Part shown: one piece after another, positions 1-64,000 of the stretch
Layout of the letters: every line of letters starts with the position of its first letter
How positions within the stretch are numbered: the stretch's first letter is position 1
Assembly (NCBI GenBank): GCA_030765605.1
Contig: JAVCCG010000085.1
Coordinates: 62,001-126,000, forward strand
Direction of reading: 5' to 3'
DNA from: Candidatus Alcyoniella australis
Lineage (GTDB): Bacteria > Lernaellota > Lernaellaia > JAVCCG01 > Alcyoniellaceae
Length of the DNA: 64,000 nucleotides
Notes under the pieces: model-generated
What the model saw: the letters and a program-made list of their open reading frames with translations, nothing else
What the model was told of the DNA's origin: nothing
Databases searched by the model: none
Translations under genes and position numbers: made by a program

Positions 1-2
1 CG

Positions 3-236
3 CGCATCGACTACAACCAACACGTGTTCGTGGCATTGCTCAACGGCTTTGACGTGGTTTACCAGCGCGAGCTTGCGCGCAATCGCGCCGCGGGCAAACC
101 CGATCCCAAGCCGTTGACCTGGAAGATCCCGCTGTGGCCCGAAGAGCTGAGCGAGGAACCGGCGATAGCGGAAACAGAACAGCCCGCGGCAGCGGAGACG
201 ACTCCCGCCGAGCAACCGGCAACAGAGGAGAAATAA
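3..236 (+). CDS. C-terminal fragment of an unidentified protein
   Basis: The reading frame is open from the left window edge to a TAA at 234-236, giving 77 residues. The first part looks folded (RIDYNQHVFVALLNGF). The last 30 or so residues are rich in Ala, Glu, Pro and Thr, like a flexible acidic tail. A GTG at 24 is in frame, but the coding character before it indicates that the gene starts outside the window. No family is recognised. The next gene starts one base after this stop, so the two are probably co-transcribed. Confidence 0.6.
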   Translation, partial: RIDYNQHVFVALLNGFDVVYQRELARNRAAGKPDPKPLTWKIPLWPEELSEEPAIAETEQPAAAETTPAEQPATEEK

Positions 237-237
237 G

Positions 238-546
238 ATGCGGCGAACCTACTTGGCGATCGCGTCAATCCTTTGCCTGTTGCTGATTCCGGCCGCAATG
301 CAGCTTGCATGCGAACGCGGCGAGGACGGCTACGAGGATCAGCAGGACCGCCGCACCGACCAGATCGAGTGCGTCCAGGCCTGCGAGCTGATCGAGCAAT
401 GCGGGCTGCTCGAACCGGACTACCTTGACCTGGACGACTGCCGGGCCGACTGCCTGTCGGACGAGCCGCGTTTTGACCGCGAATGCGTGTTCGCGGCCCA
501 GGACTGCGAGGCTCGGGACAACTGCTTCTTCGAGGACGAGGACTGA
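238..546 (+). CDS. small exported Cys-rich protein
   Basis: 102 residues. The ATG follows an AGGAG Shine-Dalgarno with a 7-base spacer. An N-terminal hydrophobic stretch (residues 7-24) ends in AMQLAC, so this is either a secreted protein or a lipoprotein with a poor lipobox. The mature part has eight cysteines spaced C-x3-C-x5-C-x12-C-x3-C-x10-C-x6-C-x5-C, with many Asp and Glu and an acidic end (FFEDED). Paired CxxxC motifs of this kind occur in small secreted Cys-rich proteins of Myxococcales-like bacteria and suggest a disulfide-linked helical hairpin. Function is unknown. Confidence 0.65.
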   Translation: MRRTYLAIASILCLLLIPAAMQLACERGEDGYEDQQDRRTDQIECVQACELIEQCGLLEPDYLDLDDCRADCLSDEPRFDRECVFAAQDCEARDNCFFEDED

Positions 547-1361
547 TCGCCGACTCCGATCCTCCGCAGCGACCTCGACCCCTGCAAGCGATAGCTTTCG
601 GCGTATATCCGCCGCTATGGCTGGTGCTCGCCCTGCCACTGGGGCTGAAGATCGACAGCATACTGCTGTTGGTGCTGCTCTACACCCGCGATTGGGTCAA
701 CATGCGCCTGGTGCTCGCGCTCACGCAGCTTGGCGTTGTCTGCCTGCCGACCGCGATCCTGATCTGGATGGCGCGCCAAAATCTGCGCGGACTGGGACTG
801 ACCCGGCCGGCCCCGCTGATGCTCGCAGCGGGGATTGCCGTGGGCTGCGGCTTGGCTGCACTCAACGTCGGGCTCGGCGGGCTGATCACGCTGCTCGCGC
901 CCGAGGAGCTGCTGCGTCTGCTCGGGCTCGACGCCGGACCGATGCTGTTGGCGCAATCGGGATGGGAACTGGCGATGCTGCTGGCAGTCGTCGGCGGCGT
1001 GGGTCCGCTGTTTGAAGAACTGCTGTTCAGGGGTCTGATCCAGCGCGACCTGGCGACGCGGATGAGCATCCCCGCGGCAATGGCCCTGAGCTCGGCGGTC
1101 TTCGCCGGGTTCCACCTTAATCCGTTGTTGTTCCTGCCGCTGTTCGGCCTGGGCTACCTTTTCGCCTATTTGGCGTTGCGCGGTGGGCTGTGGCCGGCAA
1201 TCTGCGCCCACGCGTCCTACAACACGCTCTCGCTGCTGGCTCTCAATCGGTTGCCGATGGAAAGCTCGCGGCCGATCGTTTTCTGCATCATCGCGCTGCT
1301 CGGTACGCTGGTCGCCCTGGCCGCCATCCTCTCGTTAAGGTCGTTGAAAAAAAGTCTATAG
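543..1361 (+). CDS. CPBP-family intramembrane metalloprotease (start uncertain)
   Basis: Polytopic membrane protein with the three CPBP/Abi (Rce1-like) motifs: FEELLFRG (EExxxR), FAGFHLN (FxxxH) and HASYN (HxxxN), which bind the catalytic metal. Family members are membrane proteases or processing enzymes; the substrate here is unknown. The start is unclear. An ATG at 483 would overlap the upstream gene by 64 bases and give a non-membrane, Arg/Gly-rich leader. The first other ordinary start is GTG 624, inside the first hydrophobic helix. The coordinates use CTG 543, which overlaps the upstream stop as CTGA and has GAGGA six bases upstream. From there the protein is 272 residues. Confidence 0.72.
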   Translation: MIADSDPPQRPRPLQAIAFGVYPPLWLVLALPLGLKIDSILLLVLLYTRDWVNMRLVLALTQLGVVCLPTAILIWMARQNLRGLGLTRPAPLMLAAGIAVGCGLAALNVGLGGLITLLAPEELLRLLGLDAGPMLLAQSGWELAMLLAVVGGVGPLFEELLFRGLIQRDLATRMSIPAAMALSSAVFAGFHLNPLLFLPLFGLGYLFAYLALRGGLWPAICAHASYNTLSLLALNRLPMESSRPIVFCIIALLGTLVALAAILSLRSLKKSL

Positions 1362-1402
1362 CGTCTGGACAAGCGCATCGAATGTGATAGCCTTTTGCTC
1401 CC

Positions 1403-2581
1403 ATGAAAGAATTAGTTACACAGTGCCCGCTGTGCAGGGGCGATATCAACTTCGACACCACGGAGTGTCCGTTCTGCGGCGCCCTGTTGGCGCCGGGCTC
1501 CGAGCGCGGGCAGCTGATTTTAAAAGGCGTAATTTGCCGTAAGTGCGGTGAGAAGAACTACAGCTACGACTTCTGCCGCAACTGCCAGAACCCGTTTTTA
1601 ATCAAGTGCCCGGAGTGCGGCTACGGCATGAAGGTCCACGAGACCAAGTGCCCGGCCTGCGGCCTGTCGCTTAAAAAATTCAATAAGACGCGCCAACGTC
1701 GCGCCGCACCGATCTTCAACCGCGCCAAGATTGCGCTGGTCGGCGGCAGCGCAGCAGCGGCCCTGCTGGTCGTTGTGCTAATGATCAGTCAGTTCGTCAG
1801 CAGCGCGCCAGACACCGCCCAGATTGCCGCAAGCCGCGATTTCGAAGCGGCCAAGGAGCTCGACTCCACTGGCGATGGCGAGATCGACGTCTGGGAGTTT
1901 TACGACAAGACCAGCGAGAGCCTGATCTCGCGCTCCCTGGACACCGACGGCGACGGCAAGCCCGACGCGCACGAGCGCTACTGGGAAGGCGGCAAGAAGC
2001 GCCGCGTGGAACACGACGCCAACCACGACGGCGTGCCCGAACAGATCACGACCCACGACCGCACCGGATTGCCGCTGATGACCATCAAGTACGCCGACCC
2101 CGAAGAGGGGCTGGTCGCAGAGCGCATTCTCTACGGGCCCAACGGTAAGATGCGCGAGCAGACCAAAGACCGCGACGGCAACGGTCGCGTCGATCTGCTG
2201 ATGCGCTACAACGTCGACGAGAAGAGAATCGTCGAGGCGGTCGACAGCGCCAAGCTGGGCTTCCTCGACCTGTGGACGGTCTACAACCTCAAGGGCGAAG
2301 TAATCGAGGTCCAAGTCGATTCCAACGGCGACGGCGTGTTCGACAAGACCAGCCGCTACTCCACCGAAGGCATGCTGGTCTGGGAGGCCGAGGACGCCAA
2401 CGGCGATGGCCAGCCGGACAAACGCGTCTACTTCTGGAAAGACGGCGCGATCCGCTGGATCGACTACGACACCGATGGCGACGGCAACGTCGACACCTTC
2501 GAGAGCTACACCACCGAGGGCAAGTTCGCACGCAAGGGCTTTGACACCGACGGCGACCTGCGCGTGGACACCTGGCAGTAG
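1403..2581 (+). CDS. membrane-anchored zinc-ribbon protein with D-x-D-G-D-G repeats
   Basis: 392 residues. Residues 7-95 hold several zinc-ribbon knuckles (CPLC, CPFC, CRKC, CRNC, CPEC, CPAC). Next come a basic stretch and one transmembrane helix (about 112-135). The rest is eight or nine imperfect repeats of about 22-40 residues with the core D-T/S/A-D/N-G-D-G-x-x-D followed by an aromatic residue (DTDGDGKPD, DSNGDGVFD, DANGDGQPD, DTDGDGNVD). These resemble calcium-binding thrombospondin type 3 or EF-hand loops. The topology suggests a cytoplasmic zinc ribbon and an exported Ca2+-binding repeat region. No function can be assigned; it may be an envelope scaffold or sensor. Confidence 0.75.
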   Translation: MKELVTQCPLCRGDINFDTTECPFCGALLAPGSERGQLILKGVICRKCGEKNYSYDFCRNCQNPFLIKCPECGYGMKVHETKCPACGLSLKKFNKTRQRRAAPIFNRAKIALVGGSAAAALLVVVLMISQFVSSAPDTAQIAASRDFEAAKELDSTGDGEIDVWEFYDKTSESLISRSLDTDGDGKPDAHERYWEGGKKRRVEHDANHDGVPEQITTHDRTGLPLMTIKYADPEEGLVAERILYGPNGKMREQTKDRDGNGRVDLLMRYNVDEKRIVEAVDSAKLGFLDLWTVYNLKGEVIEVQVDSNGDGVFDKTSRYSTEGMLVWEAEDANGDGQPDKRVYFWKDGAIRWIDYDTDGDGNVDTFESYTTEGKFARKGFDTDGDLRVDTWQ

Positions 2582-2588
2582 CCGCTCT

Positions 2589-2612
2589 GCGCAAGCCCAA
2601 GCGGGCTGGCGC
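2589..2612. terminator. possible hairpin between convergent genes
   Basis: A 10-bp inverted repeat (GCGCAAGCCC / GGGCTGGCGC, one mismatch) with a 4-base loop, eight bases after the stop at 2581. It lies between two convergent genes. No T-run follows, so it is at best a weak terminator. Confidence 0.3.
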
Positions 2613-2656
2613 TAATCATCGGACAATCAATAACAATCGTGGTCTATGAATCCAGG

Positions 2657-5080
2657 CTAGCGGCCGCAGCAGCGACCGTTGATCGGGCTCGTGTCGTCGG
2701 CCGAGTCCTCAGCGTCGTCCTCGGCCGTGGGCCCGACGATCTCCAGCGTTCCCTCGCTGCTGAGCCCGGCGTTATTGAACAGCACCACCCGCAGATAGAT
2801 CGGCGGCTCGGAAGCGTACTGCGCGGGATCGAGCTCGAAGTTTGAGCTGTCCAACGCCGTCCAATCCAGCAGGTCGCACGATGAGGACGAGCTGCCCAGA
2901 CACAGCGCCTGCGCGGCCAGCCCCGAATGCGGATCATCTGCGCCCCATGTGACCAGCGCGTCGCGCTGCCAGCCGTCCTCGGGGTCGCTAATCTCCGTGA
3001 GCTGTTCAAGCTCGGGCGGACTGCGATCGACTAACACGCCGTCCCCGAAACCCGCAGCCAGGATTTGGTCCGCGAGCTTGGGCCGCACTGCGCCGTAACA
3101 CAGCGTTCCGTCCTCGACCGCACCGTCCGCGTACAGCTCGATGAAACGTCCCGATCCCGCATCCTGCCAGGAGACCAGGTCGTCCAGCCCGGGCTGCGAA
3201 CCCAGCGCCGCCTCGAAACCCTCGAGGTCGCGGCCCTCCGGGCAATCCCAGATGATCGGGAACGTTTGGTTGTCGGTGGAGTACGGGCCGCCGTCGTCCA
3301 CCAGCGGGATGAAGCTGACCTCGATGTCGCGCCTGATCCAGCCGCCGGACTCGAGATCGACCTCGATCGATCCCGGGGCGTATCCCTCGGGCGCGGCGCT
3401 TAGCGTGTGCTCGCCCGCGTCCACGCCATCGAAGGTATAGCGGCCGCGTTGGTTGGTCGTCGCATTGCCCAGGCCCTCGAGCTCGACCGTGGCTCCCTCG
3501 ATTCCTTTGCCGCTGACCAGATCTACAACCCGGCCGCTGATGTCGCCGCTGTCAGCGCTGAATTGCGGATTAAGCACCCGCAGACCGTAGGGCCACTGCT
3601 TGCCGTAGCTGTCCCACTTGTTGTGATAGTTGGGGGTGAACACGTCGGTCTGGGTGATCGCCAGCATCTGATCGAAGCTGGTGGTGAACAGCGCTTTGCC
3701 GTCCGAATGGCGCGCCAGCTCGAGGGTGATACCGCGAGCATCGAGCAGTTCGTCGCCGGGACTGAAGTCGAACATCACCCATTCCTGGGGCACACTGCCG
3801 TAGTCCGCCGGGTCGATGGTCAGGCGAAACACCTTCTGCTCGACCAGCGTGTCGGACTGGTAGGAGAAGCCCGGCACGTCCTTGAGTACGCGCAACACAA
3901 ACAGCTCGTCCACCGGCGCTGCGACGAAAATCCGCACCTCGGCGCGCACCTCGCTGGGTGGAGAATCGTGGTCAAACTCTGTGATGTAATCGGCCTGGTC
4001 CCAATCCAGCCAGCGGCAGTCCGTGACGAACACCTCGTGCTGGTCAGCGTAGATTTCCGGTAAAAATGCCATCAGCGAGGCCACCGAACCACCGATGTTG
4101 GTCTTTTGTTCCCAGTTGGGCCAGTCCTGCCACAGATCGCCCGGATCGCCCATCTCGCGCAGTATAACCACGGACAACGGTTTGAACAGGGTGAAATAAT
4201 CGTCGTAGAAATCGGGTTGCGAGAGCGGGCCGCCGAGCACGCGCAGCAGCTCATCCCAGTAGATCATCAGCTGGTCGATCTCGATGTCGCCCTTGGGTCC
4301 GATCAACGGCCAGGCATCGGCCAGCCGCTGCTCGATCGGCGCATCCGGATTCAGGGCCGCACCCCAGCGCTCCGGATCGGACACCGGCTGGAGCTTTGCG
4401 ACCAGCGCCTGGAAAGCCTGTTCGCGATCGAGCGATCCGTAATCGAGATTGTGATAAATCTCGACCTGTTCCAAATACCAATCCGCGGCCGTAAACAGCA
4501 GTGGATCGGGCTGGGTCAAGTCGGTGAGGAAATATTGCGCCAACTCGATGTACGGCTGAAGATCAATGCGCATCAGCTCGAGGGTCATCTCCAGGGCGGC
4601 CTCTTTTTCGCCGCCCGGACGGTCGTCCTGCACGCCGCGGATCACATCCAGGTCGCCCCAACGGCCTTTGACCCCGTAGTACTGCGTGCCCATGTTCTGC
4701 GCCACCACATCGCCGCACTGGTGGTTGAGGTTGCCCACGGCCAAGGCCAGCTTCCACGGCTCGGGCTGCTCGGCTGCGGTCTCGAGCAGCCACAACCCAA
4801 GATCGTGATTATGCGGCTCGAAATCCACTCCCGGCCAGATCCGCATCAGGTCGGGCCAGATCGACCCGAGCTTGAGGTACATCAGGTTGTCCGGCTCACT
4901 CAACAGTTCGTAGTCGCCGCGCGGTCCGGCCAGCGGTTGGGTTCGGATGCTCTCGAGGTAAGCCATGGCCTCGGCCACGTGCGTGGCCGATCCATAGGCC
5001 CGCACCATGGGCGGATTGACCAGCCAGATGGCGGTCAAGATTAAAATCATGGTCAGGATTATCGTTATTCTATGTGTCAT
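2657..5080 (-). CDS. secreted zinc-dependent phospholipase C-like protein with a carboxypeptidase-regulatory-like domain
   Basis: 807 residues with an N-terminal signal peptide (about 1-28, ending VRA). The first 230 or so residues resemble the zinc-dependent phospholipase C / S1-P1 nuclease fold: YGSATHVAEAM, then HNHDLGLW and GNLNHQCGD supply His and Asp of the expected kind. A CarboxypepD_reg-like beta sandwich sits at about 510-590 (ISGRVVDLVSGKGIEG...GRYTFDGVDAGEHTL), followed by another Ig-like region. The last 25 residues are acidic and end RCCGR, which recalls the acidic Cys-ended tail of the C25 protease at 7282-9795. A weak promoter (TTGAAA, 15-base spacer, TAGAAT) lies at 5103-5129 on this strand. 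Lipid hydrolysis is an inference from fold. Confidence 0.65.
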   Translation of the reverse strand: MTHRITIILTMILILTAIWLVNPPMVRAYGSATHVAEAMAYLESIRTQPLAGPRGDYELLSEPDNLMYLKLGSIWPDLMRIWPGVDFEPHNHDLGLWLLETAAEQPEPWKLALAVGNLNHQCGDVVAQNMGTQYYGVKGRWGDLDVIRGVQDDRPGGEKEAALEMTLELMRIDLQPYIELAQYFLTDLTQPDPLLFTAADWYLEQVEIYHNLDYGSLDREQAFQALVAKLQPVSDPERWGAALNPDAPIEQRLADAWPLIGPKGDIEIDQLMIYWDELLRVLGGPLSQPDFYDDYFTLFKPLSVVILREMGDPGDLWQDWPNWEQKTNIGGSVASLMAFLPEIYADQHEVFVTDCRWLDWDQADYITEFDHDSPPSEVRAEVRIFVAAPVDELFVLRVLKDVPGFSYQSDTLVEQKVFRLTIDPADYGSVPQEWVMFDFSPGDELLDARGITLELARHSDGKALFTTSFDQMLAITQTDVFTPNYHNKWDSYGKQWPYGLRVLNPQFSADSGDISGRVVDLVSGKGIEGATVELEGLGNATTNQRGRYTFDGVDAGEHTLSAAPEGYAPGSIEVDLESGGWIRRDIEVSFIPLVDDGGPYSTDNQTFPIIWDCPEGRDLEGFEAALGSQPGLDDLVSWQDAGSGRFIELYADGAVEDGTLCYGAVRPKLADQILAAGFGDGVLVDRSPPELEQLTEISDPEDGWQRDALVTWGADDPHSGLAAQALCLGSSSSSCDLLDWTALDSSNFELDPAQYASEPPIYLRVVLFNNAGLSSEGTLEIVGPTAEDDAEDSADDTSPINGRCCGR

Positions 5081-5148
5081 CGCTCGCCTTTGAGATCAAC
5101 AGATTCTACTGTTACCGATCGACTTTCAAGACTTAACCACGATTTAAT

Positions 5149-5178
5149 TTGACGCGGCCGAGGCCCGGACAATATCAT
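5149..5178 (+). promoter_or_regulatory. sigma70-type promoter for lpdA
   Basis: TTGACG (5149-5154), an 18-base spacer and TATCAT (5173-5178), in the divergent region 55 bases upstream of the lpdA GTG. The hexamers match the consensus at 5/6 and 5/6. Confidence 0.55.
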
Positions 5179-5232
5179 TTCATAATTGAGCCATCGCCCC
5201 GGTATTCCGGGAAAATTGTAAAGAGGTCCAAG

Positions 5233-6627
5233 GTGTCAGAGAACTACGATGTATTAGTGCTCGGTGGCGGTCCCGGCGGATACGTCGCAGCCCTGCGTTG
5301 CACCCAGCTGGGCAAGCGCACGGCGCTGGTGGAGCGCGGCGCCCTGGGAGGCGTGTGCCTCAACGTGGGCTGCATCCCCTCCAAAACAATGATCCACGGA
5401 GCCGGACTCTATGAGCAGCTTAGCCGCGCCAAGGACTACGGCGTGCTGATCGACAATCCGCGGCTCGATTTCGCCAAGCTGATGGCGCGCAAGGATCGGG
5501 TGGTCAGGCGGCTGAGCGCGGGCGTGGGCTACCTATGTCGCAACAGGGGCGTGGAAGTAATCAAGGGCAGTGGCAAGCTGGTCGGACCTGACGCGCTTGA
5601 GGTCGAGCTGGCCGATGGCGGCTCGCGCACGATCACAGCCAAGGCGTTGATCCTGGCCACGGGCGGCGAGCCGGTGACGATCCCGGGCTTTGAGTTCGAC
5701 GAGCAACGCGTATTGAGCAGCAGCGGGGCTCTGGGTTTAAAGCAGCTTCCGCAGTCGATGATCGTGCTCGGCGGCGGCTATATCGGCGTGGAACTGGGCA
5801 CGGTCTACGCCAAACTCGGCTGCAAAGTGACCATCGTCGAGCTGATGGACCAGCTGCTACCCGGGTCCGAAGCCGAGTTGGTCGAGCCGGTTGTCAAACG
5901 GCTGCGTAAAATGGGGGTCGAGACGCTGCTCTCGACCAAAGCCGTCGGGCTGGAACGCGGTGAGAGCTCGGTGATCTTAAGCACCCGGGGGCCGGAGGGC
6001 CCGCGCGCAATCGAGGCCGATTGCATCCTGGTCTCGGTGGGCAGACGGCCGCAGACCAGCCGGATCGGATTGCAATCCGCAGGCTTGGAGCCCAACGCTC
6101 TGGGGCTGATCGAGGTCGACGCCTCGCGCCGCACGGCCGTGCCCTCGATCTACGCCATCGGCGACATCACCCCCGGCCCGCAGCTGGCGCACAAAGCGAG
6201 CCATGAGGGCATCGTCGCCGCCGAGAACATCGCCGGGCTCAAGGCCGAGTTCGACCCGACGCAGATCCCGGCCGTGGTCTTCACCGACCCGGAGATCGCA
6301 ACCATCGGTCTCTCCGAAGATCAGGCACTCGCGGCCGGCCACGAGATCGACACCGGCGCGTTCCCGTTCTCGGCCAGCGGCAGGGCCATGACGCGCGGAG
6401 AGACCGAGGGATTCATCAAGGTGATCGCCCAGCGTCAAACCGGTAAGCTGCTGGGAGTGCGGATGGTCGGCCCCGAAGTCTCCGACCTGCTCTCCGAGGC
6501 CTGCCTCGCCCTGCGTTTGGGCGCCACGGCCGAACAGATCGTCGCAACAATTCATCCTCATCCGACACTGGGAGAGGTGCTAATGGAAGCCTGTGCTGTT
6601 ACACTAGGTAAACCGATTAACATCTGA
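5233..6627 (+). CDS. lpdA: dihydrolipoyl dehydrogenase (E3)
   Basis: 464 residues. It reoxidises dihydrolipoamide of 2-oxoacid dehydrogenase or glycine-cleavage complexes using FAD and NAD+. Visible are the FAD-binding GGGPGGY (residues 11-17), the redox disulfide CLNVGCIPSK (Cys about 40 and 45), the NAD-binding GGGYIGVELG (about 179), an AIGDITPGPQLAHKA FAD motif (about 308), and the C-terminal dimer His-Glu pair HPHPTLGE. The GTG at 5233 is chosen because AAGAGG lies six bases upstream and translation then begins SENYDVLVLGGG; upstream frame residues look non-coding. No E1 or E2 gene is nearby, so it may serve several complexes. Confidence 0.93.
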   Translation: MSENYDVLVLGGGPGGYVAALRCTQLGKRTALVERGALGGVCLNVGCIPSKTMIHGAGLYEQLSRAKDYGVLIDNPRLDFAKLMARKDRVVRRLSAGVGYLCRNRGVEVIKGSGKLVGPDALEVELADGGSRTITAKALILATGGEPVTIPGFEFDEQRVLSSSGALGLKQLPQSMIVLGGGYIGVELGTVYAKLGCKVTIVELMDQLLPGSEAELVEPVVKRLRKMGVETLLSTKAVGLERGESSVILSTRGPEGPRAIEADCILVSVGRRPQTSRIGLQSAGLEPNALGLIEVDASRRTAVPSIYAIGDITPGPQLAHKASHEGIVAAENIAGLKAEFDPTQIPAVVFTDPEIATIGLSEDQALAAGHEIDTGAFPFSASGRAMTRGETEGFIKVIAQRQTGKLLGVRMVGPEVSDLLSEACLALRLGATAEQIVATIHPHPTLGEVLMEACAVTLGKPINI

Positions 6628-6663
6628 AATTGGGTCGCCAGGCATGCTGCGGAGGTGGAGCAA

Positions 6664-7209
6664 TTGAAGATCGGGCTGATTGCAAACAGTCAGGGGAACC
6701 TCGACTCAATCCGCTTGGCCGCCAAGCATCTGCGGCGGCTGGGCGCCTCGGCGGTTTTCCACCTCGGCGTTGATTACAACGATGCAGAGGTACTGAAAAA
6801 TCATGGCATGCCGGTGCTCGCCGTACCCGGGCCCGAGGAGTCGGCCTACCGCGACCACGCTGTGGCCAACCGCCGCGTCGAGTTGGTCGACCAAGTGCGG
6901 ATTCTGCTGACGAACTACACCAGACGCCACGAGAACGACCTGCCCGACGATTTGGACCCGGTGGATCTGTGCTTCTCCGGTCAGATCGACGTGGTTTGCA
7001 ACGGCGCGGCCAAAGCATCGATCGAACAGCTGGGCTACGTCGTGTTCATCAGCCCCGGGACGCTGGTGGTCGAACGCGAGGACGCCCCAAAACCGACCTT
7101 CGGCCTGCTCGAGGTCAAGAACAGCAAGGTCCGCGGCTCGATTATATCGCTGGAATCGGGCGAGGTGCTGCGCCGCAAGATCTACCGCATTCCGCGGCTC
7201 ATCGGCTGA
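6664..7209 (+). CDS. YfcE/MJ0936-type phosphoesterase fold with degenerate metal site
   Basis: 181 residues from TTG 6664, preceded by GGAGG with an 8-base spacer; a GTG at 6655 overlaps that SD and is unlikely. The order of motifs follows the small calcineurin-like phosphodiesterases, but the metal ligands are changed: IANSQGN instead of the usual D-x-H-G, HLGVDYND instead of GD, PGPEES instead of PGN-C/H-D, and FSGQIDV where the GHTH loop should be. The SPGTL motif near residue 140, typical of YfcE proteins, is kept. This suggests a catalytically dead or repurposed paralogue. It lies 36 bases after lpdA and may be read from the same transcript. Confidence 0.65.
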   Translation: MKIGLIANSQGNLDSIRLAAKHLRRLGASAVFHLGVDYNDAEVLKNHGMPVLAVPGPEESAYRDHAVANRRVELVDQVRILLTNYTRRHENDLPDDLDPVDLCFSGQIDVVCNGAAKASIEQLGYVVFISPGTLVVEREDAPKPTFGLLEVKNSKVRGSIISLESGEVLRRKIYRIPRLIG

Positions 7210-7231
7210 CCGATCGATCACGCGACCAATT

Positions 7232-7265
7232 AAAAAGGCCCACCCGCAATCGGGTGGGCCTTTTT
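7232..7265. terminator. perfect bidirectional rho-independent terminator
   Basis: A 15-bp perfect inverted repeat (AAAAAGGCCCACCCG / CGGGTGGGCCTTTTT) with a CAAT loop between two convergent genes. The stem has a T-run on each strand, so it can end transcription from both sides. Confidence 0.93.
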
Positions 7266-7281
7266 ATATTTCTACCGCTGA

Positions 7282-9795
7282 TTACGACGAACAGGCGTTA
7301 TCGTCATCGTCGTCGTCATCCAGATCATCGTCATCATCGTCGTCGTCGTCGTCCAGATCATCGTCGTCGTCATCGTCATCGTCGCCGATTTGCACGGGCA
7401 CGGTCCCCTCGTAGGGAATACCGTTGTGAGCGGTGATCGTGACCAGCAGCGAGTCGCCTTCGATCGGCACCGGATCGAGCGGCACGTCGGCCTGGCCCTT
7501 GGCCGCGGTGTAGGCCGCTCCGATCAGCTCTCCGTTGAGCGTCACCGCGACCATCGCGTCGCCCTGGTCCACCCCGACCGACAGCGAGCTTGCGCCCGGG
7601 TCCAGGTGCGTGGGCAAATCCACGGTCAGCGCGGTTGGCACCCGGGTCCAGATGTCGATGCTCGGATCGCCCATGATGTTGTACATCTCGTAATAGCGCT
7701 GGGTGCTCTCACCGCCGGAGTAGGCCTGGTACACCGCGTACTTGCCGTACTCGGTCATCGCGCCGATCCAGGTCAGGTCGAGCGCCTCGCCGCTGGGGTC
7801 GAAGAATCCCGCGTACACGCCCTTCTCCAGGATGTCGTCCTCGTCCCAATAGCTGGTGACCGAGCTGCCCCAGAATGTCATCGCCGCGTGGTCGTCGCGG
7901 ATCCAGGTCTCGGCAAAGCATTCGTCAAGGTCGTAGGAGCCGGTGTAGCAGGCGTAGGACTGGACGAACGGATAGGCCGCGTTGTACAGCGCGTCCACAT
8001 CGCTTTGGTAAAAGACCGGGCCGTCCGCCCAGTAGCTCGTGGAGCCGTGGCCCGAGTAGGTAACCAGGCCGCGGCCGGCGTTGATCGCGGCGCTGACCTG
8101 GCCGCTGTTGGCCGAGTATGTGTGGGTATAGAGCTTGTCGTAACTGTAACCCTCGGGGTCGAGGTAATTGCTGATCACGTAGTCGTGGGTGGCCTCGGTG
8201 ACATAGTAGCGGTCGTTGCTGGCCATGAAGATGGCTGCGTTCTGCCAGCCGGGCTCAATGTCGTCATCATCATCATCATCGTCGTCGTCGTCGTCGTCGT
8301 CATCGTCGCCGGCAATGCAGTTCACGCTGAGGTTGAAGTTGTCCACCGCGCCGTAATAGCCGTCGACTGCAATGTAGTAGGGCACGCCGCCTGTGGCGCC
8401 GGAGATCTCGGCGTTCGTGTCGCCGTACTCTAGACAAGAGTTCGGATTTTCGGCCGAGAGGATGAACACGTCCAGGTCCTCGGACATGCCCGAGATGGTC
8501 GCGCTCAGCGCCCCGCTGCCGCCGGGCACCACCTTGACCACGTACTCCGGTCCGCTCTCGTCCCAGCCCACGCAATCGTACGAATCCCAGATGTCGGACC
8601 CCGAGGTGTTGTTGGCCGAGATCGTCTGGTTGCAGTCGATCTGCTCGTGGAAATCGATCCCCTTGTCCGCACTGATCGCCGATTCGAAGCTGAGAATCTT
8701 GTTAATCAGGTTGCTCAGCTCGCCGGCGTTGGTCACCGAGAAACGCCCGATGCCCACGTCGGCGATGAAGTCCGGGCCGGCCAGCGTAGCGTAGTACAGG
8801 TCGGTGTCCGGGCTCGAGTCGCCCTGGCCGATCCAGCACGGGATGTCCGGCGTGTCGCCGACCAACAGCACGTGGGCGATCCCCTCGCTGTCGTATGCCG
8901 CCTGAATCGCGGTCTTGATCTGCTCGCGGCTCGTTCCGGTGGCGCCGGTGTCCAGCAGCGTGATATCGAAACCCTTGCGCGTGCGCCAGGCAATGTAGGG
9001 CGCCAGGCCGTCGACGAAGGCCGGGGCGCTGATAATTAGCATCTTGACCGGCGCGGCCGGCAGGCCCTTGCCGTGGGGCTCGTTGACGAAAATCCGCCGG
9101 GCGAGCAGCTCGAAGTACGGCTGTTTGGTTTGGCCGATCAGCTCGAGGGTCGCCTCGGGATCGGGCCGGTCGAATTCCAGGGCAACTGTGATCGAACTCA
9201 ACAGCTCAACTCGCCCACTGGCCGGGTTGTAGGCCATCGGATCGACCTGCAGCATTACGCCGCGATAGCCGCGCAGCATCACCTCGTCCACCAGCTGTGC
9301 CCCGAGCCCGCCGACCTGCTCGTCAGCCGCGTAGGTCGCGCTGTCGATCAGAAACTCGCTGGTGGCGTAGGCGCCGGGTAGCTTCTCTACGGAAAGCTGC
9401 ATTGGCACGATCGCCGCGTCCGCGCCCAGGTCGGTCAAATTGAGATCGAGGGTTTCTCTCTGGAGCACCTCGAGCTCGATCGCCGCGCCCAGCGGGACGT
9501 TGACCATCCGCCTGACTGTCGGCAGCTTGGGCTGCCCCAAGGTCGAGCTATGACCTTCGCCCACGTAACCGATCTCGAAAAATCGGCCGCCCTTGGTGGC
9601 CAGCGGCACGGCCTGGGGAGTTGCAAGGCTGAAGCGCAGCACTACCCGGTCCCAGCCGTTCTCGAGCACTTCGACCTTGACGTTGCCGTCCACGTCATCG
9701 AGCTGTTTCGACGTTGTCTGAGAATATTCGTCCACGCAGCCCAGTGAAAAAACGAGCAGCACGGTTATTATCGCCAGGGGCATTAGACGCTTCAT
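7282..9795 (-). CDS. gingipain-type (C25) cysteine protease lipoprotein with inserted domain and poly-Asp tracts
   Basis: 837 residues from ATG 9795. GGAG lies six bases upstream, and a promoter at 9830-9858 would start transcription downstream of any earlier start codon. The signal sequence ends VFSLGC, so it is probably lipid-anchored. The N-terminal region looks like a gingipain propeptide. The C25 domain follows (VLLVGDTPDIP; GIGRFSV), with catalytic His about 583 in TYSGHGS and Cys about 616 in YACYTGS. Between its two halves lie about 115 residues resembling a pre-peptidase C-terminal (PPC) domain and then 16 consecutive Asp. The C-terminus has 26 Asp interrupted by two Leu and ends NACSS. 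Likely an exported Arg/Lys-type protease; specificity cannot be read. Confidence 0.83.
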   Translation of the reverse strand: MKRLMPLAIITVLLVFSLGCVDEYSQTTSKQLDDVDGNVKVEVLENGWDRVVLRFSLATPQAVPLATKGGRFFEIGYVGEGHSSTLGQPKLPTVRRMVNVPLGAAIELEVLQRETLDLNLTDLGADAAIVPMQLSVEKLPGAYATSEFLIDSATYAADEQVGGLGAQLVDEVMLRGYRGVMLQVDPMAYNPASGRVELLSSITVALEFDRPDPEATLELIGQTKQPYFELLARRIFVNEPHGKGLPAAPVKMLIISAPAFVDGLAPYIAWRTRKGFDITLLDTGATGTSREQIKTAIQAAYDSEGIAHVLLVGDTPDIPCWIGQGDSSPDTDLYYATLAGPDFIADVGIGRFSVTNAGELSNLINKILSFESAISADKGIDFHEQIDCNQTISANNTSGSDIWDSYDCVGWDESGPEYVVKVVPGGSGALSATISGMSEDLDVFILSAENPNSCLEYGDTNAEISGATGGVPYYIAVDGYYGAVDNFNLSVNCIAGDDDDDDDDDDDDDDDDIEPGWQNAAIFMASNDRYYVTEATHDYVISNYLDPEGYSYDKLYTHTYSANSGQVSAAINAGRGLVTYSGHGSTSYWADGPVFYQSDVDALYNAAYPFVQSYACYTGSYDLDECFAETWIRDDHAAMTFWGSSVTSYWDEDDILEKGVYAGFFDPSGEALDLTWIGAMTEYGKYAVYQAYSGGESTQRYYEMYNIMGDPSIDIWTRVPTALTVDLPTHLDPGASSLSVGVDQGDAMVAVTLNGELIGAAYTAAKGQADVPLDPVPIEGDSLLVTITAHNGIPYEGTVPVQIGDDDDDDDDDLDDDDDDDDDDLDDDDDDDNACSS
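7300..7383 (-). repeat. C-terminal poly-aspartate coding tract
   Basis: 28 codons, of which 26 are GAT or GAC (runs of 9, 10 and 7) separated by two Leu codons, directly before the last five residues NACSS. The GAT/GAC mix argues against simple slippage of one trinucleotide. Confidence 0.9.
8260..8307 (-). repeat. internal 16-Asp coding tract
   Basis: 16 uninterrupted Asp codons (GAT and GAC mixed) joining the PPC-like insert to the second half of the C25 catalytic domain. Confidence 0.9.
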
Positions 9796-9829
9796 CTCGA
9801 TCTCCATGTCATGATTTTTCACGGTGTTA

Positions 9830-9858
9830 ATCGTAGCACCGGGCCCTCGGGCGTTCAA
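9830..9858 (-). promoter_or_regulatory. promoter of the C25 protease gene
   Basis: On the minus strand: TTGAAC (9858-9853), a 17-base spacer and TACGAT (9835-9830). It would start RNA about 28 bases upstream of the ATG at 9795. Confidence 0.55.
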
Positions 9859-10041
9859 TCCGACGGTCTGCGGATTTGTCTTGATTTTCCCATTAAAAGT
9901 TGTAGCGTATCACTCGTCCGGGGCCGCGCCTTGCGGCTTGGGCGCGAAGTTTGTTTGACAACTCAACCCCACCCCTCGGACGCTGCTTTCCACTCGCTGC
10001 TTTACAACAACTGCCCATCGATTTAGCCGGAGGGTACACAG

Positions 10042-11292
10042 ATGAACGTCTACCAGAACGTACAGAAACAGTTCGACAAGGCAGCAGACCTGATGTCGTT
10101 GCATCAGGAGGTGCGCGCGATTCTTGCCTCGCCGATCAACGAGATCAAAATCAATTTCCCAATTAAAATGGAAGACGGTTCGGTGAAGGTTATCACCGGC
10201 TACCGCGTGCAGCACAACGACGCCCGCGGCCCGTTCAAGGGCGGGCTGCGCTACCACCAGTCGGTAGACATCGACGAGGTGCGCGCGCTGGCCACCTGGA
10301 TGACCTGGAAATCCGCAATCGTCAACATTCCCTTTGGCGGCGCCAAGGGCGGCGTACAGATCGACCCCTCGCAGTTCACCATGCTCGAGCTCGAGCGCAT
10401 CACGCGGCGCTTCACTCACGCATTGGGCAACAACATCGGCCCGGAGTACGACATCCCGGCGCCCGATGTGGGCACCAACGCCCAGACCATGGTCTGGCTG
10501 CTCGACAGCTACCAGGCGTTCGTCGATCCGCACATGCGCAACGCCAACGTGCATGTGGTCACCGGCAAGACCCTTGCCGCGGGCGGCTCCCCCGGACGCG
10601 ACAAGGCCACCGGACAGGGCGTGGTCTATTGCATCGAACAGTGGGCCAAGCGCAAGGCATTCGACCTAAGCCGTGCGACTTACTCGGTTCAGGGCTTCGG
10701 CAACGTCGGCAGCTGGACCGCCCGGCTGATGGCGCCCAAGGGCTCCGAGCTGCTCGCCGTGCACGACCACACCGGCGCAATTCGCAACCTTGAGGGGATC
10801 GACGCGGAGAGGCTGGTGCGCTGGGTCGCCGAGCACGGCGGCGTCGTCGGCTATCCCGACGCCGACGAGATCTCCAAAGAGGAGTTCTTCTCCACCAAAG
10901 TCGATATCATGGTGCCCGCCGCTTTGGAGAATCAGATCACGGCGCAGACCGCGCCGCTGATCGATGCGCAGGTGATCGCCGAGGGCGCCAACGGCCCGAT
11001 CAATCCCGACGGCGACCAGATTTTGGCTGACAAGGGAATCGAGCTGATCCCCGACGTGTTGTGCAACGCCGGCGGCGTGGTGGTGAGCTACTTCGAGTGG
11101 CTGCAAAACAAGCGCAGCGAGTATTGGGACCTGGAGACCGTGGACGCCAAGCTGCTCAAGATCATCACCTCCGCCTACGCCGACGTGGAGCAGGTAGTGG
11201 CCGAGTACGACACCGACTGGAGGACCGCGGCCTACATCCTGGCGTTGGACAGGTTGCAGACGCTCTACCTACAGCGCGGCATCTTCCCCTGA
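10042..11292 (+). CDS. gdhA: Glu/Leu/Phe/Val dehydrogenase, probably glutamate dehydrogenase
   Basis: 416 residues, the usual size for hexameric bacterial or archaeal glutamate dehydrogenase. It interconverts glutamate with 2-oxoglutarate and ammonia using NAD(P). Visible are the substrate-binding segment GPFKGGLRYH with its conserved lysine, PFGGAKGG (catalytic Lys region), the PAPDVGTN motif, and a Rossmann GFGNVGSW around residue 215. The SD GGAGG lies nine bases before the ATG. It is a single gene, divergent from the C25 protease across a 246-base spacer. A perfect TTGACA lies at 9955-9960 but has no matching -10, so no promoter is claimed. Confidence 0.92.
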   Translation: MNVYQNVQKQFDKAADLMSLHQEVRAILASPINEIKINFPIKMEDGSVKVITGYRVQHNDARGPFKGGLRYHQSVDIDEVRALATWMTWKSAIVNIPFGGAKGGVQIDPSQFTMLELERITRRFTHALGNNIGPEYDIPAPDVGTNAQTMVWLLDSYQAFVDPHMRNANVHVVTGKTLAAGGSPGRDKATGQGVVYCIEQWAKRKAFDLSRATYSVQGFGNVGSWTARLMAPKGSELLAVHDHTGAIRNLEGIDAERLVRWVAEHGGVVGYPDADEISKEEFFSTKVDIMVPAALENQITAQTAPLIDAQVIAEGANGPINPDGDQILADKGIELIPDVLCNAGGVVVSYFEWLQNKRSEYWDLETVDAKLLKIITSAYADVEQVVAEYDTDWRTAAYILALDRLQTLYLQRGIFP

Positions 11293-11359
11293 TCTACTGA
11301 CCAGGCGCGGGGCGGGTCGTTGTTTAAGGATTAGCGTAATGCGCGTGCTTCGCGCCGAC

Positions 11360-14032
11360 TCAATGCCGGCGCCTGATCAGGCGCCGGGCCAAAGCGAGCT
11401 GCTCGGAGCGGCCCTTGACGCGCTCGTCGAGCTTGGCCGCGCGCACCCTGGTCAGCACCTCGCCGATTTGCGGGCCGGAGCTCAATCCCAGCTGCAGCAG
11501 GTCGTCGCCGCGAAGCTCGATCCCGATCTGTGAGTAGTGGCTGATGTAGGCGCTGATCGCCTGGCGCGTGGTCTCGCGCCCGGTGGTCGCCATGGCGAAC
11601 AGCAGCGCCTCGCGATCGAGCGTGCCCAGGATGCGGTCGACAGTCGAGGGCCGCGGCGACCTGAGTCGCGCCAGGGCCTGCACCGCGTCTCCGGCTTGTT
11701 CGCGGCACAATCGCAGCCGCTCACGATCACGCGCCGCGATTTTGAGCCGCTCGAGAAACTCGCCGAACAACTGTTCGTTCATCCGATTGCACAGCCCCAG
11801 AGTCCAGACCCGCCAGAGGCTGATGCGCACGCCGGTATACAGCAGTGCGTGCCAGGCCAGCACCTCACGCAGCCGCGCCAAGTGAGCGTGCTGGCGCTCG
11901 TCGAGCAGGATGCGCGGCGAGAAGTAGCGCCAGATTTTTAGCTCGCGCATCATCTCGAAAACTTCCAGTGGCTCCTGCTCCTCGCAGATCAGCCGCAGCT
12001 CGCTAAGCAGGCGCTTGCCGTCCACACGGCTGAGGAATTCGCGCGAGATCGCCATGTTCATCAGCTTCTCGGTCTGGCGTCCGAGTCGAAAATCGAAGCG
12101 CACTAAGAAGCGCACCGCGCGCAGGATGCGGGTCGGGTCCTCGATGAAGCTTAGCGAGTGCAGCACACGCAGCTTGCTGTCCTTGATGTCGCGGCGGCCG
12201 TCGAAGTGGTCGAGCAGCTCGCCGAACCCGCGGGGGCGCAGCCTGATCAGCAGCGTGTTGATCGTGAAGTCGCGGCGGAACAGATCGGACTTGATTGAGC
12301 CGATCTCGACCTCGGGCCGCGCTGCGGGCTCAGCGTAGGTCTCCCAACGCGCGCTGGCCAAATCGACCCGCATCCCGTCGGGCATGATCAGCTTGGCCGT
12401 CTTGTAGCGCTCGTGAATTGCGGCGCGGCAGCCGAGCTTCGCGGTCAACTGCGGCACGAGATCCAGAACGTCCCCCTCGACCACCACGTCGACGTCCAGA
12501 TTGCTCCGCCCGATGATCAGGTCGCGCACGAATCCGCCCACGGCGTATGATTCGTAGCCCGCGGCGTGGGCCACGCGGCCGATCTTGCGCAGCACGGCCA
12601 TGGCCTTGCGCGGCAGGCGCTGCTCCATCTGGTTACGTAGCGAACGATGGGCGCGCGGCTCGGCCCGCAGGGGACGCGTAGCATCCATCCGCTCGCCCAA
12701 CGCGCGCAGCAGATCGCCGCGGGCGATCACGCCCAGCACCCGACCGCGGTCGACCACCGGCAGCAGCCGGTTACCCCGACCGACGATCAGCTCGTAGATG
12801 CGCTCGAAGCTCTCTTTGGGCGCTACGCTCTGGGGCTCGACCTGTAAAAATTCGCTCACCGGCCGATCGCCCTGGCCGTGGTGCATTGCGCCGCCTACGG
12901 TCTGCCTGGTGATCACTCCGGCGAAGCGACCTTCACGGACCACGCACAGCGCGTTGATCCGCCAGCGCACCAACTCCCTGAGTGCCTGTTCTACGGTGGC
13001 GTCGTACTCGATGCAACGCGGACTAGTGGTCATGATCTGTTCGGCAATCGGCCGTTTGGAGAAGTTAGAACGCAACACCGCGCGCAGCAGCTCGTGGGCC
13101 TCGACCAGCGTCTTATCCGGCAGCGAGGCGCTGGCCGCGGTGGGATGTCCTCCACCGCCGAGCTCGCGGCAGATGCGGCCGACGTCGACCTTGGGCAAAG
13201 AGCTGCGCGCGATCAGCGTCACCCTCCCCTCGACCCTGAACAACGCGAAGATCGTGGGCAGGTGTTCGATCTGCGCCAGTCGGTTGACCACCAACGCCAG
13301 ATCCTGTCCGCCGGATGCGACCTGGGCCTCGGCCAACGCCACGGGGGTCGAGCCGAAGTGCAGCCTGCGAACCGAACGCAGCAGGTCGCCAAGCACCAAC
13401 ACCTGCTCGGTGTCCATGGTGCGCGCCATCAGGTCGCCCACCGTGCTCAGCTCGGCCCCGCACTCCAGGCAGTAGCGCGCGGCGTCGTAGTCGTCGACAG
13501 TGGTGCTGTTGAAGGTCAGGCCGCCGGTGTCCTCGTAGATCCCCATTGCCATCACCGTGGCCTGCTCCGGCGGCACGATAATCTTGCGTTGCTTGAGCAG
13601 TTTGACCAGCACCGCCACAGTGGAACCGGTGGGCTCGACGATTGTGACGCGGCCGCTAAAATCCTCGTCGCTGTCCGGATGGTGGTCGTAGATGTGAACC
13701 TCGACGTCGTCGCGCCCCAGCAGCGCGGCCATCCGGCCGATGCGGTCGGCCTGGCGAGTATCGACCACCACCAGCCGCTCGACCCGCTCCAGGTCGATCT
13801 CCGGCGCGCCCTCGAGGTTGAGGCTGTAAAGCGTGGACTGGACCATGAAGTCGCGCACCGTGCGCTCGGTGCCGCCGGGGATCACGCAGACCGCGCCCGG
13901 GTAGAGGTGGCGTGCGGCGATCAGCGAGCCCACGGCGTCGAAGTCGGCGTTGATGTGCGTCACGATCACGGTCAGCCCGCCCGCGTCCGGCGCGGGATCG
14001 CGCTGCGCCGGTTTGCGGCGTCCGGCGCTCAT
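11360..14032 (-). CDS. cca: DHH-CBS-CBS-tRNA nucleotidyltransferase (CCA-adding enzyme, multidomain form)
   Basis: 890 residues in four parts. Residues 20-310 form a DHH phosphoesterase (HINADFDAVGS; YDHHPDSDEDF) with DHHA1 (GGGGHPTAAS). Residues about 325-440 carry two CBS domains. From about 460 comes the class II nucleotidyltransferase head (YAVGGFVRDLIIG, then NLDVDVVVEGD with the metal Asp pair), then the RNA-binding and C-terminal domains. The architecture is known from deltaproteobacteria and other deep lineages; the C-terminal half adds CCA or A to tRNA 3' ends. DHH activity is unproven, perhaps exonuclease or nucleotide turnover sensed by the CBS pair. The ATG overlaps the xer stop as ATGA. 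Confidence 0.92.
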   Translation of the reverse strand: MSAGRRKPAQRDPAPDAGGLTVIVTHINADFDAVGSLIAARHLYPGAVCVIPGGTERTVRDFMVQSTLYSLNLEGAPEIDLERVERLVVVDTRQADRIGRMAALLGRDDVEVHIYDHHPDSDEDFSGRVTIVEPTGSTVAVLVKLLKQRKIIVPPEQATVMAMGIYEDTGGLTFNSTTVDDYDAARYCLECGAELSTVGDLMARTMDTEQVLVLGDLLRSVRRLHFGSTPVALAEAQVASGGQDLALVVNRLAQIEHLPTIFALFRVEGRVTLIARSSLPKVDVGRICRELGGGGHPTAASASLPDKTLVEAHELLRAVLRSNFSKRPIAEQIMTTSPRCIEYDATVEQALRELVRWRINALCVVREGRFAGVITRQTVGGAMHHGQGDRPVSEFLQVEPQSVAPKESFERIYELIVGRGNRLLPVVDRGRVLGVIARGDLLRALGERMDATRPLRAEPRAHRSLRNQMEQRLPRKAMAVLRKIGRVAHAAGYESYAVGGFVRDLIIGRSNLDVDVVVEGDVLDLVPQLTAKLGCRAAIHERYKTAKLIMPDGMRVDLASARWETYAEPAARPEVEIGSIKSDLFRRDFTINTLLIRLRPRGFGELLDHFDGRRDIKDSKLRVLHSLSFIEDPTRILRAVRFLVRFDFRLGRQTEKLMNMAISREFLSRVDGKRLLSELRLICEEQEPLEVFEMMRELKIWRYFSPRILLDERQHAHLARLREVLAWHALLYTGVRISLWRVWTLGLCNRMNEQLFGEFLERLKIAARDRERLRLCREQAGDAVQALARLRSPRPSTVDRILGTLDREALLFAMATTGRETTRQAISAYISHYSQIGIELRGDDLLQLGLSSGPQIGEVLTRVRAAKLDERVKGRSEQLALARRLIRRRH
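11366..11387. repeat. 22-bp perfect palindrome at the cca 3' end
   Basis: CCGGCGCCTGA / TCAGGCGCCGG with no loop, encoding the last Arg-rich residues of Cca (RRLIRRR) immediately before its stop. It may form a transcript-end hairpin, although no T-run follows. Confidence 0.8.
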
Positions 14033-14934
14033 GGCCGCGGATGGTGCGCCGCGTGCACGGCCTTGAGCCGCTCGCGCGCCACGTTGGTGTAGATCTGGGT
14101 CGTGCTGATGTCGGTGTGTCCCAGCAGCGCCTGGATCACGCGCAGGTCCGCGTCATGCTCGAGCAGGTGTGTGGCGAAGCTGTGGCGCAGGGTGTGCGGC
14201 GAGAGGTGTTCCTTGATGCCCGCGGTCTCGGCGTAGTTCTTTATCAGCTTCCAAAAGCCCTGGCGCGTGAACGCCCGGCCCAAACGCGTAAGGAACAGCG
14301 CCTCGCTGATCCGCCCGGCGCAAAGCCGGGCGCGCGCGGACGCGAGGTAGTCGCGTAACGCGGCCGTGGCCTGCTCGCCCATCGGCACGATGCGCTCCTT
14401 GGAGCCCTTGCCGAACGGACGCACGTACCCGGCCTCGAGGTTAATCTGACCGACCTTGAGTCCGACCAGCTCGCTGACGCGCAAACCGCTGGCATACATC
14501 AGCTCGAGCATCGCGCGGTCGCGCAGCCCGCGATCGGTTGCACGGTCCGGGGCCTCGAGCAGCCGTTCGACCAGGCCTTCGCTCAACGGCCGCGGCAGCG
14601 AACGCCGCACCTTGGGTCGTTGGGCCAACGCCGTGGGGTCGCCCTCGATCAGTCCTTGGTCAAGGGCCATGCGGAACATCCCGCGCACCGCGCTCAGGGC
14701 CCGTGCGGCGCTCGCCGCGGACAGTCCGCTCTCGCGCAGTCGCGTGGTAAATCCGCTGATGTCGGTCCAACGCACGCTCGAGAGATCGTCGATTTGCTGT
14801 TGGTCGAGGTGCTCGGCAAAACGCGCCAGGTCGCGGGCGTAGGCCTCTTGGGTGTGGCGGCTGGCTCCGCGCTCCACGTCCAACGCGTTGAGAAATGCGT
14901 CCATCGCGCGTTCAATGCTCGAGCTGTCGGACAT
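14029..14934 (-). CDS. xerD: tyrosine recombinase XerC/XerD
   Basis: 301 residues with an N-terminal SAM-like core-binding domain (1-90) and a C-terminal catalytic domain. The Arg-His-x-x-Arg-His-Tyr set is visible: R in YASGLRVSELVGL, HTLRHSFATHLLEH, GHTDISTTQIYT. Likely the host chromosome-dimer recombinase acting at dif with FtsK rather than a mobile integrase, since it lies in a housekeeping operon and nothing mobile surrounds it. C versus D cannot be settled from one copy. Its start overlaps the amidase gene by 23 bases and its stop overlaps the cca start. Confidence 0.9.
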   Translation of the reverse strand: MSDSSSIERAMDAFLNALDVERGASRHTQEAYARDLARFAEHLDQQQIDDLSSVRWTDISGFTTRLRESGLSAASAARALSAVRGMFRMALDQGLIEGDPTALAQRPKVRRSLPRPLSEGLVERLLEAPDRATDRGLRDRAMLELMYASGLRVSELVGLKVGQINLEAGYVRPFGKGSKERIVPMGEQATAALRDYLASARARLCAGRISEALFLTRLGRAFTRQGFWKLIKNYAETAGIKEHLSPHTLRHSFATHLLEHDADLRVIQALLGHTDISTTQIYTNVARERLKAVHAAHHPRP

Positions 14935-16573
14935 ACTCGATTATCCCACGGGCGATGGCATCGGCCAGGTTGTAGCGAAAGTTGGGCTGCGCAAGGCGGC
15001 CCGCCTCTTTTGAATTGGTGATGAAGCCGGCCTCGATCAGCACGCAGGGCATGTGCGCGCCGACCAGCACGTAGAACGGCGCGCGCTTGACCCCGCGATC
15101 GATGACCCCGCCGTACTTGGTGCGCAGGCCGCCGACCATCGCCTTTTGCACAGCCTCGGCCAAATACGAGGACTCGCTGATCTTGTCCGAGAACGCCAGA
15201 TCGCCCAGCACCAGGTCGATCCCGCGCGCGGCGCTAAGATCGATGTCGTTCTCCTGCGCCAACAGCGCGATCAGTTCCTCGTCGGTCGGATCGGCCTTAG
15301 GCGCAAGGTAATAGGTCGAGAAGCCGCTGGGCGCCGAACGCCTGCTGGCGTTGATGTGAACCGAGACGAACAGATCGGCGCGCTGCTGGTTGGCGATTGC
15401 CGTGCGCTGCTCCAGCGGCACGAAGCGATCGTCGGAACGGGTAAAGACAACTTCTACGCCCAGCTCGCGTTCGAGGATCGGCCTGATGCGCTTGACCAGA
15501 TCCAGCGTATAGGTCTTCTCGTAGCGCACCTTGCCGCGATGTCTGCCCACAGCTCCCGGGTCGCGGCCGCCGTGCCCGGCGTCGAGCACGATCCTTCGAA
15601 TTTGCCGCTCGCCGGTCTGCTGCGCAGTCGTTCCGGCGTTGATGTCGATCACCAGCCGGAACGGCGAGTCCAGGGTGAACAGGCGATAGTCGGAGACCGC
15701 GTCCAAGTCGAGCACCACTCGCGCGATCCCCTGTTGCGGCTCGCCGCAACGCACCGCGTTGAGCAGTCCGTCGTTGACCATGATCGGCTCGATCAGCGTG
15801 GGGTGCAGGCCAGCGCCGTAGAAGTCGACATAAAGCCGACGCGGCGCGCCGTTCTGCGGGTCGGCCTCAATGAAGTTGGCCTTGTAGTCCACACGATCGC
15901 TCAGGTCGACCACCACCCGCGTGTAAAACGGGTAGGTCCAGTAACGCACGCCGACCAGCGTCTGGTCTGCTGCACTCGGCTGTTGATCCTGCGCGGCAAC
16001 CGGCGTCGCGTTGGGCGTGGGCCGGGGCGTGGGCGTAGGTGCGGGCGTGGGTGCGGGTGTGGGTGTCGGCGCGAAGGGGCGTAGCCGTGCCAGGTCGATC
16101 CGCGCCTGACGCGCCTTGTCGCCCTGGGGGTATTTGTCGAGCAGCGCTTCGAGCTCGAGGTATGCCGCGGCCTTGTCGCCGCGCAGCTCGTGAATATTAA
16201 CGATCTCAGTCCACACGTCGTCGCACAGCGTGCTGGTCGGGTAGCGCCGGATCAGCTCGCGCCAGACCTCAATCGCCTTGTCGCGGTCGTGCTGGACCAG
16301 GCTGACCGCGTACATATCGCGATACACGTAACCGGCCCAGTAATAGCAGCCAGGCGCCAGGCGGTGAGCCGGGTGCTGCTTGGCGATCGACAGAAAACTA
16401 TTGGCGTGCGAGACCCACAGGTCGCGGCGCTGCATTGCCCGCTTGTCCTTGAGAAACTCCTGGTACTGCTCTTTGGCCTGATCGTAGTCATCCCGGACCG
16501 CGGCCTGCGCCGATGTAATAAACAGCAGTAGCGCGATCAACGCCGACAGCAGCGGTAAAAAGTGTCGTCTCAT
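14912..16573 (-). CDS. N-acetylmuramoyl-L-alanine amidase with AMIN domain
   Basis: 553 residues. A signal peptide (1-24, ending AQA) leads to a tetratricopeptide-like helical region (about 25-165), a Pro/Thr/Ala linker made of TPAP repeats, an AMIN domain (about 205-310) that targets peptidoglycan, and an Amidase_3 domain (about 325-550). Zinc and catalytic residues appear in DAGHGG, YEKTYTLDL, SVHINAS and LIEAGFITN. It cleaves the amide between MurNAc and the stem peptide in the periplasm, usually at division. It starts with ATG overlapping the mutS stop (ATGA), so its expression is tied to mutS. Confidence 0.92.
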   Translation of the reverse strand: MRRHFLPLLSALIALLLFITSAQAAVRDDYDQAKEQYQEFLKDKRAMQRRDLWVSHANSFLSIAKQHPAHRLAPGCYYWAGYVYRDMYAVSLVQHDRDKAIEVWRELIRRYPTSTLCDDVWTEIVNIHELRGDKAAAYLELEALLDKYPQGDKARQARIDLARLRPFAPTPTPAPTPAPTPTPRPTPNATPVAAQDQQPSAADQTLVGVRYWTYPFYTRVVVDLSDRVDYKANFIEADPQNGAPRRLYVDFYGAGLHPTLIEPIMVNDGLLNAVRCGEPQQGIARVVLDLDAVSDYRLFTLDSPFRLVIDINAGTTAQQTGERQIRRIVLDAGHGGRDPGAVGRHRGKVRYEKTYTLDLVKRIRPILERELGVEVVFTRSDDRFVPLEQRTAIANQQRADLFVSVHINASRRSAPSGFSTYYLAPKADPTDEELIALLAQENDIDLSAARGIDLVLGDLAFSDKISESSYLAEAVQKAMVGGLRTKYGGVIDRGVKRAPFYVLVGAHMPCVLIEAGFITNSKEAGRLAQPNFRYNLADAIARGIIEYVRQLEH

Positions 16574-19215
16574 TGTTGGTCGCCCTTGAGTTTGGCCTTG
16601 ATCTCGAACAGCAGATTAAGCGCCTCCAGCGGGCTAAGCGTCGTCGGATCGAGCTGCTCGAGCTGTTGCAGCACCGGGTGCTCGTCGCGCACTTCCGGCG
16701 CGAACAGCGCAAGCTGATCGGGGTTGCGTTGCGCTCGGCCGCGCGGCCTGGCGAGCCGCGGCATCCCGGCCTCGTCATACTCGCCGCGCTCGAGGTTTGT
16801 CAAAATTTCCTTGGCGCGGTTAATCAGGTCGAGCGGCAGTCCTGCCAGACGCGCGACCTGAATGCCGTAGCTGCGGCTGGCCGGTCCGGGTTGGATCCGG
16901 CGCAGAAAGATGATCGTGTCCTGCCACTCGCGCACGGCAACGTTGAGGTTGCGCACTCGCTGCTTGGTGGTCTTAAGCTCGGTCAGCTCGTGGTAGTGCG
17001 TGGCGAACAGCGATCGGCAGCCCAGACCCGGCGCGTCGTGCAGTTGCTCGGCCACGGCCCAGGCAATGCTGATCCCGTCGAACGTGCTGGTGCCGCGACC
17101 GATCTCGTCGAGCACCACCAGGCTTCGCGGCGTGGCGTTGGCCAAAATGTTGGCGGTCTCAGTCATCTCGACCATGAACGTCGAGAGCCCGCGCGCCAAA
17201 TTGTCCGAGGCGCCCACGCGGGTGAATATCCGGTCGCAGATTCCGATCCGCGCGCGGGTCGCGGGCACGAAGGAGCCGATCTGCGCCATCAGCACGATCA
17301 GCGCTACCTGCCGGATGTAGGTGCTCTTGCCCGCCATGTTCGGGCCGGTGATGATCAGGATCTGATTCTCCTGGCAATCGAGCAGCACGTCGTTGGGCAC
17401 GAAGCGCTCGTCGCTAAGCGCGCGCTCGACCACCGGATGGCGGCCGCCCTCGATGTCGATGGCGTTGGAGTCGTCGATCGTCGGCCGGACGTAACCGTAC
17501 TCCACGGCGCAGGCCGCCAGCGCGGCGAGCACGTCGACCTCAGCCAGCAGATCGGCGCAGGCCAGGATCCGGCCGGACTGGGCCGCAACCCGCTTGCGCA
17601 GCCGCTCGAAGATCTCGTACTCGATGGCAGTGCTGCGCTCGTCGGCGCCGAGCACCTTGAGCTCCATCTGCTTGAGTTCCGGTGTGACGAAGCGTTCGCA
17701 GTTGGCCAGGGTCTGCTTGCGCTCGTAGTCGTCGGGAACCAGGTGCAGGTTGGGCTTGGTCACCTCGATGTAGTAGCCGAAGACCTTGTTGTAACGCACC
17801 TTGAGCGAGTTGATCGACGTGCGTCGTCGCTCCTGGCTCTCCAAAGCGGCGATCCAGCCCCGGCCCTCGCCCGAGAGCTGTCGCAGCTCGTCGAGCTGCG
17901 GGTCCACGCCGGGCTTGATCAGCCCGCCGTCCCGCAGAGCCAACGGCGGCTCGTCAACTATCGTCTCGTCGATCTCGCGGGCAATGTCGTCCGCAGGGTC
18001 GATGGCCGAGCCGAGCCGTAGCAACAGTCCCGCAGTGCCGTCGCCCAGAGCCGAGACCACCGCGGGGATGTGCCACAGGCTGAGTTTGAGATTCAACAGG
18101 TCGCGCGCGTTGCCGCTGTTCAGCGACAGCCGGCCCACGGCGCGCTCCAGATCGCAGATCCCGTCCAGCGAGCGCCGTAGATCATCGAGCAGGTCCGGCC
18201 GCGCGCATAGCTGCTCCAGCGCCTCGTGGCGCTGCACGATCTTGTCGACGTTGGCCAGCGGAAAGGTCAGCCAGCGTCGCAGCTTGCGGCCGCCCATGGC
18301 GGTAGAGGTTTTATCCAGCAGTCCCAGCAGGCTGCCCCGGCGGCGGCGCTCCACAGCGGTGTAGAGCAGCTCGAGGTTTCGGATCGTCGACTCGTCGAGC
18401 ACCATGTAATCGTCGAAGCGCTGCACGGTCAGCCGCCGCACGTGGTCCGGCTGGACCATCTGCGTCTGCTGCAAATAGACCAGGACCGCCGCGGCCGCGG
18501 CCAGTCCGGCCTGCGGCAGCTCGGGCAGCTCGTCGCCCGGCGCGCCGAAGCGTTCGCGCATCGCGGCACGCGCCCGTTCGGGGTCGAAATCCTGGTCGCC
18601 GAGCACATTGACCATCTTTGCGCCGCTACGCTTGGTGAACTGTGTAAGCAGCGGATCGGTACGCAACGAGTCGGGCACCAGGATCTCGGCCGGCTCGATG
18701 CGCGAGGCCTCGTCGGCCAACTGATCCAGGCTCGTCACCTGGCCGGCGCGGAACGTGCCGGTGCTCACGTCGATATATGCAAATCCCCAGCAATCGTCGC
18801 CTGGGTTGCAGACCGCCATCAGGAAGTTGTTGCTGCGCTCGTCCAGGTCGCTCTCGTCGATCACCAGCCCGGGGGTGACCACGCGGATCACCCGACGCTT
18901 GACGATCCCCTTGGCCAGCTTGGGGTCCTCCACCTGCTCGCAGATCGCCACCCGTTTGCCCGCGCGGATCAGTTTGCTAATGTAGCCGCTGATCGAGTGG
19001 TAGGGTACGCCGCACAGCGGCACGTCCTGGTCGTCGTGGCGGCCGCGCTTGGTCAGGGCGATGTTGAGAATCTTCGACGCCTCGACCGCGTCGTCGAAAA
19101 ACATCTCGTAGAAGTCGCCCATACGGAACAGTAAAATCGAGTCGGCGTACTGCTCCTTGACCTCGAAGTACTGCCGCAACATCGGCGTTATTTTAACTTT
19201 TGCGCTTGGCGCCAT
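16570..19215 (-). CDS. mutS: DNA mismatch repair protein MutS
   Basis: 881 residues, full length. The mismatch-reading Phe-x-Glu motif is present (MGDFYEMF near residue 35), as are the Walker A GPNMAGKSTYIRQ, a Walker B DEIGRGTST and the helix-turn-helix after it. An ATG 11 codons downstream (19182) is an alternative start; neither has a clear SD. This is the first gene of the operon mutS-amidase-xerD-cca, which runs leftward with short overlaps throughout. It recognises base mismatches with MutL (not in this window). Confidence 0.96.
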   Translation of the reverse strand: MAPSAKVKITPMLRQYFEVKEQYADSILLFRMGDFYEMFFDDAVEASKILNIALTKRGRHDDQDVPLCGVPYHSISGYISKLIRAGKRVAICEQVEDPKLAKGIVKRRVIRVVTPGLVIDESDLDERSNNFLMAVCNPGDDCWGFAYIDVSTGTFRAGQVTSLDQLADEASRIEPAEILVPDSLRTDPLLTQFTKRSGAKMVNVLGDQDFDPERARAAMRERFGAPGDELPELPQAGLAAAAAVLVYLQQTQMVQPDHVRRLTVQRFDDYMVLDESTIRNLELLYTAVERRRRGSLLGLLDKTSTAMGGRKLRRWLTFPLANVDKIVQRHEALEQLCARPDLLDDLRRSLDGICDLERAVGRLSLNSGNARDLLNLKLSLWHIPAVVSALGDGTAGLLLRLGSAIDPADDIAREIDETIVDEPPLALRDGGLIKPGVDPQLDELRQLSGEGRGWIAALESQERRRTSINSLKVRYNKVFGYYIEVTKPNLHLVPDDYERKQTLANCERFVTPELKQMELKVLGADERSTAIEYEIFERLRKRVAAQSGRILACADLLAEVDVLAALAACAVEYGYVRPTIDDSNAIDIEGGRHPVVERALSDERFVPNDVLLDCQENQILIITGPNMAGKSTYIRQVALIVLMAQIGSFVPATRARIGICDRIFTRVGASDNLARGLSTFMVEMTETANILANATPRSLVVLDEIGRGTSTFDGISIAWAVAEQLHDAPGLGCRSLFATHYHELTELKTTKQRVRNLNVAVREWQDTIIFLRRIQPGPASRSYGIQVARLAGLPLDLINRAKEILTNLERGEYDEAGMPRLARPRGRAQRNPDQLALFAPEVRDEHPVLQQLEQLDPTTLSPLEALNLLFEIKAKLKGDQQ

Positions 19216-19354
19216 AATATTATGTCAACTTCAACTCATGGAGAATCCGACCCCGGCTAGCCTGAATTATTTATCGGGCTTCGTCAACGAGGCGCATCGG
19301 CGCATCGGATATACGACGGACCTCGTTGGAAGTTCGCGGTTGCGCAAGGCTCGA

Positions 19355-19383
19355 TTGACGGACCCTGCCCCCTGTCGTATGGT
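19355..19383 (+). promoter_or_regulatory. promoter of the site-2 protease-trpS-scpAB unit
   Basis: TTGACG (19355-19360), a 17-base spacer and TATGGT (19378-19383). Transcription would start near 19390, ahead of the GGAG at 19401. Confidence 0.5.
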
Positions 19384-19416
19384 TCCGATTCGCAATAATT
19401 GGAGACTGCACGCAGC

Positions 19417-20133
19417 ATGGACCTGGGCCTGACAATCGACGATCTGCGCCGGATTTTGATCGCCCTGCCGGGGATCATTATCGCGGTCACCTACCACGAG
19501 GCGGCCCACGCCTGGATGGCCGATCGCTGCGGCGACAACACGGCGCGCTCCCTGGGCCGCATCAGCGCCAATCCGCTGAGGCACATCGATCCGCTGGGCA
19601 CGATCGTCGTGCCGCTGGTGCTCTACGTCACCACCGGGTTCGTCTTCGGCTGGGCCAAGCCGGTGCCGGTCGTGATGCGCAACTTCCACCACATGCGGCG
19701 CGACATGATCCTCACCGCACTGGCCGGGCCGGTTACCAACTTCGCCCTAGCCCTGCTTTGCACCTCGCTGTACTACCTGCTGGCGATGGTGCCGCCGGGC
19801 ACGGCCGCGGAATGGATCGAGCCGCTCAAGCTCGCGGCGCAAACCGGAGTGTTCATCAACGTGCTGCTCGGCGTGTTCAACATGATCCCGGTGCCGCCGC
19901 TGGACGGCGGCCGGGTGGCGGTCGGGCTGCTGCCGCCACGGCAGTCGATGGCCCTGGCGCGACTGGAGCGTTTCGGCATCCTGATCGTGCTGATGCTGCT
20001 GTGGCTGCCGCCCACGCGGGTCGTGCTCAGCACGGTGTTCGGCGCGCTGAACATTCTGATAATGTACGTGGTGCCCTACGCGCAGACGATGTTGATCAAC
20101 GCCTTCGGGCATTTGATCCAGCGGCTGTTGTAA
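19417..20133 (+). CDS. site-2 protease family (M50) membrane metallopeptidase
   Basis: 238 residues from ATG 19417; a TTG six codons upstream is possible but would fall on the GGAG sequence. Several membrane helices carry the zinc motif HEAAH (residues about 25-29) and the second motif NMIPVPPLDGG (about 155), typical of the short PDZ-less YwhC/FtsH-neighbour subgroup of S2P proteases. It cleaves transmembrane segments within the inner membrane; the substrate is unknown. It leads a rightward unit with trpS, scpA, scpB and rluB, a linkage common among deltaproteobacteria and Firmicutes. Confidence 0.9.
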   Translation: MDLGLTIDDLRRILIALPGIIIAVTYHEAAHAWMADRCGDNTARSLGRISANPLRHIDPLGTIVVPLVLYVTTGFVFGWAKPVPVVMRNFHHMRRDMILTALAGPVTNFALALLCTSLYYLLAMVPPGTAAEWIEPLKLAAQTGVFINVLLGVFNMIPVPPLDGGRVAVGLLPPRQSMALARLERFGILIVLMLLWLPPTRVVLSTVFGALNILIMYVVPYAQTMLINAFGHLIQRLL

Positions 20134-20185
20134 ACTCGGGGCCGCACATTGTCTTGACGTATTGATCAACAAAGACGGAGCGCAG

Positions 20186-21172
20186 ATGAGCAAACAAAGA
20201 ATCCTCTCGGGCATGCGTCCCTCGGGCAAGCTGCACCTGGGTCACCTACACGGCGCATTGGCCAACTGGATCTCGTTGCAGGACGACTACGAGTGCTTCT
20301 ACTTCTCCGCCGACTGGCACGCCCTGACCTCGGAGTACGCGGATACATCGGCCATCGAAAATAATACAGTCGAGATGATCACCGACTGGATCGCCGCGGG
20401 GATCGACCCCGAACGCTGTACGCTGTTCATCCAGAGCCGGGTGCGCGAGCACGCCGAGCTGTTCCTGTTGTTCTCGATGATCACCCCCTTGGGTTGGGCC
20501 GAACGCTGCCCGACCTATAAGGAGCAGCAGGAGCAGGTCAGCGGCCGCGACCTGAGCACCTACGGCTTTTTGGGCTACCCGATCCTGCAGGCCGCCGACA
20601 TCCTGATCTACCGCGCGCACAAGGTGCCGGTGGGCGAAGACCAGCGTCCGCACGTGGAGATGACCCGTGAGATCGCCCGACGCTTCAACAACTTTTACGG
20701 CGATGTGTTTCCCGAGCCGGGCGAGCTGCTCACACAGTTCCCGCGCGTGCCGGGCACCGACGGCCGCAAGATGAGCAAGAGCTACGACAACTCGCTGTAC
20801 CTTTCGGACACACCCGAACAAATCGACCGTAAAATCCGCACTATGATCACCGACCCGGCACGCCAGCGCCGCAAAGACCCCGGCGACCCGGACATCTGTC
20901 CGGTCTACGACCTGCACCGCATCTACTCCGAACACGAGACCCTGATGTGGGCGGCCGAAGGCTGCCGTAGCGCGGGGATCGGCTGCCTGCAGTGCAAAGC
21001 GCCATTGATCGAGAAGGTCAACCAGGGGCTCGATCCGATCCGCACGCGGCGCGCCGAGCTGCTGGCCGACCCTTCGATCGTGCGCGGCATTCTCGAGCGC
21101 GGCAATCAGCGGGCCAACCAGGTGGCAGGCGACACGATGCGCGTGGTGCGCCAAGCAATTAAGATCGGATAG
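20186..21172 (+). CDS. trpS: tryptophanyl-tRNA synthetase
   Basis: 328 residues, class I synthetase that charges tRNA-Trp. HIGH-type motif HLGHLHG (residues 16-22) and KMSKS (about 195-199) are intact, as are SGMRPSGKLHLG and DWHALTS. ATG 20186 is chosen because CGGAG lies five bases upstream; a TTG at 20162 is in frame but adds unconserved residues. It follows the M50 protease by 52 bases and precedes scpA by three. Confidence 0.95.
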   Translation: MSKQRILSGMRPSGKLHLGHLHGALANWISLQDDYECFYFSADWHALTSEYADTSAIENNTVEMITDWIAAGIDPERCTLFIQSRVREHAELFLLFSMITPLGWAERCPTYKEQQEQVSGRDLSTYGFLGYPILQAADILIYRAHKVPVGEDQRPHVEMTREIARRFNNFYGDVFPEPGELLTQFPRVPGTDGRKMSKSYDNSLYLSDTPEQIDRKIRTMITDPARQRRKDPGDPDICPVYDLHRIYSEHETLMWAAEGCRSAGIGCLQCKAPLIEKVNQGLDPIRTRRAELLADPSIVRGILERGNQRANQVAGDTMRVVRQAIKIG

Positions 21173-21175
21173 TCG

Positions 21176-22003
21176 ATGGACGATGTTGACGACAAGACGC
21201 CGCAGGGCGAGCCCCGGACCGACGAGTCGTTCATCCCGCTGCCGGGCCTCAGCGAACAGGACCGCGAGACGATCAGCGTTCACCTCGAGGTTTTCGAGGG
21301 CCCGCTGGACCTGCTGCTGCACCTGATCCGTAAAAACGAATACGACATCTTCGACATCCCGATCGCCATCATCACCGAGCAATTCCTGGCCGGCGTCGAG
21401 CTGCTCAAGCAGCTCAACCTGTCGGTGGCCGGCGAGTTCCTGGTGATGTCGGCCACGCTGATGAAGATCAAGTCCAAGATGCTGCTGCCGCCCAGCGAGT
21501 TCGACGAGGAAGACGAAGAGCTGGACCCGCGGGCCGAGCTGGTTCGACAGCTGCTGGAGTACCAACGCTACAAGGACGCCGCCGGGCAGTTAGTCGAACT
21601 CCCGCGCCTGGGGGTCGACGTGTTCGCCCGCAAATGGCCCAGCGACGAGCTGGATGGAATCGACCACGAGGAGATCCTCGAGCTTAACCTCTACGATCTG
21701 GTCGAGGCTTTCGGCGAGCTGCTGCGCTCGCTGCCCGATCAGACGCAGCACACGATCATCGGCGAGAGCTTCAAGGTCGCCGACAAGATGAACCAGATCC
21801 TCGACGCGATCCGGGGGCACGAGAGTCTGCTGCTGCGCGAGATGCTGCGCGACCAACCGACGCGCTCGGAGGTCATCGCGGTCTTCTTGGCGCTGCTCGA
21901 ACTGGTCAAGCGCTCGCTGATTCGACTGTTTCAGGCGGGAACCCTGGGGACGATCCGCATCTTCCCCAATTTGATCGAGGGCCGAGAGGAAGACGATGAT
22001 TGA
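21176..22003 (+). CDS. scpA: segregation and condensation protein A (kleisin)
   Basis: 275 residues. The conserved start of ScpA is visible (VHLEVFEGPLDLLLHLI, near residue 40), as is the C-terminal winged helix that contacts the SMC head. It bridges the Smc dimer and recruits ScpB during chromosome segregation. It is preceded by a longer than usual acidic N-terminus (about 35 residues). It overlaps scpB by eight bases, so the two subunits are probably made in step. The smc gene is not in the window. Confidence 0.93.
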   Translation: MDDVDDKTPQGEPRTDESFIPLPGLSEQDRETISVHLEVFEGPLDLLLHLIRKNEYDIFDIPIAIITEQFLAGVELLKQLNLSVAGEFLVMSATLMKIKSKMLLPPSEFDEEDEELDPRAELVRQLLEYQRYKDAAGQLVELPRLGVDVFARKWPSDELDGIDHEEILELNLYDLVEAFGELLRSLPDQTQHTIIGESFKVADKMNQILDAIRGHESLLLREMLRDQPTRSEVIAVFLALLELVKRSLIRLFQAGTLGTIRIFPNLIEGREEDDD

Positions 22004-22961
22004 CCGCGCGCGCATCAAATCGATTCTGGAGAGCCTGGTGTTCATCTCCGAGGAGCCGCTGAGCTCAGGACGGATGGCGCGGATCGTCGAGGGCGTGGGG
22101 AAAAAGCAGGTCGAGGAGCTGCTCGACGAGCTGACCGCCGAATACCGCGACTCCGAGCGCGGGATCGTGCTGCAACAGGTGGCCGACGGCTACCAATTCC
22201 GCACCCCCGAGGCCAACGCCGAATGGGTGCGCCAGCTGGTCAAATCCAAGCCGCCGCGACTGACTCGGGCGATGATCGAAACCCTGGCGATCGTTGCCTA
22301 CAACCAGCCGTTCACCTCTCCCGAGATCGAGGCGGTGCGCGGTGTGGACTGCTCCAGCGCGCTTAAAAGTCTGCTCGATCGCGGGCTGATTAAAATCCTC
22401 GGTCGCAAGGACACGCCGGGCAAGCCGCTGCTCTACGGCACCACCGTCGCATTTCTCGAGGTCTTCGGCCTGCCCGACCTGGGCCATTTGCCGAGCCTGA
22501 AAGAGATCGAGGAGCTGCTGGCCGACACCGGCGATCGTGAGCTGATCACCAAGTCCGGGGTCAAGAGCGAGGAACTCGAGCAGCTGACAAAGCAGGCCAA
22601 GCAGGCGCGCGCCGAGCTCAGCGCGATGGCCAAGCAGGACCCGGATGCGTTGGACTACGAGGCCGCGCAGCCCGAACACGAGCAAGAGATTGCGCAGCAG
22701 TCCGACAACGATGACGACCACGAGCCAGACGATGACGAGTCAGACGACGACGAGTCAGACGACGACGAGTCAGACGACGACGAGTCAGACGACGACGAGT
22801 CAGACGATGATGAGTCAGACGATGATGAGCACGGCGACGACGACGAGATCGAAGAAGACGATGTGTCCGACGACGAGGATGACGACGACGAGGACATTGA
22901 CGATTTCCACGACGACAATCAGTCCGACGCCGATCCTGAGGATCAGGATCCACAGGGCTGA
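21996..22961 (+). CDS. scpB: segregation and condensation protein B with long acidic repeat tail
   Basis: 321 residues. The first 200 or so match ScpB, two winged-helix domains (KSILESLVFISEEPLS; TLAIVAYNQPFTSPEIEAVRG; GRKDTPGKPLLYGTT). ScpB dimerises and binds ScpA in the condensin complex. The remaining 85 or so residues are almost only Asp, Glu and Ser, including seven tandem S-D-D-D-E units, far beyond the usual ScpB length. The tail is encoded by 15-bp tandem repeats. An acidic tail could contact basic proteins or mimic DNA; this is inference. Confidence 0.93.
   Translation: MIDRARIKSILESLVFISEEPLSSGRMARIVEGVGKKQVEELLDELTAEYRDSERGIVLQQVADGYQFRTPEANAEWVRQLVKSKPPRLTRAMIETLAIVAYNQPFTSPEIEAVRGVDCSSALKSLLDRGLIKILGRKDTPGKPLLYGTTVAFLEVFGLPDLGHLPSLKEIEELLADTGDRELITKSGVKSEELEQLTKQAKQARAELSAMAKQDPDALDYEAAQPEHEQEIAQQSDNDDDHEPDDDESDDDESDDDESDDDESDDDESDDDESDDDEHGDDDEIEEDDVSDDEDDDDEDIDDFHDDNQSDADPEDQDPQG
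22728..22832 (+). repeat. 15-bp tandem repeat array within scpB
   Basis: Seven 15-bp units encoding D-D-D-E-S. Four adjacent copies (22743-22802) are identical (GACGACGACGAGTCA); the outer three differ by synonymous GAC/GAT changes, except the last, which ends in CAC. Recent in-frame expansion is likely. Confidence 0.95.
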
Positions 22962-22973
22962 CTAGGAGTATCA

Positions 22974-23741
22974 ATGGAACGTCTGTCCAAAGTCCTGGCC
23001 AACGCCGGTGTTGCCAGCCGTCGCGGCGCTGAAGAGCTGATCAGCGAAGGGCGAGTGATCGTCAACGGCAAGGCCGTGCTCGAACAGGGAACCAAGGTCG
23101 ATCCGCAGCGCGACCACATCAAGGTCGACGGCCGACGCATCCCCGCCTCCCAGCCCAAGATGGTAATCGCGCTGAACAAGCCCCCGGGCTACGTCACCAC
23201 GACCAACGATCCCGAGGATCGGCCCACGGTCCAACAACTCGTCCAACGCGTACCGGTACGGATGTTCCCGGTGGGCAGGCTCGACTTCGACACCGAGGGA
23301 CTGCTGCTGATGACCAACGACGGCGAGCTGGCTCAACGGCTGTCTCATCCGTCTTTTGGCGTGGAAAAGAGCTACGTGGTCAAGGTCAAGGGCCGGGTCG
23401 CGCCCTCCGACGCTGTCTGGCTGGCCCGGGGGGTCGAGCTCGAGGACGGAATCACCGCGCCGGCCAAGGCTGAGGTGCTGCGCCGCATGGATCGCAACAC
23501 CTGGCTGCGGTTGACGATCAAAGAGGGACGGCATCATCAGGTCAAGCGGATGTGCGAGGTGATCGGCCACCCGGTGATCAAACTGCTGCGCGAGCGCTAC
23601 GGGCCACTGCGGCTGGGAGACCTGGGGCGCGGCAAGTGGCGTCAGCTCGAGCCCAAAGAGATCGAGCGGCTCAGGGTCGCGATCAAACCCGCCAAGGTTC
23701 GACAGCCGAGCAAAGGTTCGCCACGCGGACGAAAAAAATGA
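22974..23741 (+). CDS. rluB: RsuA/RluB/E/F-family pseudouridine synthase
   Basis: 255 residues. An N-terminal S4 RNA-binding domain (MERLSKVLANAGVASRR) precedes the catalytic domain with the active-site Asp in GRLDFDTEGLLLMTNDG. It isomerises uridine in rRNA, most likely 23S U2605 by analogy to RluB. The basic C-terminal tail (PSKGSPRGRKK) suits RNA contact. The SD AGGAG lies seven bases before the ATG. The scpA-scpB-rluB order is common in bacteria, and its stop overlaps the next start as ATGA. Confidence 0.92.
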   Translation: MERLSKVLANAGVASRRGAEELISEGRVIVNGKAVLEQGTKVDPQRDHIKVDGRRIPASQPKMVIALNKPPGYVTTTNDPEDRPTVQQLVQRVPVRMFPVGRLDFDTEGLLLMTNDGELAQRLSHPSFGVEKSYVVKVKGRVAPSDAVWLARGVELEDGITAPAKAEVLRRMDRNTWLRLTIKEGRHHQVKRMCEVIGHPVIKLLRERYGPLRLGDLGRGKWRQLEPKEIERLRVAIKPAKVRQPSKGSPRGRKK

Positions 23742-25594
23742 ACCGCGAGCGCACGGCCCGCCGTTGGCCGTGGTGCCTGGCGTTGGGGCTGGGTTTGGTG
23801 CTCGCAGCCCTCTGTTGTTTTTTCACATCAGCACACGGCGAGCTGCTTGCAACTCCCATCGATCCTTATCGCATAGCCGACCAAGGACTAACGCGCGCCC
23901 AGCGGCAGCGCGCGGCCCAGGTTGTGCGTGCGACCTTGGCTGACCGCAACTATGCGCCCTCCGGGCTCGAGTCGCCCCCATGGCACGACAAGCTGGTGGT
24001 GGTCGGCGTATTTCCGCGCGGGGCCAAGCCGCTGATCGGCTGGGCCTGGGCAGAAGGCGAACTGGACCGCAGTCTGGCCCAAGCCACGCGCCGTGCCATT
24101 GAAAACGCCGGGTTCAGGCCACGCCCGCGCGATCTGGAGCACTCGTCGATCCGCATCGACTTGGCCTACCGGGTCTGGAAGGCCGCCGTGCGCCCGGACG
24201 ATCCGCTGGGAATCTACCTGCGCATCGGCGTGGACGGGCTGCTGCGCGTGGACCGCGGCCGGGCGATACTGATGCCGCCCTACGAGGTGCTGCTCGAGCC
24301 CTGGGAGCCGGCGATGGGCAAGCGCTCGCGCATCCGCAAGTCGACCATGCGCGACGTGCTTTCGCAGCGCGCGGGCGTGACCGAACGCAAGTTTCTTGAT
24401 GCCGAGTTCTTCCGCCTGCGTTGCCGCACGCTAATCCAGACCGCGCCCGATGCAGAGGTGCTCACGCTGGATGACGGCGAACTGCCCCTTGACCCGCAGC
24501 ACGTTACTGCGCCAATGATCAAACGCGCGCTGGTCGACGGCTCGTACTACCTGGTGCGCTCGCTGCGACGTAACGGCGACTCCGGGCTGTTCAGCTACCT
24601 CTACGACCCGGCCCGCCAACGCTATAACGGCCCGCTGAGCTACAACATCGTGCGCCACGCGGGCTGCGCTTACGGTCTGTACACCCTGGGCGCGGCGCTG
24701 GAGGACGAGACCGTGATCCAGGCCGCTGACCTGGCGACGCAATACCTACTGCAACAGCTTCGGCGACCGCTGCTGCACCCTGAGACGCTGGCGGTCGGCA
24801 ACCACGGAACGCTGACTTTGGGCGCGGCGGCGCTGACCCTATTGGCGCTCGACGCGATGCCCGAGACCCGCCGCGGCGATCAGGAACAGCGGGCGATGCT
24901 CGGGCTGGCGCGCTTTATCGATCTGCTGCAGCACGAAGACGGCCGTTACTACACCGACTATCACGAACTGGTGTTCGACGAACCGCTGACCCAGGCGCCG
25001 TACTTCCCGGGCGAGGCGCTGCTGGCAATGACGCGGCTGTATGAGCTGCGGCTCGAGCTTAGCTGGGTGCGCGAGCATTGCGTACGCGCCGCGGACTGGC
25101 AGACGGCGCAGTTCCAGACCACGGGCAAGCCCGAGAACTGGGTGGTTCAGGGCCTGGCGCGGCTGCATCGCCTGACCGGCGATGAGCGTTACGCCCAAAC
25201 CTGTTTTGCCATGGCCGACGCGCTGGTCGACTCGCAGTTCCCGGCCGGTTACAAACGAGCCGAGTGGGTCGGCGGATTCAGCAACTCGCGACCACCGCGT
25301 ACTGCTCCCGCGGGCAGTCGCTCGGAGGCGTTGCGCGAGGCGTACTTGTTGGCCCTGGAATTGGGCGACGAAGAGCGCTCGGCGCGTTACGGCCAAGCGC
25401 TGCTGCTCAGCACGCGTTTTCTGATCACCCAGATGTACGGCGATCAGACCTCGTACTACCTGCCCTTCCCCGAGTCGGCGCGCGGCGGCATCCGCGGCTC
25501 GTCGATCCAAAGCCTGGTGCGAATCGACTACAACCAGCACGCGCTGGTGGGCATGCTCGGCGCCTGGGAGGCGGCGAAACGCCGGGAACAATAG
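23738..25594 (+). CDS. exported protein with predicted (alpha/alpha) six-hairpin barrel
   Basis: 618 residues from ATG 23738, which overlaps the rluB stop. A signal anchor lies at residues 9-35 (ending TSAHG). Residues about 45-250 form an alpha/beta region with no recognised family. From about 280 to the end, repeated helical pairs with Gly and aromatic patterns (GCAYGLYTLGAAL, LTLGAAALTLLAL, YFPGEALLAMTRLYEL, VVQGLARLHRLTGDERY) look like the six-hairpin glycosidase / glycan-epimerase superfamily. A periplasmic glycan-active enzyme is plausible but not shown; catalytic residues cannot be named. Confidence 0.65.
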   Translation: MNRERTARRWPWCLALGLGLVLAALCCFFTSAHGELLATPIDPYRIADQGLTRAQRQRAAQVVRATLADRNYAPSGLESPPWHDKLVVVGVFPRGAKPLIGWAWAEGELDRSLAQATRRAIENAGFRPRPRDLEHSSIRIDLAYRVWKAAVRPDDPLGIYLRIGVDGLLRVDRGRAILMPPYEVLLEPWEPAMGKRSRIRKSTMRDVLSQRAGVTERKFLDAEFFRLRCRTLIQTAPDAEVLTLDDGELPLDPQHVTAPMIKRALVDGSYYLVRSLRRNGDSGLFSYLYDPARQRYNGPLSYNIVRHAGCAYGLYTLGAALEDETVIQAADLATQYLLQQLRRPLLHPETLAVGNHGTLTLGAAALTLLALDAMPETRRGDQEQRAMLGLARFIDLLQHEDGRYYTDYHELVFDEPLTQAPYFPGEALLAMTRLYELRLELSWVREHCVRAADWQTAQFQTTGKPENWVVQGLARLHRLTGDERYAQTCFAMADALVDSQFPAGYKRAEWVGGFSNSRPPRTAPAGSRSEALREAYLLALELGDEERSARYGQALLLSTRFLITQMYGDQTSYYLPFPESARGGIRGSSIQSLVRIDYNQHALVGMLGAWEAAKRREQ

Positions 25595-25607
25595 AGCAGA
25601 TCACGGT

Positions 25608-25630
25608 GGCCAAGCCCCCTTTACTTGGCC
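25608..25630 (+). other. intergenic hairpin before thi4
   Basis: GGCCAAG and CTTGGCC separated by nine bases, after the stop at 25594. No T-run follows. It may be a weak transcript-end structure or part of the thi4 leader; no TPP-riboswitch core was recognised. Confidence 0.35.
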
Positions 25631-25698
25631 CGGCGTTGGTGTAATCTTGGGCCTCCGCCGCGTATCAGCACAACGAATAATTCCCGGGAGCCGACCAG

Positions 25699-26469
25699 AT
25701 GGAAGAGCGAATCAGCCAAGCAATCGTTAAAAGCTATTTCGATAAATTACTCGCCAACCTGACCGTAGACGTGGCGATCGTCGGCGCGGGTCCCGCAGGA
25801 TTAGTGGCGGCCCACGACCTGGCCGCAGCCGGGAAAAAAGTCGCGATGTTCGAGCGCAAGCTCGCACCGGGCGGCGGCACCTGGGGCGGCGGCATGCTGT
25901 TCAACGAGGTGGTGGTGCAGCAAGAGGTATTGGAGCTGCTCGACGAGTTCGGCATCGGCCACCGGCCCGCCGGCGACGGTCTGCACACCCTGGATTCGGT
26001 GGAACTGGCCGCCGGGCTGATCCACGGCGCACTCAAGGCCGGGGCCAAAATCTTCAACGCGGTAAGCGTTGAGGACATCGTGTTCCGCGAAGGCTCGGTG
26101 GGCGGAGTGGTGATCAACTGGACCCCGGTGCAGCACATGGGCCTGCACGTCGATCCGTTGGTGGTGACCTCCAAGGCGGTGATCGACGGCACGGGCCACC
26201 CCAGCGAGGTCGCTACCCTGGCCGCACGCAAGGCGGGCATCAGGCTCGATACTCCCTCGGGCGCGGTGATGGGCGAGAAGCCGATGTGGGTCGAAAGCGG
26301 CGAGCAGTCGACCGTGGAGAACACCAAGCAGCTCTACCCCGGGCTCTACGCCACGGGCATGGCGGCCAACAACGTCAGCGGCGGATTCCGGATGGGGCCG
26401 ATCTTCGGCGGCATGCTGCGCAGCGGACGCAAGGTCGCACAGATGATCGTCGAGGATCTCTCCGAGTAG
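25699..26469 (+). CDS. thi4: sulfide-dependent thiazole synthase (Thi4 family)
   Basis: 256 residues. It makes the adenylated thiazole phosphate precursor of thiamine from NAD+ and glycine. The FAD/NAD fold is clear ([18 protein letters not shown], residues 25-42), with the family's [10 protein letters not shown] segment and the C-terminal [13 protein letters not shown]. In yeast Thi4 a cysteine in the loop after the NW motif gives its own sulfur and the enzyme works once. Here that loop reads GLHVDP with His at this position, as in archaeal homologues that use free sulfide catalytically. This implies sulfide-rich, low-oxygen growth. No other thiamine gene is adjacent. Confidence 0.9.
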
Positions 26470-26489
26470 TTAAAAGCAAGGCTCGCGAG

Positions 26490-27617
26490 CTAACCCAGGC
26501 GTCTGGCCTCTTCCAGGGCAAAGCGGTCGGTCATCCCGGCAATATAATCGCAGATCGCGCGCGGCAAACCTTCCTTGTCGGCGATCTCGCGGTACTTGGG
26601 CGGCATCAGCTGCGGACGATTCAGGAAAGTCTCGAACAGCAGATTGATCGAACGCACGGCCTCGTCGCGCGATTGCAGCAGCTTGGGGTGCTCGTAGAGG
26701 TTGCAGCGCAGGAAGGCGCGCAGCTCGTCGCGTAACGGCTCGAACTGTTCGGAGAACACTATCAGCGAGCGCTCCTGCGCGCGCACGTCGTCGATCGAGT
26801 CGATCCTCTCGGCATTGAGCAGGCGGCCCGAGGTCAGCACCGCGTCGTCCATAAAACGACTGATCAGCGCCGAGATCGTGCGCAGCACCAGCCGGCGTTG
26901 ATCGATGTTCGGCCAACGCCGTCTGACCTCGGCGGCGGTCAGCGCCCACAGCCGAACCCGCTCGAGATCATCGAGGGGCAGCAGTCCGGACTCGATGCCG
27001 TCGTCCAGGTCGTGATTGTGGTAGGCGATCTCGTCGGCAAGATTGATCAGCTGGCCCTCGAGCGTGGGCGGGCACGCGCCGTAGAGTTCGGCCTCGGCGA
27101 ACCCGGGACGGTCGTAGATTGTGTTGTGCTTGATGATCCCCTCGCGAAACTCGAAAGTCAGGTTGAGCCCGCGAAACTCCGGGTAGCGCTCCTCGAGAAA
27201 TTCGACCACGCGCAGGCTCTGGCGGTTGTGCTCGAACCCGCCGTGGTCGGACATCAGCCGGTTGAGCGTGGCCTCGCCCGCGTGGCCGAACGGCGTATGT
27301 CCCAGGTCGTGGGCCAGGGCCAGCCCCTCGGCCAGCTCCTGATTGAGTTGCAGCCGGCGGGCGATGCCGCGCGCGATCTGCGCAACCTCGATCGAATGGG
27401 TCAACCGCGTGCGGTAATAGTCACCCTCATGATTGACGAACACCTGGGTCTTGTACTCGAGGCGCCGGAACGCGGCGCAGTGCACGATGCGGTCGCGGTC
27501 GCGCTCAAATGCCGGCCGCGAGTCGCGGAACACCTCTGGATACCGTCTGCCGCAACTGGCGTCGCTGCGCGCTGCATAGGAAGCTAGGGGATAGTTCTCG
27601 GATGAAATCATCTTCAT
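26490..27617 (-). CDS. dgt: dGTP triphosphohydrolase-like HD-domain protein
   Basis: 375 residues. It hydrolyses dNTPs (typically dGTP) to the nucleoside and triphosphate. HD-superfamily metal residues appear in order: RLTHSIEVAQ (His), LAHDLGHTPFGH (His-Asp), and LADEIAYHNHD (Asp), with the N-terminal FRRLEYKTQVF motif of the dGTPase family. Length fits the shorter bacterial type. It overlaps the upstream MoaD-like gene by four bases (ATGA) and converges with thi4 across only 20 bases, with no terminator visible. Confidence 0.9.
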   Translation of the reverse strand: MKMISSENYPLASYAARSDASCGRRYPEVFRDSRPAFERDRDRIVHCAAFRRLEYKTQVFVNHEGDYYRTRLTHSIEVAQIARGIARRLQLNQELAEGLALAHDLGHTPFGHAGEATLNRLMSDHGGFEHNRQSLRVVEFLEERYPEFRGLNLTFEFREGIIKHNTIYDRPGFAEAELYGACPPTLEGQLINLADEIAYHNHDLDDGIESGLLPLDDLERVRLWALTAAEVRRRWPNIDQRRLVLRTISALISRFMDDAVLTSGRLLNAERIDSIDDVRAQERSLIVFSEQFEPLRDELRAFLRCNLYEHPKLLQSRDEAVRSINLLFETFLNRPQLMPPKYREIADKEGLPRAICDYIAGMTDRFALEEARRLG

Positions 27618-27892
27618 CCGCCGCCGATCGCGGGAAAGATCGCGATTTCGTCCCCGTCGCTGAGCACGGTTTGGTGCCCGTCGAGTCGCCGCACGTCGAC
27701 TCGGTCGACGTAGACCGCGACGTGTCGATGCGGCGTGCGGTCTTTATCGTAAATCCGTGAGGCGAATCCGGGGAACAGCTCGTCGAGCCGCGCAACGGCC
27801 TGGCTCACATCATCGGCCTCGAGCTGAACTTGGCGTTGATTGCCCGCGAGCTTGAGCAGCGCCAGGGGAACTGTAACTTGGACTTTAGCCAT
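27614..27892 (-). CDS. MoaD/ThiS-family sulfur-carrier protein
   Basis: 92 residues from ATG 27892; an ATG 15 bases earlier is also possible, and neither has a clear SD. It has a ubiquitin-like beta-grasp pattern with the DGDEIAIFPAIGGG ending. The terminal Gly-Gly is where a sulfur carrier is adenylated and thiocarboxylated, and sulfur is then passed to molybdopterin, thiazole or an amino-acid pathway. Here the end is GGG, one residue longer than usual. No E1-like ThiF/MoeB or MoaE partner is in the window. It is directly coupled to dgt, which is not an obvious pathway partner. Confidence 0.8.
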   Translation of the reverse strand: MAKVQVTVPLALLKLAGNQRQVQLEADDVSQAVARLDELFPGFASRIYDKDRTPHRHVAVYVDRVDVRRLDGHQTVLSDGDEIAIFPAIGGG

Positions 27893-28030
27893 CGCAGCGA
27901 TTGTCATTGGGGCTGGGGCGGCAAGTCAACCCTTCGGCTCTCCGGCCTTGTGGCCGGGCTTGGAAAATCAATCTAAACGGCGTCGAATTATCGCAAACCG
28001 CTTACCACTAATAATCCTAGTCATCCGACC

Positions 28031-28059
28031 TTGACCGAAAAACTTCCAATTTCTATACT
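28031..28059 (+). promoter_or_regulatory. promoter of the porin-cytochrome unit
   Basis: TTGACC (28031-28036), an exact 17-base spacer and TATACT (28054-28059). RNA would start near 28066, about 63 bases before the GTG start. Confidence 0.65.
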
Positions 28060-28128
28060 AACAAGAATTTTCTTAATGACATGTTCCTGTCTAGCCAGCA
28101 CAGATACTGATAATTGAGAGGACTTTTC

Positions 28129-29424
28129 GTGCTCCGAAAAACACTCCTCAGCTGCTGTATTCTCGTCCTGCTGCTCGGTTCAACGGCATACTCCGCTGAC
28201 ATCTACGTGCGCTCGATCACCATGCCGTACTACTTCCAGACTTATTACGCGGACGAGAACACCGACCGGCTACCGGTCTACCAATTCCTCAGCACCAGCC
28301 TGGCCGATTTCGGCGCCCAGGGACTTAGCATCCACGCCTCGGGCTGGGGCCGAATCGAATCGATGGATCGGCCCAATTTCGAGCCCTGGGAACAAGTCGA
28401 TCAGAACGACGAGGAATTGCCGATAGGCGACGGCGACCTGACCTACGGCTTCCTGCAGTACGAAGGGCCCGAGAACTTGTTCACGATCAGGGCCGGCCGG
28501 ATGATGCTCGGGCCCTCGCTGATCGTCGAACCGTTCGACGGCGGTAGCTTCGTCGGCCGCTTCCCGATCGGGCTCAACCTGACCTGGTTCGGCGGCGCGC
28601 CGGTGGTCAGCTCGATCGGTGATCGCGAGGGCGACTGGATCTTCGGCGGGCGACTGGATTACGCCCTTGATCCGTTCTTCGAGTTCGCCGCGACGTACAC
28701 CAAGAAGATCGAAGAGCGCACCATCGACAACGAGATCGCCGGCCTGCAGCTCAACTCCACGCCGCTGCCCTGGTTCGCCTTCTCGGGCCACATCTATTTC
28801 GATACGCGGATGGCCGAGGTCTACGACGGCGAGAGCATGGCCGTGTTCCGCCCACTGGGCGGATCCAAGATCATCGCGCTCTACGAGCGGGTGACGCCCT
28901 CGACGCTGTTGGGCAAGGCCAGCCCGCTCTCCGTCTTCACCATGGACGCCTACCACCACGGTCAGCTGGCCACGACCTTCGTGTTTATGACGCATCTCGA
29001 GGCTCGCGCCGAGTACGGCATTGTGGCGTTCGAGGACAAAGCGCTGGGCGACCCCTCGCACCGCGCCTCGGGTGGCCTGGCAGTAATCTACGGCAAGCAG
29101 TTGGCCAACAGCCTCGGGATTCAGTACGTCTACCTCAACGATCCGCAGCGCGGCTACAACCAAGCGCGCATGTATTACCGCCAGGGCTTCGCCAAGCGGC
29201 TGTTCTGCACCGCCGACGTGGCCGGCACGCTGCTGGACGAGGAGATCTACGAACAAGACGTATCGCTGAGCGCCACCGGGACCTTCGGCATCGACATCAC
29301 CGATTATTTCCAAATCGTCGGATCGACGACCTACGTTCAAAATCCGTTCTACGAAGATGAAGTGCGGGGGCTGCTGAAGCTCTCCTTCAACGTAGACAAA
29401 ACCTTCTGGAGTTCCGACCAATGA
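28129..29424 (+). CDS. outer-membrane beta-barrel protein, candidate cytochrome conduit porin
   Basis: 431 residues from GTG 28129, with GAGAGGA six bases upstream; a TTG at 28114 overlaps that SD. The signal peptide is at 1-22 (ending AYSA). The mature protein is a run of alternating-polarity beta strands rich in Tyr, Phe, Gly and Thr, with no soluble enzyme motif, as expected for a barrel of roughly 16-20 strands. Its stop overlaps the start of a 13-haem cytochrome (ATGA). By analogy with MtrB- and OmbB-type systems it could sheath or hold cytochromes across the outer membrane, although it is shorter than MtrB. It may also be a simple porin. Confidence 0.7.
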   Translation: MLRKTLLSCCILVLLLGSTAYSADIYVRSITMPYYFQTYYADENTDRLPVYQFLSTSLADFGAQGLSIHASGWGRIESMDRPNFEPWEQVDQNDEELPIGDGDLTYGFLQYEGPENLFTIRAGRMMLGPSLIVEPFDGGSFVGRFPIGLNLTWFGGAPVVSSIGDREGDWIFGGRLDYALDPFFEFAATYTKKIEERTIDNEIAGLQLNSTPLPWFAFSGHIYFDTRMAEVYDGESMAVFRPLGGSKIIALYERVTPSTLLGKASPLSVFTMDAYHHGQLATTFVFMTHLEARAEYGIVAFEDKALGDPSHRASGGLAVIYGKQLANSLGIQYVYLNDPQRGYNQARMYYRQGFAKRLFCTADVAGTLLDEEIYEQDVSLSATGTFGIDITDYFQIVGSTTYVQNPFYEDEVRGLLKLSFNVDKTFWSSDQ

Positions 29425-30479
29425 GCAGCAGCCCACGCTCTAAAGCGACGCTGATCGTCGTTGTTGTGCTGTGCCTGCTGGTGTCGGGGATTGCCCTGGG
29501 GCAGCATCGGCGCGGCAAACGCGCCTCCGACATCCGCATCGTGCATCAGAAGCATATCGATCGGAACATGGCCTGCCTGGACTGCCACGCCAACATCCGC
29601 GAGCACACCGGCGCCAACCGGATCTATCCGCCCAAGTCGATTTGCGACAGTTGCCACGACGTGAAGGACCGCGAACAATGCGGGCTGTGTCACGTCGAGA
29701 TCGCGCGCGTCGAGGACTCGGTGGGTTACGGCGACGAGATCCGGCCGATTGTCTTCTCCCACGCCGATCACCCGCAGACAATGGACGACTGCGAGGACTG
29801 CCACGGCTACGGCGGCAGGCTCGATCCGAGCGTGCTCGACCACGAGGACTGTAACGCCTGCCACAGCGAGGCGATCGAGAACCTGCAGTGCGCGCTTTGC
29901 CACCGCACCTTCCAGTCGATCGGCCTGAGCAAGCTGTCCAACTTCTCGCACAAAGACAACTTCCTCACCGACCATCCCGGATTCGCCAGGCTGACCACAC
30001 GCACCTGCTCGCAGTGCCACCATCTCGACTTCTGTACCGACTGCCACAACAAACGCGAGGGCGTGTTGCGCTCATCGGTCAAGTTCCCCGAACTGGTGCG
30101 CCGCAGCTTCATCCATCGCGGCGACTGGATCACGACCCACGCAGCCGAGACCGGCTTCCAGCAGGAGCGCTGCCTGAAGTGCCACACGATCAACACCTGT
30201 CAGAGCTGCCACGCCCGCAACGGCAAGGGGCCGCAGTCCGAGGTCAAGCTGATGACCCATCCCAAGGGCTGGATCAATCCCAACAGCTCTAAATTCCACG
30301 GGCCGGAGGCCAGGCGCCGCATCATCGAGTGCGCCTCGTGCCACGACAGGGGCCCGGGCAGCAACTGCATCCGTTGCCACTCGCTGCCCCAGAACAATCC
30401 GCATCCCTCGGGCTGGACGACCGCTCCGGGAATTGAGCGCGGGAAAGACCGTCCATGCTCGTTCTGCCACAAGGATTGA
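29421..30479 (+). CDS. exported 13-haem cytochrome c
   Basis: 352 residues. A hydrophobic signal segment (about 9-27, VVVVLCLLVSGIALG) directs export. I count thirteen CXXCH haem-binding motifs: CLDCH, CDSCH, CGLCH, CEDCH, CNACH, CALCH, CSQCH, CTDCH, CLKCH, CQSCH, CASCH, CIRCH and CSFCH. Extra histidines precede many of them and can be axial ligands (bis-His), as in c7/NrfB-like chains. About one haem per 25 residues indicates an electron wire rather than an enzyme. It is translationally coupled to the upstream barrel and eight bases before the tetrahaem lipoprotein. Confidence 0.92.
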   Translation: MSSSPRSKATLIVVVVLCLLVSGIALGQHRRGKRASDIRIVHQKHIDRNMACLDCHANIREHTGANRIYPPKSICDSCHDVKDREQCGLCHVEIARVEDSVGYGDEIRPIVFSHADHPQTMDDCEDCHGYGGRLDPSVLDHEDCNACHSEAIENLQCALCHRTFQSIGLSKLSNFSHKDNFLTDHPGFARLTTRTCSQCHHLDFCTDCHNKREGVLRSSVKFPELVRRSFIHRGDWITTHAAETGFQQERCLKCHTINTCQSCHARNGKGPQSEVKLMTHPKGWINPNSSKFHGPEARRRIIECASCHDRGPGSNCIRCHSLPQNNPHPSGWTTAPGIERGKDRPCSFCHKD

Positions 30480-30487
30480 GGCTGACA

Positions 30488-30862
30488 ATGGCTGGTATAA
30501 AATCGTCTATCGTCTGGTCGCTGCTGATCGCGCTGGCGCTGGCATCGCTGGTCTCGGGATGCGCGGAGCCCAATCCGGACGCGCCCACCGGCAGCGAGGA
30601 CCAGATCTACAGCGGCCCGCAAGCGCCGGCCTGGCATCATCCCGAATCTCAATGCACCGAGTGCCACGAGGATATGGTCTGCACCGGCTGGAATTCCCCG
30701 AATCAGTGCGTCTTGTGCCACGAGGTTCAGCCCGGTCCGGAGATTCCGACGATCACCCACGGCGAGCGGCCGGACTACTCCTGCATCGAGCAGGGATGTC
30801 ACTACAACGTGCACGGCGGTGTACACTCCGACGATCAGTGTTTGGCCTGCCACTCGTATTGA
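30488..30862 (+). CDS. tetrahaem cytochrome c lipoprotein
   Basis: 124 residues from ATG 30488, with GAGG six bases upstream. The signal sequence ends in the lipobox LVSGC (Cys about 24), so the protein is lipid-anchored. Haem motifs are CTECH, CVLCH, CLACH and the unusual CIEQGCH, a CX4CH site of the type found in Desulfovibrio cytochrome c3. A further Cys (MVCTGW) has no His partner. Placed after the barrel and the 13-haem protein, it may be the outer-surface or periplasm-facing end of an electron conduit; which leaflet it occupies cannot be told from sequence. Confidence 0.88.
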   Translation: MAGIKSSIVWSLLIALALASLVSGCAEPNPDAPTGSEDQIYSGPQAPAWHHPESQCTECHEDMVCTGWNSPNQCVLCHEVQPGPEIPTITHGERPDYSCIEQGCHYNVHGGVHSDDQCLACHSY

Positions 30863-30923
30863 GCGATAAGCGGCCGGGCTGATCGACTGCCGCAACATAG
30901 GATTTAAACCCAATTCTCCTCGG

Positions 30924-33446
30924 ATGTCCGAAGTGAGTACTGAACAGCCCCCCAAGACCTCATCCGACTCCAAGGGATCCTCGCTGATTCGCAACGAACA
31001 GTTTCTCGAGGCGACCCTCGAGTTCGTCCAGGCCATCAGCGGTACGATCGTCAACGTCAACCGCTACCCGCCGGGCAGCGCGGCGATCTCAATGGCCATC
31101 GAACGCGCAATTAAATCTTTGAACGAGGCCTTCGAGTTCTCTGCCACGATCAGCCTCGGACAAGCCGACGACCTGTTGCTGATCGACGACACCGTGCTCG
31201 GTGAGAAAATCCAAAAACGAGGATACGTGCAGGGGTTCGTCAAGAACCTCGTGGGCCGCCAAGTCCAGAGCATCTCGTTCGACAAGGGGTTGGACGAAGA
31301 GGAGCTGGTCCAGTTCCTGCGTGTGCTGGGAACGCGCAGGGAAGATCTCGATAAAGAGGGCACGCTGCACGAGGTGATGAACAAGCGCGGCATCACCAAA
31401 ATCAAGGTCGACGAAAAGATCTACATCGCCTTAGCCAAGGACCAGGCCGTCGCCAACAAGAGCGACCTGGAGCGGCTGGCCTCCTCCGGCGGCATGAACA
31501 TCAGCGCTGAGGGCGTGTCCAGCGGTATGTTCATCAAATTCCTGATGAGCAAACTGCCGATAGACGATCTGCAGAACATCGACTACAGCGACAGACAGAT
31601 CAACGAGATGCGCGAGGAGGACTTCCCCAAGGTCGCCCGCGCCATCGCAATGGCCATCGAGGGCCAGACGCTAAGTGTGGGCCGGGGCGGCGACGAGCAC
31701 GAGGACGGCGAAGTCGCCCAAGGGGCGCGGATCAAGAATTTGACCGACACGATCGTCAAAGTCAGTCAGACGATCGCCAAGTTCCCCCAGCCTGAAGTGC
31801 AGACCAAGCTGATCGATAACTTCCTCAAGGTCGTGGTCAACTTCCAGCCGCATACGCTGACCCGCGTGCTGGTCGACACCATCGATGAGGACGTCAGTAA
31901 AATCGGAATTAAGAAACGGATCATCGAGCACATCGGCCCGGACAAGCGCGCCGACATCCTCGAGGTGATTCAGGAGAACTACACCTCGATCATCGGCGGC
32001 ATCGCCCCGGATGACTTCGAGGTCAAACGCGAGGTGGTGCTTGAAAGCGCCAGGGTGCTGGCCGCGCTGCTCGACATCAGCGCCAAGCTCGGCGAGACCC
32101 AGATGCTTGATCGCGGAAAAAAGATGATCCAGACCGCCGAGGTGCTGGTGCGCGAAATGGCCAAACCCGAGGGGCTGCTGTTGATCAAGCTCAAACGTCT
32201 GATCACCCAGCCGCCCGCGGAACTGATCAAGCCCGAGGTCTCTAAACACCTACCCGGGCTGATGGACCGCGTGATCTCGCACAATCGTTACGACGTGGCC
32301 AAGCGCCTGCTCGAACACGTCGGCGACAACCTCAAAGTCGCGTCGGCCGACGACCGTATTACGGCCGCGCGTGTGCTCAGCGCCGGATTGGTCAAGCTGG
32401 TCCGCTCGCAAAAGCCACTGAGCATCGACGACGGTCTGAAGATGCTGACCTCCGGAATCGCCAAAGAGCAGCAGCCCGAGGTGCGGCTGGTCGAGTTGCA
32501 GGAACTCGGCGGACTGATCGACGAGGCGATCGATGCCCGGGCATTCGGTTCCCTCACAAAATTAATCGATTATCTTCCGGCGCTGAAAAAGGCGCTGAAC
32601 GGATCGGACGAGCAGGCGGCCAAGGCACTGGCCACGGTCGACGCCAAGATCTCGTCCAACCGCGAGCTTGTCATGCAGCTGATCGAGAGCTACGGCGGAA
32701 ATAACGACGCGCAATCGCGGACCGCCGAAAAGGCAATCATGTCCATCGATCGCGCCAAGCTAGGATCGCAACTGCTCGACCTGCTACGCGACAGCGACGA
32801 CCGGCGCGCGCGCAAGAAATGCCTGACGCTGCTTTCCAAGATGGCCCGTCAGCTCCAGAACGAGCTGCTCTCGCGAGCCGCGAACCCGGACAACCAATGG
32901 TACTTCGACCGCAACCTGGCGCTGCTGCTGGGCGACGCGGGAACGCCGCAGGCGATCGCAGCCATCGACAAGCTGCTGGACCATAATGAGGAACGCGTAC
33001 GTAAAGCCTGCGTACAGTCGTTGATCAAGATTAACAGTGGGCAGGCCAACGATCTGCTGATCAAGTCGATCGACGATTCGAGTTCAATAATCAGGCGTCA
33101 GGTCGTCAACCATTTCCGCACCAACTCCAGCCGCAAGGCGGTTGACAGGCTGATCGCACTAATCAAAGACAGCGCGGTCGTCTACAGCCAGCCCCATGAG
33201 GATTTAGTGCTGGACGTGTGCCAGGCGCTGGGCAAGATCGGCGACCCACGGGCGATCGAACCGCTGGCCGAATGCCTCAAGCCCGACGGGCTGTTCGCGC
33301 GCAATAAAAAGAGCGACAACGTGATGGTCGCCGCTGCCAACGCCCTGGGAGATATCAAGAACGACGAGGCACAGACCGTGCTGGCCAAGAACAAGCGGCA
33401 CCGCAAGTCGGCCGTGGCCCAGGCAATCAAGCAAATTTTAAGCTAA
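30924..33446 (+). CDS. large cytoplasmic HEAT-repeat protein
   Basis: 840 residues without signal peptide or membrane helix. Residues 20-180 form a conserved-looking helical start (NRYPPGSAAISMAIERA; GLDEEELVQFLRVLG). Much of the rest is helical, and from about 640 on there are recognisable HEAT/PBS-lyase-like repeats (AIAAIDKLLDHNEERVRKA; IDDSSSIIRRQVVNHF; LGKIGDPRAIEPLAECL). Such alpha-solenoids bind partner proteins. It begins 61 bases after the cytochrome lipoprotein, with no clear SD for its ATG, and may or may not belong to that operon. Function unknown. Confidence 0.75.
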   Translation: MSEVSTEQPPKTSSDSKGSSLIRNEQFLEATLEFVQAISGTIVNVNRYPPGSAAISMAIERAIKSLNEAFEFSATISLGQADDLLLIDDTVLGEKIQKRGYVQGFVKNLVGRQVQSISFDKGLDEEELVQFLRVLGTRREDLDKEGTLHEVMNKRGITKIKVDEKIYIALAKDQAVANKSDLERLASSGGMNISAEGVSSGMFIKFLMSKLPIDDLQNIDYSDRQINEMREEDFPKVARAIAMAIEGQTLSVGRGGDEHEDGEVAQGARIKNLTDTIVKVSQTIAKFPQPEVQTKLIDNFLKVVVNFQPHTLTRVLVDTIDEDVSKIGIKKRIIEHIGPDKRADILEVIQENYTSIIGGIAPDDFEVKREVVLESARVLAALLDISAKLGETQMLDRGKKMIQTAEVLVREMAKPEGLLLIKLKRLITQPPAELIKPEVSKHLPGLMDRVISHNRYDVAKRLLEHVGDNLKVASADDRITAARVLSAGLVKLVRSQKPLSIDDGLKMLTSGIAKEQQPEVRLVELQELGGLIDEAIDARAFGSLTKLIDYLPALKKALNGSDEQAAKALATVDAKISSNRELVMQLIESYGGNNDAQSRTAEKAIMSIDRAKLGSQLLDLLRDSDDRRARKKCLTLLSKMARQLQNELLSRAANPDNQWYFDRNLALLLGDAGTPQAIAAIDKLLDHNEERVRKACVQSLIKINSGQANDLLIKSIDDSSSIIRRQVVNHFRTNSSRKAVDRLIALIKDSAVVYSQPHEDLVLDVCQALGKIGDPRAIEPLAECLKPDGLFARNKKSDNVMVAAANALGDIKNDEAQTVLAKNKRHRKSAVAQAIKQILS

Positions 33447-33492
33447 TTTAAAATTATCGTAATACACGAGCCTTGCCGCAGCTGATAGCCGC

Positions 33493-33741
33493 CTAATCGA
33501 CCTTTTTCCGCATTCCGTCCACGGAATCCTCGATTACCTCGACCGCATCGTCCGCCAGGTCCTCGGCTCCGTCCGTTGCACGTTCGATAGTCTTTTTTAC
33601 CGGCCGCTCCACGTTATGATGCCAGCCCACGGCCTTGCGCGCCTCGTGGCAGATGTCGGAAAAGATCCCGTCGCCCCCGGCGATCCCGAATATGAACATC
33701 GCCAGGATCCCGAACACGACTCCGATTGAAAATCGCTTCAT
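33493..33741 (-). CDS. small single-pass membrane or exported protein
   Basis: 82 residues. Hydrophobic segment at 6-24, then an amphipathic, charged helix rich in Asp, Glu and Lys (about 40-82). A strong SD (GGGGAGGGG) precedes the ATG, which overlaps the waaA stop as ATGA. It is the last gene of the lipid A operon. No family is recognised; the position suggests an envelope role. Confidence 0.65.
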   Translation of the reverse strand: MKRFSIGVVFGILAMFIFGIAGGDGIFSDICHEARKAVGWHHNVERPVKKTIERATDGAEDLADDAVEVIEDSVDGMRKKVD

Positions 33742-35021
33742 CGCCCCTCCCCGATAATTTCGGGCCAGCGTCGGGCGAGCACCGACAGGGTTCGGTCAAC
33801 CGCGCCGCTGCCCGAGCGCACCGCCAGTTGTCCAGCTTGGCCCATTGTATCGCGCTTCACGGGATCGGACAGCAGCTCCACGACGACGTCTGCCAGCCCC
33901 TTGCCGTCGCGCACCGTACACAATGCGCCGGCGTGCTGCAGCGTCGAGATCTCGGAAACGAAATTCTGCGTATGCGGGCCCACCAGCACCGCCCTGGCTT
34001 GTGCGGCCGGCTCAAGCACATTGTGTCCGCCGACCCGCGCCAGGCTGCCGCCGACAAAGCACACGTCGGCCAGACCCAGCACCGAGGTCAGTTCGCCCAC
34101 CGTATCGAGCACCAGCACGTCCGCGTTCTGGACGACGCCCGGGGTCGAGCGCAAGTCCACACTGAGCCCCAGAGCCTCGAGATCAGAGCGGCCCTGCGAC
34201 ACGCGCTCGAGGTGCCGCGGGGCAACCAGCAGACGGCACTGAACGCCGGCCTCCCGCGCGGCCAACAACGCCCTGCCGCATGCGGTCTCCTCGCCCTGGT
34301 GAGTACTGGCGCCGATCAGCAGCAGGCCCTCGCCCTTAAAATCGAGCGCAAGTTTGTAGGCCTCGCCTTGCTCGGCTGTGGCGATCGGGCTGTCGAACTT
34401 GGCGTTGCCGCTGATAAACACGCTCGTGGGCTTGGCGCCGATTCTGATCATGCGCGCGGCATGCAGCGTAGTCTGAACCGCCTTAACTTCGATGGCGGCG
34501 AAGATCGAACGCAGCCCCGGCCGCGCCATGCGGTAGCGCGGATAGCTGCGATCCGAGAGCCGGCCCGAGACCAGCGCCAGGGGAATTGCATGATCGCGAT
34601 GGGCCCAGATCATCTCGGGCCACAGTTCGGTCTCGACCAAAATCGTGATTCGTGGTTGCGCCCGGCGCAGCCAGATCTGCACCAGCGGTCGAAAGTCAAA
34701 GGGGAACAGCACGGTAGGAATCTCGTCGCCCCAGCGATCCGTCGCTGCCTGACGCCCCTCGGGTGTGGAGGTGCTGATCAAAAGCGGCCCCAGCCCACGC
34801 GCGCGCAGCGCCTGGATCAGCGGCTCCGCGGCCCGCACCTCGCCCACCGATGCGGCATGTACGTGCAACGGCGCTTTGCAATCGGCGGGCAACGAAATCA
34901 GCCCCAGCCGCTCCAAAGCGCCGCGACGCCAGCGCGGACGCAGCAGCGCACCGACCGCCCAGGTCGGAATCAACACCAGGGCGGCGACGTACCACAGCAG
35001 GTTGTACAGCGCGCGAATCAT
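33738..35021 (-). CDS. waaA: 3-deoxy-D-manno-octulosonic acid (Kdo) transferase
   Basis: 427 residues. It attaches Kdo from CMP-Kdo to lipid A at the cytoplasmic face of the inner membrane. The N-terminal membrane anchor (YNLLWYVAALVLIPTWAVGA), HAASVGEVRAAEPLI (catalytic Glu region), ETELWPEMIWAHRDH and the C-terminal GGSLARVGGHNVLEPAA are typical of the GT30 family. It starts with ATG, GGGAG five bases upstream, and overlaps the preceding glycosyltransferase stop by four bases. Confidence 0.94.
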   Translation of the reverse strand: MIRALYNLLWYVAALVLIPTWAVGALLRPRWRRGALERLGLISLPADCKAPLHVHAASVGEVRAAEPLIQALRARGLGPLLISTSTPEGRQAATDRWGDEIPTVLFPFDFRPLVQIWLRRAQPRITILVETELWPEMIWAHRDHAIPLALVSGRLSDRSYPRYRMARPGLRSIFAAIEVKAVQTTLHAARMIRIGAKPTSVFISGNAKFDSPIATAEQGEAYKLALDFKGEGLLLIGASTHQGEETACGRALLAAREAGVQCRLLVAPRHLERVSQGRSDLEALGLSVDLRSTPGVVQNADVLVLDTVGELTSVLGLADVCFVGGSLARVGGHNVLEPAAQARAVLVGPHTQNFVSEISTLQHAGALCTVRDGKGLADVVVELLSDPVKRDTMGQAGQLAVRSGSGAVDRTLSVLARRWPEIIGEGR

Positions 35022-36739
35022 CTGTTCTCCCGCTTATCCCTCAGCCGCTGTGCCACGTTGCCCAACGGATCGTCAAAGTAATCCTCGAACGATCCCGCCA
35101 CGCCGAACCCCTCGCAGCGCCAAACCTCGGACCGGCCGAAGGTCCGCCCGTCGCGGCTGAACTCAAAATCGGGCAACCTTCGGCAGCAGCTCAGCAGCGG
35201 ACGCAACGCGCTCAGCAGCGGCCGGGCGTGCCGACCCAGGGTCTGCTGCGCGCCCAGGCCCAGCGTGCCGAACCACTGACGCACGTCGCAGCCGCCGCAG
35301 CGCTCGACGTATCCGCGCAACAGCTCGCAACCGCCGAAGTGCTTGCGAAAGCGCGAGGTCAGCTTCATTCCCGGCAAATCAACGATCACGAACGTCCAGC
35401 CCTCAAGCGCATGATAATCCACGCGCAGATCGTAGTCGTTGCCCTTGGTCGAATAATTGGCGCTGAAGGTCTGCGGGCTTCCCGGCAGGTGGTACTCCAG
35501 CTCGCTGGCGATCTGGTAGCAACGCGATCCGGCGATGGTGTGCGCCGGGTCGGGCGCGTCCTGGATCTCGCGCTGCACGCGCTGCGCCAGCTCGGGCCAG
35601 CCGTAGGCCTGGTCGGTTAGGTCCCTGGCGCGCTGCGGCATGCCGATCGCGCTGATAATCCGGGCCACGGGCAAAATCGGACGTAGCGCCTGCACGTGCA
35701 TCACCACGGTCAGCACCGCGGCGATTACCAGCAAGGCCACGCCCAGCCGTGCGATTGCGCGCCGCCCCCCGCGCCAAGCATCGACCGTCCAGCTCACCGC
35801 CAGCAGCACCAACGGTGCGTGGGCCAGGGCCGGCCAGTTGGCCTGAACCTCGGTGCGAAATGCGATCAGCAGGAAGTAGATCAGCATCGGCACGCTGAGC
35901 AACGCCAGCAGCAGCTCGGGCGACTGGGGTCGACGGCGATAATCTTGCATCGCCCGCACCGCGACCACAGCTCCCAAAATTGCCGGTGGCACCAGCACGA
36001 GCTGCGCCAGCAACGTCTCGACGAAATATTGCAACGCCTGGCCCAAATCGGCGTGCGCCCGGTGCCCGATCTTGTCCACCACCAGCACTGTGATCCACTG
36101 ATGCTCGACGTTCCAAACGATCACCGGCGCGAAGCCGATTGCCACGATAGTCGCGGCCAGCCACGGCCAGGGCGTGCGCAGGCTCGCGCGCAGCCTGGGG
36201 ATCGCCAGCACGCACAGGGCGACCATCGCGCAGAGCAAGGTTGCAGTCAGCTTGGAGTACAGCGCGCCCAGCAGCGCCAGGGCCAGCAGCGTGTAGTTCA
36301 ACGCGCCGGGCTTTTTCAGCAGCCGGGCCATGGCGTACAGCGCCAGCAGCCAGAACAGGCTGAGCACGGTGTCGTGGATCATCAGCACCGTGCCCGCGGC
36401 GAACAGCGGCACGAGGTTGAACGCTATCGCGCTAAGCAGCGCCTTGGTCTTATCGGCGAACAGCGTCCGCGCCGTGAGGTAAACCAGGATCGTGCCGCAC
36501 ACGCCCAGCAGCAGAGCCGGAGCGCGTACCGCCAACGGCGAGGTTCCCAGCAGCCGCGCGCTCAGCGCGTTGACCCAGGCCGTCATCCCCGGCTGGTCGA
36601 AGTAGCACAGCGCCAGGCGTTTGCCCCAGGTCCAGTAGTAGGTCTCGTCCGGGATCAGCCCCAGCCGCGAGCAGAACAGCAGCCGCGCAGCAGTAATCAG
36701 CGCGATCGCTCCTGCCAGGGCCAGGGCGTGCCGCCGCAA
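35018..36739 (-). CDS. GT39/ArnT-like membrane glycosyltransferase
   Basis: 573 residues. About ten transmembrane helices in the first 370 residues carry the family's acidic loop (LIPDETYYWTW) and the following FDQPGMTAWVNALS. Enzymes of this group use polyprenyl-phosphate sugars on the periplasmic side; ArnT adds aminoarabinose to lipid A. A 200-residue soluble C-terminal part has several Cys, including a CGGC. The start is TTG 36739, directly after the msbA TAA, with AGGA seven bases upstream. Its place between msbA and waaA suggests lipid A or core decoration, but the donor sugar is unknown. Confidence 0.82.
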   Translation of the reverse strand: MRRHALALAGAIALITAARLLFCSRLGLIPDETYYWTWGKRLALCYFDQPGMTAWVNALSARLLGTSPLAVRAPALLLGVCGTILVYLTARTLFADKTKALLSAIAFNLVPLFAAGTVLMIHDTVLSLFWLLALYAMARLLKKPGALNYTLLALALLGALYSKLTATLLCAMVALCVLAIPRLRASLRTPWPWLAATIVAIGFAPVIVWNVEHQWITVLVVDKIGHRAHADLGQALQYFVETLLAQLVLVPPAILGAVVAVRAMQDYRRRPQSPELLLALLSVPMLIYFLLIAFRTEVQANWPALAHAPLVLLAVSWTVDAWRGGRRAIARLGVALLVIAAVLTVVMHVQALRPILPVARIISAIGMPQRARDLTDQAYGWPELAQRVQREIQDAPDPAHTIAGSRCYQIASELEYHLPGSPQTFSANYSTKGNDYDLRVDYHALEGWTFVIVDLPGMKLTSRFRKHFGGCELLRGYVERCGGCDVRQWFGTLGLGAQQTLGRHARPLLSALRPLLSCCRRLPDFEFSRDGRTFGRSEVWRCEGFGVAGSFEDYFDDPLGNVAQRLRDKRENR

Positions 36740-38593
36740 TTACTTATCCTGGAACTGGATCTGGTAGAGCCGATGGTACTCGCCGTTGCGAGCGATCAGC
36801 TCGTCGTGACGGCCGTCCTCGACGATGCGCCCCTGGGAGAGCACCAGGATGCGGTCGGCCTTGCGCACCGTTGAGAGCCGATGGGCGATGACGAACGTCG
36901 TGCGATTGCACATCAGGTTCTCCAGTGCGGCCTGGACCTCGGCCTCGCTCTCGGCGTCGAGGCTTGAGGTCGCCTCATCGAGAATCAGGATCGGCGCGTC
37001 CTTAAACAGCGCGCGGGCGATCGCCAAGCGCTGTCGCTGTCCGCCGCTAAGCTTAACGCCCAACTCGCCGACTCTCGTTTGGTAGCCCTTGGGAAACCCG
37101 GTGACAAAGCGATGGGCATTGGCCGCCTTTGCCGCGGCCTCGATCTTGCTCGGGTCCGCGTCGCCGTGGCCGTAGGCGATGTTGTTGGCGATCGTATCGT
37201 CGAACAGGAAGGTCTCCTGGGTCACCAGTCCGATGTTGCGTCGCAGGCTGTTCAGACTCAGATCGCGCAGGTCGACCTTGTCGAATAAAATGCGGCCGGA
37301 GGTGACGTCCCAAAAGCGCGGGATCAGGTTGGCCACCGTGGTCTTGCCCGCGCCGGAGCTGCCGACCAGCGCCACGACCTGGCCGTGATGCACATCGAAG
37401 CTAAGGTTGACGAGCACCGGCTCGCTGTCGTAGGCAAAGCTGATGTCGTCGAACGCGATTTGTTCCGGCGCCTTGGTCAATTCGATCGCCCCGGGCTTCT
37501 CGGTGACTGTCGGCTCTTGGTCCAGCGCCTGGAAAATCCGGTCGGCCGCGCCAAGCGCCTGCTGGAAGCTGATATTAAAACGATTGATCTTGCGCAACGG
37601 CTCGTACATCAACCCCAGGGCCGCGAGGAAGCTGAAGAACTGTCCGGGCGTACTCTGGCCGGTTATCACCTGCATCCCGCCGAAGATGATCACGCTGGCC
37701 GCGGCCAGCGCCCCCATCACCTCGATCACCGGGCTGCTCAGCTCCGAGAACAAAATCTGTCTGACGTTGGCCTTGTAGACCCGTTCATTCTCGTTGACGA
37801 AACGATCGATCTCGTAACGCTCCATACCAAAGGCCTTGATCACGCGGATCCCGGCGAAGTTCTCCTTGAGGATCGACGAGAGCCGTCCCAAGCGTTCCTG
37901 TCCGCGCTTGGTGTACTTGCGCACTTTGCGGCCGAAGCGGACCAGCGGGAACGCGGTCAGCGGGAAGACGACCAGGATAATCAGGCTCAGCCAGAAGTTC
38001 TGGTAAAAGGCGACCATCGCCAGAGCCGCCATGGTCAGCGGTTCGCGGAACAGGTGGACCAGGCTGGGCATGGCGTTTTGCACCATCTGCACATCGTTGG
38101 TCACACGGCTCATCATGTTGCCGGTGTTCTGATCGCTGAAGAAGCCCACCGACATGTCCTGGTAGTGGGTGTACAGCTCCTCGCGCATCGACATCACGAC
38201 GCGCTGTCCCGCCCGCCGCAGCAGCATTCCCTGACAGAAGCGGAACAGGCCCTTGAGCAGGTACAGCCCCACTACCATCCCCGAAAGCAGGTAGAGCATC
38301 CCTCCACGGTCAGCCACCGGGACCGAGAAGAAAGTGTAGCCCTCGTCGGTCTTGCGGATCGGATCGAAGCGCATTTTGTCCACCGGCGAGGAGGGAATCG
38401 TCGGAGCTTTAATCGCAGTAGCGAGCGCCGATGCGTCTTCGTCCCCGGGCAGGAAGATGCCGTTGAGGATCGGATCGACCAGGTAGGCCGTGGCGCCGGT
38501 GATGGCCGAGATGGAAATGGCACAGACTATCGCCAGCAGCAGCGACACCCAGTAGCGCTTGAAGCGCTCGAACAACTTTGCCCAACCCCCCAT
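36740..38593 (-). CDS. msbA: lipid A exporter ABC transporter MsbA
   Basis: 617 residues, an ABC exporter half-transporter: six-helix membrane domain (1-340) then an ATPase with Walker A GSSGAGKTT, signature LSGGQRQRLAIARAL, Walker B ILILDEATSSLDAE and the switch His (VIAHRLST). It flips lipid A-core across the inner membrane. The loop between helices 1 and 2 is about 50 residues, longer than in typical MsbA. One base separates it from the LpxB stop, and AGGAG precedes the ATG. Its position supports a lipid A substrate over other exporters. Confidence 0.93.
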   Translation of the reverse strand: MGGWAKLFERFKRYWVSLLLAIVCAISISAITGATAYLVDPILNGIFLPGDEDASALATAIKAPTIPSSPVDKMRFDPIRKTDEGYTFFSVPVADRGGMLYLLSGMVVGLYLLKGLFRFCQGMLLRRAGQRVVMSMREELYTHYQDMSVGFFSDQNTGNMMSRVTNDVQMVQNAMPSLVHLFREPLTMAALAMVAFYQNFWLSLIILVVFPLTAFPLVRFGRKVRKYTKRGQERLGRLSSILKENFAGIRVIKAFGMERYEIDRFVNENERVYKANVRQILFSELSSPVIEVMGALAAASVIIFGGMQVITGQSTPGQFFSFLAALGLMYEPLRKINRFNISFQQALGAADRIFQALDQEPTVTEKPGAIELTKAPEQIAFDDISFAYDSEPVLVNLSFDVHHGQVVALVGSSGAGKTTVANLIPRFWDVTSGRILFDKVDLRDLSLNSLRRNIGLVTQETFLFDDTIANNIAYGHGDADPSKIEAAAKAANAHRFVTGFPKGYQTRVGELGVKLSGGQRQRLAIARALFKDAPILILDEATSSLDAESEAEVQAALENLMCNRTTFVIAHRLSTVRKADRILVLSQGRIVEDGRHDELIARNGEYHRLYQIQFQDK

Positions 38594-38594
38594 C

Positions 38595-40421
38595 TCAGCT
38601 CCTGTTCATCATCTCTCGGGCAATCGCGGCCACGCGCCCGATCACGTCTCCCCCGAGTAGCGACTCGCGTAAGGTTAGAAGCTCTTGGCGTGTTTGACCA
38701 GCCAACCGCGGGTCTTCGAGAAACCGCCGGGCCTCGGCTGCCAGCCGCTCGCCGGTGACCTCGGACTGAATCAGTTCCACCACCAAGTCGCGGCGGGCCA
38801 CGATGTTGGGCAGTCCGACGCGGTCGATGCTCACCAGCATCTTCGCCAGCGAGTAGTTGATCCAGTTGCCCATGTAGGCGATCACCATCGGCAGGCCGCA
38901 CAGGGCGGCCTCGAGGGTCACCGTGCCGCTGGTCACCAGGCCCACGTCGGCCGCGGCCATCAGCTCGTAGACCTCGCCCGTGATCACGCGGGCCTCGACC
39001 TGCGAACGCTCCAGCTCGGCCTCGATCCGCCCCGGCGCGACGCCCGGCGCCCGCGAGACCGCGAACTGCAAATCGTCGAAATCTTTCGCCAGCTCGACAG
39101 CGGCGTCGAGCATCGGCGGCAATAACAGATTGATCTCGCTACCGCGGCTTCCCGGGATGATCGCCGCCAGGCGCTTTTGCGGATCGAACCCGTGCTTGTT
39201 CAGGAACTCCTCGCGCCCCAGCTTGGGCCTGGCCCGCTGGACCAGCGGGTGTCCGACGAAGTCCACCTGTGCGCCGCGGTCGCTGTACAGCTCGGCCTCG
39301 AACGGGAAGATCACCGCCAGCCGGTCGATGCGCTTGGCAACCTTGCGCGCCCGGCCTTTACGCCAGGCCCAAACCTGCGGCGGGATGAAGTACAGCACGC
39401 GAATGCCCAGCCGTCGCGCGTGGCGCGCCAGCATCAGGTTGAAATCGGGCAGATCGATCAACAGCAGCAGATCGGGCCGCTGCTGATCGAGCAGGCGCAT
39501 CAACTTAAGTAGTGCGCGCCTGATCCGACCCGCGCCGCCGAGCACCTGGGTGAAGCCCACGATGCTCAGGTCCGAGGCGTCCACCAGCTGCTCCATCCCG
39601 GCCCGCACCAGGTTCTCGCCGCCCATGCCCGCAGCCTTAAGTTGCGGTTCATCCTGCTGCAGCCGCTGGATCAGTTGCGCAGCGTAGACATCGGCGCTGG
39701 CCTCGCCCACCGAGACCGCGAGCAACGGACCGGGACGCTGGGGCGCTTTGCCCAGCCACAGCGGCCGCGTGAGCTCGAGCATGCCGCGGGCGATTAAAAC
39801 CGCGAGCAGTCCGCCGACAATCACGTCGCTGGGATAGTGCGCTCCGAGGTAGACCCGGGCCGTCCCCGCACCCAGACCCAACAGCAGGTAGGCAATCGGC
39901 CGTCGCCGGTAGATGAACCACAGGCAGAACAGCAGGCTCCAGGCCGTTGCAGTATGGCCGCTGGGCATGCTCGAATGGCGACCCAATCCCGCGCCGAAAC
40001 GGTAGAGCGCCGGACCGGCCAGTTCCGAGTACTGCGGCGCGTGCAGCGCAATCCACTGTGGATCGAGCTTGTAGACCTTCTTATCCCAAGGGATCCAATC
40101 GGCCAACACCGGCTCGTCGTGCCCGATGGGCGTGTTGAGCTGCTGCTTGAACTCCACGATCGGACGGGCGCGTCCGGCCAGCGGCTTGGCCAGATTGATC
40201 GTCAGGCCCGCGATTGCCACGCACAACGCCACGGCGAGCACACGGCGTCTGCCGTGGGCCGGGTCGTAGAGCAGAATCAGCGGAATGACCAACACCGCGG
40301 CGCACCAGCCGTTGCCCACCAAGTTCAGCAGGCCGAACAACAGATCTAGAAGCTCGTTGGAACAACGGCTGTTGAGCAGCAGAAACAGCTGCTGATCCCA
40401 TTGTAAAACATGCGAGATCAC
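38595..40421 (-). CDS. lpxB: PAP2 phosphatase-LpxB (lipid-A-disaccharide synthase) fusion
   Basis: 608 residues from GTG 40421. GGGGAG lies seven bases upstream, and the promoter at 40465-40493 excludes the longer frame. Residues 1-225 are a membrane PAP2 phosphatase with all three motifs: KPLAGRARP (about 75), PSGHTA (about 150), and ARVYLGAHYPSD (about 190). Residues about 232-608 are a full-length LpxB (VSVGEASAD; FIPPQVWAWRKGR; VDFVGHPL; IIPGSRGSEI; TSGTVTLEAAL), which joins UDP-diacylglucosamine to lipid X. Seen: one continuous frame. Inferred: the PAP2 part dephosphorylates lipid A (LpxE-like) or an undecaprenyl phosphate. Leads the operon. Confidence 0.9.
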   Translation of the reverse strand: MISHVLQWDQQLFLLLNSRCSNELLDLLFGLLNLVGNGWCAAVLVIPLILLYDPAHGRRRVLAVALCVAIAGLTINLAKPLAGRARPIVEFKQQLNTPIGHDEPVLADWIPWDKKVYKLDPQWIALHAPQYSELAGPALYRFGAGLGRHSSMPSGHTATAWSLLFCLWFIYRRRPIAYLLLGLGAGTARVYLGAHYPSDVIVGGLLAVLIARGMLELTRPLWLGKAPQRPGPLLAVSVGEASADVYAAQLIQRLQQDEPQLKAAGMGGENLVRAGMEQLVDASDLSIVGFTQVLGGAGRIRRALLKLMRLLDQQRPDLLLLIDLPDFNLMLARHARRLGIRVLYFIPPQVWAWRKGRARKVAKRIDRLAVIFPFEAELYSDRGAQVDFVGHPLVQRARPKLGREEFLNKHGFDPQKRLAAIIPGSRGSEINLLLPPMLDAAVELAKDFDDLQFAVSRAPGVAPGRIEAELERSQVEARVITGEVYELMAAADVGLVTSGTVTLEAALCGLPMVIAYMGNWINYSLAKMLVSIDRVGLPNIVARRDLVVELIQSEVTGERLAAEARRFLEDPRLAGQTRQELLTLRESLLGGDVIGRVAAIAREMMNRS

Positions 40422-40464
40422 CCGCGAACTCCCCTTTGTCGGCGCTATTGGATCGGCCGCGCAT

Positions 40465-40493
40465 ATTATATGTGGGGGTTGGCGATAAACCAA
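40465..40493 (-). promoter_or_regulatory. promoter of the lipid A operon
   Basis: On the minus strand: TTGGTT (40493-40488), a 17-base spacer and a perfect TATAAT (40470-40465). RNA would start near 40458, about 37 bases before the GTG. Confidence 0.6.
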
Positions 40494-40536
40494 GAAGCGC
40501 CGTAGACCGGCCCCCGGGTGCGATCGGGAAAATCGT

Positions 40537-40565
40537 TTGACACTTATCAGGCTGCCCGATAAGAT
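40537..40565 (+). promoter_or_regulatory. promoter of the small exported protein gene
   Basis: Perfect TTGACA (40537-40542), a 17-base spacer and TAAGAT (40560-40565). Transcription starts about 35 bases before the ATG at 40606. Confidence 0.6.
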
Positions 40566-40605
40566 TTGCCAACGATATTTCAAACCCGGTTACAAGGAGA
40601 ATTTC

Positions 40606-41022
40606 ATGCGGCGTACCGCACAGATACTCGCAATTGGATTGTTGATCGCTCTGCCGCTGGCTGTCATGGCTCAGGACCTGACCTTCGGCGAGACCGACGG
40701 AGAGGCGCTGATCGCTTCCACGCTCAAGAGTCTAGGCGCAGAGACCGACGTCGATTTCAAAATCGTAGACGGCAAATACGACATCTATTGTGCCTGGAAA
40801 TCCGGCACGGTCACCGACGAATACGAGTTCCTCGGGATGTGCATCGGGGCGAGCGCCGAGCTGAGCAAATCCCTGGACAAGCCGTGCTACAAGGTCATCG
40901 TCACCACCCAGACCGGCGCCAAGTGGGAGATCGAGATCCAATACGCCGTTCAGGCCCTGTTGATCGAAGACAACGAGCAGAGTGGGATGTTCCTGCTCGA
41001 GCATCTGCAAAAGATCCAATAG
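40606..41022 (+). CDS. small exported protein of unknown function
   Basis: 138 residues from ATG 40606, AAGGAG upstream. A signal peptide (1-23, ending VMAQ) precedes a compact 115-residue domain of alternating strands and helices with three Cys (YCAWKSG, GMCIGAS, PCYKVIV). The pattern resembles small periplasmic sensor or YbjN-like folds, but no family can be named. It has its own promoter and terminator, so it is a single-gene unit. Confidence 0.75.
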   Translation: MRRTAQILAIGLLIALPLAVMAQDLTFGETDGEALIASTLKSLGAETDVDFKIVDGKYDIYCAWKSGTVTDEYEFLGMCIGASAELSKSLDKPCYKVIVTTQTGAKWEIEIQYAVQALLIEDNEQSGMFLLEHLQKIQ

Positions 41023-41047
41023 GCAGAGACCAACCAGCCGAACGTAC

Positions 41048-41078
41048 AAGGCCCGGGGCTCAGAGCCCGGGCCTTTTT
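41048..41078 (+). terminator. rho-independent terminator
   Basis: AAGGCCCGGG-(G)-CT stem pairing with AGCCCGGGCCTT around a CAG loop, one bulged G, followed by TTTTT; 25 bases after the stop at 41022. Confidence 0.85.
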
Positions 41079-41117
41079 CTATCTCGCCTCGGCCGTTGAG
41101 GCAGCCGGATCAAATAC

Positions 41118-41145
41118 AAAAAGGGCAGGGCTGATCGCCCTGCCC
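41118..41145 (-). terminator. terminator of tRNA-Val
   Basis: A perfect 9-bp stem (GGGCAGGGC / GCCCTGCCC, loop of five) followed on the minus strand by TTTTT, ten bases past the tRNA 3' end. Confidence 0.85.
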
Positions 41146-41155
41146 CGCTGTTTTC

Positions 41156-41230
41156 TGGTGGGCGGTACTGGATTCGAACCAGCGACTTCCACCGTGTGAG
41201 GATGGCACTCTTCCGCTGAGTTAACCGCCC
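41156..41230 (-). tRNA. tRNA-Val (anticodon CAC)
   Basis: A complete 75-base cloverleaf with encoded CCA: acceptor GGGCGGT/ACCGCCC, D stem ACTC/GAGT, anticodon stem CCATC/GGTGG with one G-U pair and loop CTCACAC, T stem GCTGG/CCAGT with TTCGAAT loop. Anticodon CAC reads GUG codons. It has its own promoter and terminator, so it is a single-gene unit. Confidence 0.96.
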
Positions 41231-41249
41231 AGAACCTAACAGGTCAATC

Positions 41250-41278
41250 TATATAGCCCGAGAGTTCGAGCTTTTCAA
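41250..41278 (-). promoter_or_regulatory. promoter of tRNA-Val
   Basis: On the minus strand: TTGAAA (41278-41273), a 17-base spacer and TATATA (41255-41250), 20 bases upstream of the tRNA. The -35 overlaps the end of the preceding coding gene. Confidence 0.6.
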
Positions 41279-43539
41279 GTGGTTCTGCGCAGAATTAGTG
41301 TGTACAGCGCCAGCAGGGTTACCGGTAGCTTGAACAACCACAGGCTCCAGGCGGCGCCCGCGAATCCGGCCAGCGGGATCAGAATCAGCGCGCCGAGCAA
41401 CCCTCCGATACATGCGCCGAGGTGATCGGCTCCCTCAAGCAGCGACGCGGACTTGCGCAGATCGTCCTGTGCCAGCAGCAGCGTCCCTGCCGGATAGCAC
41501 AGCCCTGTTGCCGCGCCAGCCAGCGCCATCAGGCCGAACCACCAGGCGCGGCTCAGCCCGATGGCCGCTCCCAATACGTCGGTCGCCGCCAGTCCGGCCA
41601 GCGCAATCGCGGCCCAGACTGCCAGCTCCCCGAGCAGCAGGGGCGCTGTGTTGCCCGTGCGCAATCCGCGCGTCAGCCTTCGTCCGATGAAGCTGCCCGC
41701 AGCCAGGCCCGCCATGAACATCGCGGTAAACAGGCCGATCTGTTGGTAGAGGCTGCCGAAGCGGTTCTGGAACGCACTGATCAGCATCACGTAAAGCGCC
41801 ATGCCCGCCAAGCCGGTGCTGCCGATCGACAGGCTGGTCAGCCCCACGCGCAATTTGCGTGGACCGCGGATCAGCACCAGCAGCGCGGCCGCTGCGCTGA
41901 GCAGCGCCAGCGGAAAGGCGAAGGTCGGCCACCGGGCCCGCGAGAGTTTGCGCAGCAGCGGGGCCAACGATCCTCCGGCGTACTGGTCCCAGAGGATCAG
42001 GCTTAAATAGGGGGCAATCGGCCGCTCGTCGGTGTTCGGCCGATCCGGCGCCAGCCGCTCCAGCGCACTGCGATGCTGCGCAATGCGGCCGGCGGGAAAC
42101 AGCTCGCCGAACATTACGGGATCAAAGAACGGATCGTTCACGCCGCTTTGTTCGTAGCGCCGCGCCAGCTCTTGCGGATCGTCGGTGGCGGACGATCCGT
42201 TGGTGGCGTAAAACGTCGTGCGCTCCTCCGGCGAGATCAGCACGCGCGCGAACGAGCGTTGCAATGCCCGGAACACCGCGCCCTGGTAGGCGCCCATGTC
42301 GCCGCTGAGATAATTCTCCCCGGACTGCACGCCGATCACCAGCACGCCGTCATCGGCAAGGGTCCGCGCCGCCTGGTCGAAAAACTCCACGGTGGCGAAG
42401 CGGTTGAGCATGATTGTCGTGGGATCGGGCAGCGCCGAGAAAATCAGGTCGTAGCGCGGGCTGCCATTACGTAGAAAGGCCCGCGCGTCGCCGACCAAAA
42501 TCCGTGCGCCGGCAAGCGCGGGCTGCGGATGCTCGAACTCACGGATCAATTCGCCGGCTACCGGATCGAGCTGCAGCACATCGACTTGCGCCCCGTACAT
42601 TTGCGCGCGCTCTATGTGCTCGGCCGTGGCGCAGCCCAGCAGCAGCACATGGCGCGGATGCTCGACCTGGCACAGCGCCGGATGGATCGCCCGCGCAGCC
42701 GGGTAAGGATCGGGGAACGTCGCCAACAGCGTGCCCGAGCCGAACAGGTCGTACTGGCCCGCTGCGTGCGCCAGCACCAGATGTTGGTAGGGCGATTGCT
42801 CGACGCGCAACGGCTTGGCGGAAGGAACCATCGAGCGAAAGCGTGCTGTCGCGCTGATTCGATCGAGCCGCGCGCCGAATCCCGCCGCGATACAGATGAT
42901 CGCAACGCTTGAAAAGGCCAGCCGCAGGCCGATCGCGATCCGGCCGCGGGCCGGCGGTACGCCCGCCAGGCAGGCCAGGGCAAACAGACCGAGGTGAACG
43001 CTGAACGGATCCACGCGGCCGATCAGCCATAGGCTGAGCAACGCTCCCGCCGCCAGGCTTCCCAAGGCCTCGATACCGAACGCGCGGCTGACCGGGTCTG
43101 ACGGCGCGTTGCTTGATCCGCTCCACAGGTCCGCCAGATACACGAAGGCCAGGCCGACCACGGCGCCGGGCGGCACGAGCACCAGCAACGTGCCCAAGGC
43201 CAGCGCTGCGGCCGAGGCGTACTGCCCAGGGGCCACACCCAGCAGGGGTCGCAGCATGCGCGCCACGACCACGGCCGACGCCGAGACCAGCGGCAGCGCC
43301 GCGACTAAAACCGAGGCGTCAAGCCGCACCCGGCGCGCCGCTGTTGCGGCCAGGCCGATGCCGAGAAACCAGGCTGCGAACGACAGCCCGATCGACAGCT
43401 CGTTGCCCACGAAGGCCACCACAACCTCGCGCACAAGGATCGTCTGCGAGGTTGTGGCGGCAATCCCGAGCATCAGGATCAGCCACAGGTCGGCTCGTGG
43501 ACGCCCCGCTACTGCGCAGCGTTGCAAACGATCATCCAT
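41275..43539 (-). CDS. membrane-embedded spermidine synthase-like protein
   Basis: 754 residues. Multiple transmembrane helices at the N-terminus (about 15-220) and C-terminus (about 550-750) surround a Rossmann methyltransferase/aminopropyltransferase fold (about 250-510): HVLLLGCATAEHIERA (nucleotide loop), VDVLQLDPVAGELI (acidic residue), GARILVGDARAFLR, RYDLIFSALPDPTT. This is the fused MFS/spermidine synthase type common in deltaproteobacteria. The usual GGG-DG signature is changed to LLGCATAE, so polyamine synthesis is doubtful; the substrate may be another membrane-associated metabolite. No SpeD is nearby. Confidence 0.8.
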   Translation of the reverse strand: MDDRLQRCAVAGRPRADLWLILMLGIAATTSQTILVREVVVAFVGNELSIGLSFAAWFLGIGLAATAARRVRLDASVLVAALPLVSASAVVVARMLRPLLGVAPGQYASAAALALGTLLVLVPPGAVVGLAFVYLADLWSGSSNAPSDPVSRAFGIEALGSLAAGALLSLWLIGRVDPFSVHLGLFALACLAGVPPARGRIAIGLRLAFSSVAIICIAAGFGARLDRISATARFRSMVPSAKPLRVEQSPYQHLVLAHAAGQYDLFGSGTLLATFPDPYPAARAIHPALCQVEHPRHVLLLGCATAEHIERAQMYGAQVDVLQLDPVAGELIREFEHPQPALAGARILVGDARAFLRNGSPRYDLIFSALPDPTTIMLNRFATVEFFDQAARTLADDGVLVIGVQSGENYLSGDMGAYQGAVFRALQRSFARVLISPEERTTFYATNGSSATDDPQELARRYEQSGVNDPFFDPVMFGELFPAGRIAQHRSALERLAPDRPNTDERPIAPYLSLILWDQYAGGSLAPLLRKLSRARWPTFAFPLALLSAAAALLVLIRGPRKLRVGLTSLSIGSTGLAGMALYVMLISAFQNRFGSLYQQIGLFTAMFMAGLAAGSFIGRRLTRGLRTGNTAPLLLGELAVWAAIALAGLAATDVLGAAIGLSRAWWFGLMALAGAATGLCYPAGTLLLAQDDLRKSASLLEGADHLGACIGGLLGALILIPLAGFAGAAWSLWLFKLPVTLLALYTLILRRTT

Positions 43540-43874
43540 CGTCCTCTATCATGCCATTTTTCCAGCACGCGCATCCTTCAGGAAAAAATTGTCTCGTATA
43601 GTCTCAATTCCCCTCGCAACACAAGGCGAAAAAATGTATACTTACCTCGAACCCGCTCCTCGCGATTAAGGTTCAAGAGTATTCCTTGATACAGCTACCG
43701 AGACCGCTCTCCCAAGGGATGCCGAGGTCCGAATAGATTTAAGCTACCGGGGACCACGGATAGGCGGACTCGACTAACGCAACGAACAGCAGTTTTGAGG
43801 CAACGCCTCACTATCAGTGCATTAGTGGACGTCTATTGACGATTAATTCGTCACGATTTTCAGGAGAATTCGAT
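43540..43874 (+). other. 335-base intergenic region with structured leader elements
   Basis: No gene seen. It contains a -10-like TATACT (43637-43642) without a good -35, and a direct repeat AGCTACCG-A/G-G...ACC (43693-43705 and 43742-43755). There are two hairpins: CCGAGGTCC / GGACCACGG (43722-43730 with 43751-43759, one A-A mismatch) and TGAGGC-AAC-GCCTCA (43796-43810). It ends with AGGAG eight bases before the TTG of the next gene. No known riboswitch core was recognised. Confidence 0.4.
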
Positions 43875-44489
43875 TTGACACCAGAACAAAACAGGGGACG
43901 TCGGAGACGTAAACGCAAACGCACGCAGGACAGCGGACAACTGCCCGGAGGCTACGCCGGTCCCGATCCGATCGTACTGACCCACCATTCGTTTACCGCT
44001 GATCCGCAAAAGCGCAGGCGCAACAACAACCGTTCCAACCAGTCCAACTCCCAGCGCAATCGACAGCAGGACAACAATCGCGGACAGCAGCAGAACCAGC
44101 GCCGTAACAATCAACCGTCCCGAGCCGTCAACGGCAGCTCCGAGCTCAACGCCCTACAGCTGTTCAGTCTTTACCACCTGGGCTTGACCCCCGAGGGGCA
44201 GTATCGGCAGCAGAACGTCAACGACATCGCCCGGCGCTTCAATAAATCCCCCGAAGAGATTCGGCAGCTGTTGGTCGATTTCGGTATCGATTCGGACACG
44301 ATGCTCAACACCGAATTCGACGTCAGCCTGGCTCAGCTCGACATCCAGGTCGCGCCCGAGGGGATCAACAAACACGAGCTGGCCAAGTCGCTGTACCAGG
44401 ATTTCCTCGATGCCCCGCGCAAAACCCGTGACTGGCATCAGGAGATCGCCAAGGACGCCGAGGAAAACAAGAAGACCTTCGGCAAATAG
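43875..44489 (+). CDS. basic disordered N-terminal / folded C-terminal protein, possible RNA-binding
   Basis: 204 residues from TTG 43875; AGGAG eight bases upstream decides this start. Residues 1-95 are disordered and strongly basic (GRRRRKRKRT, then Asn/Gln/Arg-rich runs). Residues about 98-204 look folded: a LYHLGLTPEG motif, then a helix-turn-helix-like NVNDIARRFNKSPEEIRQLL, and a charged end. The mix of an RGG/RNQ-like basic tail and a small winged-helix-like domain suggests binding to RNA or DNA. No family name is supported. The long structured leader upstream hints at RNA-level control. Confidence 0.7.
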   Translation: MTPEQNRGRRRRKRKRTQDSGQLPGGYAGPDPIVLTHHSFTADPQKRRRNNNRSNQSNSQRNRQQDNNRGQQQNQRRNNQPSRAVNGSSELNALQLFSLYHLGLTPEGQYRQQNVNDIARRFNKSPEEIRQLLVDFGIDSDTMLNTEFDVSLAQLDIQVAPEGINKHELAKSLYQDFLDAPRKTRDWHQEIAKDAEENKKTFGK

Positions 44490-44502
44490 TCCCTGACGCG
44501 CC

Positions 44503-45570
44503 TTACTGGTGAGCGGTCACCCATTCGAAAATGTAGGGGTGGATCTCGGCGACGGCTCCGTCGCTGATGATCACGTCGCCGTGGCCGTAATCCTGGATGT
44601 TGCCGTTGGCGCGGCCGAACACGCGGTAGGTCTTATCGCTCGAGGCTACACGGTCATAGGCGAAACGCACCGCCTCGGGCGTTCCCAGGTAGTCCAGCTT
44701 GCCGGCAACTGCCAACAGCGGCACGTCGAATCCGGCCAGGCAGTCCTGATAGTTCATCGTCCCCGCAGCGTTGTAGAGTTCCAGGTTGCCGGCCATCTGC
44801 GATAGCTGACGGATAAATCCCATCGAGATGTTGGGGATCGAGTTGTAGGCGTAGCGCGTGATGATCGAGTCCTGGAATCCGTCGACGTTGGCGACGAGGA
44901 ATGCCGAGGACTTCAGGTCGTCGGCCAACGGCGCGGCCAGGCGCATCAGCCTACGTATGCGCAGGGTCTTCCAAAAGCGCGGCGTGTGCCCGGCGATGAC
45001 GGCGAAGCGCTTGGTGTAGTCGTCGCCGTAGAAGATCATCGGGCTGGCCACCGCCACCACCGAGTTGATTCGCGAGCTGTCCACGCACCCGGCGTAGGAG
45101 TAGATCAGCATCCCGCCCATGCTGTGGCCAATCCAGTTCAGGCTTTGGGCGCCGGTCTGCTCGATAACGAACTCGATGATCGCCGGCATGTCGTAGTTGA
45201 AATAGTCGTCGTAGTTCCAGCCCGCCTTGGGGCCCTGCTCGGGCGGGACGCAGCCGTTGCGGCCGCGCAGGTTGACCACGTAGACCTCGTAGCCGCGCCG
45301 GGCGAAGTAGCGCGCCAGACTGTATTGCTCGTCCATGTCAAACACCGCGGTGGTGCTGGTCGCGCCGTGGCACATCACCACCGGCAAGGCGCCGGGCCGC
45401 GGCTGCTCGGGGCGATAGTGCACGGCGAACAGCTGCCAGCCGTCCTGGGTCAAAATGCTCTCGTGCTGCTCAAGCGGGTAGCTGATTTCGAGCTTGGGCC
45501 AGATGCAGCCGGTCGCGGCCATGGTGAGCAACACCAGCAACGCCAAGATCGGGACGATACGGATCTTCAT
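44503..45570 (-). CDS. alpha/beta-hydrolase lipoprotein
   Basis: 355 residues. The signal sequence ends in AATGC (Cys 22), so it is lipid-anchored. It is an alpha/beta-hydrolase: oxyanion region VVMCHGATSTT, nucleophile elbow GHSMGG (Ser about 146), acid in AGKLDYLG and His in DYGHGDVI near the C-terminus. Such enzymes hydrolyse esters or lipids; the substrate is unknown. Its ATG overlaps the stop of the DUF362 gene (ATGA), so the two are co-translated and may act in one pathway. Confidence 0.85.
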   Translation of the reverse strand: MKIRIVPILALLVLLTMAATGCIWPKLEISYPLEQHESILTQDGWQLFAVHYRPEQPRPGALPVVMCHGATSTTAVFDMDEQYSLARYFARRGYEVYVVNLRGRNGCVPPEQGPKAGWNYDDYFNYDMPAIIEFVIEQTGAQSLNWIGHSMGGMLIYSYAGCVDSSRINSVVAVASPMIFYGDDYTKRFAVIAGHTPRFWKTLRIRRLMRLAAPLADDLKSSAFLVANVDGFQDSIITRYAYNSIPNISMGFIRQLSQMAGNLELYNAAGTMNYQDCLAGFDVPLLAVAGKLDYLGTPEAVRFAYDRVASSDKTYRVFGRANGNIQDYGHGDVIISDGAVAEIHPYIFEWVTAHQ

Positions 45571-46865
45571 CTCAACGAAGGTATCCGCGAACGGCAGCCG
45601 TGTAAACGGGCTTGCGCCAACAGGTACAGGCTGTGCGGCAGCGAAAACGGCGAGAGTTTGAACGTGTTGACGTGCATCAGCCGCTTGACTTCAGTGGCCA
45701 TGCGCGCCAAGTCGTTATGCTCGTCCACGACCCTGATCCGGCGTCGCGGGTAGCGCTCACGCAAAATCGGCAGGGCCTCGGCCACTGCGCAGGGTCCGAT
45801 CACCAGGATCGGCCCCGGGGGCAAGTTGTCGAGCTCGCGCGGGTCGAACCCCTTGCCGCAAACCAGCGTGAAGCCGCCCTTGCCGCCGAAGTCGCCAGCC
45901 AGGTATTCGATGAAGACCTCGGTGTTGCCTTTGCAGCCCTCGGTGCAGGCCAGCTGCGAGCCGCTGACAATCCGCAGGTTGTCGGGAAACTTGCGCAGGA
46001 TCTGATAGGGCAGCGGCTTGTCCGGCAGCTCGGGCAGCTCGCCGCGGATCTCGATCTGTTCCAGGTCCGCCGTTCCCAGGCCCCAATCGCGGCAGATCCG
46101 CAGGTGTTCGATCTCGTCCACCGAGTAGCCGAGGATCTTCGCGCCCACGGTGTCCACGGCCAGGGTGTCCCAGCCGCCGATCACCACGCCGCAGTGCAGC
46201 ATCGCCTGGTCCAGATTGGCCCGCGCCGGGAAGTGGCCGTAGCGCATGGCGTCCTTGGCGTCGATTAAAGTGAAGTGCGGCCGGATCGCCCGGTAGATGC
46301 GCGCCAGCCTGCGATGCAGGCCATGGTGGGTGTGCTCGAACATCTTGTCCGCGTCGTCGAGCAACCCTTGCTGGTTTTTCACGCCCAGGGTGACCACGCT
46401 CATCGAGTGCGTCTTGAACTTGGGACAGTTGAGGTAGAACGCGTCGCCGTGCAACACCTCGTCGTGAAGCACCTTTGGAAATTTGACCGCCTCGGGCTCG
46501 TCGCCGAGCAGCATGCGCATGTACGGCTGCTCGTCGAGCAACAGCTGCTCAACGCCGAAGCGCTTGCACAGCGCCGAGTAGCCCGTGGCGGCGAACACCA
46601 AGCGGGTGAAGCTGCCGTTGGTGCAGTTCTCCATCAACGCCAGGCGTTTGTAGCCGTTGTCGCGCAAATGGGCGAACAGCGCCTCGAGGAACTCCAGCGA
46701 TGTGAAATGCTCGGGGTCGAACCCCACGCCGTTGGGCTTGATCAGCACCCGCCGCGCCGGATCGGCCAGCCACTTCACGCCGCTGAAATGCGAGAAAGCG
46801 TCTTCAATGGCCTCGGGATAGCCGGGGTTTAGGCAAGATACGGCGACGACGGTTTTCTTGGACAT
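45567..46865 (-). CDS. DUF362-domain protein
   Basis: 432 residues, no signal peptide. It matches DUF362 in layout: VLIKPNGVGFDPEHFTS, a CPKFKTHSMSVVTLGVKNQQG core, DAKDAMRYG, and ANLDQAMLHCGVVIGGWDTLAVDTVG. Cysteines in LACTEGCKG and TLVCGKGF may bind metal. DUF362 proteins are often linked to ferredoxins or redox enzymes; the function is unknown. ATG 46865 is used; a TTG one codon earlier is possible. It lies 102 bases past the acyl-CoA operon and is coupled to the lipoprotein hydrolase. Confidence 0.85.
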   Translation of the reverse strand: MSKKTVVAVSCLNPGYPEAIEDAFSHFSGVKWLADPARRVLIKPNGVGFDPEHFTSLEFLEALFAHLRDNGYKRLALMENCTNGSFTRLVFAATGYSALCKRFGVEQLLLDEQPYMRMLLGDEPEAVKFPKVLHDEVLHGDAFYLNCPKFKTHSMSVVTLGVKNQQGLLDDADKMFEHTHHGLHRRLARIYRAIRPHFTLIDAKDAMRYGHFPARANLDQAMLHCGVVIGGWDTLAVDTVGAKILGYSVDEIEHLRICRDWGLGTADLEQIEIRGELPELPDKPLPYQILRKFPDNLRIVSGSQLACTEGCKGNTEVFIEYLAGDFGGKGGFTLVCGKGFDPRELDNLPPGPILVIGPCAVAEALPILRERYPRRRIRVVDEHNDLARMATEVKRLMHVNTFKLSPFSLPHSLYLLAQARLHGCRSRIPSLR

Positions 46866-46967
46866 CAACAGACCTTTAGCCCGGATTATTCCAGGCCGTC
46901 AGAGCGGTCGGGCCAGGCGATGCAGATATTAACACGCTCCAATCGGCAGGTCAGCTCGAATGGCTAC

Positions 46968-48119
46968 TCAGTCGGCGAGCTGTTCGCGCGCGATGACGAT
47001 CCGCTGCACCTCGCTGGTCCCCTCGTAGAGCATGGTCACGCGCGCGTCGCGCAGGTGGCGTTCCACCGGGTACTCGGCGATGTAGCCGTAGCCGCCGTGG
47101 ATCTGCAATGCGCGATTGACCACGCGGTTGGCAGCCTCGGTGGCGTAGAGTTTGGCCATGCTCGCCTCGCGGGTGTAGCGCACGCCCCCGCGCTGCTTGA
47201 GCGCGGCCGCGCGCAGCAGTAACAGCGTGGCGGCGTCGAGCTCGGTGCGGCTGTCGGCGAGCATCCACTGGATAGCCTGAAGTTTGGCAAGGGGTCTGCC
47301 GAACTGCTCGCGCTGCTTGGAGTACTCCAGCGCGGCATTGAGCGCCGCCTCGGCAATGCCGATCGCCAGACCGGCCACGCCGAGCCTTCCGGAATCGAGG
47401 CTGGTCATGGCGATCACGAACCCCTGCCCCAGATCGCTTAAGCGCGCGGTGTCGGGCACACGACAGTCATCGAAACTCAGCGAGGCGGTGTTGGACGAGC
47501 GCTGGCCCATTTTGTCCTCGTGCCCCAGCACGTGCATTCCTGGATTGTCGCGGTGCACCAGGAACGCCGAGATCCGCCGCGCCTTGCTCTGATGCTGCGG
47601 ATCGGTCACCGCCATCACCAGCACGGTCGAGGCGGTCTCGCCGTTGGTGATGAAAATCTTGGAGCCGTTGACCACCCACTCGTCGCCGTCGCGTACGGCC
47701 TTGGTCCGCAGGTTGGTGGCGTCCGAGCCCGCCTGGGATTCGGTCAGGCCGAAAGCGCCGATCGGATGGTCGCCGGAGACGATCTGCGGCAGCCACAGCC
47801 GGCGCTGCTCCTCGTTGCCGAAGCGGTAGACGTTCTCGGCGACCATGTTGGTCACACTGGTCGAGACCGCCACCGAGGCGTCGCCGCGGCCGATCTCGAT
47901 CATCGCCAGCACGTATGCCACCGGCCCGACCTCCGAGCCGCCGTATTGCTCGGGCACGTTCATGCCCATCAGGCCCAATTGCGCCATCTGTTGCAGCTGC
48001 GGCAGGTGGAACTCGCCGGTGCGGTCGCGCTGGGCTGCGCCCGGTGCGAGCTGCTCGGCGGCGAACTCGCGCACGGTCTGCTGCAGCAGCCGCTGCTCCG
48101 AACTAAGCTCGAAATCCAA
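46968..48119 (-). CDS. acyl-CoA dehydrogenase (second copy)
   Basis: 383 residues. FAD flavoprotein forming trans-2-enoyl-CoA. Motifs: FGLTESQAGSDATNL, FITNGE, IQWMLADSRTELDAA, and the C-terminal IHGGYGYIAEYPVERHLRDA with the catalytic Glu in YEGTSEVQR. The start is TTG 48119, seven bases after the previous stop, with a weak GAG-rich SD; a TTG at 48152 would overlap the previous gene by 26 bases. Paralogous to the adjacent upstream dehydrogenase but clearly diverged, so the two may differ in chain length. Confidence 0.9.
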   Translation of the reverse strand: MDFELSSEQRLLQQTVREFAAEQLAPGAAQRDRTGEFHLPQLQQMAQLGLMGMNVPEQYGGSEVGPVAYVLAMIEIGRGDASVAVSTSVTNMVAENVYRFGNEEQRRLWLPQIVSGDHPIGAFGLTESQAGSDATNLRTKAVRDGDEWVVNGSKIFITNGETASTVLVMAVTDPQHQSKARRISAFLVHRDNPGMHVLGHEDKMGQRSSNTASLSFDDCRVPDTARLSDLGQGFVIAMTSLDSGRLGVAGLAIGIAEAALNAALEYSKQREQFGRPLAKLQAIQWMLADSRTELDAATLLLLRAAALKQRGGVRYTREASMAKLYATEAANRVVNRALQIHGGYGYIAEYPVERHLRDARVTMLYEGTSEVQRIVIAREQLAD

Positions 48120-48126
48120 CTTGCGC

Positions 48127-49269
<1,143 letters not shown>

Positions 49270-49290
49270 TTTATCTCTCCTCGGCTCGGT

Positions 49291-50076
49291 TTAGCGATCC
49301 TTGAATTCGGGCTTACGCTTGTTCAGAAAAGCCTGCATCCCCTCGACCTGGTCGTCGGTGGAGCACAGCACGGCGAACGCCTCGCGCTCAAATGCCAGGG
49401 CGTGACTCAGATCGATGTTCACGCCGCGGTTGATGCACTCCTTGCCCAGGCGCACGGCCACCTGGCCTTTGGCCGCAATCTTGCCCGCGAGTTTGAGCAC
49501 TCGCTGCATCAGCTCGTCGGCCGGCACAACCTGGTTGACCAAACCGATGCGCAGCGCCTCCTCGGCGTTGATATTCTCACCGACGAGCACCAGCTCTTTG
49601 GCCATCGCCTTGCCCACCAGCCGCGGCAGGCGCTGGGTGCCGCCGAACCCGGGAATGATCCCGAGCTTGATCTCGGGCTGGCCGAACATCGCCTTGTCCG
49701 AGGCGTAGATAAAATCGCAGGCCATGGCGATCTCGGTGCCGCCGCCCAGGGCGAATCCGTTGACCGCGGCAATCACTACCTTGGGACAGTTCTCGATCGA
49801 GCTCAGCACGCGCTGGCCCATGCCCGCGAATTCGTTGGCCTCGATCGGACTCAGGTCGACCATCTGTGAAATATCGGCGCCGGCGACGAACGCCTTTTCC
49901 CCACCGCCGGTGAGGATAGCCACCCGCACCTCGGGATCCTGGGCCACGCGAGTGAACGCATCGCCCAGCTCGGAGAGCGTTGGGCCGTTGAGCGCGTTGA
50001 GCACCTTGGGACGGTCGATGGTCACAACCGCCACACCGCCCTCGCGCACCTCGTACTTAATGTTCTCGTAGTCCAT
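49291..50076 (-). CDS. crt: enoyl-CoA hydratase (crotonase)
   Basis: 261 residues. It hydrates 2-enoyl-CoA to 3-hydroxyacyl-CoA. The oxyanion loops are intact (KAFVAGADIS; NGFALGGGTEIAMACD), with catalytic Glu residues in GGGTE and GQPEIKLGIIPGFGGTQRL. A GGGGG-type SD precedes the ATG. It is 22 bases after the thiolase stop and 21 bases before the butyryl-CoA-type dehydrogenase. A 3-hydroxyacyl-CoA dehydrogenase, needed to complete the cycle, is not in this operon. Confidence 0.93.
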   Translation of the reverse strand: MDYENIKYEVREGGVAVVTIDRPKVLNALNGPTLSELGDAFTRVAQDPEVRVAILTGGGEKAFVAGADISQMVDLSPIEANEFAGMGQRVLSSIENCPKVVIAAVNGFALGGGTEIAMACDFIYASDKAMFGQPEIKLGIIPGFGGTQRLPRLVGKAMAKELVLVGENINAEEALRIGLVNQVVPADELMQRVLKLAGKIAAKGQVAVRLGKECINRGVNIDLSHALAFEREAFAVLCSTDDQVEGMQAFLNKRKPEFKDR

Positions 50077-50098
50077 GGCTATTCCCCCGAGTGAAGTT

Positions 50099-51277
50099 TC
50101 AGACCTTCTCGAAAGTCATGGCAAAGGCCTCGCCGCCGCCGATGCACAGCGATGCCAGGCCGCGCTTGGCTTCAACTCTGCCCATGCCGTGCAGCAACGT
50201 GGTCAGCACCCGCGCGCCGCTGGCGCCGATCGGATGGCCGATGGCCACCGCGCCGCCGAACACGTCGATCTTGGACGGGTCGAGCCCGAGCTTGCGCTGG
50301 GTGTAAAGGCTGACCACGGCGAACGCCTGGTTGATCTCGTACAGATCGACCTGATCGTGGGTCCAGCCGGACTTGGCCAGCACCTTCTCGATCGAGCCCA
50401 CGGGCGCGCGCGGGAAGTTGAACGGCTCCTTGCTGTCGGTGGCCTGGGCGATTACGCGTACCATCGGCTCCAGCCCGAGTTCGCGCGCCTTGTCCGCGGC
50501 GATCACGACTATCGCGGCCGCGCCGTCGTTGATGCTGCTGGCGTTGGCCGCGGTGACCACGCCGTCGGGCGAAAACGCGGGCTTGAGCTGGGGGATCTTT
50601 TCGAACTTGACCCGGCCGGGCTCCTCATCGTCTTCAACCACCGTCACCTTGCCCTTACGCCCCTTGACCTCCACCGCAATGATCTCGTCGCGGAAAGCCC
50701 CGCGTTCGATCGAGTCCAGGGCGCGGCGGTAAGAGTCGGCGGAAAAAGCGTCGAGATCCTCGCGGCTGATCCCCTCCTCCTTGGCGCAACGGTCGGCGAA
50801 CTGTCCCATGGGCACGTGCTCGTAAGCATCCCATAGTCCATCCCAAAGCATCAGATCGAGCACCGTGATGTTGCCCATGCGATAGCCGAAACGGCTCTTG
50901 GTCAGGGCGTGCGGGCCGAGGCTCATGTTTTCCATACCGCCGGCCACTATTACGTCGGCGTCGTTGCACTGGATCGCCTGGACCGCCAGGCCCACGGCCT
51001 TGAGGCCCGAGCCGCAAACCTTGTTGATCGTGGTCGCGCCCACGCTGTCGGCAAGACCGGCCCCACGCAACGCCTGGCGCGCCGGAGCCTGGCCCTGGGC
51101 CGCCGGAATCACGCAGCCCATGATCACCTCGTCCACCGCGTCAAAGGGGACCTTGCCGCGCTCAAGGGCGGCCTTGATGGCGATCGCTCCCAACTCGGCC
51201 GCGGTCACAGTTGAAAGAAATCCATTGAAGCTGCCCACGGGCGTGCGGGCCGCGGAAACGATCCAAACCTCGCGCAT
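50099..51277 (-). CDS. thlA: acetyl-CoA acetyltransferase (thiolase)
   Basis: 392 residues from ATG 51277, which has GGAGG five bases upstream. Condenses two acetyl-CoA to acetoacetyl-CoA, or cleaves 3-ketoacyl-CoA. The acyl-accepting Cys lies in NKVCGSGLKA (about 88), His in GHPIGASGAR, and the second Cys in LCIGGGEA. GMENMSLGPHAL also fits the biosynthetic/degradative thiolase II group. First gene of the leftward operon thlA-crt-acd-acd, behind two palindromes that may be operators. Confidence 0.94.
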   Translation of the reverse strand: MREVWIVSAARTPVGSFNGFLSTVTAAELGAIAIKAALERGKVPFDAVDEVIMGCVIPAAQGQAPARQALRGAGLADSVGATTINKVCGSGLKAVGLAVQAIQCNDADVIVAGGMENMSLGPHALTKSRFGYRMGNITVLDLMLWDGLWDAYEHVPMGQFADRCAKEEGISREDLDAFSADSYRRALDSIERGAFRDEIIAVEVKGRKGKVTVVEDDEEPGRVKFEKIPQLKPAFSPDGVVTAANASSINDGAAAIVVIAADKARELGLEPMVRVIAQATDSKEPFNFPRAPVGSIEKVLAKSGWTHDQVDLYEINQAFAVVSLYTQRKLGLDPSKIDVFGGAVAIGHPIGASGARVLTTLLHGMGRVEAKRGLASLCIGGGEAFAMTFEKV

Positions 51278-51300
51278 TGCAACCTCCGGCAATTGACGTC

Positions 51301-51316
51301 TGGTCCGGCCGGACCA
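51301..51316. promoter_or_regulatory. 16-bp perfect palindrome upstream of thlA
   Basis: TGGTCCGG/CCGGACCA, 24 bases before the thlA start and downstream of its likely -10. The size and place fit an operator for a dimeric (TetR- or MarR-like) repressor; no regulator gene is in the window. Confidence 0.5.
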
Positions 51317-51326
51317 GGGCGTCTAG

Positions 51327-51343
51327 AGTCGAAAAATTCGACT
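51327..51343. promoter_or_regulatory. inverted repeat at the thlA transcription start
   Basis: AGTCGAA-AAA-TTCGACT, abutting the predicted transcription start; a second operator-like dyad. Confidence 0.45.
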
Positions 51344-51349
51344 GGGAAT

Positions 51350-51355
51350 ATTGTA
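51350..51355 (-). promoter_or_regulatory. -10 element of the acyl-CoA operon
   Basis: TACAAT on the minus strand, with no recognisable -35 at the right distance, which suggests a weak or activator-dependent promoter. A GCCCC-TGT-GGGGC hairpin sequence lies just upstream (51372-51384). Confidence 0.35.
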
Positions 51356-51470
51356 TTTAACCGGCAATAACGCCCCTGTGGGGCACCGCAAATTAGCAGA
51401 TATCGCGAGGACGGTCAACGCGCGAGGGCCGCGGCTTGCCCGACTTAGCGGCTGGAGCTAAAATCATCCC

Positions 51471-51869
51471 ATGAATGTCTGTCCGCAATGCAAACGGCTC
51501 ACCGCTGAATCACAGATCTGCTCCCAATGCGGCAGCGCCCTGATCAGCGACGAACAATGGCGCCAGCGCCTGGCACAGCAGGGAGCAGCGCTCAAGGCCG
51601 AGCGCATCGAGGACGAGCAAATCCCGGCCCAGTCCGCAACGGCCGCGCCGCAGCCCGCCTTCGCCCCGACCGGACCACAGGGCTACGCGCCGCCGGGCTA
51701 CACCACGCCCTATCCCCAGGCAATCTACACGCCGATGCCCATGGCCCCGCCGCAACCGGCCAAGCCCAAGCAGCCGCTGCCGCCCTATTTTGCGCTGAAG
51801 CTGTTGTTGGGATCGGCCCTGAGCGTGGCGCTGTTCGCAGGAGCGTTGATCGTCGCGTCTTTTATCTGA
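51471..51869 (+). CDS. zinc-ribbon, proline-rich, single-pass membrane protein
   Basis: 132 residues. An N-terminal zinc ribbon (CPQC...CSQC, residues 4-20), a charged helix, a Pro/Ala/Tyr-rich linker (about 50-105) and a C-terminal transmembrane helix (about 110-131). It is probably tail-anchored with the ribbon in the cytoplasm. The function is unknown; it is the second zinc-ribbon plus membrane protein of the window (see 1403-2581). Confidence 0.65.
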   Translation: MNVCPQCKRLTAESQICSQCGSALISDEQWRQRLAQQGAALKAERIEDEQIPAQSATAAPQPAFAPTGPQGYAPPGYTTPYPQAIYTPMPMAPPQPAKPKQPLPPYFALKLLLGSALSVALFAGALIVASFI

Positions 51870-51891
51870 TCGATTAAAAAATCAGCGGTCG

Positions 51892-53130
51892 TTAAAACAC
51901 TTCCTCGGTGACGCACTCTTTATCGAGATCGAACGCGTCGTGCAGCGCACGCACCGCCAGCTCGGCGTACTTATCCTCGATCAGCACGCTGACCTTGATC
52001 TCGGAGGTCGAGACGAGCATTACGCCGATGCCCTCACCCGCCAGCGTCTTGAAGGTCTTGGAGGCGATGCCCGAGTGGTCCTTCATGCCCACGCCAATGA
52101 TCGAGATCTTGGCCACGGCCGGGCCGCGGTCGACCCCCACGGCCTGCATCGCCTCGGCCTGCTTGCTCAGGATCTTGAACGCGCGATCCTCGTCGAGCTT
52201 GGGCACGGTGAACGAGAAGTCGGAGAAGCCCTCGACCGAGCGGTTCTTGATGATCATGTCGACGTTGATGTCCGCGCCGGAGATCGGCTGAAATACGTCG
52301 GAGGCCACGCTGGGCTTATCGGGCACCCCGATAATCGTCAACAGCGCCTCCTTGCGGTTGTAAGCGATTCCAGTCACCAACATGCTTTCCATGCCCGGCT
52401 CCTCCTTGGTTACCAACGTTCCCGGATCGTCGTTGAAACTTGAGCGCACGCGTAGCGGCACGTTGTAGCGTTTGGCAAACGCCACTGAGCGGATCTGCAA
52501 CACCTTCGCGCCCTGTGAGGACATCTCGAGCATCTCGTCGTAGCTGATGCGTTCAAGCTTGCGCGCCTTGGGACAGATGTTGGGATCGGTGGTGAACACG
52601 CCGTCCACGTCGGTATAGATCTCGCACTCGTCGGCATTGAGCGCCGCGGCCAGCGCCACAGCCGTGGTGTCCGATCCGCCGCGTCCCAGCGTGGTGATGT
52701 CGCCGCCCTCGTCCACGCCCTGGAAGCCGGCGACGATCACGACCTTGCCATCTTCGAGCTGACGCAGCGCCGCCTCGGGATCGATGGCCTTGATCCGCGC
52801 GCGGCAAAACTTGTCGTCGGTCTGAATCTTGACCTGATGGGCCAGCAGGCTGATCGCTGGTACACCCATCTCGTTGAGCACGATCGTCATCAGCGCGATG
52901 CTCACCTGCTCGCCGGTGGCGAGCAGCACGTCGAGCTCGCGCTCAATGGGTTTGGCCGCCGCCTCGGCCGCCAGGCCAAGTAGTCGATCGGTCTCGCCGG
53001 CCATCGCCGAGAGCACCACCACCAGCTTGTTGCCCTCAGTGCGGGTCCGCGCAATGCGTACGGCGACGTTGCGGATTTTCTCCATACTGCCCACGCTGGT
53101 GCCGCCGTATTTTTGCACTATTAAGGCCAT
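51892..53130 (-). CDS. lysC: aspartate kinase
   Basis: 412 residues. Phosphorylates aspartate, first step to lysine, threonine, methionine and diaminopimelate. The N-terminal kinase motif KYGGTSVGS and GRGGSDTTAVALAA are present, and two ACT domains follow (about 265-412), the site of feedback inhibition by lysine and/or threonine. Single-ORF class, as in deltaproteobacteria. Last gene of the long leftward block from tilS. Confidence 0.95.
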   Translation of the reverse strand: MALIVQKYGGTSVGSMEKIRNVAVRIARTRTEGNKLVVVLSAMAGETDRLLGLAAEAAAKPIERELDVLLATGEQVSIALMTIVLNEMGVPAISLLAHQVKIQTDDKFCRARIKAIDPEAALRQLEDGKVVIVAGFQGVDEGGDITTLGRGGSDTTAVALAAALNADECEIYTDVDGVFTTDPNICPKARKLERISYDEMLEMSSQGAKVLQIRSVAFAKRYNVPLRVRSSFNDDPGTLVTKEEPGMESMLVTGIAYNRKEALLTIIGVPDKPSVASDVFQPISGADINVDMIIKNRSVEGFSDFSFTVPKLDEDRAFKILSKQAEAMQAVGVDRGPAVAKISIIGVGMKDHSGIASKTFKTLAGEGIGVMLVSTSEIKVSVLIEDKYAELAVRALHDAFDLDKECVTEEVF

Positions 53131-53149
53131 CGCTACTCCGGATGATTAA

Positions 53150-53626
53150 TCATGCTTTAACTGCGGCGCACAATAACACATGCGCGCTGTCGGTGGGACT
53201 GAGCAGCGCCCGCCGCCCCTGCCCGCTATAGCAAAGCTCGATCTCGAGCCTGCCGGCGGGAAGCTGTGCGGGGAACTTGTCGGCCCACTCCACTGCACAG
53301 GCGCTGTCGTAGCCCTCCAACGCCTCGTCCAGTCCGATCTGCTCGAGCTCCGCGGGGCGCTCCAGGCGATAGAAATCGACGTGGTACAGACCCGGCGCGC
53401 CGGGATAGAACTGGATCATGGTGAAGGTCGGGCTGTGCACCTGCTCGGGGTCGAGCCCCATGCCCGCGGCCAAGCCGCGCACCAGGGTGGTCTTGCCGCT
53501 ACCCAGCTCGCCGATCAACGCCAACACGTGTCCGGGCTTGATGGCCCGGCCTAGGTCGCGACCCAACGCCTCGGTGGCCGCGGCGTCGCCAAGCTCGATT
53601 ATTATTTCAGCGCTGTCGGATTTCAT
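53150..53626 (-). CDS. tsaE: tRNA threonylcarbamoyladenosine ATPase subunit TsaE
   Basis: 158 residues. P-loop GELGSGKTTLVRG (residues 40-52), SPTFTMIQFY, YHVDFYRL and the CAVEWADKF segment define TsaE, which works with TsaB and TsaD to make t6A37 in tRNAs reading ANN codons. TsaB and TsaD are not in the window. It follows nnr, as in many bacteria. Confidence 0.94.
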   Translation of the reverse strand: MKSDSAEIIIELGDAAATEALGRDLGRAIKPGHVLALIGELGSGKTTLVRGLAAGMGLDPEQVHSPTFTMIQFYPGAPGLYHVDFYRLERPAELEQIGLDEALEGYDSACAVEWADKFPAQLPAGRLEIELCYSGQGRRALLSPTDSAHVLLCAAVKA

Positions 53627-53648
53627 CGTATCGGCGACCGTTGTGCTT

Positions 53649-55217
53649 TTAATTCTCGGGATCCTCGCCCCGAGCCTCGCGTTCGAGTCGCCTGAGGCAC
53701 TGCGGCAGCTCGTCGAGCAGATCCCCGGCGATCAAGGCCCGCTCGCCGATCCGTTGGGCGACCCGGTCGCCGGCCATGCCGTGGATGTATGCAGCAGCAG
53801 CAGCAGCATCGAATTCGTCGTTCCACTGGGCCCACATCCCGAGCATCATCCCGGCCAGTACGTCGCCCGTGCCGCCCGAGGCCATGCCCGGATTGCCCGT
53901 AGGCACGATGGCGGCCAGGCCCTCGGGCCGGGCCACGATGCTCGTTGCGCCCTTGAGCACGGTGACCGCACCGGAGCGCTCGCTGATCGTTGTGGCCGCG
54001 AGCAGCCGATCGGCCTGAACCTCGTCGGGAGAAACGCCGAGCAGCCTGCCGGCCTCGCCCGGATGCGGCAGCAGCACGGTCGGGCCGCGGCGTGCGGCCA
54101 GCTCGTCGAGGCGTCCTGCCCAGGCGTTGAGCCCATCGGCGTCGATCACCAGCGGCTTGCGGCAGCGCAGGGTGAAATCGCGCGCGAACTGCCGCGCGTT
54201 CTCCTCCGCTCCCAATCCCGGCCCGAGCAGCACCACGTCCTGGGTGCGGGCCAGGGCCAGCGCCTGGTCCAACGACTCGGCGCACAGCGAGCCGTCGAGC
54301 TCGGGCAGCGGCCGGGTCATCACCTCGGTGAGCTTGTTCTCAATAATCGGGGCCAAGCAGCGCGGCACGGCGCAAGTCACCAGCCCGGCGCCGACCCTGG
54401 CGGCGGCCAGCCCGGCCATGCACACCGCGCCGGTCAGCCCTGGGCTCGAACCGAATACGGCAACGCGGCCGTAAGAACCCTTGTTGCTGTCCTGGGGTCG
54501 CGGCATGAACAGGTCAGAGAAATCGTCGCGCTCGAGCAGGCCCACGCACAGGTCGTAGCGGTCGATCACCTCAGGCGGAATCGAGATGTCGACGACCTCC
54601 AGCTTGCCGCACTGCGAGCGTCCGGGCTCGAGCAACTGGCCGATCTTGGGCAGGCCGAAGGTCAGCGTAACCTCGGCACTGATGCAGGGGCCGATCAGCG
54701 CACCGCGATCCGAGCTCAGGCCCGAGGGGATGTCCACGGCCAGCACCGGGGCCATGCAGCCGTTGACGCGCTGGACCGCCTGGGCGAGCAGTCCGCTCAG
54801 CGGCCGCTGGAGCCCCGTGCCAAGCAGCGCGTCGACCACCAGTCCCACGCGCAGGTCCAGGGTGCGCAGGCCGCGGCCGTCGGTGATCTGTTTGACCTTG
54901 ACGCCCATTGCGCGCAGCACGTCGAGGTTGATCCTGGCGTCGCCGCGCACATCGTCGGCCCTGCCAAACAAGTAGACACCGACCGGCACGCCTTGGTTGC
55001 TCAGATGGCGGGCAATGACAAAGCCGTCGCCGCCGTTGTTGCCCTTGCCGCAGAGGATGGTCACGCCGCGGGACAGCCGGTCGCCGAACGACTCCAGCGC
55101 CTTTTCAGCGCAGGCACGTCCGGCGTTCTCCATCAGCACTACGCCGGGCAGGCCCAGCCCCTCAATGCAGGCGCGGTCCAGCTCGCGCATCTGCTCCGCG
55201 TTGACCGCCGGTATCAC
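53649..55217 (-). CDS. nnr: bifunctional NAD(P)H-hydrate epimerase / ADP-dependent dehydratase
   Basis: 522 residues. It repairs damaged NADH and NADPH hydrates. The N-terminal epimerase (1-215) shows MNAEQMRELDRA-like VNAEQMRELDRA, LCGKGNNGGDG and ALLGTGLQRPL; the C-terminal ribokinase-like dehydratase (about 230-515) shows GSYGRVAVFGSS, VLLPHPGEAGRLLG and GTGDVLAGM. GTG 55217 overlaps the pdxJ stop as GTGA; the frame continues upstream but lacks family resemblance. The acpS gene often found between pdxJ and nnr in related genomes is absent. Confidence 0.93.
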   Translation of the reverse strand: MIPAVNAEQMRELDRACIEGLGLPGVVLMENAGRACAEKALESFGDRLSRGVTILCGKGNNGGDGFVIARHLSNQGVPVGVYLFGRADDVRGDARINLDVLRAMGVKVKQITDGRGLRTLDLRVGLVVDALLGTGLQRPLSGLLAQAVQRVNGCMAPVLAVDIPSGLSSDRGALIGPCISAEVTLTFGLPKIGQLLEPGRSQCGKLEVVDISIPPEVIDRYDLCVGLLERDDFSDLFMPRPQDSNKGSYGRVAVFGSSPGLTGAVCMAGLAAARVGAGLVTCAVPRCLAPIIENKLTEVMTRPLPELDGSLCAESLDQALALARTQDVVLLGPGLGAEENARQFARDFTLRCRKPLVIDADGLNAWAGRLDELAARRGPTVLLPHPGEAGRLLGVSPDEVQADRLLAATTISERSGAVTVLKGATSIVARPEGLAAIVPTGNPGMASGGTGDVLAGMMLGMWAQWNDEFDAAAAAAYIHGMAGDRVAQRIGERALIAGDLLDELPQCLRRLEREARGEDPEN

Positions 55218-55939
55218 CGCCGCGCCCTGCGGATCGCGTCGATCATCTCGCGTACCGCACGCTCCATGCCAACCAATGCCGCCCGGGCAATGATCGCGTG
55301 CCCGATGTTGAACTCCTCGATCTCGGCCAATGCGGCCACCGGCAGGAGGTTGCGATAGTCCAGGCCGTGTCCGGCATGGCAGCCCATGCCCAGCTTGCCG
55401 GCGAGCTTGATGCTGTTGACGATCTCCTGCAGCTGGCGCTCGCGTTCGGGCCCCGGCGGCGATTCGCAATAGCGGCCGGTGTTGATCTCCACCGCCTGGG
55501 CGCCGACCATGTGCGCGGCCTTGACCTGGTCGAGGTTGGGGTCGACGAACAGGCTGACGTGCACCTCGCGCTCCTTGAACAGCGCGATGTTGTTCTTCAG
55601 CGTGTCGCGGTGCGTCATCACGTCCAGGCCGCCCTCGGTGGTCAGCTCATCGGGACGCTCGGGAACGAAGGTCACCTGGTCGGGAGCGATCGACATCACC
55701 AGGCGGATCGTGTCCTGCTCCGTGGCCATCTCCACGTTGAGCCGCGTTTTGAGCGTGCGGCGCAACATCTCGAGGTCGCGCTCCTGGATATGGCGACGAT
55801 CGGCACGGATGTGCACGGTGATCCCGTCGGCGCCCGCCAGCTCGCACAGCAGCGCAGCGGCTACCGGATCGGGTTCCTGGGCCTGGCGGGCCTGTCGCAG
55901 GGTGGCCACGTGGTCGATGTTGACGTTCAAACGTACCAA
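55214..55939 (-). CDS. pdxJ: pyridoxine 5'-phosphate synthase
   Basis: 241 residues from TTG 55939, which has GGAGG seven bases upstream; upstream frame residues are not conserved. It condenses 1-deoxyxylulose-5-phosphate with 3-amino-2-oxopropyl phosphate to form vitamin B6. NIDHVATLRQAR (residues 6-17), ADGITVHIRADRRHI and VSLFVDPN are family hallmarks. It implies the DXP-dependent B6 route. Confidence 0.95.
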   Translation of the reverse strand: MVRLNVNIDHVATLRQARQAQEPDPVAAALLCELAGADGITVHIRADRRHIQERDLEMLRRTLKTRLNVEMATEQDTIRLVMSIAPDQVTFVPERPDELTTEGGLDVMTHRDTLKNNIALFKEREVHVSLFVDPNLDQVKAAHMVGAQAVEINTGRYCESPPGPERERQLQEIVNSIKLAGKLGMGCHAGHGLDYRNLLPVAALAEIEEFNIGHAIIARAALVGMERAVREMIDAIRRARR

Positions 55940-55976
55940 CTTACTTCCTCCTCTGATCCGCCGACCCGGCGGCAGT

Positions 55977-57338
55977 CTATTTAGCACCTATCTCGCTGTC
56001 GATTACCTCGATGATCTGGTCGCGCAGACGCTCGATCTGCTGCATGCTCTCGCCCTCGATCATTACTCGCGCCAACATCTCGGTGCCCGAATAGCGCACC
56101 AGCACGCGTCCCCTGTCGGCCAGCTCGGACTCGGCGGCTTCGATCGCCTGGCAGACTCGCGGTATTTGCGTCATGTCCGGCTTGGAGGCGACCTTTAGAT
56201 TGCGCAGTACCTGCGGCAGGCTGGTCATCACCTTGGACAGTTCGCTCAGCGGCTTGCCGCTCTGAGCCATCAGCGCCAGCACCTGCAGCGCGGAGAGCGT
56301 GCCGTCGCCCGTGGTGGCGTGATCGAGGAACACCAGGTGGCCCGACTGCTCGCCGCCGAAGTTGTATCCGTTGCGTCGGAGTTCCTCGACAACGTAGCGG
56401 TCTCCGACCTGCGTACGCAGCAGCTGGCAACCCATCTCGCGGCAGGCGATCTCCAGGCCGATGTTGCTCATTACCGTGGAGACCAGGGTGTTGCGTCGCA
56501 GCTCTCCGCTTTGCAGCAGCGCTTTGGCTATCATCGCCATCACGTGATCGCCGTCTATCACCTCGCCGTTCTCGTCGGCCAGGATCAGGCGGTCGGCGTC
56601 GCCGTCGAGGGCCACTCCGAGCTGTGCCCCGTTGCGACGTACCTGGTCGCACATCACCTCGGGGTGCAATGCGCCCACTCCGCAGTTGATATTTACACCG
56701 TCGGGCTCCGCGCCGACCAACACCACCTCGGCTCCGAGCTCGGTGAACACCAGCGGCGCCACGCGGTACGCCGCGCCGTTGGCGCAGTCGAGCACGATCT
56801 TGTAGCCCTCGAGGGTCATCCCTTTGGGAAAGGTGTTCTTGAGAAACACCACGTAGCGCCCCACCGCGTCCGCCACGCGCGCGGCTTTGCCCACGTCCGC
56901 GGCCTGGCAGCGCTGTTGCAGATGCTCGCCGTCCTTCATGTAGCGTTCGATCAGCGCCTCGGTCTCGTCGGGCAGCTTGAACCCGTCGGCGTCGAAAAAC
57001 TTGATCCCGTTGTCTTGGAACGGATTGTGGCTGGCGGAAATCACCACCCCGGCGTCGGCGCGCATGCTCGCGGTCAGAAAGGCGATGCCCGGCGTGGGCA
57101 ACGGTCCGACCAGCAACACGTCGACGCCCATCGAGCAAATGCCCGAGGCCAGCGCGGTCTCGAGCATGTAGCCCGACAGCCGCGTATCTTTGCCGATCAG
57201 GATCTTGTCGCGTCGGCCCTTGCGGCGCAGAAAGACCTGGGCCGCGGCCTGGCCGATGGCCATTACGGTCTCGGGGGTCATCGGCTCGGAGTTGGCTACT
57301 CCGCGCACTCCGTCGGTTCCGAAAAGATGGCGAGTCAA
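55977..57338 (-). CDS. glmM: phosphoglucosamine mutase
   Basis: 453 residues from TTG 57338, GGAGGA seven bases upstream. It converts glucosamine-6-phosphate to glucosamine-1-phosphate for peptidoglycan and [11 protein letters not shown] at the N-terminus, the phosphoserine loop ISASHNP (about 100), and DGDADRL (metal) are intact. It follows cdaA and cdaR, as in Firmicutes where GlmM binds and inhibits CdaA. Confidence 0.95.
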
Positions 57339-57391
57339 ACTCGATCCTCCAGCCCGGCGCAATTCGATCGGTCTATGGCCGTTTGCGGCCC

Positions 57392-58345
57392 TCAGTGCAG
57401 CTTGACCTTGACCTGCTCGAATTTATCCGGACCCTTGACACCGCCGACAGCGTCCGCCGGCAGTTGAATCATTAACTTCGGACGCAGCAGGTAGCTGCCG
57501 CGTTCCAGTCCGTTGCCGTCGATAACCAGCCTCACGTCGCCGGGATTGAGCCGTTCGATATCGATCTGCGGTCCCTCGATCTTCACGCTGAGCTGCGGCG
57601 GTTCGACGCCGAACTTAAGCTCGGTATTGATCACCTCGATCGGCAGGTCCTCGAGCTCGACCGCGGCCATCCGCGGCTCGATCTGGATCAGCACGCTGAT
57701 CAGGCTTACGCCCTTGACCACGATCGGCCGGCCCGTGGTATCCAGCCCCACCTCGACCTGGATGTTGCCGCGGCGTCCGTTGACGTCCAACGGCTCGGTG
57801 GGCAGCGATACCAGCGCGCCGACAACCGAGCGCGGCCCTTGGATCACCACGGTCTTGGGATCGGTGACGATCCGCGCCGGGTCCAAATCGTGTCCGGGGG
57901 CCGGTTGGCCCACGGTGACGACCTCGACGCCGACCTCCTGTTCGATCAGTTCCTCGAACTCGATCGAGATCTGACTGGGCTCGATGGAGGTCACAATCAC
58001 GTCGCGCGGCAGCACGGCGTCGATCTTGCGCTTGTAAATGCGGTAGGTGTAGACCTCGGGCTCGGTGATGTTGGAGACGTCGATGTTGTAGATCAGCTTG
58101 TCTTCGTCGATCAGTTCGATGTCGCGCTCGCGCCCTTTGACACGGATTTCGATCTCGGAAGGCAGGTCGCCGATTCGCGCCAGGCCGGTCGGGTCGCCGG
58201 TCTGGATCAGCTTAAGCTGCCGGGTGACCTCGATCACGTCCTGCCCTTCGCCCATGCTCACCATCAGGTAGAGGATCAGCGCGAACAGCAAACTCAGCAG
58301 CTTGAGGTGCAGGTTCTCGAAGATTTTTTTCCTAATCGCGACCAT
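57392..58345 (-). CDS. cdaR: YbbR-domain protein (CdaR-like regulator)
   Basis: 317 residues: one N-terminal membrane helix (about 12-32) and three to four YbbR repeats outside (about 45-310). In Firmicutes this protein regulates the diadenylate cyclase CdaA. The gene follows cdaA by three bases and precedes glmM, as in the classical operon, which supports the assignment. Role in a Gram-negative envelope is inferred only. Confidence 0.85.
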
Positions 58346-58348
58346 CGC

Positions 58349-59239
58349 TCATCCGATCATATTGCTGAGCATCATCCGCAGATCCTCGGGGGAGGTCACC
58401 GGCCGCAACGTGCCGTCGACGACCACCGTGGCCTCGCCGCGCTCCTCGCTGACCACGATCACCACCGAGTCGCTCTCCTCGGAAATGCCCAGCGCGGCGC
58501 GATGCCGGGTACCCAGGTCCTTTTCGATCTCGATGTCCGTTGCCAGCGGGAAAAACGTGCCCGCCGCCACGATGCGTCCGCTACGGATTACCACTGCGCC
58601 GTCGTGGATCGGCGAGCTGGGCATGAAGATCGCGGTCAGCAGGTCCTTGTTGACCGCGGCGTCCATCTTGACCGCGTCGTCGATGTACTCCTTGAGCCCG
58701 GTGTCGCGCTCAATGGCGATGATCGCACCAATGCGGCGATTGGCCAGGGTCGAGACGGTCTGCACCAGCTCGGAGACCAGCTCCGTGCTCTGCATCTCGT
58801 GGGATCCAAAAAACGGTGCTTTGCCCACACGCGCCAGGGCCCTGCGGATCTCGCTTTGGAACAGCACGACGATCACGAGAATGAAGTTGGTTAAAAAGCT
58901 GGCGAGGATGAAGTTCACGACCTTCATCTCCAGCTTAATCGCCACCCACTGCACCACCAGTAGCAGTGCCAGGCCGAGCAGGATCTGCGTGGCCCGCGTG
59001 CCCTTGACGATCAGTATCAGGCGATAGATGACGTAGGCCACCAGCAGAATGTCGACCACGGTCACCAGGCCGCCGGCTAGGTCGGCGAAGGTCAGATCCT
59101 GAAGGAACGAGCCCTCGCCCGGGGCTTGGATCGCCCGGCTGATCGCGGTCGATCCGTCGAGCGGTGTCGCTACGGCTTCGCCGGCCGCGGCCGGAGTGGG
59201 CGAGGCCTGGGCCACGAGCAGCGGCGCGTTACGAAGCAT
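58349..59239 (-). CDS. cdaA: diadenylate cyclase (c-di-AMP synthase) CdaA
   Basis: 296 residues. It makes cyclic di-AMP from two ATP. Three membrane helices (about 50-130) precede the DAC domain with its signature IHDGAVVI and GTRHRAALG (RHR) motifs. A 45-residue Ala/Pro-rich N-terminus precedes the first helix, longer than usual. It overlaps folP by 11 bases and leads the cdaA-cdaR-glmM set. No c-di-AMP phosphodiesterase (GdpP/PgpH) is in the window; the separate DHH domain of Cca is unlikely to be one. Confidence 0.93.
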   Translation of the reverse strand: MLRNAPLLVAQASPTPAAAGEAVATPLDGSTAISRAIQAPGEGSFLQDLTFADLAGGLVTVVDILLVAYVIYRLILIVKGTRATQILLGLALLLVVQWVAIKLEMKVVNFILASFLTNFILVIVVLFQSEIRRALARVGKAPFFGSHEMQSTELVSELVQTVSTLANRRIGAIIAIERDTGLKEYIDDAVKMDAAVNKDLLTAIFMPSSPIHDGAVVIRSGRIVAAGTFFPLATDIEIEKDLGTRHRAALGISEESDSVVIVVSEERGEATVVVDGTLRPVTSPEDLRMMLSNMIG

Positions 59240-60086
59240 TGCGAATCGCCTCGGCGAGCTGCACGGTCTGCCGCAGTTCGCCCACGTCGTGGATGCGCAC
59301 CACCCGCGCGCCGGCCAAAATCGCCGCGGTCACACTCGCCGCGGTGCCCATCAGCCTCTGGTCGACCTCGGCGCCGCTGAGCACGCCGATGAACGCCTTG
59401 CGGCTGGCGCCGATCAGCACCGGCCGTCCGGCCCGGGCGATGCGCGCGAGGTGTTTGAGCAGGCTCAGGTTGTGCCCGACGGTCTTGCCAAATCCGATGC
59501 CCGGATCCACTGCCAACGCCGTGGGCTGGATGCCCGCGGCCAGCGCCCGGGCCTTGGCCGCCTCGAGGTATTCGATCACCTCGGAGACTACGTCGTCGTA
59601 GACCGGATCGTGCTGCATGTTCCTGGGCTCTCCGCGCATGTGCATCAGCACCAGCCCCGCGCCGTTGCGCGCCACGGTGTCGGCCATCTGCGGATCGGCG
59701 GACAGTGCGCTGATGTCGTTGACGATCACCGCCCCGGCGTCGATTGCGGCCTGGGCCACAGCGGCCCGGCTGGTGTCCACGCTGATCAGGGCGTCGATCT
59801 CGCCGCGCAGTCGCCGGATTACCGGCACCACGCGCTCGATCTGCTGCTCGACGCTCACCGGATCGGCGCCGGGACGCGTCGACTCTCCGCCGACATCGAC
59901 AATCTGTGCGCCATGGGCGACCAGCTCGATCCCGTGCTCGACCGCGCGGTCCGCATCGTGGTAGCGGCCGCCGTCCGAGAAGGAGTCGGGCGTGACGTTG
60001 ACCACGCCCATGATCGCCACCCGCTGCTCGAGGTCGAGGTCGAAACCCCTGGCTTTCCAGCGGTGGCAAGAGTTCGATTGCGCCAT
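59229..60086 (-). CDS. folP: dihydropteroate synthase
   Basis: 285 residues. It joins p-aminobenzoate to dihydropterin diphosphate in folate synthesis and is the sulfonamide target. IMGVVNVTPDSFSDGG, VDVGGESTRPGA, SVDTSRA, NDISAL, DPGIGFGKT and GASRKAFIG are all present. Its ATG directly follows the ftsH stop with no gap. Confidence 0.96.
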   Translation of the reverse strand: MAQSNSCHRWKARGFDLDLEQRVAIMGVVNVTPDSFSDGGRYHDADRAVEHGIELVAHGAQIVDVGGESTRPGADPVSVEQQIERVVPVIRRLRGEIDALISVDTSRAAVAQAAIDAGAVIVNDISALSADPQMADTVARNGAGLVLMHMRGEPRNMQHDPVYDDVVSEVIEYLEAAKARALAAGIQPTALAVDPGIGFGKTVGHNLSLLKHLARIARAGRPVLIGASRKAFIGVLSGAEVDQRLMGTAASVTAAILAGARVVRIHDVGELRQTVQLAEAIRNAS

Positions 60087-62063
<1,977 letters not shown>

Positions 62064-62151
62064 AAAGTCTATATTTCCCCCGGGCGCAAAGCGCACCAAT
62101 GACTATCCGGTCCTGCCGGATATTAAACCATAGGTACCCTATTGTGCATTG

Positions 62152-63534
62152 TCAACGAAAACGTACCCATATGATCGATTTCGAGACCTGATTGGGCGCG
62201 ACGCGTTGCGCTACGGGCAATCCGCTGCCGCCGATCACCCCTTGCGAGTCGACCAGCAGCAGGCACTGTCTGCGCTGTAGGGTCTTGAAACCCAAGCGGT
62301 CGAACAGCTGCTTGAGCTTTTGCTCGCCGGAGGAACCCTGCGGGGCGTAGCGATCGCCAAAGCGGTATGTCCTGCAGCACAGCTCGCCGACGATCCGCTC
62401 CGCGTCCAACTCGAGAAGCGGCGTTTGGCACTCCGCCGGACTTTGCAGCACCTCGATTGATCCGTGTTCGCCGGGCAGCCGCGTCAGGCCGGGCACGGCC
62501 AGCGGCACCGGATCAAAGGGGCGTCCCACAGGCGGCTGCGCAGTCTCGGGGCCGATCCAGGCCGTGTCGCCCAAACGCTCGATTCGCAGACCGCGCGGCA
62601 GGTCGGCGCGGCTCTGCGCTGCAAGGCCGCATACCACGTCGCGGCAGAGCTCCAGATGGCGCGAGCTGATTTCGAAACGCGCGGCGCGGCCCAGGGCAAT
62701 GCGCAATACACGCAACGCCAGCGCCTCGGGCAGGTCGCGCAGCCCGTTGGGTTCGATCAATAGGTTGTCGCGGCCGTCGGGTTTCACAAGTTCCTGTTCG
62801 GCCTGCACAGCCAAATGATCGAGAGCCTCGTCCTCCAGGCGGGCGATGCGCGCCAGGCGCAAAATTGAGCGGGCGGTGCCCTGCCCCAGCTGCTGATAAA
62901 CCACAGGCAAGACTTCGTGCCGAATGCGGTTGCGCGTGTAGTGCGGGTCGCGATTGGAGCTGTCGACGCGGTACTCGATCGAGCACTGACGCGCATATTC
63001 GATCAGCTCCGTGCGTCGAAAAGGCAGCAGCGGGCGCACGAACGGGCCGCGCTTTTCCGGGATGCCCGCCAGGCCGTGAATCCCGGTGCCGCGCGAGAGT
63101 CTGAATACCAGAGTCTCGATCACGTCGTCGGCGTTATGTCCGGTGGCGATCTTGTCCAGGCCGTGTTCGCGGGCAATATTTTCCAGGAACGCCTCGCGGA
63201 CCTTGCGCGCCTCGCCCTGCACGCTTTGCTCGCCGGCCCGCACCTGCGCCCGGCCCTCGTACAGTTCGACGTCCAGGTCCGCGGCCACGGCCCGGCAGTG
63301 CTCGAGATCGGCGTCGGCCTCGGCCCCGCGCAGGCCGTGATGCAAATGCGCCGCGGCCAACTTCAGTCCGAACTCTTCGCGCAACGAGTGCAACAGGTGC
63401 AGCAACACGTGCGAATCCGGTCCGCCCGAATATGCCGCCAGCACGCGATCAGCGGGCGCGATCAGGCCCGTGTTTCGCAGGTGCGCCCGGAATCGTCTAC
63501 GCAGGGAACCCGTTTTATTCTTTCTCCGGCTCAG
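62152..63534 (-). CDS. tilS: tRNA(Ile)-lysidine synthetase (start uncertain)
   Basis: It converts C34 of the CAU anticodon tRNA-Ile to lysidine. PP-loop SGGPDSHVLLHLLH, ATGHNADDVIETLVF and RNRIRHEVLP are clear. The first ordinary start, GTG 63444, falls just before the PP-loop, yet the family-like N-terminal helix (RRRFRAHLRNTGLIAPADRV) is coded upstream in the same frame with no ATG, GTG or TTG. CTG 63534, overlapping the upstream stop as CTGA, gives 460 residues; a CTG at 63504 is another option. Used here: 63534. Confidence 0.85.
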   Translation of the reverse strand: MSRRKNKTGSLRRRFRAHLRNTGLIAPADRVLAAYSGGPDSHVLLHLLHSLREEFGLKLAAAHLHHGLRGAEADADLEHCRAVAADLDVELYEGRAQVRAGEQSVQGEARKVREAFLENIAREHGLDKIATGHNADDVIETLVFRLSRGTGIHGLAGIPEKRGPFVRPLLPFRRTELIEYARQCSIEYRVDSSNRDPHYTRNRIRHEVLPVVYQQLGQGTARSILRLARIARLEDEALDHLAVQAEQELVKPDGRDNLLIEPNGLRDLPEALALRVLRIALGRAARFEISSRHLELCRDVVCGLAAQSRADLPRGLRIERLGDTAWIGPETAQPPVGRPFDPVPLAVPGLTRLPGEHGSIEVLQSPAECQTPLLELDAERIVGELCCRTYRFGDRYAPQGSSGEQKLKQLFDRLGFKTLQRRQCLLLVDSQGVIGGSGLPVAQRVAPNQVSKSIIWVRFR

Positions 63535-63998
63535 GACTTCTCTTCGGCGTAAGTGATGGTGAACGTGTTCTGATCACTGTCGTTGCCCGCGGGGCTGACC
63601 GTGATCGTGCAGTTCTTGTCGCCCTGCTCGAACACCAGGGTCTTGCCCATCGGTGTGGCCATCGACCCGTTGAGCTTCCAGCCCTGGGATTTGAAGTGGC
63701 CCTCGTAGAAACTCGAGATCTTGTCCGCGTCGGCCTTGGTCTGGAAGGTGCCGAACGCACCGTCGTCGCCGACCATTACCATCACCGGCTTGGCGCCATC
63801 GAAAATCTTGGCCTCGGGCGGCCAGTTGCTGGGCATGCTCACATTTTCGCCAAAGGCCATGGTTCCGCCGCTGTTCTCGTCGCCGCCGGAGATCGTGATC
63901 GTTCCGCCTTCGCTGTCTATCTCTACGTCGCCGCCGGCCTGCTGCTCGGCCACCCTCTCCAGCGCCTCGCTGGCCAACTTCTCGCCGCAGCTGCCGCA
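63531..63998 (-). CDS. lipoprotein-like protein, 5' end outside the window
   Basis: Frame open from the right window edge to a TGA at 63531-63533, 155 residues seen. It begins CGSCGEKLASEALERVAE, typical of the start of a lipoprotein after the lipid Cys, and contains an acidic glycine-rich strand region (GGTITISGGDEN) and a PEAKIFDGAKPVMVMVGD segment, a pattern I associate with a family of small deltaproteobacterial lipoproteins (DUF6591-like), not verified. A TTG at 63977 is internal to this pattern. Function unknown. Leads into tilS. Confidence 0.65.
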   Translation of the reverse strand, partial: CGSCGEKLASEALERVAEQQAGGDVEIDSEGGTITISGGDENSGGTMAFGENVSMPSNWPPEAKIFDGAKPVMVMVGDDGAFGTFQTKADADKISSFYEGHFKSQGWKLNGSMATPMGKTLVFEQGDKNCTITVSPAGNDSDQNTFTITYAEEKS

Positions 63999-64000
63999 AC

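Follow-up and report, generated by a model that had tools for sequence, protein, structure and literature searches.

Three tightly packed genes on the forward strand of the window (the whole 64,000-nucleotide stretch that was analysed) very probably encode a Pcc-type outer-membrane electron conduit, distantly homologous to the OmbB–OmaB–OmcB complex of Geobacter. The unit (28031–30862; Table 1) comprises, in order, a porin barrel, a cytochrome with 13 CXXCH motifs and a small haem lipoprotein. The barrel gene starts with a GTG at 28129 and encodes a signal-peptide-like N-terminus; its TGA stop codon (29422–29424) is overlapped by the ATG of the cytochrome (29421), and the ATG of the lipoprotein (30488) lies 8 bases past the cytochrome stop. 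In all of these particulars, including the 431-residue length of the barrel, the initial annotation was correct. It had also credited the unit with a strong promoter: TTGACC-17-TATACT is indeed the best of four matches in the 6.3 kb region, against 1.7 expected from shuffled sequences, but as a consensus match alone it is better described as a plausible promoter of the three genes. Within the 64 kb window, the cytochrome and the lipoprotein are the only ORFs of at least 100 residues that contain CXXCH. The flanks look ordinary, with Kdo transferase-like and MsbA-like ORFs (named by sequence reading) between 33738 and 38593, and no rhodanese gene was recognised beside the conduit genes when the ORF list was read by eye. 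A HEAT-repeat protein (30924–33446) begins 61 bases 3' of the lipoprotein stop, such that co-transcription is possible. Elsewhere in the window, an ORF that reads as ScpB-like (21996–22961) has a long acidic C-terminal tail (22655–22961) with a repeated DDDES unit.

Table 1. Coordinates of the features of the three-gene unit, numbered from the first letter of the window
Feature	Position	Strand	Remarks
Candidate sigma-70-like promoter, TTGACC-17-TATACT	28031..28059	+	10/12 consensus matches; consensus match only
Shine-Dalgarno-like GAGAGGA	28116..28122	+	6 bases 5' of the barrel GTG; read from sequence
Outer-membrane beta-barrel, 431 aa, Omb-like, no plug	28129..29424	+	Signal peptide, residues ~1-23; ~22 predicted strands
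13-CXXCH c-type cytochrome, 352 aa, presumed barrel-inserted wire	29421..30479	+	Type I-like signal peptide
N-terminal five-haem extension, residues 42-148, c7-like	29544..29864	+	Pfam Cytochrome_C7 at residues 41-91
C-terminal 8-haem core, residues 150-350, haems 6-13, OmaB-like	29868..30470	+	hhalign, BLASTP, 8-haem relative
Small multihaem lipoprotein, 124 aa, presumed surface cap/terminal relay	30488..30862	+	Lipobox LVSG↓C; 3 CXXCH + 1 CX4CH
Atypical haem motif CIEQGCH (CX4CH)	30782..30802	+	Read from the lipoprotein translation

The AlphaFold2 model of the barrel (pLDDT 89.2, pTM 0.80) has ~22 long strands surrounding an empty lumen without a plug, and if a shear of 24 is assumed, the standard barrel formula puts the radius of the backbone near 20 Å. 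The initial annotation had conceded that a pore too small to hold a cytochrome, or a known enzyme domain within the barrel, would tell against a conduit; by the formula, the predicted pore is wide enough, and its predicted strand count falls within the range of 18–22 given for Pcc porins (PMC4245776). When superposed with VIA-align, the model matches receptor barrels of 22 strands, whose lumen, unlike its own, contains a plug domain, and ushers of 24 strands, with Z scores of up to 20.9; the likeness is evidence of shape rather than of function. Fold searches of the PDB returned the same generic receptor barrels and ushers, and MtrB was not among the matches listed, which excludes nothing. At the sequence level, the barrel has no match in Pfam or NCBIfam and no convincing one in the PDB; since these three collections gave no enzyme domain, that reading was dropped. 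Its affinities emerge from profile comparisons, which argue for homology to the OmbB-like barrels: Omb-like and window-class barrels align with an hhalign score of 99.2% (E = 6 × 10−20, 285 columns), and the barrel profile matches Omb-like loci at E values of about 10−54 to 10−62, whereas a pairwise BLASTP comparison of the window barrel with an Omb-like barrel is not significant (E = 0.20). Here, the Omb/Oma references are Geobacteraceae loci recognised by their architecture, not by named G. sulfurreducens sequences, and the profiles were seeded with cytochrome-adjacent barrels, which may bias them towards that subset.

The cytochrome appears to be composed of two parts. Its last eight haems are, on sequence evidence, homologous to OmaB-like 8-haem proteins: this core matches the Oma-like cytochromes in hhalign (99.8%, E = 1.3 × 10−30, columns 176–351) and an Oma-like protein in BLASTP (E = 6 × 10−16), and an 8-haem relative in genome G020 aligns with residues 148–350 of the window protein. 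The 8-haem relatives lack the N-terminal five-haem extension, and residues 99–162 match a cytochrome c7 in the PDB (E = 9 × 10−6). The only family models that the whole protein matches are generic ones, for c7 and MtrC domains, and its PDB matches are small c7 proteins; against the decahem_SO model, it scores far under the cut-off (E = 0.43), and it has 13 haems, not the 10 of the MtrA/DmsE type. Across 25 cytochrome sequences, 11 histidines outside the motifs are at least 92% conserved, which fits bis-His haems, as these would need such residues. The structure model is poor (pLDDT 58.8), as expected for a protein predicted alone and without its haems, and none of our claims rest upon it.

The third protein had been annotated as a tetrahaem lipoprotein. 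The lipobox and the four motifs are present, but only three of the latter are CXXCH, the other being CIEQGCH, and the protein would bind four haems only if this CX4CH site is functional; a plain four-CXXCH protein can thus be rejected. Pcc clusters usually include a lipoprotein cytochrome of the outer membrane, in which atypical CX3-15CH motifs are often present (Shi et al. 2014, PMC4245776); the window lipoprotein agrees with this, its location at the cell surface being presumed. With 124 residues, it falls well short of the size expected of a terminal reductase in the outer membrane. Most members of the window's own class retain a third gene encoding a multihaem lipoprotein, and the window protein shares with these relatives a start of the form CxxPNP(D/E)AP or similar. 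Separately, the lipoproteins of two other loci alternate CX2CH and CX3CH motifs, with unusually regular atypical sites (13 + 9 in L036, 6181–7935, reverse strand; 8 + 4 in L034, 6319–7374, reverse strand).

The association between barrel and cytochrome is widely conserved, which bears on the co-occurrence that the initial annotation had looked for in relatives. Both genes are present in five of the six genomes of the same class; thus, their pairing is not due to chance. Among 145 genomes, the barrel is found in 27 and the cytochrome in 29, with both co-located in ~20 (odds ratio 35, Fisher p = 3 × 10−12). Moreover, when the barrel profile is the sole query, a multihaem ORF lies downstream of nearly every full-length match that has room for one, across many phyla, with its first haem motif ~110–250 bases past the barrel stop. 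The few exceptions are truncated contigs, a weak, unrelated barrel (L125) and L119, although the barrel of the last is actually followed by a 14-haem ORF (L142). Further weak matches in L182–L184 were rejected as unrelated barrels without haem neighbours. The named relatives are uncultured Deltaproteobacteria, Myxococcales and Geobacteraceae, together with strains of Myxococcus and Pyxidicoccus. In the latter two genera (L063–L066 and L069), generally known as aerobic predators, a divergent barrel adjoins a 13-haem cytochrome of the window's family. Some members of the window's class also encode a c3-type cytochrome, along with a NapC-type protein that has 17 CXXCH (L036). In one draft genome (L038, 8223–9489, reverse strand; identical to L044), the barrel sequence is divided between two overlapping frames, through either a frameshift or an assembly error.

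A maximum-likelihood tree of the barrels separates, with strong support, a half that contains the Omb barrels from one that contains the types with 13 and with five haems; barrels that go with cytochromes of like haem count cluster strongly on the tree, in which some branches are long. The Geobacteraceae loci matched by the barrel profile comprise a ~404-residue barrel, an exported cytochrome with 8 or 9 haems and a multihaem lipoprotein, in sets that are tandemly repeated in L172 and L177; the same layout has been published for ombB-omaB-omcB and for Gmet0908-0913 (PMC4245776, PMC11389400). Both the OmbB–OmaB–OmcB and the OmbC–OmaC–OmcC clusters of Geobacter have the gene order of the window, with barrels of ~400–430 residues, and the homology would extend over the first two-thirds of the barrel and the 8-haem core. 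The window differs in having five extra N-terminal haems (13 as opposed to 8 in Oma), in its third protein, which has 124 residues, 3 + 1 haem motifs and a different N-terminal motif in comparison with the 12-haem OmcB, in the lack of tandem duplication and in the placement of its barrel in a separate, strongly supported clade. The barrels of the pentahaem-type Geobacteraceae clusters (L067, L070, L134, L176 and L178) lie in the same, strongly supported half of the tree as that of the window. These clusters are arranged like ExtEFG, a likeness drawn from published gene order and haem counts rather than from sequence, and, as in the window, consist of barrel, cytochrome and multihaem lipoprotein, the last with atypical motifs at several loci; however, their cytochrome is a 5-haem protein with a lipobox, and their lipoprotein has ~6–15 haems. 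ExtHIJKL, compared by description, features a rhodanese-like lipoprotein, the ExtI barrel and the pentahaem selenoprotein ExtKL; the window has 13 haems in one ORF. The two-gene clusters of Anaeromyxobacter and Kuenenia and Ignavibacterium IALB_1838, again compared by description, pair a barrel with a 12–14-haem cytochrome of 338–400 residues; unlike the window, the former two lack a lipoprotein gene (PMC4245776).

Shewanella MtrAB(C) embodies the same principle, a barrel sleeve around a multihaem wire with a lipoprotein outside, but MtrB has 26 strands and MtrA 10 haems, as against ~22 and 13 in the window; the first four strands of MtrB make no contact with MtrA (PMC7198977). The window barrel does not match the NCBIfam MtrB/PioB model TIGR03509, and a whole-genome search with an MtrB-family model found none, a result shared by the control. 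As these searches gave no family match, Mtr-type membership was set aside as unlikely.

Gene order, haem motifs, homology, conserved adjacency and the predicted barrel fold are what the analysis shows, and the logic that the initial annotation saw in a barrel, a multihaem protein and a lipoprotein is supported by the size of the predicted pore, the co-occurrence of the genes and the lack of a recognisable enzyme domain. From here on, we infer how the complex would work: where the cytochrome sits and which way it faces, where the lipoprotein stands, in which direction electrons flow and to what substrate. The ~22-strand plugless barrel would act as an insulating sleeve, with the 8-haem OmaB-like core in its lumen as the wire, while the c7-like five-haem part would project into the periplasm, taking electrons from inner-membrane quinol oxidases via periplasmic carriers. 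The lipid-anchored 4-haem protein would cap the outer face and hand the electrons to minerals, humics or other cells. Transfer through the Geobacter complex has been observed in liposomes, for which all three subunits are required (PMC4589669); for the window complex, the same mechanism is presumed, as the reading with most support. Two candidate quinol oxidases are encoded in the same genome, namely, a multihaem protein with a C-terminal b561-type membrane domain in a CbcL-like layout (L126) and a multihaem protein of the NapC/NrfH type (L129). The genome also encodes a second candidate surface cytochrome, a 6-CXXCH lipoprotein with the Geobacter CxxxxCH/CxxCH domain (TIGR01904; L128, 4615–5457, reverse strand).

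The sequence anatomy is neutral as to direction, and the same complex might run inwards, supplying periplasmic carriers with electrons from an outside source, for example an electrode, a partner cell or Fe(II). Conduits built from a porin and a large cytochrome serve Fe(II) oxidation in the Mto and Pio systems, and some Pcc clusters are without a surface reductase (PMC4245776); nevertheless, we consider inward flow unlikely, given that the candidate quinol oxidases are of the outward-respiring kind and that the nearest characterised relatives reduce Fe(III) (PMC4589669). More radically, the barrel could simply let solutes diffuse through, as ordinary porins do, or transport them, and the cytochromes would work with it on the periplasmic side (in metalloid reduction, for instance) without any transmembrane wire. 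ExtI of Geobacter, which is encoded amid cytochrome genes and yet is a proposed selenite importer (PMC5877670), offers a precedent, and generic barrels are the best Foldseek matches of the model. Such a role is highly improbable, however: the barrel–cytochrome pairing is fixed over many phyla, the two proteins appear homologous to the Omb and Oma subunits of a complex that passes electrons across liposomes (PMC4589669), and an unfilled 22-strand pore without a plug would leak heavily.

A closer question, within the conduit reading, is whether the lipoprotein is needed at all, as the 13-haem protein may span the barrel and suffice by itself, in the manner of MtrAB, leaving the lipoprotein as an accessory. 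This is quite possible, although we would lean against it. With 13 haems in 352 residues, the cytochrome resembles the 10-haem MtrA (333 residues) in size, two-gene Pcc clusters with 12–14-haem cytochromes are known (PMC4245776), and no adjoining multihaem lipoprotein was seen at several loci encoding 13-haem relatives (L039, L047 and L048); against this, the third gene is kept by most of the window's own class.

The suggestion of the initial annotation that this may be a new type of conduit, on the basis of a short barrel and differing haem counts, is not supported. Pcc clusters comprise 2–9 genes, with porins of 18–22 strands and periplasmic cytochromes of 5–14 haems (Shi et al. 2014, PMC4245776), and their outer-membrane cytochromes carry atypical motifs; Pcc-type barrels of the Geobacter family are, likewise, ~400 residues long (404 and 408 in L172). 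The window lies within every one of the published ranges (strands, haems, gene number and atypical motifs), the 13 CXXCH motifs of its exported cytochrome included. Its barrel length and haem counts are therefore ordinary, its proteins are related to Omb/Oma-like ones, and haem count and barrel length alone are poor grounds for calling a conduit new. The new points are the lineage, a small, uncultured class of bacteria to which Geobacter-type electron conduits are now extended; the 8 + 5-haem layout, in which an OmaB-like core carries a five-haem N-terminal extension; the unusually small surface lipoprotein; the well-supported barrel clade separate from the Omb/Oma branch; and the placement of the window, Omb-like and pentahaem-type barrels in one superfamily, in which a ~22-strand sleeve is combined with cytochromes whose haems number from 5 to about 14. 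Searches of the open-access literature brought up no paper on this particular cluster.

Tentatively, and with some doubt, we suggest that the window represents a separate, widespread branch of 13-haem conduits, found in many uncultured lineages and in Myxococcota, in which a c7-like electron collector with five haems is joined to an inserted OmaB-like core in one fusion protein. If so, a single polypeptide would both collect periplasmic electrons and conduct them across the membrane, the lipoprotein being reduced to a tiny cap, and the collector, if real, would provide a simple, testable case of conduit–periplasm wiring. A separate observation concerns a Deltaproteobacteria bin, in which a 701-residue ORF with 30 CXXCH motifs lies just past a 13-haem conduit cytochrome (L059, 9023–11128, forward strand).

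Follow-up and report, generated by a model that had tools for sequence, protein, structure and literature searches.

A membrane phosphatase domain of the PAP2 family is joined to the lipid A disaccharide synthase LpxB in all seven genomes of a bacterial class and probably acts on lipid A

The phosphates of lipid A set the charge of the outer membrane, its sensitivity to cationic antibiotics and its recognition by the immune system, and where well-studied bacteria remove them, they do so in a separate and optional modification step. The disaccharide itself is made by LpxB, which in E. coli is a peripheral protein of glycosyltransferase family GT19 (PDB 5w8n, 5w8s and 5w8x) with active-site residues E15, S17, D98, P198-R201, T277, E281 and N316 (PMC5785501). 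LpxE of A. aeolicus, a PAP2 phosphatase, takes off the lipid A 1-phosphate and also cleaves C55-PP and PGP; its N-terminal amphipathic helix lies along the periplasmic surface, and besides a half-crossing helix it has five transmembrane (TM) helices, with the active site at the periplasmic face (PMC6581854). Sugars stand in place of the phosphates in the lipid A of Aquifex (PMC6581854) and, according to a passage in PMC5517470 that cites Schwudke 2003, in that of Bdellovibrio. Oligotropha has lipid A with GalA, and its homologues of lpxE, rgtF and rgtE bear consecutive locus numbers (PMC7663294).

The window examined here, 64,000 nucleotides of a contig from Candidatus Alcyoniella australis (class Lernaellaia), contains at 38595..40421 on the minus strand a fusion gene for a protein of 608 amino acids, with a GTG start at 40421 and a stop codon ending at 38595. 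A sequence-only reading of this DNA had described one uninterrupted frame encoding both a PAP2 phosphatase and LpxB. Our searches confirm that the frame is one protein in which residues 1-217 are an intact PAP2 membrane phosphatase and residues 233-608 an intact LpxB, with matches to Pfam and to TIGR00215 and with the same join in every genome of the class. The fusion is the only LpxB copy in its genome; the second match in the genome search lies on another contig and is a PAP2 protein standing alone. The start had been held to be fixed by a promoter and a Shine-Dalgarno sequence of the gene's own, and of these the Shine-Dalgarno-like sequence stands: GGGGAG at 40429..40434 (minus strand), read directly from the sequence, lies 7 nt upstream of the GTG, and the homologues in an alignment of the fusions begin at the same place, so the GTG start fits. 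A candidate promoter at 40465..40493 (minus strand) combines a perfect -10 element, TATAAT at 40465-40470, with a poor -35 element, TTGGTT at 40488-40493, across a 17-nt spacer. It is visible by eye but absent from the output of a consensus promoter scan, and a separate promoter for the fusion gene is therefore plausible rather than established.

The LpxB half (residues 233-608; 38598..39725, minus strand) is matched by Pfam family PF02684 over residues 235-571 with an E-value of 2.1e-90, and scores 271.5 bits against TIGR00215, the lpxB equivalog model, whose cut-off is 190.25. The whole domain aligns to E. coli LpxB (5w8n) with 283 bits. In an alignment of six fusions out of the seven class genomes, the residues E240, S242, D323, P423-R426, T500, E504 and N539, equivalents of the described active-site residues of the E. 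coli enzyme, are invariant, and the earlier description of this half as complete is thereby upheld. The half is expected to make the lipid A disaccharide, because the genome has no other LpxB and retains both LpxK and KdtA. It differs from the peripheral E. coli protein in carrying an N-terminal five-helix PAP2 phosphatase.

That PAP2 half (residues 2-217; 39771..40418, minus strand) matches Pfam family PF01569 over residues 61-215 with an E-value of 1.5e-22. All three motifs claimed for it are present. The tripartite signature of the family (K-x6-RP, PSGH, SR-x5-H-x3-D) appears as C1, K79-x6-R86-P87 (KPLAGRARP; 40161..40187), C2, PSGH at residues 153-156 (39954..39965), and C3, R189-x5-H195-x3-D199 (39825..39857), all on the minus strand, although the third motif in the window starts ARxxxxxH instead of SRxxxxxH. 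Nine residues, K79, R86, P87, S154, G155, H156, R189, H195 and D199, are the same in all six aligned fusions, while P153 gives way to Gly in one of the six. A search of solved structures placed A. aeolicus LpxE (6ebu) at the top with 89.6 bits, compared with 50.1 for PgpB and 41 for YodM; in a Foldseek search against the PDB, the first 50 matches were LpxB and other GT-B folds, with nothing on the PAP2 half. The NCBIfam models for LpxE (PRK09597) and LpxF gave no match at an E-value of 0.01, and the weak NCBIfam matches, to YbjG, PgpB and SepP, all fell far below cut-off. Because the curated LpxE and LpxF models are unmatched, we file the half, by sequence, as LpxE-like only and not as a member of the LpxE family. 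It shares with A. aeolicus LpxE the PAP2 fold, the motifs and a helix layout with a periplasmic active site, the last being predicted for the fusion. It differs in being joined to LpxB, in having about 50 more residues between C1 and C2, and in keeping the His of PSGH where A. aeolicus LpxE has Asp.

An AlphaFold2 model of the fusion, with a mean pLDDT of 80, has an amphipathic helix at residues 2-17, a short half-helix at 23-35 and TM helices at 38-52, 57-82, 155-171, 175-191 and 197-217, after which come the Rossmann domains of LpxB. The layout of the PAP2 half matches that of A. aeolicus LpxE. The pTM of the whole model is 0.60, a moderate value that makes the mutual placement of the two halves unreliable. 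Arg and Lys are abundant in loops 52-58 and 170-177, which so fit the cytoplasmic side by the positive-inside rule; the 191-198 loop is free of both residues, and the long 83-154 loop, with its mixture of positive and negative charges, is uninformative as to the side of the membrane. On homology to LpxE and the model together, we infer that the LpxB half is cytoplasmic and that the phosphatase faces the periplasm. The proposal of an enzyme with one active site on each side of the membrane gains support from conservation, from homology to an LpxE whose topology is known and from the predicted structure.

The PAP2::LpxB fusion occurs in seven of seven genomes of the class, six of which have full-length, intact frames. 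The seventh gene, in genome G005, has frameshifts further into LpxB, with the PAP2 domain and the start of LpxB in one open frame. The fusions of the class are 35-40% identical, or 35-38% over the aligned full length, and their PAP2 halves alone 25-31%. A profile of the fusion found matches at 1e-40 in 304 of 386 genomes; among the matches listed outside the class, none reaches the PAP2 half, all beginning at profile position 191 or later, and a profile of the PAP2 half at 1e-24 matched the seven class members alone. PAP2 is not joined to LpxB at any of 80 named LpxB loci from the collection, and two further phylum surveys, of 3 and 4 genomes only, added nothing, all of these figures coming from samples of genomes and not from a census. 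A PAP2 profile search in 395 genomes of another phylum returned mostly free-standing proteins of about 185-330 amino acids, together with two frames of 750-777 amino acids in which the partner of PAP2 is PMT_2, not LpxB. We inspected long LpxB frames in loci of Rokubacteria, Tectomicrobia, Acidobacteria and Myxococcota (508-768 amino acids) and in the locus of G029 (873 amino acids), and none matched the PAP2 half; the extensions displayed read as chance GC-rich open frame, except in L080. There, in Atribacteria, L080:4302-6221 is a real LpxI::LpxB fusion, which brings together the enzymes of two successive steps of the lipid A pathway, both cytoplasmic. Both this protein and the long form of LpxB modeled by PRK01021 resemble our fusion in being N-terminally extended, but the partner in L080 is LpxI, the preceding cytoplasmic enzyme, and that in PRK01021 is another N-terminal extension; neither is a phosphatase. 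The sequence-only reading knew of no description of the PAP2::LpxB protein, and in the open-access literature we likewise found no paper describing LpxB, or WaaA, fused with PAP2, subscription journals and domain-architecture databases being outside the scope of that search. Both halves belong to known families, and what is new here is the architecture and the coupling it likely brings.

Downstream of the fusion, on the same strand and closely spaced, lie three further genes. The start of the first, encoding a 617-residue MsbA lipid A flippase (36740..38593, minus strand), adjoins the stop of the fusion; besides its Pfam matches, its score of 571 bits against TIGR02203 is just under the cut-off of 602. 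The second (35018..36739, minus strand) encodes a 573-residue glycosyltransferase of the PMT_2, polyprenyl-phosphate-sugar type (PF13231, E-value 2.2e-26). Its likeness to ArnT is weak, at an E-value of 1.5e-7 and 30 bits against a cut-off of 567 for model PRK13279, and a sequence search of the PDB gave no match to it. The third (33738..35021, minus strand) encodes a Kdo transferase, KdtA/WaaA, of 427 residues (PF04413, E-value 2.1e-46, and PRK05749 models). This order, PAP2::LpxB - MsbA - PMT_2 - KdtA, is repeated in G001-G005, making six genomes in all, and the contig of G006 stops inside MsbA. In other groups the LpxB locus is often LpxB-MsbA-KdtA without PAP2 or PMT_2; compared with that common order, the class has two additions: LpxB carries a PAP2 domain, and a PMT_2 gene separates MsbA from KdtA. 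Oligotropha offers a described parallel, since its LpxE-RgtF-RgtE set likewise ties a PAP2 phosphatase genetically to a polyprenyl-phosphate-sugar glycosyltransferase, but there the proteins are separate, whereas in our case LpxB itself includes the phosphatase, and the transferase gene belongs to the core lipid A operon. Upstream of the operon, G002 encodes BamA, Skp, LpxD, LpxA, a Gfo/Idh/MocA oxidoreductase, LpxI and a 548-residue protein without a Pfam match. In class members a gene for about 550 amino acids lies between LpxI and the fusion, at L107:10888-12531 and at the same place in L110; its product appears by eye to be barrel-like, as in outer membrane proteins, and the L107 product matched no Pfam or NCBIfam model.

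In the other phylum surveyed, that of genome G314, the nearest free-standing relatives of the PAP2 half include genes within lipid A operons. Locus L178 has the order LpxB - LptF/G - GT9 - PMT_2 - PAP2 - GT2 - PMT_2 - PAP2 - MsbA - DUF374 - KdtA, and G314 itself (L188) has LpxB - MsbA - PAP2 - KdtA, with a PAP2 protein that matches the model for the lipid A 4'-phosphatase LpxF at 2e-22. L175 reads LpxB - GT9 - PAP2 - PAP2 - MsbA - PAP2::KdtA; L182 and L183 both read PMT_2 - PAP2 - MsbA - PAP2::KdtA, with LpxB upstream on L182 and the contig of L183 ending before it. PMT_2 is directly followed by PAP2 in L177, L178, L182 and L183. The PAP2::KdtA fusions belong to one family of the phylum and lie in lipid A operons (L175:11433-13562, plus strand; L182:9249-11126, plus strand; L183:1303-3264, minus strand), and the two PAP2::PMT_2 fusions lie at L180:2533-4782 (minus strand) and L181:5444-7774 (plus strand). 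Like the window protein, these have an N-terminal PAP2 domain on a KdtA of a lipid A operon or on a PMT-type glycosyltransferase; they differ in that the partner is KdtA or PMT_2 and not LpxB. PAP2 is thus linked, by fusion or by adjacency, to LpxB, KdtA and PMT_2. The PAP2::PMT_2 proteins possibly combine phosphate removal and sugar transfer in one chain. At L178:3993-9258, a single lipid A operon holds two PMT_2-PAP2 pairs and a GT2 gene resembling polyprenyl-phosphate sugar synthases; one pair could act at the 1-position and the other at the 4'-position.

In a tree of PAP2 domains, a branch with 99/99 support places the LpxB-fused domains on the side of most operonic PAP2 proteins of the other phylum. 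Beyond it lie the PAP2 domains of the KdtA fusions, the solo PAP2 proteins of the class and E. coli LpxT and YbjG. The window domain is itself a long branch, and a single clade of the seven LpxB fusions is not rejected (p 0.2). A single origin of PAP2::LpxB and PAP2::KdtA was also considered, but one clade for both is rejected by the AU test (p 3e-7), and the two kinds of fusion are therefore independent.

We consider it probable that the protein is a bifunctional inner-membrane enzyme of lipid A synthesis, LpxB combined with an LpxE-like PAP2 lipid A phosphatase, with the PMT_2 protein probably adding a sugar. The LpxB half, at the cytoplasmic face, would convert UDP-diacylglucosamine and lipid X to the disaccharide-1-phosphate, the last TM helix of PAP2 running out into the cytoplasm, where LpxB starts. 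MsbA would then flip lipid A, and the periplasm-facing PAP2 domain would remove a phosphate from the flipped molecule, probably the 1-phosphate. The PMT_2 enzyme of the same operon would probably put a sugar from a polyprenyl-phosphate donor on the hydroxyl left behind, which would lower the charge of the lipid A. LpxK is encoded in seven of seven class genomes, so lipid A should carry both phosphates until one is taken off. Lipid A phosphatase appears the most likely role of the PAP2 half because of its fusion partner, its operon, the parallels in the other phylum and this universal LpxK. We prefer the 1-position on two grounds: the closest relative with a solved structure is a 1-phosphatase, and the product of LpxB carries a 1-phosphate; this choice over the 4'-position is the weakest step of the proposal. 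Specificity is poorly readable from sequence among PAP2 proteins, and some activity on C55-PP would be no surprise, since LpxE enzymes are multi-substrate (PMC6581854).

The sequence-only reading had offered two roles, an LpxE-like one and undecaprenyl-phosphate recycling. The former gains from the operon and the parallel fusions; the latter, in which the PAP2 half would mainly be a C55-PP phosphatase recycling the lipid carrier while fused to LPS synthesis, is the main rival, weakened to the point that we think it unlikely. It keeps some life because the free-standing PAP2 proteins near the LpxB-fused domains in the tree include genes beside D-Ala-D-Ala ligase, a hint at the carrier of peptidoglycan synthesis. 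Two of the weak NCBIfam matches, YbjG and SepP, are C55-PP phosphatases, and known LpxE enzymes cleave C55-PP well (PMC6581854). However, BacA, a C55-PP phosphatase, is encoded in seven of seven class genomes and the PGP phosphatase PgpA in six of seven, which rejects the PAP2 half as the cell's sole phosphatase for either substrate. Each genome also has further PAP2 proteins, of which that in G000 looks more YbjG-like. The fused gene, moreover, sits among lpx, msbA and kdtA genes, and one operonic PAP2 of the other phylum is LpxF-like. Against this rival, too, an ArnT-type reaction gives off C55-P and not C55-PP.

Phosphate could also move the other way. LpxT is a PAP2-family enzyme that acts on lipid A at the periplasmic face, and the PAP2 half might similarly transfer phosphate from C55-PP to lipid A; but the fused domains do not group with E. 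coli LpxT, which lies across the 99/99 branch (with the caveat of long branches), and a PMT_2 gene in the operon suits phosphate removal better than addition, so we rate such a phosphotransferase very improbable. Hardly more credible is a PAP2 half that merely anchors LpxB without catalysis, a part that N-terminal extensions may play in some other LpxB proteins. LpxB does work at the membrane surface, the fusion supplies five TM helices, and the 610 positions of NCBIfam LpxB model PRK01021 include an N-terminal extension of about 230 residues; against this, the six aligned fusions keep all PAP2 catalytic residues unchanged, though their PAP2 halves are so divergent. As for an assembly artefact or a chance long frame, the assemblies are in many contigs and one gene is frameshifted, but the same join in seven independent genomes, six of them intact and aligned end to end, refutes an assembly artefact and leaves any such explanation a negligible chance. 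The claim that the fusion is not an artefact of a long frame therefore holds, neither a joining error nor uniformly separate homologues having been found.

If lipid A phosphatase is indeed the role of the PAP2 half, a phosphatase carried class-wide on the essential, always-made LpxB would turn dephosphorylation into a built-in step, and the fusion allows the lipid A that uncultured bacteria make to be predicted in concrete terms. More tentatively, at somewhat short of even chances, the whole class may make a lipid A in which sugar replaces phosphate by means of a two-faced enzyme, the disaccharide being built on one side and dephosphorylated on the other. Repeated, independent joining of PAP2 to LpxB, KdtA and PMT_2 would then suggest that a built-in route to low-charge lipid A is widespread beyond the model bacteria, and the parallel KdtA and PMT_2 fusions offer a way to spot that route elsewhere by sequence.

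Two other genes lie near the start of the fusion in the window. Upstream, on the same strand, 41275-43539 (minus strand) encodes a 754-residue membrane protein with a spermidine-synthase-like domain. Between the two, a divergent gene at 40621-41022 (plus strand) encodes 133 amino acids with a signal-peptide-like start and no family match, and near it the consensus scan found a good sigma-70-like promoter at 40537-40565.
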